From assembly GCA_937122485.1 (NCBI GenBank), contig CAKZKH010000240.1:1-32134 (forward strand): a stretch of DNA of 32,134 nucleotides, given 5' to 3'. Below, in pieces: positions 1 through 32,134 of the stretch. This DNA is from an uncultured bacterium (GTDB taxonomy: Bacteria > Bipolaricaulota > Bipolaricaulia > Bipolaricaulales > Bipolaricaulaceae). The notes beneath the pieces are model-generated. The model did not search any database. It was not told the origin of the DNA and worked only from the letters and a program-made list of their open reading frames with translations. A program made the position numbers and the translations under genes. Within the stretch, counting starts at the first letter, position 1. Each line of letters opens with the position of its first letter.

Positions 1-662
1 CCCTTCTCAGGGGCGGCCGGGCGGGGGTCGCCCACAGCCCCGGACCGAGAGAAGTCCCGGGTGTCGTAGCCGATCTCCACGGCGTGGACCTTCTTGCCCC
101 ATTCGGAGGCTGCCCCAGCCGCCGCTTCAGCAAACCGCTCCTTGCGCACAAGGTCGGGGGCGATCGCCCACACCACCGAGGCCTCCATCTCCCCGGCATG
201 TCCTCCTCCTCCCGGGGAGACGACCTCGGCCACCACCTCGGGAATGGACCGCCACCACACGTACACGTAGGCGAAGATGTTCTCCTGACGGAGCTTGCGG
301 GCGGCTTCCTCCAGGGCCGGGGTGTTGCCTCCGTGGCCGTTGACAAACACCACGCGGTTCCGCCCGTGGCTGGCCAGAGCCCGGGCCAGTTCGCTCACGT
401 AGGCCTTGAGGGTCTCCGGGGAGACCCACAGGGTCCCCCAGAACTGGCGGTGGTGCTCGGACACCCCCACCGGAACCGTGGGGAGCACCAGCCAGGGCCC
501 GGCCTGAGCCGCCCGGCGGGCGATCTCCTGGGCCGTCATCCAGTCCGTCCCCAGGGGCAAGTGAGGCCCGTGCTGCTCGGTGGACCCCACGGGAAGCAAC
601 GCCACCTTGGCCTGGGCCAGCGCCCCCCGGGCATCCGCCCAACTCATGCGAGAAATCTCCAC
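1..662 (-). CDS. Creatininase-family amidohydrolase (C-terminus cut by window edge)
   Basis: Members of this family are metal-dependent amidohydrolases acting on cyclic or linear amides (creatinine, formamidopyrimidines, cofactor precursors); the exact substrate cannot be read here. The visible 220 codons contain the family hallmarks: PVGSTEQHGPHLPLGTD at about residues 24-40 (metal ligands E29, H31, D40), NGHGGN in the middle, and GGHAGEMEAS carrying the later catalytic/metal Glu. The start is a GTG at 662, preceded by a strong GGAGG Shine-Dalgarno 4 nt upstream; the first ATG (647) is five codons later and lacks such a site. It is divergent from the beta-helix gene at 745. The 3' end lies beyond position 1, so roughly 20-40 residues are probably missing. 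Family assignment is firm; function is open. Confidence 0.9.
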   Translation of the reverse strand, partial: MEISRMSWADARGALAQAKVALLPVGSTEQHGPHLPLGTDWMTAQEIARRAAQAGPWLVLPTVPVGVSEHHRQFWGTLWVSPETLKAYVSELARALASHGRNRVVFVNGHGGNTPALEEAARKLRQENIFAYVYVWWRSIPEVVAEVVSPGGGGHAGEMEASVVWAIAPDLVRKERFAEAAAGAASEWGKKVHAVEIGYDTRDFSRSGAVGDPRPAAPEK

Positions 663-689
663 AATTCCTCCTTCCTTTTTACACAGCGT

Positions 690-718
690 TTGCCCAATCT
701 TAGCCCAACCGCTATTCT
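690..718 (+). promoter_or_regulatory. Candidate sigma70-type promoter for the beta-helix gene
   Basis: TTGCCC (690-695) and TATTCT (713-718) are separated by 17 nt in the divergent intergenic region. Each hexamer matches the consensus at 4 of 6 positions. Transcription would start near 725, leaving a ~20 nt leader that contains the AAGGAGG ribosome site (734-740) before the ATG at 745. I found no equally good promoter for the divergent creatininase gene. Confidence 0.5.
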
Positions 719-744
719 TCCATGTCGTAAGGCAAGGAGGCGCC

Positions 745-2610
745 ATGCGAAAGTTCTTTGTCCTTCTTTTGTTCGTTCTGGCCTTTGTGCCGGCCTGGGC
801 TGCCGAGCGGGGCCCCATCAGCATCCGCTCCGACGCGGACTTCACAGAAGCCAACGGGGTTGTGGGCGGGCAAGGGACCCCCGAAGACCCCTACCTCATC
901 GTGGGTTGGACCATCCAGGTCGGCACAGGCGCGCCCTACGGGATCTACATGGAGAAGACCACCGCCTCGTTTGTGGTCCGGGGCTGCGTCATCGTAGGGG
1001 CGATGAACCCCAACGGGGCGGCCATCTACCTGGCTGACGTCCAAGGTGGAGTGGTCGAGGACTGCCTCCTCCGGGACTGCCTCAACGGCGTGGTGATCCA
1101 AACCTCCCAGGACGTAACCGTGCGGGACATGTTCCTGGGCGTGCGGGGCGTGGGCCTGCGGGTTCTCGGGGCCCAACCCGAGCACTTCCGCCATGACATC
1201 GCCCCCACCTCCACCGTGAACGGAAACCCCATCTACTACTACTACGGGGCGAAAGACCTCGATCTCAGCGACCTTTCTGGCGGACACATCACCCTGGCCA
1301 ACTGCGAGAACGTGACCGTCCGCAAGGCCAAGGTGGACCAAGGGGACGGTATCACCGTGGCCTTCAGCCGCAAGATCCGCATCGAGGGGGCGGACCTGTC
1401 CCGGGCCCGCAGCCACGGGATCTTGGTCCTTTCCTCGCCGGGCACCGTGGTAACCCGCTGCGACCGCATCGCCAACTCCGCCCAGGCCGGCGTAGCCCTA
1501 GTTCTCTCCGACGACAGCCGGGTGGAATACTGCGGGATCTACGCCAACCAGGTCGGGGTGTACCTCAATGCCTCCGACCGGGTGCGCGTTTTCAATTCCT
1601 ACTTTGCGGCCAACCCCCTGGGGATCCGGGTGACCGGGGCTTGCGAGGATGTGCTGATCCAGGACGGACTGTTCTACCAAAACCGGCAAGACATCGAGGT
1701 GGAGTCCGCCGTGAGACCGGTGGTGGAGCGGTGCGCGTTCGCCGAATCGGACATCGCCGTGTTTATGGGCAAAGGGGTCACCTACCCCCACGTCCTGTAT
1801 TGCACGATGGTCCAGACCGGGTATGGGATCTCCAACTTCGGTTCCTACGGCCTGTTCCAGCGCAACCTCATCACCCGGGCCAACATCGCCATCATCTTTG
1901 AGGAGGCCTACAAAGAGGCCACACCCACCGGGAACGTAGTGCACGCCAACGTGATCTACAACTCCACCGATGCCTTCTACTTGGGAACGGACACCGTGGG
2001 GAACACGGTGTACGAGAACCTGGTGTGGAAGGTGATGAGGCCGGCTCGGGACCTGGGCAAGGACAACCGCTGGAGCCTGTACGGGCGGGGGAACTGGTAC
2101 TCCGACTACAAGGGTCAGGACGAAAACAACGACGGCATCGGGGATACCCCTGTGGTGTTCGGGGGAGGGGCTCAGGACACGGCCCCGCTCATGAGCCGGG
2201 CGTTCTACCCAGGGTTCCCGGGCGTGGTGGGCTCCATGGAAGAGCGGACCATGGCTGTGGAGGACGACACAGGCCAACGCCTGACCCTCCAGGTGCGGAT
2301 CGCCGATCAGGCCCACGAACGGTTCACTGGGTTCCAGGCCCTCCCTCCCGAGCTGGCCCAGGACTTGGCCATCCTGTTCGTGTTTGAACAGCCTACGCCC
2401 AGCCAGTTCCACATGCGCAACGTGTTCCTCCCGCTGGATATCGTGTTCTGGAGCGACAAAGGCGAGTACCTGGGGCGCAACAGGATGGAGGCCGATTCCA
2501 AGGACCTATACGGGGCCGCCAGCCTGTTCCTCCTGGCCTTGGAGGTCCCGGCAGGGAAGATCGAGGCGGCGGGCCTCAAGCCCCCGTTCAAGCTGATCCA
2601 AAAGCTGTGA
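745..2610 (+). CDS. Exported NosD-like right-handed beta-helix protein fused to DUF192
   Basis: A 621-residue predicted exported protein. Residues 1-21 form a signal peptide (MRKFF, hydrophobic run, then WAA). Residues ~35-450 consist of short repeating beta-strand turns (VVEDCLL, VTVRDM, VRVFNSYF and similar) typical of right-handed parallel beta-helix/CASH proteins. Around 455-485 lies the NosD-family closing signature NWYSDYKGQDENNDGIGDTP followed by APLM. Residues ~500-621 match DUF192: an Arg-Leu-rich beta core, LAILFVF, FHMRNVFLPLDIVFW. NosD is a periplasmic accessory protein for nitrous oxide reductase, but such helices also serve as surface carbohydrate-binding or lyase scaffolds, and no nos genes are nearby. 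ATG 745 is chosen over upstream codons because of the signal peptide and AAGGAGG at 734-740. The HAD gene starts within its stop codon. Confidence 0.85.
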   Translation: MRKFFVLLLFVLAFVPAWAAERGPISIRSDADFTEANGVVGGQGTPEDPYLIVGWTIQVGTGAPYGIYMEKTTASFVVRGCVIVGAMNPNGAAIYLADVQGGVVEDCLLRDCLNGVVIQTSQDVTVRDMFLGVRGVGLRVLGAQPEHFRHDIAPTSTVNGNPIYYYYGAKDLDLSDLSGGHITLANCENVTVRKAKVDQGDGITVAFSRKIRIEGADLSRARSHGILVLSSPGTVVTRCDRIANSAQAGVALVLSDDSRVEYCGIYANQVGVYLNASDRVRVFNSYFAANPLGIRVTGACEDVLIQDGLFYQNRQDIEVESAVRPVVERCAFAESDIAVFMGKGVTYPHVLYCTMVQTGYGISNFGSYGLFQRNLITRANIAIIFEEAYKEATPTGNVVHANVIYNSTDAFYLGTDTVGNTVYENLVWKVMRPARDLGKDNRWSLYGRGNWYSDYKGQDENNDGIGDTPVVFGGGAQDTAPLMSRAFYPGFPGVVGSMEERTMAVEDDTGQRLTLQVRIADQAHERFTGFQALPPELAQDLAILFVFEQPTPSQFHMRNVFLPLDIVFWSDKGEYLGRNRMEADSKDLYGAASLFLLALEVPAGKIEAAGLKPPFKLIQKL

Positions 2611-3266
2611 TCCGGGCCGTCTTCTTTGACCTGGACGGGACCCTCGTCCGGTACAAGGGCGTGGAGTACGAGTCCAGCTGGGGGGCCATCGGCCTGGCTG
2701 CAGGTCTTGGGCCCCAGTGGGACGCCCTCCTTGCCAAGTACAAGGGGCGGATGGAACTGTACGGGCAGTGGGTGGAGGAGTGCGCCGCCCTTCTCACGGG
2801 CCTTCCTGTGAAGACGGTGGAGGCGGGAATCTTCCCGCCTCCGTACGCCCAGGGGGCCCGCCAGGCCGTCCGCCAGCTCCGCCAAGAGGGGTACTTCCTG
2901 GGCATCGTGTCCTCCGGGGTGAGTCTCGTGGCCGAGCGAGCCCGGGACGAACTGGGGCTGCACTTTGCCGTGGCCAACGAGCTGGTGGTCCAGGACGGGC
3001 GGTTCACCGGACAAGCCGTGATTCGGGTAGACCTGGCCGGGAAGCTGCGGGCGGTGGAAGAGGAGGCCCACCGGCTGGGCTTGTCTCTGGACGAGGTGGC
3101 CTTCGTAGGTGACCACTTCAACGACATTCCGGTGTTGCAGGCCGTGGGTTGCGGAATCGCCCATGCTCCCAAGCATCCCGAGGCCGCCCGGGTGGCCCGG
3201 TTCGTGGTGGAAGACTTTCACCCCATCCCCGAGATCCTGCGCCAGCTCCGAGTTGACGGATTCTGA
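2607..3266 (+). CDS. HAD-superfamily phosphatase, SerB-like
   Basis: A 219-residue cytoplasmic HAD hydrolase. Motif I is FFDLDGT (nucleophile D8, acid/base D10), motif II is VSSG (S102/S103), motif III Lys is probably K147, and motif IV is VGDHFNDIPVL (D169, D173). The segment ANELVVQDGRFTGQ before motif III resembles phosphoserine phosphatase (SerB, subclass IB), so hydrolysis of phosphoserine or another small phosphomonoester is likely; specificity is not proven. The cap between motifs I and II (~18-90) is helical, as expected for type C1. The GTG start at 2607 overlaps the previous stop by 4 nt (GTGA), indicating translational coupling. A perfect hairpin-forming inverted repeat lies inside the gene at 2819-2842. 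Confidence 0.85.
   Translation: MIRAVFFDLDGTLVRYKGVEYESSWGAIGLAAGLGPQWDALLAKYKGRMELYGQWVEECAALLTGLPVKTVEAGIFPPPYAQGARQAVRQLRQEGYFLGIVSSGVSLVAERARDELGLHFAVANELVVQDGRFTGQAVIRVDLAGKLRAVEEEAHRLGLSLDEVAFVGDHFNDIPVLQAVGCGIAHAPKHPEAARVARFVVEDFHPIPEILRQLRVDGF
2819..2842. repeat. Intragenic 11-bp inverted repeat (hairpin) in the HAD gene
   Basis: GGAGGCGGGAA (2819-2829) and TTCCCGCCTCC (2832-2842) are perfect reverse complements with only TC between them. In RNA this gives about a 10-bp GC-rich stem with a 4-nt loop. There is no T-tract, so it is not a standard terminator. The codons read G-G-E/A-G-I-F-P-P in the cap domain. Confidence 0.7.
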
Positions 3267-3271
3267 GGCCA

Positions 3272-3286
3272 GGGCCACAATGGCCC
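3272..3286 (+). other. Small intergenic hairpin before ftsZ
   Basis: GGGCCA and TGGCCC form a 6-bp stem around a CAA loop in the 26-nt gap between the HAD stop and the ftsZ ATG at 3293. There is no T-run, so termination is unlikely. It lies where the ftsZ ribosome site should be, and no clear GGAGG is seen there; the hairpin could modulate initiation. Confidence 0.35.
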
Positions 3287-3292
3287 CGGTCT

Positions 3293-4651
3293 ATGCCGCG
3301 TGCTGGAGGCAAAGAAGAGTGGGGCAAGCGCTGGCAACAGTTTCTGACCAGCGTCCCCGACCAGATGCTGCGCGCTTGTTTGCCCATCTCACCCGAAAAG
3401 GTCCGCTTGGACGGCAAATCCCTGGTCATCGAGGTCGACTCCGACTACAAGAGGGACTACGTTCGGCGCAAAGTGGAGAAGCTGGCCGATCCTGTCCGCC
3501 AGGTGTTTGGGGAGGTCGCGGTGGAGATCCTAGGGCCGGCCCGCAAGGCCGAGCCGGAGCTTCCCCTTGTGGAGGCCGTCAAGCGGCCCCCCGCCCCCCG
3601 CAGGGTCGCTGCCGCCCCAGCCAAGATCCTGGTCGTGGGGATTGGAACCGGAGGCATCAACGCCCTCCAGCGCATGCGCCAGCGCGACCCGGGAAGCGTG
3701 ATGTTCATCGCCATGGACACCGACAGCCAAGTGCTGTCCACCTGCCAAGCGGACGAGACCCTCCTTTTGGGGAACAAGACCACCCGGGGACGCAGCACCG
3801 GGGGCGACCCCGAGAAGGGCAAAAAGGCCGCCGAGGACGCCACCTGGGAAATCGAACAGCTCATCGGGGACGCCAACCTGGTGTTTCTCACCTGCGGGCT
3901 GGGCGGAGGTACGGGCACTGGAGCAGCCCCGGTGCTTGGCCAGATCGCCCGCCAGCGCAAAGCCCTCACCGTCGGGGTGGTCACCCTTCCGTTCTCCTTC
4001 GAGGGGGCGGTGCGCAAGCAACGGGCCGAGACAGGCCTGGCCCGCCTGGCCGAGAGAACCGACGTCCTGATCGTCATCCGCAACGACCGGCTGCTCGACA
4101 TGGCCCCGAACCTGTCGCTGCCCAAGGCCTTTGAGCTCGCCGATGAGGTGCTGCTCAAGGGCGTGCGGGGCGTGAGCGATCTCGTGACGGTCCCTGGGCT
4201 GGTGAACCTGGACTTCGCCGACGTGGCCGCCATCCTCCGCGGCGCGGGAACAGCCATGATGGGCACCGGGGAAGCCGCGGGAGAAAACCGAGCCCTCCGA
4301 GCAGCCAAGGCCGCGGTGTCCAACCCCCTCCTGGAAGGGGGAACCATCCAGGGCGCCCGGCGGGTGCTCCTCAACATCACCGGAGGACAGGACCTCACCC
4401 TCAACGAGGTCATCCAGGCCGCGGATTTCATCCGCAAGGCCACGGGCGTGGAGACCGACCTCACCTTCGGCGCTGTGGTCCGCCCGGAGCACGAGCACCG
4501 CGTGCACATCACCACCATCGCCGCAGACTTCAAACCCACCGCAACCCAGGAGGAAGAGAAACGGGAGAGGATCCGCCCGACGATCCCCCGCCGCTCCCCC
4601 GACGAGAACACCGACATCCCCACGTTCCTGCGGCGAAAAAGCGAGGATTAG
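3293..4651 (+). CDS. ftsZ: Cell-division GTPase FtsZ with a DnaA/DnaX-like N-terminal extension
   Basis: FtsZ polymerises with GTP into the Z-ring at the division site. Residues ~110-415 are the tubulin/FtsZ core: the first nucleotide loop GIGTGGINA (116-124; canonical is closer to GVGGGGSNA), tubulin signature GGGTGTG (204-210), VTLPFSFEG, NDRLLD, and the T7 catalytic loop NLDFAD (305-310). The C-terminal peptide DIPTFLRR (441-448) is the conserved FtsA/SepF/ZipA-binding tail, so this is a genuine FtsZ. Unusual is residues 1-80: a Trp-containing helix, LPISPEKV, a strand pair (LVIEVDS), a helix DYVRRKVEKLADPVRQVFG and a strand VAVEIL, resembling DnaA domain I or the DnaX C-terminal domain, followed by a Pro/Ala linker (81-109). 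FtsZ usually lacks this and is ~350-400 residues; here it is 452. The ATG has only a weak ribosome site. Confidence 0.93.
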   Translation: MPRAGGKEEWGKRWQQFLTSVPDQMLRACLPISPEKVRLDGKSLVIEVDSDYKRDYVRRKVEKLADPVRQVFGEVAVEILGPARKAEPELPLVEAVKRPPAPRRVAAAPAKILVVGIGTGGINALQRMRQRDPGSVMFIAMDTDSQVLSTCQADETLLLGNKTTRGRSTGGDPEKGKKAAEDATWEIEQLIGDANLVFLTCGLGGGTGTGAAPVLGQIARQRKALTVGVVTLPFSFEGAVRKQRAETGLARLAERTDVLIVIRNDRLLDMAPNLSLPKAFELADEVLLKGVRGVSDLVTVPGLVNLDFADVAAILRGAGTAMMGTGEAAGENRALRAAKAAVSNPLLEGGTIQGARRVLLNITGGQDLTLNEVIQAADFIRKATGVETDLTFGAVVRPEHEHRVHITTIAADFKPTATQEEEKRERIRPTIPRRSPDENTDIPTFLRRKSED

Positions 4652-4659
4652 GAGGAACC

Positions 4660-5373
4660 ATGAAGAGATGCCTAGTTCTGCTGACCGTGTTCACCTTGGG
4701 ATCTGGGGCCGGCCTGGCCCAAGCAAGCCTGGCTCGATTGGAGCAGGTGTTGTCGGACTGGCGGCTGGGCTGCTGGGGGTGCGGAACCCGGTTCAACTGG
4801 AGTGGGGAACAGTGGGCGGCGTTCACTGCGGGCCGCCTGTGCTCCTTGGGCTTTGCCGCCAAGCTTGCCAGTTCAGGAGGGGAATGGTGGGTTGTGGTAA
4901 CGCTGACTGACCCTGAGCCCAGGGTGATCCCCGTCCTTCCGGGCTTGCCCCCCACGGACAAAGCCGGGCAGTATGCCCAGGGCGTTTACCTCGGCCAGGT
5001 GGCCAGACTTCCCAGCGGAGCCTTCGATCCCAAGTACCTCAGCCCCACCACCCTGAACGAGCTCCCCCCCAACATTCCACCCTCGGTCAAGGTGCACTGG
5101 ACCCCACCCCAGGTGGAACCCGGGCAGGAAGTCCTGTTTTTCGCCGAGGTCGCCGATCCCGACGGGCAAGTGGTGTCCGTCACCTGGGACTTTGGGGAGG
5201 GCATGACCTCGAGCCTGTGGTCCGCCCCATTCGTGTTCCCTGAGTCAGGGACCTTCGAGGTGAGTGTGACGGTGGTGGACAACCTGGGCGCGGCGGTGAC
5301 CGCCCGAGTGAAGGTAAGTGTGGAGCGGTTTGCCCCGCCCCCCTCCGGTGGCGGATGCGGCTGTCAGCGCTAG
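4660..5373 (+). CDS. Secreted PKD-domain protein with a Cys-rich C-terminal tail
   Basis: A 237-residue exported protein. Residues 1-22 are a signal peptide ending near LAQA. A segment around residues 30-75 has C38xxC41 and many Trp. A PKD-type immunoglobulin-like domain spans ~148-223, recognised by ADPDGQVVSVTWDFGEG and the later FEVSVTVVDNLG; such domains serve protein-protein or carbohydrate contacts at the cell surface. The chain ends in PPPSGGGCGCQR, a Gly/Cys tail resembling the first half of some C-terminal sorting signals but without a following membrane helix. The ATG follows GGAGG at 4651-4655, which overlaps the ftsZ stop. The next gene begins inside this one (19-nt overlap), so the two are probably co-translated. 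The N-terminal half is not recognised. Confidence 0.75.
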   Translation: MKRCLVLLTVFTLGSGAGLAQASLARLEQVLSDWRLGCWGCGTRFNWSGEQWAAFTAGRLCSLGFAAKLASSGGEWWVVVTLTDPEPRVIPVLPGLPPTDKAGQYAQGVYLGQVARLPSGAFDPKYLSPTTLNELPPNIPPSVKVHWTPPQVEPGQEVLFFAEVADPDGQVVSVTWDFGEGMTSSLWSAPFVFPESGTFEVSVTVVDNLGAAVTARVKVSVERFAPPPSGGGCGCQR

Positions 5374-6677
5374 CCCTGGCCCTGGCCTGGGCCGTAAACG
5401 GCCTGGGAGCCGATCTCCGGTACAACCTCATCTTGGAGGTGGGGGAAACCGGGCAACTGCATGGTCAGGTCACGGTGAGCGGCGTGGCCCAAGGTTTTTG
5501 GAACGAGCTCGCCTTTCGCCTCTACCCGGCCGCCCAGGGGCCAAGCTGCCTCTTTGTCCGCTCGGCCCACGTGGGCAGCGAACGCACGGAGTGGTTTTCC
5601 TCCGATCCCACCACGGTCAGGGTGCCGCTCGAGCTCTCCCCGGGTCAGACCTACTCCGTGACGCTGGAGTTTGCCGGCCAGGTTCCCCCGTTCGGGGCCG
5701 GGGGCTACGGGATCTTTGCCCGAACCCCCACCACCCTCACCCTGGCCCAAGCCTATCCCATTCTGGCCGTGTGGGACGGGGGGTGGGTCATCACCCCTGC
5801 CTTGCCCTGGGGCGACGCCATTTTTGCCGAAGCGGCGGACTACACGGCGGAGATCCTGGCCCCGTTGGGGTGGACGGTGGTGGCCTCAGGGTCCGAGAAG
5901 CAGGTTGAGCCCGGACGGTGGCGGGTGGAGGGACAAAACTTGCGGGAACTCGGCCTGGTCCTCGTGCGAGGGTACGAGGTGGAGGAGACCTTCCAGGAGG
6001 GCGTCCAGCTGCGGAGCTTCTTCCCAACGAGCCTGGGGTACGGAGGAAGACAAGCCCTGGAGGTGGCAACCCAGTCCCTGGCCGCTTTCGACCCCCTGGG
6101 GGCTTTCCCATTCCTCGAGGTCGACCTCGTGGCCGTCCCCTTGGCTGGTGTGGCCGGTGTCGAGTACCCCGGGCTCATCCTGGCCCACGACCTCTACTAC
6201 GACCCAAGCCGCGGCGATTCGTTCTTTTTCGCCATGGTGGTGGCCCATGAGCTCGCCCACCAGTTCTGGTACGCCGAGGTGGGCAGCAATCCCTGGAGCG
6301 AACCGTGGCTGGACGAGGCCCTCACCACCTACACCTCCGGCCTCTATTTCGCCGAGCAGGGCGAACTCCACCTCATCCTCAGCTATTGGGAACGTTCGGC
6401 CTCCTGGGGCCGGTGGGCCAACCCCCAGGCCGCGATCACCAGCCCTCTTTCCGCCTTCCCCGATGGGCGAGGGTACGGAGGGATCGTGTACTCAAGCGGG
6501 GCCCTGTGGTTCCGTAAGGTGGAAGCCCGCATGGGGAGCGAGAGTTTCTTCCGGGCCCTCCGCAGGTACCGGGAGGAGTTCCGCTGGCGCATCGCCACAG
6601 GAAAGGATCTCCTTCGCATCCTGAGCGAAGAGAGCGTGGACCCCCTTGGGGACCTGTTGTTGGAGCTGGGGAACTAG
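5355..6677 (+). CDS. M1-like (gluzincin) zinc metallopeptidase, exported
   Basis: A 440-residue protein with an N-terminal signal peptide (MRLSALALALAWAVNG) and an M1-type catalytic domain. The zinc site is HELAH (H298, E299, H302) with E321 in WLDEA exactly 18 residues later, giving HExxH-x18-E. Upstream is GVEYPG, the M1-like counterpart of the GAMEN exopeptidase loop in this bacterial subgroup, and Tyr residues in GYGGIVYSSG may supply the catalytic Tyr. It probably cleaves peptides in the periplasm or outside the cell. The C-terminal HEAT-like domain of full aminopeptidase N is missing, as in other short bacterial M1-like proteins. The start lies within the PKD gene; the stop overlaps the convergent permease stop through a shared CTAG (6674-6677). 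Confidence 0.88.
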   Translation: MRLSALALALAWAVNGLGADLRYNLILEVGETGQLHGQVTVSGVAQGFWNELAFRLYPAAQGPSCLFVRSAHVGSERTEWFSSDPTTVRVPLELSPGQTYSVTLEFAGQVPPFGAGGYGIFARTPTTLTLAQAYPILAVWDGGWVITPALPWGDAIFAEAADYTAEILAPLGWTVVASGSEKQVEPGRWRVEGQNLRELGLVLVRGYEVEETFQEGVQLRSFFPTSLGYGGRQALEVATQSLAAFDPLGAFPFLEVDLVAVPLAGVAGVEYPGLILAHDLYYDPSRGDSFFFAMVVAHELAHQFWYAEVGSNPWSEPWLDEALTTYTSGLYFAEQGELHLILSYWERSASWGRWANPQAAITSPLSAFPDGRGYGGIVYSSGALWFRKVEARMGSESFFRALRRYREEFRWRIATGKDLLRILSEESVDPLGDLLLELGN

Positions 6678-7369
6678 ACTGACCGCCGCGGGGTACCCAA
6701 ACCAGGGATCCGCACCCGTCCCTCCACCCAGCGCAGCACCAGGGTCAAGATGAGGACCAAGGCCAGGTAGAACAGGGCCACAATGATGTACACCTCGAAG
6801 TACCGAAACGTCCGGGACTGAATCCACCGCCCGGCCCCGAACAGGTCCATCGTCCCTGCGTCCAAGCGCGTGAGGGAAACGATCGAGGAGTACTTCAACA
6901 TGTAGATGAGCTCGTTGGACCAGGGAGGGATCACCAAGCGGAGGGCCTGGGGAAGGATCACGTGGCGGATGGCCTGGACGCGGGTCATCCCCAACGAACG
7001 GGCCGCCATCATCTGCCCAGCCTTGACGGACTGGATGGCCCCCCGGAAGTACTCGGCCTGGTAGGCCGCGGTGTTGAGGGTCATGGCCACCAGACCTGCC
7101 CAGAACGGGGATAAGGCAATCCCCACGGTCGGGAGGCCAAAGTAGATGGTAAGGAGCTGAACAAGGAGGGGCGTGCCCCGAAAGAAGTGCACGTAGCCGC
7201 TGGCCAACCAGTACAGAGGGGAAAACTTGCCTCCACTGTACACCCGCACCAGCCCCAGCAGGGCACCGAACACCGCGCCCAATCCCATGCACAGCGCGGT
7301 GAGCTCGAGGGTCAACACCAACCCTTGGCTCAAGCGGGGAAGCCAGGCCCAGTCAAAGACCAGGTTCAC
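6674..7369 (-). CDS. Polar amino acid ABC transporter permease (second permease)
   Basis: A 231-residue inner-membrane permease of the HisM/GlnP family. It has about five hydrophobic segments and the cytoplasmic EAA coupling loop, read as [20 protein letters not shown] followed by LPQALR, which docks onto the ATPase. [11 protein letters not shown] and [12 protein letters not shown] are typical family motifs. It starts with GTG at 7369 (GGAGG just upstream) overlapping the ATPase stop by 4 nt, and is the last gene of the operon. The two permeases are about equal in length and probably form a heterodimer. Its stop shares CTAG with the convergent peptidase gene, leaving no room for a terminator between them. 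Confidence 0.92.
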
Positions 7370-8118
7370 CGGCCCTCCTGACCGTAAAGCTCACTGATCC
7401 GCCGGAGAAACTCCGCCGTGCGGGGCTTTTCTGGGGACCGGAACAGTCGATCCGGTGGGCCATGTTCGACGATAACCCCACCTTCCATGAACACAATCTC
7501 GTCGGCCACGCTGCGGGCAAAGCCCATCTCGTGGGTGACGACGATCATCGTCATCCCCTCTTCGGCCAGCCGGATCATCACCGCCAGGACCTCCCCGATG
7601 AGCTCAGGGTCGAGGGCGCTGGTGGGCTCGTCGAACAAAATGAGCTTGGGGTCCATGGCCAGAGCCCGGGCGATGGAAACCCGTTGCTGTTGACCGCCCG
7701 AAAGCTGGGCAGGGTAAGCCTTGGCCTTGTGCCGGAGGCCCACCCGCTCCAACTCCGCCATGGCCCGGTCGGTGGCTTCCTTCTTGGGCAACTTCTTCAC
7801 CGACACCAACCCCAGGCGCACGTTGTCCAGGGCCGTAAGGTGGGTGAACAGGTTGAAGTCCTGGAACACAAACCCAATCTGGGCGCGGATGTGGTTGATG
7901 TCGGTCTTGGCCGAGGTGACCTCCACGTTTTCCAGCCAAATGCGGCCGGAGTCGGGCTCGGTCAGGCGGTTGACGCACCGCAGGAGGGTGGATTTCCCCG
8001 TGCCCGAGGGCCCAATCACCACCTTGGTCTCCCCCCGGTTCAGGGTGAGCGACACGCCCTTGAGGACTTCTTCCCGCCCGTACCGCTTGTGCACATCCTC
8101 GACCGTGAGCAAGGTCAC
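7366..8118 (-). CDS. Polar amino acid ABC transporter ATP-binding protein
   Basis: A 250-residue ATPase of the GlnQ/HisP family that powers amino acid import. Visible motifs in order: Walker [11 protein letters not shown]-loop FVFQDFNLF, signature LSGGQQQR, Walker B LILFDEP, D-loop SALD, and the switch His in [25 protein letters not shown] and the H-T-ALDNV segment are typical of this subfamily. The start is GTG 8118, preceded by GGAGG (8124-8128); the open frame continues upstream only as an antiparallel-looking shadow over the first permease. It sits 2 nt after that permease's stop and overlaps the second permease by 4 nt. Confidence 0.95.
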
Positions 8119-8120
8119 AG

Positions 8121-8825
8121 CTACCTCCGCGTCTCCAACCCGGGAACCCGCAGCCTCTTCTCCACGGCCCCAATCGCCCAGTTCCCCGCGTAAGTGAGGA
8201 CAAGGAACATGAAGGCCACGGTCAAATAGATGGGCAAGGTCAAGGGAAAGTCCCGCCCCCGGATGTAGGCCGCCTGGCGCATTACCTCCACCACGCCGAT
8301 GCCCCAGGCCAGGGTGGTGTCCTTGAGAACCGAGGAAAACTCGTTGGACCAACCCGCCAGGGACAGGCGGAGGGCCTGGGGCAGGATGACATGGAAGATC
8401 GCCCGCACCGGACCCAAACCGAGGGCCCGGGCCGCCATCATCTGCCCGTGGGGAATGGAGAGGAGCGCCCCCCGGAAGATCTGGGCTTGGTAGGCCGAGG
8501 AGCGAAGGCCCAGGGCCAGCACGGCCGCCAAAAACGGGGACACCGGGATGTTGAACGTCCGGGAAAGCCCAAAGTAGAAAAGAAAGAGGAGAACGATTTC
8601 TGGAACACCCCGGAAAAACCAGGCGTAGGCACTCCCCACAAAGGCCAGGGGCCTTGGGGCGTAGACCTCCAGCAAGGCGATGAGGATCCCCACCACAAAC
8701 CCCAGGGCGATAAGCCCAAGCAGAATTTGGATGTTGACCCCCAAACCGCGCAGGAGCACGGGGATGTAGGGGCCCACCCTCAACCAGGTTTCGGCTGTCA
8801 AGGGGAAGGAGGGGGAGGGGAACAA
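8121..8825 (-). CDS. Polar amino acid ABC transporter permease (first permease)
   Basis: A 234-residue permease of the same HisM/GlnP family as the one at 6674-7369. It carries [18 protein letters not shown], the EAA loop [20 protein letters not shown] followed by LPQALR, and [13 protein letters not shown]. The likely start is TTG at 8825, just after a GGGAGGG purine tract; a later start near VGPYIP is possible but would remove part of the first helix region. It lies 21 nt downstream of the binding-protein stop and 2 nt before the ATPase start, so all four genes should be on one transcript. Confidence 0.9.
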
Positions 8826-8846
8826 TCCCTCCCCCTTCCACCGTCG

Positions 8847-9698
8847 CTACTTCTTCACTTCAGCCAACAGGGCCTGGGCGTACTTGAGGGGGTTCTTCTC
8901 CCCAAGAAGGATGCTGATGCACTTCTCCCAGGCTGCCTCGATCTTGGCCAACGAGGGTCCGAAGTACGCCTCAATCAGAAGATCCCAAGCCCCGGACTCC
9001 TTGAGTTTGGCGATTCCGGCATGGATCTTGGGGAGGATCCCCTTGGGATCGCCCAGGGCCACAAGGAAGCCGAACTCCTCGCCTGTCTCAATCAGGCCGG
9101 CGATTTCCAGCTTGCCAGGGTACTGAGCCACGGCCATCTTGGAGGGATCCACATCCTGGACCACGGCGTCGAGCCGGCCGGCCAACAGGTCCAGCACCGC
9201 CTCGGGGTAGGTCTCGTACTCCACAAGCACCACGCCCTGGGGAACGAGGTTGTCCTCGATCCAGAGGGCCCCGGTGGTGCCCCGCTGAGCGCCCACCTTG
9301 CGCCCAGCCTCGAGGGCCTTCTCCTTGGTCAACCCCGAGCCCACACGGACCACCACAGCCTGGTCGGACTTCCAGTAGGGCTGAGAGAATGTCACGACCT
9401 CGCCACGCTCCGCGGTGATGGTGAATCCCGAGGCCCCGATGTCCACCTTGCCCGCCACCACCGCAGGGATGATGGAGTCAAAGGGCATGTCCACGATCTC
9501 AATCTCGAAGCCCTCGAGCACGGCAATGGCCCGCATCACGTCCAAATCGAACCCGAGGTATTGGCCCTTGGCCGAGGCCCACTCGAACGGAGCCCAGTTG
9601 ATGTCCGAGCCCACCACGTACTTGGGGGCCCGCTGCCCCACTGCAACGAGGCCCAGACCAAGAACCGCCGCCGTCACAAGCACCAACGCTTTCCGCAC
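8847..9698 (-). CDS. Family 3 periplasmic amino acid-binding protein
   Basis: A 283-residue solute-binding protein that captures an amino acid and delivers it to the permeases downstream. After a signal peptide ([20 protein letters not shown]) without a lipobox Cys, the family 3 pattern follows: [45 protein letters not shown] (ligand-contact stretch, including the Arg that binds the carboxylate), [11 protein letters not shown], and [10 protein letters not shown]. Absence of the Cys suggests a soluble periplasmic protein, hence a diderm cell. GTG 9698 is chosen because GGAGG (9707-9711) lies 8 nt upstream and the signal peptide begins there; the ATG farther upstream (9758) would add an unlikely leader. 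Amino acid specificity cannot be read. Confidence 0.93.
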
Positions 9699-9729
9699 TC
9701 CAACCACCTCCACAGCAAAGGATTGCCTG

Positions 9730-9758
9730 ACTATAGAACGATGCGCAGGCCGCGTCAA
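9730..9758 (-). promoter_or_regulatory. Strong sigma70-type promoter of the amino acid ABC operon
   Basis: On the minus strand TTGACG (9758-9753) and TATAGT (9735-9730) are spaced by exactly 17 nt, each matching consensus at 5 of 6 positions. It lies in the 63-nt gap between the double-VWA gene and the binding-protein GTG, giving a leader of about 25 nt. This separates the transporter from the MoxR operon upstream. Confidence 0.75.
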
Positions 9759-9761
9759 TGC

Positions 9762-12188
9762 CTAGCCCACAAGCTTGCGCACCAGCAGGTCCACCAGGAA
9801 CCCTGCCGCGGCCGCCCAAAGAAGGGGCCGGGCCAACGGCCATCCCTCCCTCACACCCCCGGCAAGGGGAGGAACCACCTCATCCTCCACCACCTGGCCT
9901 CCGGTGAGATCGGCCAGCCTCCGCAAAGCTTCCCGGTCCGGGCCCACGCGCTCGTACTCCCGAGGATAGGGCACAGAAATGAGGAACGTTCCTCCGAACC
10001 GGCCCGTGGCCTCGGCCAAGCTCAAGGCGTAGACCCCGGAGGGAAGGCGGGGGCTGCTCGCTGCGTACTTCCCCGGGGCCACCTGAAAGAACTCTAGACC
10101 CACACTGCCTCCTGGCCCAGCGAGTTCCCCGGCGAACCTGAGGCCGTTCACCCACCCACCCCCTTCTTCCACGTCCAGTTCCAGGCGAATGCCCTCATCG
10201 TCCACAGCCCATGAAAGTTCCATCGAGGCACGGTCCCTCCACAGAGCCCCGAGCCACGGCCCCAACCAAGCCCCCAGACCCGGCGAACCAAACCACTCTC
10301 TTGTCCAGATGCCCGAAAGATCGGCGTTGAGCACGCCCACACGGCCGAGCCCCAAGGTCCACAGGGCCAGGATCGGATCGCCGGCCGGGGTCAGAAGCAC
10401 CACCTCCGCGGTGGGCTTGGGAAAGGTGAGGGTAAACCCCTGGAGGGAGGGGAGGGAGAGGTTCTCCAGCCCAAGGGAAGCGGCTCCGGGGCCCAACAGC
10501 ACCGGAGTTTCCCGCTCCACAAACCGCGGCCGGCTTACCCGCTCCGCTTCCTGAACGAGGATCGGCCGCAGCTCGTTCATCCCCGCCAGGAGAAACAGCT
10601 GACCTTGCCCGGCTCGGGCCAGGCCCTGCAAGATCTCCGTGTCGGCGTCCTCCCCGATTCCGATGGCGGTCACGCCCACCCCCGAAGCAGCCACATCAGC
10701 GTACAGGGACTGAAAGTCGTAGGTCCCCCGCAAGGTCTTGCCGTCGGAGATCACGAACAGCTGCCGCACCCGTGCCTGCACCCGGGCTAAGGCGCCCACA
10801 GCCTCCCTCACGGCCGGGTAAAGGTCTGTGCCTCCGCTGGCCGTGAGCGTCTTCAATCCGCGGAAGAGCGCCCCGGCCACTTCTTCCACAGGCCCAGGTT
10901 GGACGAGCCAGTAGTACGTGGTGTCGAAGGCCATGGCCCCCACCACGTCCTCGGGGGCCAGGGCTTCCACTGCCGCTGCGGTCGCTTCCTTGAGGAGGTC
11001 GATCTTGGGCACGCCCTGGGAGGTGGCGGCCATGGACGCCGAGCGGTCCAGCACAAACACCACCGCAGCTGTGGCCTGCTGAAGCCTCTCCGGGACCACG
11101 TAGCTCACGGGAAGGAGGGCCTCGACACCCCCCGCATACCCGCTCACCGCCCGCCGCCCTTGGATCACCCACAACCCGCCGCCTCCGGAAACAAATGCCC
11201 TCAGGGCCCCCACCACCGCTTCGGAAACCAGCCCCAGGGGCAGGTCGTCCAGAATCACCAACCCCACGCCCCCAAGGTCGCTGGGTCGGAGCACCTCCAC
11301 CCTGCGGAAAGGCCATCCAGCCCAGGTCAACAGTTCGTCCAGCCCCGAGGGCCGCGGCCCCACCACCAGCACCCGCGGCGGGTCCCCCACCCGAACACCC
11401 CAGAAAAGCACGTTGTTCTCGGGGAACGGGTCCCCAGGGACCACCAGCTCGCCCCGGTAAACGTAGATGCCCGGGCCCGGAGGAACGTCCCCCAGTTCCC
11501 AACGCATGATCCCCGCGGGGAGGTCCACGGGGAGATCCCCCACAACCTCGGCACCCCGGCGGAGCACGATCCTTCCAGAAGCTGGCCGGGTCACCTCTAC
11601 CGTGAAGGTGAACCGCAGTTCGGCCACAGGCGCTTCCCGGGGTCCAGCGAACCCGGCCAGCCTGGCCCAGTCGGCCCGACCCACGGGGACAACGTGAACC
11701 GGTACCTCTTGGCGGCGGGCCCGCGCGGCCGCCGCGAGTTCGTCCCCTGCGGTGGCCCGCCCGTCGGAGATAAGAACGACCTGGGCGCCTTCATCGGGCA
11801 GCAAAGCCAAGGCAAGGTCCAGGGCCCCGGCGATGTGCGTTGCCCCGGGTTCCACGCCCACCGCTGCCCCGGGCAGGCCGGGGCCCTCCACCTGGGCCCG
11901 TGCCCCGAAGCCCACCACAAGGGTCTGGGCCCCCCTCCTCCGCACCTCCCCCACCATCACGTCCAAGGCCTTGGCCCCTTCCTCACCTACGCTCGCGGAG
12001 CGGTCCACCAGGAAGGCCACGGTCTCCTGGCGGCTGCGCAGGGCCAGCTCCGGCTCGGCCAAGGCCAGCCCCAAGAACAGCAGCGTCAAGCCCCGACCCA
12101 CCAAGGCCCTTCGCTTGAGTGTGGACAAGACCAGCACCACCAAGCCTGGAAGCACAGCCCACAGAAGCCAAGGCTGAGCGAACCTCAT
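9762..12188 (-). CDS. Membrane-anchored double von Willebrand A protein with a GATase-like segment
   Basis: An 808-residue protein of the VWA/MoxR-associated group. It starts with two membrane helices (~5-22, 32-48). VWA domain 1 carries the MIDAS motif DRSASV (D62, S64, S66) and VLISDGRAT; an Ig-like segment follows (~190-265). Residues ~270-365 resemble a class I glutamine-amidotransferase-like fold (LVVGP, LVILDDLP, ALRAFVSGGGGLWVIQG) without a visible catalytic triad. VWA domain 2 has DRSASM (D381, S383, S385) with LFVISDG. A final helix near the C-terminus (WAAAAGFLVDLLV) anchors the tail. VWA domains bind divalent metals and partner proteins, here presumably components of the same operon. 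ATG 12188 overlaps the previous stop (ATGA). It is the last gene of the seven-gene set; cellular role unknown. Confidence 0.85.
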   Translation of the reverse strand: MRFAQPWLLWAVLPGLVVLVLSTLKRRALVGRGLTLLFLGLALAEPELALRSRQETVAFLVDRSASVGEEGAKALDVMVGEVRRRGAQTLVVGFGARAQVEGPGLPGAAVGVEPGATHIAGALDLALALLPDEGAQVVLISDGRATAGDELAAAARARRQEVPVHVVPVGRADWARLAGFAGPREAPVAELRFTFTVEVTRPASGRIVLRRGAEVVGDLPVDLPAGIMRWELGDVPPGPGIYVYRGELVVPGDPFPENNVLFWGVRVGDPPRVLVVGPRPSGLDELLTWAGWPFRRVEVLRPSDLGGVGLVILDDLPLGLVSEAVVGALRAFVSGGGGLWVIQGRRAVSGYAGGVEALLPVSYVVPERLQQATAAVVFVLDRSASMAATSQGVPKIDLLKEATAAAVEALAPEDVVGAMAFDTTYYWLVQPGPVEEVAGALFRGLKTLTASGGTDLYPAVREAVGALARVQARVRQLFVISDGKTLRGTYDFQSLYADVAASGVGVTAIGIGEDADTEILQGLARAGQGQLFLLAGMNELRPILVQEAERVSRPRFVERETPVLLGPGAASLGLENLSLPSLQGFTLTFPKPTAEVVLLTPAGDPILALWTLGLGRVGVLNADLSGIWTREWFGSPGLGAWLGPWLGALWRDRASMELSWAVDDEGIRLELDVEEGGGWVNGLRFAGELAGPGGSVGLEFFQVAPGKYAASSPRLPSGVYALSLAEATGRFGGTFLISVPYPREYERVGPDREALRRLADLTGGQVVEDEVVPPLAGGVREGWPLARPLLWAAAAGFLVDLLVRKLVG

Positions 12189-13846
12189 CCGCCCCCCCTC
12201 CGCCAGGCCCACATCCATTCCCAAACCAACACGACCAGGCCCAGAATCGCTGCCCACACCCCGAGCGGCCTGGGCGCTAGGCCCCCCTCGGTGGCCGGGG
12301 TAACAGGGGCTCCTGCCACTGTCGGTCGAAGAACCTCTTCGTAGGGCACATTGACGGCCAACAACTGGGTTCGCCCCTCCCGCCGCACTTCGTAGAAGCC
12401 CGGACGGTCGGGAATCCAGATCCTACCGGCGCTTCCCTCCGCGGAGAGGACCTCCGCCCCCTCGGGGAGCTCCACCGCCTGACCCACGGCAATCCAAGGG
12501 CTGGGCTGCCAGGGAAGAAGCCAGACCAAGAGGTTCCGCAGGAGGATGGGGAAGTCGGGGAGCAAGGGAAGGTTGGACCGCTCCAGTTCCAGGGCCACCA
12601 GGACCCGGGGCCCGGACTGTGTTCTCCACACCGCCACCGCGGGCCAGGAATCGGCCCAGGCCGCCACCTCGGCACCAGGAGGAAGGACGGCTGGACGCAC
12701 GCTCTCTGCTCGGAACAAGGTCAAGTCCACGCCCTTGAGGAGCGCACTGGGCTCGCCCCGAAGGGTTTGAAGGGCAACCCCCTCCTGAAGCGGGGCCTCC
12801 GGGGACGAGGTCTCCACAAAGAGGACCGGCCCGCCAGGAACGCTCGGCAGGTTTGTGCGAACCGCCACCGTGAGGTCCCAAGGGGGGTCCGGGGCAACCT
12901 CCACCGGCAGGGCGGCCTGAAGGGCGGCAAGGAGGTACCGGTCCTGCCCACCCCACCACCTCAGGCGGACCTCTTTCCGCTCAAACGTCAAGTAGCGCAC
13001 GTTGTCCCAGCCAAAGGCGTCCCGGGGGAGAAGCTCCGCCCGCAGTCCGGTCCCCACTGAACCCAAGCGGAACACGAACACCTCTTCGCCCAGGGGCTCA
13101 ACCAAGCGGGACTGCACAAGCGTCCCCACTCCAGTGTGGACCAGAACCTGTGCATCCTGGAACCTGTCTGTGTCGTTGCGAACCCGGACCAAGGCCGAGT
13201 ACCCCGCTCCGTCGGGATCGGCCCGCACAGAAAAAGCGGCCAGGGCCAGGTTGTCCAGGGGAGGCAGAAGGTCCACCTCCACCCCGGGTGCGTCGGGAGG
13301 ATCGTCGGTGAGAACGACAATCCGCCCCCAGGTCCCGGGGAGGAGGGCCAAGGCCTGCCCCAGTGGGGCTCGGGTCCCCAAGGTGGGAGCGAACTTCCGC
13401 AGACCGGCGGCCACGACCTCTGGATCCTTGGTGGGACCCACAAGGACCTTGGGCGGGTCAGCCCAGGCGATCACCGTCCAAGGTCCGGTCGAGCGGCTCA
13501 GCCAGGAGCGGGCTCGAGCCAATGCTTCCTCCACCCTCCCCGCGGCCGCCATCGACGCCGAGGCGTCCACCACCAAGGCCAAGGACCCTGTGGGCTTGCG
13601 CTCCCACAGGACAGGCTGGGCCAAGGCCAGGGCCATCATCCCTACAGCCAAGCTTTGCACAACGAGAAGCGGATCCCACCAAGCTCGCAACCGCTGCAGC
13701 TTGCGAACGGCATCGGGCGGAATTCGTTCCCACAGGAACAGGGCCGATACGGGATGCACACGCTCCCGGCGGCGCAGCAACGCCAGCACCACCACCGCCA
13801 CCACCGCCCAGGCCCACAACCAGGCCAGGGGGAAAAGGAAGCTCAT
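12185..13846 (-). CDS. BatA-like membrane protein with VWA domain
   Basis: A 553-residue membrane protein. Residues 1-80 match the aerotolerance-regulator BatA N-terminal domain: two helices (FLFPLAWLWAWAVVAVVV and a second at ~60-80) separated by a loop with HPVSALFLWERIP. A VWA-type domain follows with DASAS (D94, S96, S98) and VVLTDDPPDA. Residues ~200-480 are beta-rich and unassigned; a last helix is at ~525-545 (GVWAAILGLVVLVWEWMW), ending in basic residues. The MIDAS is intact in its first part, but the VWA domain looks short. Genes on both sides overlap by 4 nt (ATGA), indicating coupled translation with DUF58 and the double-VWA protein. In other bacteria such sets are linked to oxidative stress tolerance or protein-complex maturation; that is family knowledge, not shown here. 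Confidence 0.82.
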   Translation of the reverse strand: MSFLFPLAWLWAWAVVAVVVLALLRRRERVHPVSALFLWERIPPDAVRKLQRLRAWWDPLLVVQSLAVGMMALALAQPVLWERKPTGSLALVVDASASMAAAGRVEEALARARSWLSRSTGPWTVIAWADPPKVLVGPTKDPEVVAAGLRKFAPTLGTRAPLGQALALLPGTWGRIVVLTDDPPDAPGVEVDLLPPLDNLALAAFSVRADPDGAGYSALVRVRNDTDRFQDAQVLVHTGVGTLVQSRLVEPLGEEVFVFRLGSVGTGLRAELLPRDAFGWDNVRYLTFERKEVRLRWWGGQDRYLLAALQAALPVEVAPDPPWDLTVAVRTNLPSVPGGPVLFVETSSPEAPLQEGVALQTLRGEPSALLKGVDLTLFRAESVRPAVLPPGAEVAAWADSWPAVAVWRTQSGPRVLVALELERSNLPLLPDFPILLRNLLVWLLPWQPSPWIAVGQAVELPEGAEVLSAEGSAGRIWIPDRPGFYEVRREGRTQLLAVNVPYEEVLRPTVAGAPVTPATEGGLAPRPLGVWAAILGLVVLVWEWMWAWRRGGG

Positions 13847-14709
13847 CGGCCCCACCCCCCCACCACGGTGAGGGCCGCCTCCACGGGAGGAACGTCGGGG
13901 CCGAAGAGAAAGTAGGTCAGGCCCAATTCCCCGCACAAGCGGGCCAGGCCTTGGTTCCAGGCCCGCAGGGCCTCCCGGTAGGCCTGCCAGGCCCGGGTGC
14001 CCACTACAGTGGAAAGGCCCCGCCGGGTCTCCACGTCCAGCAAACGAACTTCCCCGGCCCGGGGCGGGTTGAGGTCGTGCTGACCCAGGATCTGCACCAC
14101 CGCCACGCTGTGTCGGCCGTACCGCACAGCCCGCAGACCTTCCTCGAAGCCCTCAGGCGTGAGGAAGTCTGAGATCACCGCGCAAAGACCAGGTTCGCGG
14201 TGGCTCATGGCCCAGGACAGGAGGCCCCCATTGAGGTCCGTCGGGCCCTGGGGGTCAAGTCCGCTCAGCGTTTGGAACGCCGCGGCCAGGGCCGCTCGCC
14301 CCCGACGGGGCCCATCGCCGTTCCCCCCGCCCGAGCCCAACACGTACACGCCAAAGCGGTCTTGGCCCCGAAAGGCCACGAAGGCCAAAGCTGCAGCCAG
14401 TTTGGATCCGTAGGCCAGTTTGTCCCCCAAACCCATGGACCCGCTTGCGTCCACGATGAGGTACAGCGGGGCCTCCACCTCTCGTACGAACGTCTTGGTA
14501 ACCAGCTTCCGGTGGCGGGCGTAAACCGCCCAATCGATGAGACGAAAGTCGTCCCCCTCCTGGTAGGGTCGGTGGTCGGCGAACTCCAGGGACACACCGG
14601 TGCGGGGAGCCCTGTGGGCCCCAGCCCACAGGCCCTTCGGTCGTCGGAAGGACAACCGCGCGCGGGCCAAGGCCTGGAGCTCTTGCGGGCTGAGAAGCAC
14701 CTCGTTCAT
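13843..14709 (-). CDS. DUF58 (VWA-like) protein, MoxR partner
   Basis: A 288-residue cytoplasmic protein of the DUF58 family, nearly always encoded next to MoxR ATPases. The diagnostic stretch is EFADHRPYQEGDDFRLIDW (~42-60) followed by KTFVREVEAPLYLIVDASGS, where D87-x-S89-x-S91 is a MIDAS-type metal site; VISDF supplies the later VWA strand. Many DUF58 proteins have two N-terminal membrane helices; this one lacks them and begins directly with the soluble part. Start ATG 14709 overlaps the MoxR stop by 4 nt. It probably acts as adaptor between the ATPase and the membrane VWA proteins. Confidence 0.92.
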   Translation of the reverse strand: MNEVLLSPQELQALARARLSFRRPKGLWAGAHRAPRTGVSLEFADHRPYQEGDDFRLIDWAVYARHRKLVTKTFVREVEAPLYLIVDASGSMGLGDKLAYGSKLAAALAFVAFRGQDRFGVYVLGSGGGNGDGPRRGRAALAAAFQTLSGLDPQGPTDLNGGLLSWAMSHREPGLCAVISDFLTPEGFEEGLRAVRYGRHSVAVVQILGQHDLNPPRAGEVRLLDVETRRGLSTVVGTRAWQAYREALRAWNQGLARLCGELGLTYFLFGPDVPPVEAALTVVGGWGR

Positions 14710-15677
14710 GGCCCAGGTACGGTCTCCTGCACCTGGTCCAGCACCTGGCTTGGGCGGATGCCTTCACCATCAGCCCGGAAGTTGAGGATCAACCGGTGGA
14801 TCAGGCTTGGGCGCAACGCAGCGAGAATGTCCTCGGCCTCCACGTGGTACCGGCCCGCCAAGAAGGCCCGGGCCTTGGCCCCTTGAACGAGGGCCAGACT
14901 CCCTCGCGGGCTGGCCCCATACAGCACGTAGCGCTGGACGAGCTCGGGCGCCGGGGGAGAGCCAGGATGGGTGGCCAGCACCAGGCGGGCGGCGTACTCC
15001 ATGAGCGGGGTCGGCACAGGAAAAGCCCCCACCACGGCTTGCGCCTGGCGCACCCTCCGTTCGTCGAGAAGCGGCTCGGGAAGGACAATCCCTGCCCCTT
15101 CGGTGTTCCTGCGCACGATCTCCACCAGCTCCCCAGCTTGGGGAAAGCGCACCTCGGCCTTGAACATGAACCGATCGAGCTGGGCCTCGGGCAAGGGGTA
15201 AGTCCCTTCCATCTCGATGGGGTTTTGGGTGGCCAACACGATGAACGGGTCTGGAAGAGGGTAGGTGGCTCTTCCCACCGTGACCTGGCGCTCCTGCATG
15301 GCCTCCAGCAGAGCAGACTGGGTCTTGGGGGTAGCCCGGTTGACCTCGTCGGCAAGGACCACGTGGGCAAACACCGGACCGGCCATGAACTTGAACCCGT
15401 CCCCGGAAAACACGTTCGTTCCCACGATGTCGGCGGGCATGAGGTCCGGGGTGAACTGGATGCGGGAGTAGGTGAGGCCCAACACCCGGGATAAGGCACG
15501 CACGATCAAGGTCTTGCCCAGACCAGGAACCCCCTCGAGGAGAACGTGGCCCCGGGACAGCAGGGCCCACAGGGCAATCTCCACAACGTCCTCCTGCCCT
15601 ACGATCGTTCCCCGCAGGCGGGTCCGCAGGGTGGCAAAGTCCTCTTGGGCCTCTTTCAGAACCTGTCGGCTGATCAA
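14706..15677 (-). CDS. MoxR-family AAA+ ATPase
   Basis: A 323-residue chaperone-type AAA+ ATPase. Walker A is GVPGLGKT (49-56), Walker B VVLADE (106-111), the sensor region holds LATQNPIEMEGTYPLPEAQL, and the arginine-rich lid ends in HRLILNFRADGEG. MoxR proteins use ATP to remodel VWA-containing complexes, for example during metal-cofactor insertion (methanol dehydrogenase, CbbQ, NorQ relatives). Residues and length are normal for the family. The start is TTG 15677 with GGAGG a short distance upstream (15683-15690 region), and the TTGA overlaps the stop of the preceding membrane-protein gene. The downstream DUF58 gene is likewise overlapped. Confidence 0.95.
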   Translation of the reverse strand: MISRQVLKEAQEDFATLRTRLRGTIVGQEDVVEIALWALLSRGHVLLEGVPGLGKTLIVRALSRVLGLTYSRIQFTPDLMPADIVGTNVFSGDGFKFMAGPVFAHVVLADEVNRATPKTQSALLEAMQERQVTVGRATYPLPDPFIVLATQNPIEMEGTYPLPEAQLDRFMFKAEVRFPQAGELVEIVRRNTEGAGIVLPEPLLDERRVRQAQAVVGAFPVPTPLMEYAARLVLATHPGSPPAPELVQRYVLYGASPRGSLALVQGAKARAFLAGRYHVEAEDILAALRPSLIHRLILNFRADGEGIRPSQVLDQVQETVPGP

Positions 15678-17017
15678 GAGCCACCTCCTGTGATGAGCTG
15701 GAAGTACCGCCGCACAAGGTCGCGGTACTCGGGAGGAATCTCCCGAGCGCGAAGAAGGAGTTCGACCTCTTGGGGGGTTGGGGCGGTGGGCTCACCCCCG
15801 CGGCCGGGGGGCTCCCCGGGAAGGCCGGGCACGAGGTAAGCCCGCACAGGTCCTTCGCCTGCGCTACCCCATGCACCTACCCCGCTTCCCTCAAAGCTCG
15901 ACGTCCATTCTCCCTCCACCCCCTCGGTCAGCGGCGATCCGGGTCCGGTCCCGGCCACCTCCCCCACTCCCTCGTCGTACCCTTCAGCCTCAAGGTCCAT
16001 CAGCTCGGAACTCCCTCCCGGTGTGGCCGAGGGGGACCGGTTCCGCTCGCCCGAAGGGCCCGAGCTCCCCGCGGTGGGGGCCGTCCCCGGAGCGGACTCA
16101 CCCCCCTCCTCCCCAGTCCCTCGGGCCAACTCCTCCCGGGACTGAAGCACGGCGGCGAGGGCTCGCTGGGCTTCCTGGAGGGAACGGTCGTCGCCCCGCT
16201 CAAAGGCCTGGGTCAGGCGGCTTCGCACGTCCGGGCGAGCAACGCTTCGGGCCATCTGGACGTACTCTGAGCGCTCGGCCTCGGTGAGGTCCCCGGTTTG
16301 CAGGCGACCCAAGGCGTCGGCCAGGCGGCGCAGCAACCCCTCCTCCGCGGCCAGCCGCTCCCCCACATCCTCCCCGAGCTCTTCCCAGTCCAACCCCAGC
16401 ACGGCCGCCAACAGGTCCTGGAACGGGGAGTAGCCCAAGGTGGGGGATGCCCCGAGCGGAGCCGGTCCCCGAGGAGAGGGGGGCGGAGCCAATTCCCCGC
16501 GAGGCGCGCTGGTCTTCTCGGGTCCGGAAGGTTCAGGCCACCGAGCTTCCTGAAGAACCGGAGCGGGGAGTGGTCCTCCCTCCCAGGCGAGGGGGGGCAC
16601 GGTGATCCCCACCGCAGCAAGTACAAGAACGAGACCGAACAGGGCGGCTTCGGCCCTCCCCAGGAGGAGGCGCCAGGGGCGCCATGGCTGGCCCTGGATT
16701 TCCTCCACCAGAACCTCGAGGAGGCCCGAGGCCCTCTGGCGCAAGAGGACATCCAAAGCAGCCAATCGGCTTCCCAGGGCCAGACGCCGCCCAGCCCTCA
16801 GGTATTGGCGGGGCCAATCCCCCACCGGCCAAAGGAACCCCAGAACGGCCATGCCGCCCAGAAGGAACAAGACAGGGTTCCAGGCCAAGGCGGACCCGGC
16901 CAGGCGGGCCCCCAGGGCCGCTAGGAGGACCCCCGCAAGGCCGACGAGGAGGGCCCGAAGTCCGTTCCGGACCCGGACCCACCCCCGGACCTCCGCAAGC
17001 AGCGCCTCGGGATGCAT
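15674..17017 (-). CDS. Membrane protein of the MoxR operon, unassigned family
   Basis: A 447-residue protein not recognised beyond its context. Predicted membrane helices lie at ~21-40, 46-65 and 121-141, with a long basic cytoplasmic loop between the second and third. After a Pro-rich linker (~145-190) comes a helical, charged segment (~195-300), then an acidic Gly/Ser/Pro-rich low-complexity stretch (~300-410). The C-terminus has IPPEYRDLVRRYFQLITG, a motif I associate with large membrane proteins encoded beside MoxR/DUF58 in several phyla. ATG 17017 has a good ribosome site (GGGAGGAG 4-5 nt upstream) but lies 97 nt inside the preceding gene. The next gene, moxR, starts within its stop. Role unknown; possibly the membrane substrate or scaffold of the ATPase complex. 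Confidence 0.75.
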   Translation of the reverse strand: MHPEALLAEVRGWVRVRNGLRALLVGLAGVLLAALGARLAGSALAWNPVLFLLGGMAVLGFLWPVGDWPRQYLRAGRRLALGSRLAALDVLLRQRASGLLEVLVEEIQGQPWRPWRLLLGRAEAALFGLVLVLAAVGITVPPLAWEGGPLPAPVLQEARWPEPSGPEKTSAPRGELAPPPSPRGPAPLGASPTLGYSPFQDLLAAVLGLDWEELGEDVGERLAAEEGLLRRLADALGRLQTGDLTEAERSEYVQMARSVARPDVRSRLTQAFERGDDRSLQEAQRALAAVLQSREELARGTGEEGGESAPGTAPTAGSSGPSGERNRSPSATPGGSSELMDLEAEGYDEGVGEVAGTGPGSPLTEGVEGEWTSSFEGSGVGAWGSAGEGPVRAYLVPGLPGEPPGRGGEPTAPTPQEVELLLRAREIPPEYRDLVRRYFQLITGGGS

Positions 17018-17607
17018 AACGCTCCTCCCGCCAAGATACCCACTCCGCCGTAAAGCGCCAGGCCCCACAGCCCTGACCACTCCCCCTCCCACAACGCCCC
17101 CACGGCCACGAGCGGACAAAGCATCGGCACCCCCACCAAGGGCAGAAAGACCACCGCTACGTACAGGCCATACTTGACGACGAACCGCAGCCCTTCCCCC
17201 TGGAACGCGGCCGCGGCCCCGTACCCGGCCAACGCCCACACCCCCCCATAGGCCAACAGAAAGGCCAGGACGCCCAAGCCGGCAAGAACCGGTGCTCCCC
17301 CTTCTACCCATTGGACGAAAAGAAACGGGAACACCAAAGCCAAGGCCAAGCCCACCAGGCTTACCAACCGGACCCCCCGCTGCCTCAGCCCCAGGGCCCC
17401 GTAGCCGTGCTCGGCATCCCCCACCTGCAGGGCCAGGATCCCGAGAAGGAAGGTCACGAGCTGACTCAGCAACGGTCCCCGGATGTACCCCATGACCCCT
17501 GGGGCAGCGGCCTCCGCCCCAAGAACAACCGAAACGAACCCCAGACCAGCAAAGATCACAAAGGCCACGAGTCCGTTGACCAGGCTGGTGGGGACCCTAG
17601 CCCTCAT
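16921..17607 (-). CDS. Polytopic membrane protein, unknown family
   Basis: A 228-residue protein with about six hydrophobic segments (roughly 8-30, 45-62, 80-100, 105-130, 140-160, 165-190), very few charged residues and no soluble domain. I do not recognise the family; its size and shape recall small ABC-2-like or DUF-type membrane subunits, but nothing specific supports that. The last ~33 residues (from CIPRRC) are Arg/Ser/Gly-rich and are encoded in the 97 nt shared with the next gene, so they may be a poorly constrained tail. ATG 17607 overlaps the preceding gene's stop region by 11 nt. Placement between two other membrane-protein genes suggests one complex. Confidence 0.65.
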   Translation of the reverse strand: MRARVPTSLVNGLVAFVIFAGLGFVSVVLGAEAAAPGVMGYIRGPLLSQLVTFLLGILALQVGDAEHGYGALGLRQRGVRLVSLVGLALALVFPFLFVQWVEGGAPVLAGLGVLAFLLAYGGVWALAGYGAAAAFQGEGLRFVVKYGLYVAVVFLPLVGVPMLCPLVAVGALWEGEWSGLWGLALYGGVGILAGGALCIPRRCLRRSGGGSGSGTDFGPSSSALRGSS

Positions 17608-18883
17608 ACCGCCTCACCCATCGCACGAACAGTCGGTGCACGCTGGCTCGGCCTTGGCGGAGGTGCTCCTCCCGCACTTGGAGGACGTCGCCCACCCGCA
17701 GCTCGGGGCGGAAGGCCGACACCGCGGCGCGAATGGGCCGGGGAAGCTCCAGCCACGGCGTTGGCCAAAGCCCGACCTCGATCGTCCGCCCCTCGCCTTG
17801 CCAGCCCGGGCCAACCGTCCACACCACCAGGCGCTCGCCAGGATCCAGCCGCACGCGGGTCGCAGGACCCTGGGGCGTCCATTCCCAGGTGAGGGACTTG
17901 CCGGGGTCTTTGCTCCACCACAGCCCGGCCGCCACCCACTCCCCTCCCGTGCCCCCGAGCACGGCACACAAAGCATAGCTAAACTGTGGAACAGTAGACA
18001 CTTCAATGATAGTCTGAACAGAAACGGTCGATTCAGGGACTCCGTACGAAACAATGTAAAACAGGGCAAAACCAAGTCCGCTCCCAAGCACGAACGCCAA
18101 GCCCCACGGCCGGGCGCCCCGCGCCCAGGCCGGCAAGGCGTACCCCAACCCCAGGATGTACCCCAAAGCCACCGCGACCAGCAGCCCCCGCGGAGCCGGC
18201 CGCGGCCCATACAGGGACGCGAAACTTTCCGCCTCGGCCAAGCTCAAGCCGCCCCACACCAAAGGAACAGGGAGGCCTTCCACCTGGCCCCCCAGGTAGG
18301 TCCCCCAGGCCGCGAGCACGGCCTGCGCCCTGGGAGAGAGCACAACCCCTGGCCCCACCACCACCCGGGCAAAGCACGTCAGAAGCGCAGGTTCCTCGGG
18401 CAGATCCTCCGGTTCCAGGAGGATCAACGGCTCCACGGGGAGGGGATCGGGAAGCGGAGCGCCCACAAGCGCCACCAGTTTCCCCAGTCCGCCCCCGGCC
18501 GAGACCTGGGTTTGAAACAGGCCGGCCGGCCCGGCATCGAGCTCCACCACCACCCGCGGTCCCCGCAACTCCAAGGGCCATGGGAACAGGAACCTTCCTC
18601 GGGCCCCGGGGGCGAGGAGAACCGGACAACGCAGGGTGTGCTGGGGGCTGGCCCTCCAGGCGGCTGCTTGCTCCCCCCGTACGGTCAAGGTCCCCGAGAG
18701 AACTTTGCCTGTCGCGTTCTCCACGGTGATGGTCAGGGGGTTGATCGCTCCAGGAACGGGTCTCCCCTGCCAACCCAGTTGGGCCCCCAGTGTCACCGGG
18801 GCCGCGCTCCCTTGAGGGGAGAGCACCCCCAGAGCCACGGCGAGCCCAACCAGCGCCTCGAGCACCCCAAACAAGGTCCGCAC
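17597..18883 (-). CDS. Exported/membrane protein at the head of the MoxR operon
   Basis: A 428-residue protein, not assigned to a named family. Residues 1-27 look like a signal peptide (TLFGVLEALVGLAVALGV). Residues ~30-130 are beta-rich (PLTITVENATGKVLSGTLTV), like an Ig/CARDB-type fold; ~135-205 resemble a degenerate Rossmann/GATase-like domain (LVALVGAP, LILLEPEDLP, ARVVVGPG, AWGTYLGGQ). Two membrane helices follow at ~230-270, then a C-terminal beta-rich domain (~290-428). Similar architectures accompany MoxR/DUF58/VWA operons elsewhere. The start is GTG 18883; no ribosome site is visible, but a TACAAT box lies 7 nt upstream, suggesting a leaderless transcript. About 96 bp inside the gene (17965-18060) are strikingly AT-rich compared with the rest. 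Confidence 0.7.
   Translation of the reverse strand: MRTLFGVLEALVGLAVALGVLSPQGSAAPVTLGAQLGWQGRPVPGAINPLTITVENATGKVLSGTLTVRGEQAAAWRASPQHTLRCPVLLAPGARGRFLFPWPLELRGPRVVVELDAGPAGLFQTQVSAGGGLGKLVALVGAPLPDPLPVEPLILLEPEDLPEEPALLTCFARVVVGPGVVLSPRAQAVLAAWGTYLGGQVEGLPVPLVWGGLSLAEAESFASLYGPRPAPRGLLVAVALGYILGLGYALPAWARGARPWGLAFVLGSGLGFALFYIVSYGVPESTVSVQTIIEVSTVPQFSYALCAVLGGTGGEWVAAGLWWSKDPGKSLTWEWTPQGPATRVRLDPGERLVVWTVGPGWQGEGRTIEVGLWPTPWLELPRPIRAAVSAFRPELRVGDVLQVREEHLRQGRASVHRLFVRWVRRYEG
17965..18060. other. AT-rich patch inside a GC-rich gene
   Basis: By direct count about 40 of 96 bases are G or C (~42 %), while flanking lines are near 65-70 %. On the coding (minus) strand the ~32 codons end mostly in T or A (for example ATT, GTT, TCT, ACT, GAA), unlike neighbouring codons. 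The reading frame is unbroken and the patch encodes the stretch just after the second membrane helix. Confidence 0.7.
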
Positions 18884-18890
18884 ACCCGCG

Positions 18891-18896
18891 ATTGTA
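18891..18896 (-). promoter_or_regulatory. Candidate -10 box for leaderless expression of the MoxR operon
   Basis: TACAAT on the minus strand matches 5 of 6 consensus bases and is followed after 7 nt by the GTG at 18883, so transcription would begin at or next to the start codon. No convincing -35 hexamer is found at 16-18 nt upstream (TCCCTT is the best), which lowers confidence. Confidence 0.4.
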
Positions 18897-18922
18897 GGGG
18901 GCTCCTGGGGAGGAAGGGACCG

Positions 18923-19618
18923 TCAGCGGGGGACGGCCGCCCGGTCCAAGATCTTCTTGACCGTCATAGCCTCCCAGCGGCCGCCCGTCTTGGTGGGCAC
19001 CTTCTGGCGCCGCAGCTCGGCGGCGATCTGCCGATAACTCTTGCCCTTGGCCCGCAGACTGCGCATGAGGGCCAGAGCCTGAAGCTCTTCAGGGACAGGG
19101 ACGAGGTCCTCGTCCACCCGGCGGAACCCGTAGGGTTCGGGACCGTACACCTTCCCGTTCTGCCGCTTGTAGCGCAGGGCAAGCTTGGTGCGCTCCCCGA
19201 TGAGGTTCCGCTCCATCTCGGCCACCCCGGCCATGATGGTGAGGAAAAACCGCCCCATGGCCGATTGGGTGTTGATCGCCTGGCCGCCTTGGTCCACGAG
19301 ATGCAGGGCGATGCCCGCTCGGTCCCAGTCCCGAACCACGGTCAAGCAGTCGATGGCGTCGCGGAACAGCCGGTCCAGCTTCAGGGCCACCACGTGCGTG
19401 ACTTCCTGGCCATCCACGAGTTGGAGGAGACGGGCGCCTTCCTTCCGTTCGGCCAAGGGTTTGCCGGCGCTGACCCCCTCCTCGGCCAGGATGTCCACGA
19501 GGTCCAGCCGAGCGAGCTGGCAGTAAGCCCGGATGCGCTCGGCCTGGGCTGCCAAAGACACCCCTTCGCTGGCCTGCTCTTCCGTGGACACCCGGGCATA
19601 TCCCAGGGCTTTAGGCAT
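18923..19618 (-). CDS. Serine recombinase (resolvase/invertase family)
   Basis: A 231-residue site-specific recombinase. The N-terminal catalytic domain begins LGYARVSTEEQ with nucleophile S11, followed by ALKLDRLFRD (the conserved Leu-Asp-Arg-Leu-x-Arg block) and GRFFLTIMAGVAEMERNLIGE, leading into the long E helix. The C-terminal part (~150-231: GPEPYGFRR, KGKSYRQIAAELRRQKVPTK, WEAMTVKKIL) is a helix-turn-helix DNA-binding region like the start of the 'Recombinase' domain. Size fits a resolvase/invertase rather than a large phage integrase. ATG 19618 is preceded by a G-rich ribosome site embedded in a palindrome; an alternative TTG at 19645 would fall inside the inverted repeat upstream. 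No transposase, terminal inverted repeats or other mobile genes are seen next to it, so it may be a stand-alone chromosomal recombinase. Confidence 0.9.
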   Translation of the reverse strand: MPKALGYARVSTEEQASEGVSLAAQAERIRAYCQLARLDLVDILAEEGVSAGKPLAERKEGARLLQLVDGQEVTHVVALKLDRLFRDAIDCLTVVRDWDRAGIALHLVDQGGQAINTQSAMGRFFLTIMAGVAEMERNLIGERTKLALRYKRQNGKVYGPEPYGFRRVDEDLVPVPEELQALALMRSLRAKGKSYRQIAAELRRQKVPTKTGGRWEAMTVKKILDRAAVPR

Positions 19619-19630
19619 GGGGGATCCCCC
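19619..19630. repeat. GGGGGATCCCCC palindrome over the recombinase start region
   Basis: A perfect 12-bp palindrome directly adjoining the ATG (19618). On the mRNA, the C-run just before the start codon can pair with the G-rich ribosome site upstream, leaving a GGAT-type loop, so it could keep translation of the recombinase low. Confidence 0.6.
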
Positions 19631-19634
19631 CCCT

Positions 19635-19664
19635 CCCGTAAACAACCGCCCCCTCGTTTACGGG
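19635..19664. repeat. Perfect 9-bp inverted repeat upstream of the recombinase (candidate crossover/operator site)
   Basis: CCCGTAAAC (19635-19643) and GTTTACGGG (19656-19664) are exact reverse complements with a 12-nt spacer, 30 bp overall. It is 17-46 nt upstream of the recombinase ATG. Dimer-binding sites of serine resolvases and invertases are typically 26-30 bp inverted repeats and often lie upstream of the recombinase gene, where they also autoregulate it. I found no second copy of the arms in this window. Confidence 0.6.
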
Positions 19665-19722
19665 TCCAAACCACCGCCGCCCTTTTCCCCACGAACTCCA
19701 AGGCCTCCCCCTCGTCAAAACC

Positions 19723-20484
19723 TCAGGCCAGGTCATAGCGCTCGATGATCTTCTTCTCCTCCCCCTCGATTTCCGCGGACACCTCGATGTACTCCCGCAA
19801 CCCGGAGGTGTTCAGCTTCTCCTTGAGGAGGTTGTCCAGCTGGAAGATCCCCGCGGAGTTCGTCATCCGCACGTGGATGTGCACGGGTTTCTCCGTCCCA
19901 GGGCGAAGCTGAACCTTGTCGATGGCCAGGGCGGACACGCTGTGGATGGTGGGTTTACCTACCCGGAACGGCACCCGGGCCCGCCCCTTCTCCATGTCCA
20001 GGGCGTCCGCCACCTTGAGGACCCCTGCCTCCACGGTCAGGGGCCGAACCTCCGCTTGGTGGGCCCAAATGGCATGAAGCACCTCGGCCGTGACGACGGT
20101 CTTGGTGGGCTCCTCGTACACCCCAGCCAGCAGCTGGTCCAACATGCCCACGGCCCACACCAAGGAGAAGAGTTCGTGGTCGTCCCGGTGCACGGCGTGC
20201 CCCACGTCGTGGAGGGCTGAACCCAAGGCCACCACCACCTGGGCGTCCTCGTAGCCCAGGCCGTGGTCGGCCACCCCCAGCTTGACCCCTGCCTTGTGGA
20301 GGAGGTCCAACAGCTTCAGGGCGATATCCATGACGATGCGGACGTGGGTGGGGCCGTGGTCGTTGATGCACAAGCGATCGATGGCCACGATGTTGGAGCA
20401 CACCCAGAGCGCCCGCAACCGCGCCGACCCGGCGATGGCCGCCTTGACCTTCTTGAGCTTCTCCCCCTGGTTCACGGCGGCCAT
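19723..20484 (-). CDS. HD-domain metal-dependent phosphohydrolase
   Basis: A 253-residue cytoplasmic protein. The HD signature is spread over NDHGPTHVRIV (H43, H47), ALHDVGH (H92, D93, H96), the distal His in AEVLHAIWAHQ, and the terminal Asp in KVADALDMEKGR. Such enzymes hydrolyse phosphomono- or diesters, often nucleotides or cyclic nucleotides; substrate is unknown. The C-terminal ~80 residues (VQLRPGTEKPVHIHVRM, IIERYDL) form a beta-rich domain seen in a conserved archaeal/bacterial HD subgroup. ATG 20484 has an excellent GGAGG a few nt upstream and lies 5 nt after the stop of the winged-helix gene, so the two form an operon. A longer ATG-equivalent start at 20508 would run into that gene and is rejected. 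Confidence 0.85.
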   Translation of the reverse strand: MAAVNQGEKLKKVKAAIAGSARLRALWVCSNIVAIDRLCINDHGPTHVRIVMDIALKLLDLLHKAGVKLGVADHGLGYEDAQVVVALGSALHDVGHAVHRDDHELFSLVWAVGMLDQLLAGVYEEPTKTVVTAEVLHAIWAHQAEVRPLTVEAGVLKVADALDMEKGRARVPFRVGKPTIHSVSALAIDKVQLRPGTEKPVHIHVRMTNSAGIFQLDNLLKEKLNTSGLREYIEVSAEIEGEEKKIIERYDLA

Positions 20485-20489
20485 TGTCC

Positions 20490-20915
20490 TCACCTCCACC
20501 GCTCCCACCAGGCCACCTGTCTTCTCTCCCGGAGAGACGCTTCCAGGGCGGCCACCCGCTCCTCCAACCGCCGCAGGTCCTCCGCGAGGTGCTCAACCCA
20601 CCTGGACCACCCCTCTCCTTCCTCGGCTTTGACCAGGTTTTGCTCACCTTGGTTCGCAACTCCAATTCTTGTATCGTTCTCCCTCTCTTGCCGAAAGCGT
20701 ATGACCCGCGACGCTTCAGCAAGGGTATGTCCCGTTTCGACCAGCGCCTGGACGTCCCTCAGCACGGCCAGCCCCTCCTCGGTGACGAGCATCTGGTTGT
20801 TGGGACCGCGGCGGATAAAACCCGCGAGGAGGTCCCGCACAGCGTTAATCCTGTTCCTCACTTGGTGCTCCGTGCTCAAGCGCAGCAACTGAACCAGCTC
20901 GGCCACGGTGTACAC
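20490..20915 (-). CDS. Small DNA-binding protein (winged helix/MerR-like) with C-terminal coiled coil
   Basis: A 141-residue protein. Residues 1-75 look like a helix-turn-helix/winged-helix module: YTVAELVQLLRLSTEHQVRNR as the first helices, then GFIRRGPNNQMLVTEEGLAV as a wing, then a helix with TLAEASRVI. Residues ~105-135 form a leucine-heptad coiled coil (WVEHLAEDLRRLEERVAALE), suitable for dimerisation, ending in a Trp/Arg-rich tail. This arrangement resembles MerR-type regulators, though I cannot place it in a named family. GTG 20915 is chosen because AAAGGAGG lies 7 nt upstream and upstream codons overlap mutL as antisense shadow. It is co-directional and nearly contiguous with the HD phosphohydrolase, divergent from mutL. 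Confidence 0.75.
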   Translation of the reverse strand: MYTVAELVQLLRLSTEHQVRNRINAVRDLLAGFIRRGPNNQMLVTEEGLAVLRDVQALVETGHTLAEASRVIRFRQERENDTRIGVANQGEQNLVKAEEGEGWSRWVEHLAEDLRRLEERVAALEASLRERRQVAWWERWR

Positions 20916-20945
20916 GGCTTTACCTCCTTTGGTGCGGTTTCGCTC

Positions 20946-20975
20946 ATGGTACGCGGCGCACGGGGGACGGGCCAA
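20946..20975 (-). promoter_or_regulatory. Candidate promoter for the winged-helix/HD operon
   Basis: Minus strand TTGGCC (20975-20970) and TACCAT (20951-20946) with an 18-nt spacer, each 4 of 6 to consensus, in the 99-nt region divergent to mutL. The start site would lie near 20939, leaving a ~24-nt leader containing the GGAGG. I could not identify a convincing mutL promoter in the other direction. Confidence 0.4.
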
Positions 20976-21014
20976 CTGGTCGGGGCAGGAGGGAGGGGCT
21001 AGGCTTGAGAGACG

Positions 21015-22670
21015 ATGGGCATCCATCGGCTGAGCGAAGAGGTGATCCGCAAGATCGCCGCTGGGGAGGTGGTGGAGCGCCCAGCCTCGGTGGCCAAGGA
21101 GCTCGTGGAGAACAGTTTGGACGCCGAGGCCCAACAGGTTGGCGTGGACGTGGAGGGCGGGGGACTGGTCCTCCTCCGCGTCAGCGACGATGGCCACGGA
21201 ATGAGCCCCAACGACCTTCGCCTGGCCATCGAACGCCATACCACAAGCAAACTTCGCACGGAGGAGGACCTTCGCCACATCCGGACCCTGGGGTTCCGGG
21301 GCGAGGCCTTGGCTTCCATTTGCGCGGTGGCCCAGGTCCGCCTGGTGTCCCGAGCCCGGGGGGCGGACGAAGGCCAGGAGCTGGAGGTCCACGGAGGCCA
21401 GCGCGTGCTCGATCGCCCCTGCGGGCGGGCCGTGGGCACCACCGTGGAGGTTCGGAACCTCTTTTTCAACGTCCCAGCCCGGCGGCAGTTCTTGGACAGT
21501 GCAACCGGGGAGGCTCGCCACGTCCTGGGTGTGCTGCGCCGCCTGGTCCTTGCCCACCCCGAGGTGGCCTTCGCCGTCTCCTCCGAGGGGCGGAGGACGC
21601 TGGACGTGGCCCAAGCCAAGGATCCGGCCGAGCGGATTGCCCAGATCTATGGCCGAGACCTCACCGGCCGCCTGATGTACGCCGAGGTCCAGGAGCCGGG
21701 ACTGCACCTCCAGGCGTGGTTTGGCCCTCCCGAACTGAGCCGGCCGACCCGGGTGGACCAGCACCTGTTCCTCTCCGGCCGCCCGGTTCGACTGGGGAGC
21801 TTGGGGGTGGCGATCCACCAGGCCTATGCCCGTTGGCTGCCGCGGGGGCAGTACCCCATCTTTTTCCTATACCTGGACGCTGATCCTCAGGTTGTGGACG
21901 TGAACGTCCATCCCCGCAAGGAAGAGGTGCGGTTCCGTGCCGAGGGGGCGGTGATGGACCTGCTGCGACGGGCAGCCTTGCGGGCCTTGGGGACCCGTTT
22001 GACCGCTATCCAGCCCCCCGTGGCCCACGGAGCACCCCCCGTCCAGCCCGAGCTGCGACCGTCTTCGCCCCAGCCCGCCCCGCCCCTGTGGCCGGAAAAG
22101 GTCCCCGCGCACCGGCCGTGGCGCGTGTTGGGACAGGTCCACTCCAGCTTCATCCTCGTGGAGGGGGAGGAAGGACTGGAGATCGTGGACCAGCATGCGG
22201 CCCACGAGCGGGTGCTGTTCGAGCGGTACCGGGACGGGATGGGCGTGCCCAGCCAGGAGCTCCTGGTGCCGGTGCAGATCGAGGTGCCGTTCGACCGGGC
22301 CGAGGCCCTGCGCCGGGCCCTGCCGGACCTGGCCCAGATTGGGGTGCTGCTTGAACCCTTCGGGGAGCGGGCGTTTCTTCTCCGGGGATGGCCAGCGCCT
22401 CTGGCCGATCGCCAGTCGCGGTTGGGGTTCCTCGAGCCGGTGGCCGCGGTGGCTGAACGGCTTGTGGAGGGCGAGCCGCCCCTGCGGGAGCTGTGGCGGG
22501 AGGTGGCCTGCGCCGCGGCCATCACCGCCGGGGAGACGTTGAGCCCGGCCGAGCAGGAGGCCCTTATCGAACGGTGGAAGGCCACCCAAGAGCCCGCCCG
22601 CTGCCCCCATGGGCGGCCCGTGGTGCTCCGGCTCCCTTGGGAGCGTCTGGCCCACGAACTGGGGAGGTAG
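21015..22670 (+). CDS. mutL: DNA mismatch repair protein MutL (endonuclease-type)
   Basis: A 551-residue mismatch-repair ATPase/endonuclease that acts after MutS. The N-terminal GHKL ATPase has KIAAGEVVERPASVAKELVE, SLDAEAQQVGV, VSDDGHGM, and TLGFRGEALASI; NLFFNVPARRQFL and VDVNVHPRKEEVRF mark the transducer domain. A Pro-rich linker (~335-370) leads to a C-terminal domain with DQHAAHERVLFE, an exact DQHA-x2-E-x4-E metal site, plus ACAAAI and CPHGRP. The intact motif indicates latent nicking activity, as in bacteria lacking MutH. Length is somewhat short (typical 550-650). The start is ATG 21015 with only a weak GAGAG site. MutS is not in the window. Confidence 0.97.
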   Translation: MGIHRLSEEVIRKIAAGEVVERPASVAKELVENSLDAEAQQVGVDVEGGGLVLLRVSDDGHGMSPNDLRLAIERHTTSKLRTEEDLRHIRTLGFRGEALASICAVAQVRLVSRARGADEGQELEVHGGQRVLDRPCGRAVGTTVEVRNLFFNVPARRQFLDSATGEARHVLGVLRRLVLAHPEVAFAVSSEGRRTLDVAQAKDPAERIAQIYGRDLTGRLMYAEVQEPGLHLQAWFGPPELSRPTRVDQHLFLSGRPVRLGSLGVAIHQAYARWLPRGQYPIFFLYLDADPQVVDVNVHPRKEEVRFRAEGAVMDLLRRAALRALGTRLTAIQPPVAHGAPPVQPELRPSSPQPAPPLWPEKVPAHRPWRVLGQVHSSFILVEGEEGLEIVDQHAAHERVLFERYRDGMGVPSQELLVPVQIEVPFDRAEALRRALPDLAQIGVLLEPFGERAFLLRGWPAPLADRQSRLGFLEPVAAVAERLVEGEPPLRELWREVACAAAITAGETLSPAEQEALIERWKATQEPARCPHGRPVVLRLPWERLAHELGR

Positions 22671-22795
22671 GCCGGGCCGAAGGTTTCATCGGGCTCGCCC
22701 GGAGCACCCCCGAACGTACGTGCGATCCCACCCCCACTGCGGTGTGTTGTCCCAGAAAAAGGGCAACGCTAGAATGCCTGACCAAGGAGGCAAAC
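22671..22795 (+). other. Intergenic region mutL-spoVS
   Basis: 125 nt containing a small hairpin (CGGGC-TC-GCCCG, 22690-22701) without T-tract, then the spoVS promoter and its AAGGAGG ribosome site (22784-22790). It is the largest gap on this strand in the window; no small gene or RNA was recognised. Confidence 0.5.
22747..22775 (+). promoter_or_regulatory. Promoter of the spoVS-argS-ftsY operon
   Basis: TTGTCC (22747-22752) and TAGAAT (22770-22775) with a 17-nt spacer; the -10 box matches 5 of 6 and the -35 box 4 of 6. Transcription would begin near 22782, just ahead of AAGGAGG. An A-run (22756-22760) sits in the spacer. Confidence 0.6.
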
Positions 22796-23056
22796 ATGGA
22801 GATCCTCAAAGTCGCGGCTACTTCCGATCCCAACGCCGTGGCCGGGGCCATTGCTGGGGCCCTGGAGTCCAGCGGCATCGTCGAGGCCCACGCCATCGGC
22901 GCGGGGGCCGTCAACCAGGCCGTGAAGGCCATCGCCATTGCCCGCCGCCTCATCGAGCGCGAGGGAGAACCGGAAATCAAGGTCGTCCCCGGGTTCATCG
23001 ACGTGGACATCGGGGGCGAGGCCAAGACCGGTGTGCGGTTCGTGATCCAGCGGTAA
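22796..23056 (+). CDS. spoVS: SpoVS-family protein
   Basis: An 86-residue protein, the same length as Bacillus SpoVS, with the family pattern MEILKVAATSDPNAVAGAIA, AIGAGAVNQAVKAIAIARR and PGFIDVDIGGEAKTGVRFVI. SpoVS is an Alba-like small protein affecting sporulation and septation in Bacillus, but it also occurs in non-sporulating thermophiles, where its role is unclear and nucleic-acid binding is suspected. It has its own promoter and a strong ribosome site (AAGGAGG, 5 nt before ATG), and its stop overlaps argS by 1 nt (TAATG), so it is co-transcribed with translation and secretion genes. Confidence 0.95.
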   Translation: MEILKVAATSDPNAVAGAIAGALESSGIVEAHAIGAGAVNQAVKAIAIARRLIEREGEPEIKVVPGFIDVDIGGEAKTGVRFVIQR

Positions 23057-24696
23057 TGCGCCTCGAGGCCCTGGTTCAGGCCTCTATCCAGCAGGCCCTC
23101 GCCGAGCTCGGATGGAGCTTCTCCGGTTTGATCCCCGTGGACCGGCCCCGCCGCCCCGAACATGGGGACCTCTCCACCCGGCTTCCCTTCATGCTGGCCC
23201 CTTCCCTGGGCAAGGCCCCTCAGGAGGTCGCCCACGCGCTTGCCCAAAGGCTCAGGCACAACCTGGCTTTCGCTGCCGTGCGGCCGGAAGCGGGCTTCCT
23301 CAACTTCGTCCTCCAGCCCCAGGCCCTCCACGCCGTGCTCAAGGAAATCCTCCAAGATGGGCTGGCCTACGGTCGCTCCTCCGTGGGCGAGGGGAGACTT
23401 TTGCAGGTGGAGTTCGTCTCTTCCAACCCCACGGGCCCCCTCACCATCGGGCACCTCCGCCAGGCCGCCCTGGGGGATGTCCTGGCCTCCCTGTACGAAG
23501 ACCAGGGGTGGAAGGTGGTGCGGGAGTACTACCTCAACGATGAAGGCCGGCAAATTGACCTTTTGGCCCAGTCCCTGTGGGCCCGGTACCGCCAGGCCCT
23601 GGGCCACGACGAACCTGTCCCCCCTGGCGGCTACCAAGGAGCCTACCTGGTACCCCTGGGCGAGGAGTTGGCCAAGGCCTGGGGCGATCGCTACCCCGTC
23701 TGGACCGAACAGGCCCGTCAGGTGTTCCGCACCGAGGCCGTCGCCCGCATGATGGACATGATCCACGAGGACCTCCAGGCCATCGGAGTCAGATTCGACG
23801 TGTGGACGCGGGAGGGGGACCTCCACCGCCGTGGGCTGGTGAGCGAGGCCCTCCAGGCCCTGCGGGACAAAGGGGCCGTCTACGAAAAGGACGGAGCCCA
23901 GTGGCTCCACAGTACGGCAGAGGGCCTGTCCCGGGACGTCGTCCTGGTACGCTCGGACGGAACCCCCACCTACACCATGGTGGACATCGCCTACCACTTG
24001 GACAAGTGGCGCCGGGGCTTCACCCTGGTCATCGATGTCCAGGGGGCCGACCACGTGGACGAGCAACGCCAGGTCCTCCTCGCCCTCAAGATCCTGGGCC
24101 TCCCCCACGGATTCTTGCGTTACTGCCTCCATCAGTTCGTCACCTTGAAAGGCGAAGAGGGCGTTCAGCGCATGTCCACCCGAGCTGGGCGGTTCTTGCG
24201 CCTGACCGACCTCGTGGACGCCGTGGGCCGGGATGTGGCCCGCTACTTCATGGTCATGCGCAAACCCGAAAGCCACCTCGTGTTCGACTTCGAGCTGGCC
24301 AAGGACACCAGCATGGAAAACCCCGTGTACTACGTGCAGTACGCCCACACCCGCATCGCCTCGGTGTTCCGAGAAGGCGCGAAGAGCGGAGAATGGCCCG
24401 TGGACACTCCTCAAGTAGATCTGTCCCCGCTCACCCACCCGGAAGAACTCGCGTTGGTCAAGGAGCTGGACCGCTTCCCGGACATGGTGCGCCTGGCAGC
24501 CCAAGAGCTTGCGCCTCACCTGGTGTGCGAGTACTTGGAGGGGTTGGCAGGGCTGTTTCATCCCTACTACGCCCGGGTCCGGGTGTTGGGCCAGGGTCCG
24601 GCCACCCCGGCCCGCTTGTGTCTTCTGGCCGGGATCAAGCTCGTGCTCGCCCGGGGGCTCGGCTTGCTCGGGGTCTCTGCTCCGGAGGAGATGTAG
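23056..24696 (+). CDS. argS: Arginyl-tRNA synthetase
   Basis: A 546-residue class I aminoacyl-tRNA synthetase charging tRNA-Arg. The N-terminal ArgRS (Add-1) domain covers ~1-100. The HIGH-like motif is SNPTGPLTIGHLRQAALGD (~121-140), and RMSTRAG (~372-378) stands in for KMSKS, as is usual for ArgS. The anticodon-binding helical domain shows YVQYAHTRIASVFREG near 430 and ends with RLCLLAGIKLVLARGLGLLG. Length agrees with the family. ATG 23056 overlaps spoVS by one base, and ftsY starts at its stop codon. No anomalies seen. Confidence 0.97.
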   Translation: MRLEALVQASIQQALAELGWSFSGLIPVDRPRRPEHGDLSTRLPFMLAPSLGKAPQEVAHALAQRLRHNLAFAAVRPEAGFLNFVLQPQALHAVLKEILQDGLAYGRSSVGEGRLLQVEFVSSNPTGPLTIGHLRQAALGDVLASLYEDQGWKVVREYYLNDEGRQIDLLAQSLWARYRQALGHDEPVPPGGYQGAYLVPLGEELAKAWGDRYPVWTEQARQVFRTEAVARMMDMIHEDLQAIGVRFDVWTREGDLHRRGLVSEALQALRDKGAVYEKDGAQWLHSTAEGLSRDVVLVRSDGTPTYTMVDIAYHLDKWRRGFTLVIDVQGADHVDEQRQVLLALKILGLPHGFLRYCLHQFVTLKGEEGVQRMSTRAGRFLRLTDLVDAVGRDVARYFMVMRKPESHLVFDFELAKDTSMENPVYYVQYAHTRIASVFREGAKSGEWPVDTPQVDLSPLTHPEELALVKELDRFPDMVRLAAQELAPHLVCEYLEGLAGLFHPYYARVRVLGQGPATPARLCLLAGIKLVLARGLGLLGVSAPEEM

Positions 24697-25607
24697 TGGG
24701 GCTGGTGGAGCGGCTCAAGCAGGGGTTGGCCCGCACCCGGGCGGGCCTGGTGGGCTCCTTGGAGGCGGCCTTCAAGGGAAAAGCCCGCCTGGACCAGGAC
24801 GCGCTTTTGCGCCTGGAGGAGGTGTTGCTGGCTGCGGACGTCGGGCCCGAGGCCACCGCGTTCATTGTGCGCTCGGTAGAAGAGAAGCTGGCCGGCCAAG
24901 CTGTGGACTGGAACGCAATCCAAGCGGCCCTGGAGGAGACCCTGGTGCAGGCCCTCAACGGGGTGGAGCGGCCCTTCGTTCTCCCCCGGGAAAAGCCGGC
25001 CGTGCTCATGTTCGTGGGGGTCAACGGGTCGGGGAAGACGACCACCGTGGCCAAGGTGGCCCGGCTGTTGCGGGAGGAGGGGCACAACCCCCTGCTCGTG
25101 GCCGCCGACACCTTTCGCGCCGCCGCCATCGACCAGCTGGAGGTGTTGGGCCAGGAGTTGGGCTTGAAGGTCATGGCCCACCAACCCGGGGCCGACCCCG
25201 GGGCTGTCGTCCACGACGGCCTAGCCCACGCCCGGTCCGCGGGTTATGATGTGGTTTTGGTTGACACCGCCGGGCGGTTGCAGACCAAGCGGCCGCTGAT
25301 GGAAGAGCTGGGCAAGGTGCGCCGGGTGGTGGAGAAGGTCCAAGGCCGCCCCCCGGATGAGCGGATCCTTGTCATCGACGCCACCGTGGGCCAAAACGCC
25401 CTGTCCCAGGCCCAACTCTTCCACGAAGCGGTGGGGCTGACCAGCCTGGCTGTCACCAAGCTCGACGGCACTGCCCGGGGCGGTGCGGTGATTCCCATCG
25501 CCCGCCACCTCAACCTCCCGATCCTCTGGGTCGGCGTGGGCGAGGGGTTGGAGGACCTGGAACCGTTCCGGACGCAGGAGTTTGTGCGAGCCCTCACAAG
25601 GGGGTAG
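24696..25607 (+). CDS. ftsY: Signal recognition particle receptor FtsY
   Basis: A 303-residue SRP GTPase that receives ribosome-SRP complexes at the inner membrane. The helical N domain (~1-90) contains ALLRLEEVLLAADVGPEAT; the G domain has GVNGSGKTTTVAKVARLL (G1), ADTFRAAAIDQLE, VDTAGRLQTK (G3), VTKLDGTARGG (G4) and GVGEGLEDLEPF at the closing loop. The acidic A domain of enterobacterial FtsY is absent, as in many thermophiles and Gram-positives. The GTG start at 24696 shares its first base with the argS stop and is preceded by GGAGGAG. Pyruvate phosphate dikinase follows 6 nt later. Confidence 0.96.
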   Translation: MGLVERLKQGLARTRAGLVGSLEAAFKGKARLDQDALLRLEEVLLAADVGPEATAFIVRSVEEKLAGQAVDWNAIQAALEETLVQALNGVERPFVLPREKPAVLMFVGVNGSGKTTTVAKVARLLREEGHNPLLVAADTFRAAAIDQLEVLGQELGLKVMAHQPGADPGAVVHDGLAHARSAGYDVVLVDTAGRLQTKRPLMEELGKVRRVVEKVQGRPPDERILVIDATVGQNALSQAQLFHEAVGLTSLAVTKLDGTARGGAVIPIARHLNLPILWVGVGEGLEDLEPFRTQEFVRALTRG

Positions 25608-25613
25608 AAGGGC

Positions 25614-28394
25614 ATGACGAAGTACGTGTACATGTTTGGAAACGGCTCAGCTGAAGGAAGCGGGGCCTTGCGGGACCTGTTGGGGGGCAAAGGGGCCAAC
25701 CTCGCGGAGATGGCCGGCCATCCCCACCTTCGGCTCCCCGTGCCCCCGGGGTTCACCGTCACCACCGAGGTCTGCACCCATTACTACGCCCAGGGGCGGA
25801 GCTATCCCCCCGGGCTGCAAGAACAGGTCCAGGCTGCTATGGAGCACGTGGAGACCCTTACCGGCCGGCGGTTCGGGGATCCCCACAACCCCCTGTTGGT
25901 TTCCGTGCGCTCCGGGGCCCGGGAGTCCATGCCAGGGATGATGGATACCGTCCTCAACGTGGGCCTCACCGAGCAAACCCTGCCCGGGCTGGTAGCCCTG
26001 ACGGGAAACGAGCGGTTCGCCTGGGATTGCTACCGGCGCCTCCTCATGATGTACGCCGACGTGGTGATGGAGAAGGCCACGGGTCGTGAGCCCTACAAAG
26101 GAGAGGGCATCCGCAAGTTCCTCGAGGCCCAACTGGAAGAGTACAAAAAGAGCAAGGGGTACAGGCACGACACCGACTTGGAGACCGAAGACCTCCAGGC
26201 CCTGGTCAAGCAGTTCAAGGTCGCGATTCGCCAGGCCCTGAACGAATCCTTCCCCGACGACGCCTGGCAACAGCTGTGGGCCGGCATCGGCGCGGTTTTC
26301 GCCAGCTGGATGGGCAAGCGAGCGGTGGAGTACCGCCGCATCGAAGACATTCCCGACACCTGGGGCACGGCCGTCACCGTCCAGGCGATGGTGTTCGGCA
26401 ACATGGGCAACGATAGCGCCACCGGCGTGGCCTTCACCCGCAACCCCGCCAACGGGGACAACTTTTTCTACGGGGAGTACCTTGTGGACGCCCAGGGCGA
26501 GGACGTGGTGGCAGGGATTCGTACTCCGGCTCCCATCAACAAGGCCTCGGCCAAGGCCCAGGGCCGGGAGGACCTCCCCACGCTGGAAGAACTCATGCCC
26601 GCGGTCTATGCCCAACTGGAGGACATCCGCAACCGCCTGGAGCGCCACTACCGGGACATGCAGGACATCGAGTTCACCATTGAGCGGGGGAAGCTCTATA
26701 TCCTGCAATGCCGGGCCGGCAAGCGCAGCGGAGTGGCCGCAGTGCGCATCGCCCTGGACATGCTCAAGGAAGGCCTTGTGGAGGAACAAGAGGCCTTGGC
26801 CCGCATCGGCCCCAGCCACCTTGTGGAGCTCCTTCTGCCTCGAATCGATCCCAAAAGTGAGGAGAAGGCCAAACCCATCGCCAAGGGCCTTCCAGCCGGA
26901 CCGGGCGGAGCCGTGGGACGGGTGGTGTTCACCTCCCAAGACGCCGTGGCCTGGGCTGCCCGAGGGGAGAGGGTCGTGCTCGTGCGGGAGGAGACCTCGC
27001 CGGAGGACGTGGACGGGATGCACAAGGCCGTGGCCATCCTCACCAGCAAAGGGGGCATGACCTCCCACGCCGCCCTGGTGGCCCGGGGTTGGGGCAAGTG
27101 CTGCATTGTGGGCAGCCCTGACGTGGAGTTCGCTCCCGACAGCAAATCGTTCCGGGGCAAAGATGGCCAGATGGTGCGGGAGGGCGACTGGATCAGCCTC
27201 AACGGCACCTTGGGCCATGTGTACCTGGGGAGGCTGCCCCTGGCGGATGCCGATCCTGAGCGTGACCCGTACTTCCGGGAGGTCATGCGCCTGGCGGACA
27301 AGTACCGCCGGCTGGGCGTGCGGGCCAACGCCGACACCCCCAAGGACGCCGCCAAGGCCCTGTCCTTTGGAGCCGAAGGTATTGGACTTTTCCGCACCGA
27401 ACACATGTTCTACGGGGAGGGGAGCGAGAAACCCCTCTTCCTGCTGCGCAAGATGATCATGAGCCGCACGGAAAAGGAGCGGCGCCAGGCCCTGGACGAG
27501 CTCTTCCCCTACGTCAAAGCCGACGTGAAGGCCACCCTGGAGGTCATGGAGGGCAGACCGGTCACCATCCGCCTCCTCGATCCCCCCCTCCACGAGTTCG
27601 TCCCCCACAGCGAGGACAAGATCAAGGAGCTGGCCGAGGCGTTGGGGGTGACGCCGGCGGAGGTCCGCCGCCGGGGGGAAGCCCTCCAGGAGGCCAACCC
27701 CATGCTCGGGCACCGCGGCGTGCGCCTGGGAATCACGTACCCCGAGATCACAGAAATGCAGATCCGCGCCATCTTGGAGGCCGCGGGGGAGCTGGTTCGG
27801 GCGGGCAAGAAGGCCTACCCGGAAATCATGATCCCCGTGACCTGCGCGGCCGAGGAACTCCTCCACCAGAAGGTCCTGTTCGATCGGGTGCTGTCCGAGG
27901 TCAAGGCGAAGTTCGGCCTCCGGGAGCTTCCCTGCTCGTACGGGACAATGATCGAGATTCCGCGGGCGGCCCTGCGGGCGGGAGATATGGCCCGGGTAGC
28001 CGAGTTCTTCAGCTTCGGCACCAACGACCTCACCCAGATGACCTTCGGGTTCAGCCGCGATGACGTCGGGGCGTTCCTGCCCCATTACATGGAAAAGGTC
28101 AACTTAGACGGACAGAAACCTGTGGGGATCCTCCGTGCCGACCCGTTCCAGACTTTGGATCAGGAAGGGGTGGGTGAACTCATCCAGCTGGCCATCGAGC
28201 GGGGCCGAAAGACCCGGCCCAACCTCAAGGTGGGCATCTGCGGGGAGCACGGGGGCGACCCCGAAAGTGTGAAGTTCAGCCACCGCGTGAAGATGGACTA
28301 CGTGAGCTGCTCTCCGTTCCGAGTGCCGATTGCTCGCCTGGCTGCCGCCCACGCGGTCCTGGAGGAGATGGGGGTAAAGGTCAAGAGGGTCTAG
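25614..28394 (+). CDS. ppdK: Pyruvate, phosphate dikinase
   Basis: A 926-residue enzyme interconverting pyruvate + ATP + Pi and PEP + AMP + PPi, central to glycolysis/gluconeogenesis in many anaerobes. The N-terminal ATP-grasp domain has YMFGNGSAEGSG, LGGKGANLAEM, VSVRSGARESMPGMMDTVLN and GVAFTRNP. The swivelling phosphohistidine domain has LTSKGGMTSHAALVARGWGK with H485. The C-terminal PEP/pyruvate TIM barrel shows GIGLFRTEHMF, MLGHRGVRLGI, SFGTNDLTQMTFGFSRDD and GICGEHGGDPESV (catalytic Cys). Length is slightly above the usual ~875-900. The ATG follows AGAAGGG, 6 nt after ftsY. Its presence, often PPi-linked, fits an anaerobic energy-saving metabolism, which is inference. Confidence 0.97.
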   Translation: MTKYVYMFGNGSAEGSGALRDLLGGKGANLAEMAGHPHLRLPVPPGFTVTTEVCTHYYAQGRSYPPGLQEQVQAAMEHVETLTGRRFGDPHNPLLVSVRSGARESMPGMMDTVLNVGLTEQTLPGLVALTGNERFAWDCYRRLLMMYADVVMEKATGREPYKGEGIRKFLEAQLEEYKKSKGYRHDTDLETEDLQALVKQFKVAIRQALNESFPDDAWQQLWAGIGAVFASWMGKRAVEYRRIEDIPDTWGTAVTVQAMVFGNMGNDSATGVAFTRNPANGDNFFYGEYLVDAQGEDVVAGIRTPAPINKASAKAQGREDLPTLEELMPAVYAQLEDIRNRLERHYRDMQDIEFTIERGKLYILQCRAGKRSGVAAVRIALDMLKEGLVEEQEALARIGPSHLVELLLPRIDPKSEEKAKPIAKGLPAGPGGAVGRVVFTSQDAVAWAARGERVVLVREETSPEDVDGMHKAVAILTSKGGMTSHAALVARGWGKCCIVGSPDVEFAPDSKSFRGKDGQMVREGDWISLNGTLGHVYLGRLPLADADPERDPYFREVMRLADKYRRLGVRANADTPKDAAKALSFGAEGIGLFRTEHMFYGEGSEKPLFLLRKMIMSRTEKERRQALDELFPYVKADVKATLEVMEGRPVTIRLLDPPLHEFVPHSEDKIKELAEALGVTPAEVRRRGEALQEANPMLGHRGVRLGITYPEITEMQIRAILEAAGELVRAGKKAYPEIMIPVTCAAEELLHQKVLFDRVLSEVKAKFGLRELPCSYGTMIEIPRAALRAGDMARVAEFFSFGTNDLTQMTFGFSRDDVGAFLPHYMEKVNLDGQKPVGILRADPFQTLDQEGVGELIQLAIERGRKTRPNLKVGICGEHGGDPESVKFSHRVKMDYVSCSPFRVPIARLAAAHAVLEEMGVKVKRV

Positions 28395-28403
28395 CCTCAG
28401 GAG

Positions 28404-29345
28404 ATGGTGCGGCTTTTCGTCCGGCGGGCGGCGGCGCTTGTCCTGACTGTGTTCTTTCTCGCCCTGGCCGTGTTTGTGCTTCTTACGGTGATTCCTGGGG
28501 ACGCGGCCCGCCTGGTGGTGGGACCGGAGGCCAGCGAAGAGGCGTACCAGGCCGCCCGGGCGGCCCTGGGGCTGGATGAGCCTTGGCCCTTTCGTTTTGC
28601 CCACTGGCTGGCAAAGGCCTTGCACGGAGATTTTGGGGATTCCTGGGCCTTCCGGGGGTGGGCCGTCCGCGACCTTCTGGCCCAGGCTCTCACTGTGACC
28701 GTGCCTTTGGCCTTGTGGGCCGCCATCCTCGCTGCGCTGATGGGGCTGGTGGTGGGCGTGGGGGCAGCGGTGCGGCCGGGGGGATGGCTGGATCTGCTCC
28801 TCATGGGCCTCGCCCAAGGGGGGGCCGCGATACCGGAGTTTTGGCTGGGGGTGCTGCTGGTGGGCGCCTTGGCCGTGACCCTCCGCCTCTTTCCCTCGGG
28901 GGGGTTCCCGGGGTGGGAAAGTCCCAAAGCCCTGGTGCACCTCGTTCTTCCGGGGCTGGCGTTGGCCCTGCCCCGCGGAGCGTACCTGGCCCGGATGGTG
29001 CGGGGGTCCATGGTGGACGTGCTGTCCATGCGGTTTGTGGAAACGGCGCGGGCCAAGGGGGCCTCGGAAGCCCGGGTGTACGTGCGCCATGCTTTGCGCA
29101 ACGCCCTCATCCCCCTCGTGGCCGCGTTCGGGTTGGTGTTCGCCCGCCTCTTGGCCGGAGCCCTCGTGATCGAGAACGTGTTTTCCTTGCCCGGGATGGG
29201 ATGGTACGCCTTGCGGGCCATGGGGGGACGGGATCTGCCTCTTCTGTTGGGCCTGGCCGTGGTGGCAGGGGGCTTGGCCGTGACCGTGAGCACGTTGGCC
29301 GACCTGGGGTTTGTGTTGTTGGACCCGCGGATTCGCTACCGATGA
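28404..29345 (+). CDS. Peptide/nickel-type ABC transporter permease (DppB/OppB family)
   Basis: A 313-residue inner-membrane permease. The first helix (VRRAAALVLTVFFLALAV) ends in IPGDAAR, the family hallmark; GASEARVYVRHALRNALIPL is the EAA loop that contacts the ATPase; ALVIENVFSLPGMG is also conserved. It imports peptides, nickel or sugars together with the permease that overlaps its stop (ATGA). AGGAG is immediately before the ATG. Cognate dppD/dppF-type ATPases are not in the window, and the nearest binding protein is on the opposite strand. Confidence 0.93.
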   Translation: MVRLFVRRAAALVLTVFFLALAVFVLLTVIPGDAARLVVGPEASEEAYQAARAALGLDEPWPFRFAHWLAKALHGDFGDSWAFRGWAVRDLLAQALTVTVPLALWAAILAALMGLVVGVGAAVRPGGWLDLLLMGLAQGGAAIPEFWLGVLLVGALAVTLRLFPSGGFPGWESPKALVHLVLPGLALALPRGAYLARMVRGSMVDVLSMRFVETARAKGASEARVYVRHALRNALIPLVAAFGLVFARLLAGALVIENVFSLPGMGWYALRAMGGRDLPLLLGLAVVAGGLAVTVSTLADLGFVLLDPRIRYR

Positions 29346-30157
29346 AGAACGTGTACGTGGGAGCCGGGCTGGTGGGGGTGAGCGTGGCCCTTGTGGTGGT
29401 GGGGGCTTTGTGGACACCGGCCGATCCCACCGCCTTGGCCGACCGCCCGCACTTGCCGCCTAGCTGGCGTTGGCCCATGGGCACAGACTGGTTTGGCCGG
29501 GACGTGCTGTCGCGGGTGATGGTGGGAGGAAGGGTCAGCTGGGCGGTGGCGGCGGCCGCCGTGGCTACAGGAGGTGCTTTGGGCTTTGGGGTGGGGGCCA
29601 TGGCCGGCTACCTCGGGGGGATCCTGGGGGAAGTCCTCGCCCGACTGGGCGACTTTTTCCTGGCCTTCCCGGCGAGCCTGATGGCCGTGCTGCTGGCCAC
29701 CGTTCTTGGTCCAGGCGCGCTAGGGGTGGCGTTGGCCCTTGCCTTGTTCACGGTGCCGTTCTTTCTCCGGCTGTCGTTCGCTGGCGTGCTGGCGCTGCGG
29801 GAGCAGGAATTTGTGGTGGCAGCGCGGGCGTGCGGGGCCCGGGGGCCGCGGATTGTCCTCCGCCACATCCTCCCCAACCTCGCCTCGCCCCTGCTCGTGC
29901 AGCTTTCGGTGAGCCTAGGGGCCGCCCTGCTTGCCGAGGCCGGTCTGGCCTACTTGGGCCTGGGCGTGCAGCCGCCTCATCCTTCCTGGGGCCGAATGCT
30001 CCGCGAGGCGCAGACGTACTTTGGGTACTCCCCCTGGCCCGCGGTGTTCCCCGGGCTGGTTCTGGGCCTGACGGTGCTTGGCCTCAACCTCCTGGGCGAC
30101 GGGCTCCGGGATCTGGCCGACCCCTTGACCCGCAAGCTCAGCCCTGGGCGGCCGTGA
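29342..30157 (+). CDS. Peptide/nickel-type ABC transporter permease (DppC/OppC family)
   Basis: A 271-residue partner permease of the DppC family. It has one N-terminal helix, the HPLGTDWFGRDVLSR-like motif (here MGTDWFGRDVLSRVM), helices in the DppC pattern, the EAA loop ARACGARGPRIVLRHILPNL, and AGLAYLGLGVQPPHPSWG near the end. ATG 29342 overlaps the DppB stop by 4 nt. Its last 20 nt overlap the convergent gene for the family 5 binding protein (30138-30157), an arrangement without space for a terminator. Confidence 0.93.
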   Translation: MKNVYVGAGLVGVSVALVVVGALWTPADPTALADRPHLPPSWRWPMGTDWFGRDVLSRVMVGGRVSWAVAAAAVATGGALGFGVGAMAGYLGGILGEVLARLGDFFLAFPASLMAVLLATVLGPGALGVALALALFTVPFFLRLSFAGVLALREQEFVVAARACGARGPRIVLRHILPNLASPLLVQLSVSLGAALLAEAGLAYLGLGVQPPHPSWGRMLREAQTYFGYSPWPAVFPGLVLGLTVLGLNLLGDGLRDLADPLTRKLSPGRP

Positions 30158-31622
30158 GGTCCAGCACGTAGTGAGGGAGGATCTTGATCCCGTTCACGTT
30201 GGCCCGGGTGGCCACGATCTGGTGCGGCGACTGGATGAACACGTTGACAGCCTCCACGGCGAGGATGTACTGGGCCCGGGCATAGATCTCCCGCCGCCTT
30301 TCCGGATCGGGGGTCAGGATCCCCTGGCGCAACAACTCGTCCAGCTCAGGGTTGGACCAACCCCGGCGGAAGTAGTACTCCGGCCGATCTGGCCCATAGG
30401 CGGTGAGCATGGGCGCCGGGTCCAGCCGCCCCACGTGGGCAATCACGGTGAGGTCATAGTCCGCCTGCCCAAACACCCGCTCCAACCACGTTCCCCAGTC
30501 CACCAGGCGAATTTCCGCCTTGATCCCCACTTCCCGGAGTTGGGCAGCAATAACCTCCCCCGTGCGCACGTGGATGGGGTAGTTGCTGGGAAGGGTCAAC
30601 GTGAGGGCCAGGCCACCATTGAACCCCGCCTCGGCCAGGAGTTCGCGGGCCCGAGCCCGGTTGAAGGGCAACACCCAAGTCATGTCCGCGTAATACAAAG
30701 CCGAGGGGGCTAAGTGGCTCCCGATAGGCGAGCCAAACCCGTAGGACACAAGCTCGATGATCTGGACACGGTCAATGGCCTGAGCCAGGGCTTGGCGCAC
30801 GCGCACGTCGTTCAGCGGGGGCCGCGCCGTGTTAATGGCCAGAATCTGCACGAGGTCCTGAGGCCGCGACACCAGCCGGACCAAAGGATCGCCCTGGAGT
30901 GTGGAGGCGATCTCCGCAGGCATTTCCGCCACTCCCTGCACTTCCCCGGTCCGCAGGGCTGCCAGTTGCGCCGAAGGATCAGGGATAAAGCGGAAGTTGA
31001 GGGCCTCGAGTTTGGGCACCCCAGGGATGTAGTAGTCGGGGTTACGGACCAGCCGGAGGCTGTAGCCCGGCCGTGCCTCAGCAAACTTGAACGGCCCCGT
31101 GCCCACCGGGCGCCGGGCCAGTTCCGGCCCCAAATGGGCCGGCACCACCACCGAGTCCCCCAAGGCCAAGATGGCCAAGAACGAGGCATCGGGCGCTTTG
31201 AGCTTGAACTGGACCACCAACGGCTGGGGAACCTCGATGGCCACAATGTTCCGGTAGTACTCGGGCCGGGGATGGCGCGTGGCCGGATCCATGGTGCGGA
31301 GGAAACTCCGCCGCACCCCCTCTGCGTCACAAGGCGTCCCGTCGTGGAATTTGACGCCTTCCCGCAGGTGGAACGTGTACACAAGACCGTCCGCGGAAAT
31401 CTCCCACGACGCCGCCAGTTGCCCGTAGAACGCCCCATCCTCCGAAACCTGCACCAGGCTTTCGTACAGGTTGTGGTGGAGAAGGAGCTTGATCACCCCA
31501 GCCGCGTTGGTGGTGGGATCCAGGCTCGGGGGTTCTGTGGAGATCGCCAGGGTGAGCTCGTTTCTCTGGGCGAAGCCCGCCAAACCGAACAGCAAACACA
31601 CAAGACAAATGGCACGCTGCAC
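30138..31622 (-). CDS. Family 5 periplasmic solute-binding protein (peptide/nickel/oligosaccharide)
   Basis: A 494-residue binding protein of the DppA/OppA class. A signal peptide (QRAICLVCLLFGLAGFA) is followed by LTLAISTEPPSLDPTTNAAG, the family lead motif; LYESLVQ, LREGVKFHDGTPCDAEGVRRS, VGTGPFKF, and NDVRVRQALAQAIDR are standard. Cys in the signal peptide are inside the hydrophobic core, not in a lipobox, so it should be soluble in the periplasm. GTG 31622 follows GGAGGTGA at 31629-31636. It probably serves the DppB/C permeases, but it is transcribed convergently to them and, with DUF1850 upstream, may belong to another transport unit. Two 14-bp direct repeats lie at its start. Confidence 0.92.
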   Translation of the reverse strand: MQRAICLVCLLFGLAGFAQRNELTLAISTEPPSLDPTTNAAGVIKLLLHHNLYESLVQVSEDGAFYGQLAASWEISADGLVYTFHLREGVKFHDGTPCDAEGVRRSFLRTMDPATRHPRPEYYRNIVAIEVPQPLVVQFKLKAPDASFLAILALGDSVVVPAHLGPELARRPVGTGPFKFAEARPGYSLRLVRNPDYYIPGVPKLEALNFRFIPDPSAQLAALRTGEVQGVAEMPAEIASTLQGDPLVRLVSRPQDLVQILAINTARPPLNDVRVRQALAQAIDRVQIIELVSYGFGSPIGSHLAPSALYYADMTWVLPFNRARARELLAEAGFNGGLALTLTLPSNYPIHVRTGEVIAAQLREVGIKAEIRLVDWGTWLERVFGQADYDLTVIAHVGRLDPAPMLTAYGPDRPEYYFRRGWSNPELDELLRQGILTPDPERRREIYARAQYILAVEAVNVFIQSPHQIVATRANVNGIKILPHYVLDLTAAQG

Positions 31623-31659
31623 GGAGTGTCACCTCCTAAGGGTTTGGAGTGTCACCTCC
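31623..31659 (-). repeat. Two 14-bp direct repeats, each carrying a ribosome-binding site
   Basis: GGAGTGTCACCTCC occurs at 31623-31636 and again at 31646-31659 (period 23 nt). On the coding strand each copy reads GGAGGTGACACTCC, so there are two tandem Shine-Dalgarno sequences; the proximal one directly precedes the GTG at 31622. Confidence 0.85.
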
Positions 31660-31667
31660 GATTGGGG

Positions 31668-31696
31668 AGAGTAACTCAGGGCACGTCCTCGCTCAA
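31668..31696 (-). promoter_or_regulatory. Candidate promoter for the family 5 binding-protein gene
   Basis: Minus strand TTGAGC (31696-31691) and TACTCT (31673-31668), spacer 17 nt. The -35 box matches 4 of 6, the -10 box 3 of 6. Predicted start near 31661, so the leader would contain both 14-bp repeats. Confidence 0.4.
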
Positions 31697-31718
31697 CCCA
31701 GGGGCTTGGCAGGCCGCC

Positions 31719-31740
31719 GGCGGCGCCAAGGGCCGCCGCC
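31719..31740 (-). terminator. GC-rich hairpin after the DUF1850 gene
   Basis: GGCGGCG and CGCCGCC form a perfect 7-bp stem around an 8-nt loop, 4 nt after the DUF1850 stop. There is no T-tract, so it is at best a weak or Rho-assisted terminator. The rest of the 122-nt gap holds the promoter and repeats noted next to it. Confidence 0.35.
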
Positions 31741-31744
31741 CGGT

Positions 31745-32134
31745 CTACGTGCCCAATCCTAGGAGCTGCCAAGGGCGAAGGACCCGGAGGGTGACCCGGC
31801 CGCCTTCCCCCGCCAGCCGGGCCAGTTCCACACGGCTCTGGCCAACGTAGAGCACGTAGGAGCTGCTGTCAAAGACCCGGAACACCAGTTCCTGCAAAGG
31901 GGTGGCCCGGTCTTCAATCACCAGTTCGCCCTCCACAAGCTTCCCCTCGGTGGGAAGTCCAGCTCCGTAGGAAAAGTACCGGGACTCCTTGAGGATAAAC
32001 CCGCCATCCCAAGACACCACAAGGCGGTCCCGCACCGGCGTCCCCTCCACAGAGTGGACGTATTCCACCCAGAGCGACTGGCCAGGAAGCCACACCTTGA
32101 CCCATCGTCCCTTGCTCCCTTCCGCTACAAGGAC
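31745..32134 (-). CDS. DUF1850 protein (N-terminus beyond window)
   Basis: About 129 codons are visible; the frame is open to the window edge, with residues LVAEGSKGRWVKVWLPGQ reading into the typical DUF1850 core WVEYVHSVEGTPVRD, YFSYGAGLPTEG and a C-terminal ELVFRVFDSSSYVLYVGQSR. DUF1850 proteins are small, usually exported or membrane-linked, and are generally encoded with TAXI-type TRAP transporters. Hence a TRAP transporter gene is likely beyond the right edge, but that is inference. The internal GTG at 32095 could be read as a start, yet conserved-looking residues precede it, so I treat the gene as partial. The stop is at 31745. Confidence 0.8.
   Translation of the reverse strand, partial: VLVAEGSKGRWVKVWLPGQSLWVEYVHSVEGTPVRDRLVVSWDGGFILKESRYFSYGAGLPTEGKLVEGELVIEDRATPLQELVFRVFDSSSYVLYVGQSRVELARLAGEGGRVTLRVLRPWQLLGLGT

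Follow-up and report, generated by a model that had tools for sequence, protein, structure and literature searches.

A duplicated FtsZ of the Bipolaricaulota gained an N-terminal domain once and has since been passed on by vertical descent, alongside the ordinary FtsZ, in three families of this phylum. The added domain is very likely a new branch of the superfamily that comprises DnaA domain I, the DnaX C-terminal domain (DnaX_C), and DciA, with DnaX_C as its nearest relative in sequence. We refer to the ordinary protein as FtsZ1 and to the extended one as FtsZ2. The gene under study, ftsZ2, lies at 3293..4651 on the + strand of a 32,134-nucleotide stretch of DNA from an uncultured member of the Bipolaricaulaceae (hereafter, the window) and encodes 452 amino acids.

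Translation and Pfam searches placed an N-terminal extension of ~82 residues ahead of a complete FtsZ, with all parts on the + strand. The N-terminal domain (residues ~4–81; 3302..3535) was delimited by profiles, AlphaFold2, Foldseek, and conservation, and the flexible linker that follows (residues 82–110; 3536..3622) by pLDDT, alignment, and dN/dS. The GTPase domain (3623..4105) carries GIGTGGIN at T1 and GGGTGTG at T4 and matches the Pfam Tubulin/FtsZ family over residues 111–271 (1.7e-42, 146.3 bits against a cut-off of 33); the C-terminal domain (4247..4534) matches FtsZ_C over residues 319–414 (4.4e-26, 91.5 bits against a cut-off of 27). The T7 loop NLDFAD (NxDxxD) is present, as is a C-terminal peptide of the FtsA-binding type, DIPTFLRR (4613..4636), which is conserved in both FtsZ1 and FtsZ2. 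The original prediction, made by eye, had proposed a complete FtsZ with GGGTGTG, NLDFAD, and DIPTFLRR, preceded by an unusually long stretch before the nucleotide loop. Both points held: the P-loop begins ~115 residues from the start in FtsZ2 versus ~25 in this genome's FtsZ1. Within the open frame, no start codon precedes the ATG at 3293: the 12 codons upstream of it include no ATG, GTG, or TTG. The next in-frame ATG corresponds to residue 25, and initiation there would remove helix 1. In 68 genomes the extension and FtsZ are read in a single open frame, which rules out an artefact of frame or annotation. We regard this anatomy, together with the domain identity described below, as very likely correct.

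The prediction had not recognized that the gene encodes a second FtsZ. The source genome holds two FtsZ genes, and the other copy, on contig 21, directly follows ftsA and lacks the extension. Among 60 relatives, most members of family f1 have both genes, including the single-contig genomes G004 and G014. In a further genome (G016), ftsZ1 and ftsZ2 are about 7 kb apart, and the cluster upstream looks like murC-murB-ftsQ-ftsA-ftsZ1, the mur and ftsQ names being read from sequence starts and not from a family scan. In a tree of FtsZ cores, all 18 FtsZ2 sequences fell in one clade (support 100/100), and the FtsZ1 and FtsZ2 parts each showed the same split between f1 and f2 plus f7, the pattern expected from one duplication followed by vertical descent. 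The tree did not resolve how deep the duplication lies with respect to family f5, with a branch support of 86/66 at that point and a long E. coli outgroup. In the same tree, FtsZ2 evolves faster than FtsZ1.

Of 100 Bipolaricaulota genomes searched with a profile of the domain, 68 have it fused to FtsZ, distributed as 36/40 in f1, 30/33 in f2, 2/2 in f7, and 0/25 in the other families. The seven genomes of f1 and f2 without a match are draft assemblies, two of which (G017 and G057) hold an FtsZ2-like C-terminal piece. Every FtsZ2 match lay within one open frame of 428–508 amino acids, except for one at a contig edge (G008, 224 amino acids), and the sole match outside FtsZ in the 100 genomes was to a DnaX C-terminus (G070, 670-amino-acid frame, E 0.009). 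Across relatives, the extension aligns over its full length at 28%–55% identity, and eight residues (W14, D23, L26, C29, L30, P31, Y56, and K60) are invariant in 48 sequences. The domain is under purifying selection: of nine close pairs, eight gave dN/dS values of 0.06–0.40 and one gave 0. The linker is variable among relatives in sequence and in length (roughly 10–35 residues), with a dN/dS above that of the domain in most pairs, and residues 84–108 have a pLDDT below 50 and are disordered in the full-length model. In a pattern-based pass of GTDB genomes, matches came solely from Bipolaricaulota/Acetothermia. We found no instance of the domain in viruses, and on plasmids only FtsZ cores matched, none covering 80% of the query.

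Profile comparisons tie the domain to three replication-protein families. Single-sequence Pfam scans of its members gave best E-values of 4e-4 for DnaX_C, 0.005 for DnaA_N, and 0.008 for DciA, and they also matched the plant STICHEL DnaA_N-like domain; in an NCBIfam scan, DnaX models matched at 3e-5. When we used hhalign to compare the FtsZ2 domain with DnaX_C, DnaA_N, and DciA profiles built from sequences of this phylum, scores were 46.9 (95%), 32.9 (84%), and 25.8 (40%), respectively. Maxima from 150 column shuffles each were 19.4, 25.3, and 20.2, and a reversed-profile control scored 12.5–14.2, which together rule out chance resemblance. The known relatives DnaX_C and DnaA_N score 46.1 against each other on this scale. 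The domain nonetheless belongs to none of the three families as curated. For DnaX_C (PF20964), the window protein scored 14.9 bits where the cut-off demands 26.2; for DnaA_N (PF11638), only 3 of 16 members matched at all, under the curated cut-off at their best; and for DciA (PF05258), the best member reached an E-value of 0.0078 and FtsZ2 genes fell under the cut-off in a whole-genome search.

Structure prediction gave a consistent picture. AlphaFold2 modeled residues 1–90 as a-a-b-b-a-a-b with a pLDDT of 81, from an alignment of 13 sequences, and the full-length model contains the same secondary-structure elements in this domain. In a Foldseek search of 350,542 PDB chains, the two best hits were DnaA domain I of Bacillus subtilis (4tps_D on top, TM 0.64/0.68); DciA took ranks three to five, and DnaA domain I of Mycoplasma genitalium and the tau domain of E. 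coli came lower. The E-values were modest (best 2.2e-3), but the top ranks are the same families that emerged from sequence. A PDB search by sequence profile returned nothing useful (best E 0.36). Assignment to the superfamily calls for a shared fold and profile similarity above shuffles, and the domain, by its predicted fold, has both; since the curated Pfam cut-offs are not, we call the domain a new, FtsZ-borne branch. The original prediction of a DnaA domain I/DnaX-like N-terminal domain thus held at the level of a superfamily relative and not of DnaA_N or DnaX_C membership. Profile, structural, and comparative checks, as well as a match to a profile built from the phylum's own DnaA_N domains, were all in its favor. 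Of the outcomes that would have refuted it, neither a lack of any profile or fold match nor relatives that start ftsZ near residue 105 with the extension unconserved was observed.

Each of the known relatives differs from the FtsZ2 domain in architecture. DnaX_C (tau) shares with it a pattern of W-x2-hL, strand, helix, and G-x-V-x-V/I, but forms the C terminus of an AAA+ clamp loader, a module absent from FtsZ2, where FtsZ stands instead. DnaA domain I, the best fold match, is likewise N-terminal and on a flexible linker, but is fused to AAA+ and DNA-binding domains rather than to FtsZ. DciA (DUF721) has the same fold, a weak profile match, and a similar positive charge; unlike the FtsZ2 domain, it is a stand-alone helicase loader, and the source genome has its own DciA beside DnaA. 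The archaeal and chloroplast FtsZ1/FtsZ2 pairs resemble the Bipolaricaulota pair in placing two FtsZs in one cell, and these proteins and canonical FtsZ have the GTPase, T7 loop, and C-terminal peptide in common, but no such added N-terminal domain appears for those pairs in the open-access literature that we searched. In Planctomycetes, it is a kinase domain that occupies the N terminus of the FtsZ-like 1 proteins (PMC2875224). Within that literature, we found nothing akin to an FtsZ with a replication-domain fusion or such an N-terminal extension, and no paper that joins Bipolaricaulota and FtsZ; the 2018 description of Ca. Bipolaricaulis does not mention FtsZ (PMC6092417). Subscription literature and UniProt-wide architectures were outside the scope of the search, and with this incompleteness in mind, the architecture is likely new.

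Conserved residues point to the surface that the domain might use. In E. coli DnaA, Trp6 of helix 1 is the key residue for domain I dimerization, and Glu21 and Phe46, with their neighbors Trp25, Asn44, and Trp50, form the opposite face that binds DnaB and DiaA (PMC5448010). Profile alignment places Trp6 at the invariant W14, Phe46 at F/Y52, and Trp50 at the invariant Y56, whereas Glu21, needed for DnaB binding in E. coli, aligns with Cys29. The domain therefore does not preserve the DnaB-binding pair, having Cys at the Glu21 position and F/Y at that of Phe46. Two features are new relative to DnaA domain I, namely a C-L-P that never varies and a basic helix (K53, R59, K60, and K63); this helix, which also bears Y56, is the most conserved one. 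Its net charge of +2.0 resembles that of DciA (+2.7), a protein that binds DnaB as well as single- and double-stranded DNA (PMC9865707), and differs from the acidic DnaX_C (−4.2) and from DnaA_N (−1.2). From the aligned DnaA positions, the Cys in place of Glu21, the basic helix, and the charge, we infer that the domain likely presents a protein- or DNA-docking face that does not simply reproduce the DnaB-binding one; no partner data bear on this inference.

Two alternatives arise from the same residues. The domain might be a self-association module without a replication partner: by pairing with itself, it would cross-link FtsZ2 filaments to one another, or FtsZ2 to FtsZ1, and so serve as an in-built bundler of the ZapA/SepF type. 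This is possible: W14, the counterpart of the dimerization Trp6, is invariant in 48/48 sequences, a flexible tether suits bundling, and the phylum lacks SepF matches. Against it, a buried Trp may be purely structural, and the most conserved helix is the basic one, whereas domain I of E. coli DnaA dimerizes elsewhere. Alternatively, the domain could bind DNA or RNA directly, in a KH-like or DciA-like manner, making FtsZ2 a nucleoid sensor and a fused counterpart of nucleoid occlusion. The conserved basic residues and DciA-like positive charge favor this idea, as does DNA binding by DciA, which has the same fold. We consider it unlikely, as no canonical KH GxxG loop was found in residues 12–82 of the window sequence, and no DNA binding is known for DnaX_C, whose profile is the closest.

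The genes around ftsZ2 do not identify a partner. Upstream lie a NosD/beta-helix protein with a C-terminal DUF192 domain (580–2610) and a HAD-family phosphatase (2607..3266, + strand), and downstream a PKD-domain protein and an M1-type peptidase (4660..6677, + strand), all kept within f1. In the f2 and f7 loci that we read, the neighbors differ from those of f1, and neither the PKD protein nor the M1 peptidase was seen beside ftsZ2. We rejected a conserved operon as a pointer to function, given that the neighbors (NosD/DUF192, HAD, PKD, M1 peptidase, and an amino-acid ABC transporter) are kept in f1 only; they are not replication genes. Elsewhere in the window, an ORF at 22493–23056, between mutL-like and arginyl-tRNA-synthetase-like ORFs, carries a SpoVS domain in its C-terminal part (3.9e-28), and its true start is probably downstream, near 22790. 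A serine recombinase with resolvase and recombinase domains (18923–20508) adjoins an HD-domain protein and may mark a small mobile element.

The replication proteins of the phylum were surveyed alongside. The idea that FtsZ2 replaces the DnaX domain is unsupported, because DnaX_C is present in most FtsZ2-bearing genomes; it is weak or undetected in parts of f1, including G000. DnaA frames in f3, f4, f6, f8, and f9 are mostly ~356–371 amino acids (for example, G040:C30:4601, G052:C16:45422, and G055:C1:68807) versus 446–514 in most of f1, f2, f5, and f7. No DnaA_N match exceeded the cut-off in genomes of those five families, in which DnaA domain I appears to be lost or unrecognizable. The same five families lack FtsZ2, and f5 has DnaA_N without FtsZ2; because the tree contains one loss and one gain, an association between DnaA_N and FtsZ2 is statistically untestable. 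One genome carries dnaA twice in tandem, the two copies matching with the same score (G078:C21:4232-6764), which reflects either a real duplication or an assembly artefact.

Several features bear on whether FtsZ2 acts in division. All 18 FtsZ2 sequences compared retain the NLDFAD T7 loop as well as the C-terminal peptide, and the T1 motif reads G-x-G-G-[IVL]-N versus the usual G-G-G-G-G-N of FtsZ1. GTP-dependent polymerization of FtsZ2 is inferred from sequence alone. In genus g5 (e.g., L006, L008, and L014), GKGTG[AGTS]G replaces GGGTGTG at T4 in FtsZ2 only, a change that, on sequence evidence, could possibly alter GTP binding or turnover. We weighed whether FtsZ2 forms a second cytoskeleton unrelated to division, for example in polar prosthecae, with the domain directing it to a protein of the envelope or the cell pole. 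Bipolar prosthecae do occur in the phylum, in Ca. Bipolaricaulis (PMC6092417), roles outside division have been suggested for FtsZ-like paralogs in other lineages (PMC2875224), and both the faster evolution of FtsZ2 and the g5 GKGTGxG loop would fit. The FtsA-binding tail and T7 loop retained throughout argue against it, as does the naming of a bactofilin and a penicillin-binding protein as the stalk genes (PMC6092417), and we deem it very unlikely.

Our preferred reading remains docking from within the division ring. Because FtsZ2 keeps the T7 loop, a near-canonical GTP pocket, and the FtsA-binding tail, we infer that it most likely enters the membrane-bound ring, polymerizing either together with FtsZ1 or alongside it. 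On its flexible linker, the N-terminal domain would then be a protein-docking adaptor facing the cytoplasm, and it would engage its partner by the surface near F/Y52, Y56, and the basic K53, R59, K60, and K63. The likeliest partner would be a replication or chromosome protein (DnaA, DnaB, DnaE/DnaX, or DciA) or DNA itself. Such docking would couple the position or timing of the ring to the replicating chromosome in a phylum without recognizable MinC or SepF; neither MinC_C nor SepF matched at E ≤ 0.001 in the 100 Bipolaricaulota genomes, while controls were detected. In the absence of partner-binding data, the link between replication factors and the Z-ring that the original prediction also proposed remains an inference, and we judge the anatomy and this docking, taken jointly, to fall a little short of probable. 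The substitution of Glu21 by Cys29, the missed Pfam cut-offs, the modest Foldseek E-values, the mere 13 sequences that underlie the model, and the non-replication neighbors weigh against docking, and a replication partner is not forced, as the superfamily fold also serves self-association.

How Z-ring assembly is coupled to chromosome replication is a long-standing question, and model species use separate inhibitors, namely Min and nucleoid occlusion, together with loose DnaA correlations. In the Bipolaricaulota, a replication-type interaction domain has been fused to a division GTPase and kept across several families, which suggests, by inference, that the division ring is linked physically and directly to chromosome replication. 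A bolder reading, that the fusion tethers the Z-ring to the replication initiator, the helicase, a polymerase component, or DNA, is a possibility; if it is true, these bacteria would have replaced Min- or SepF-type placement with a coupling of replication to division by a single protein.
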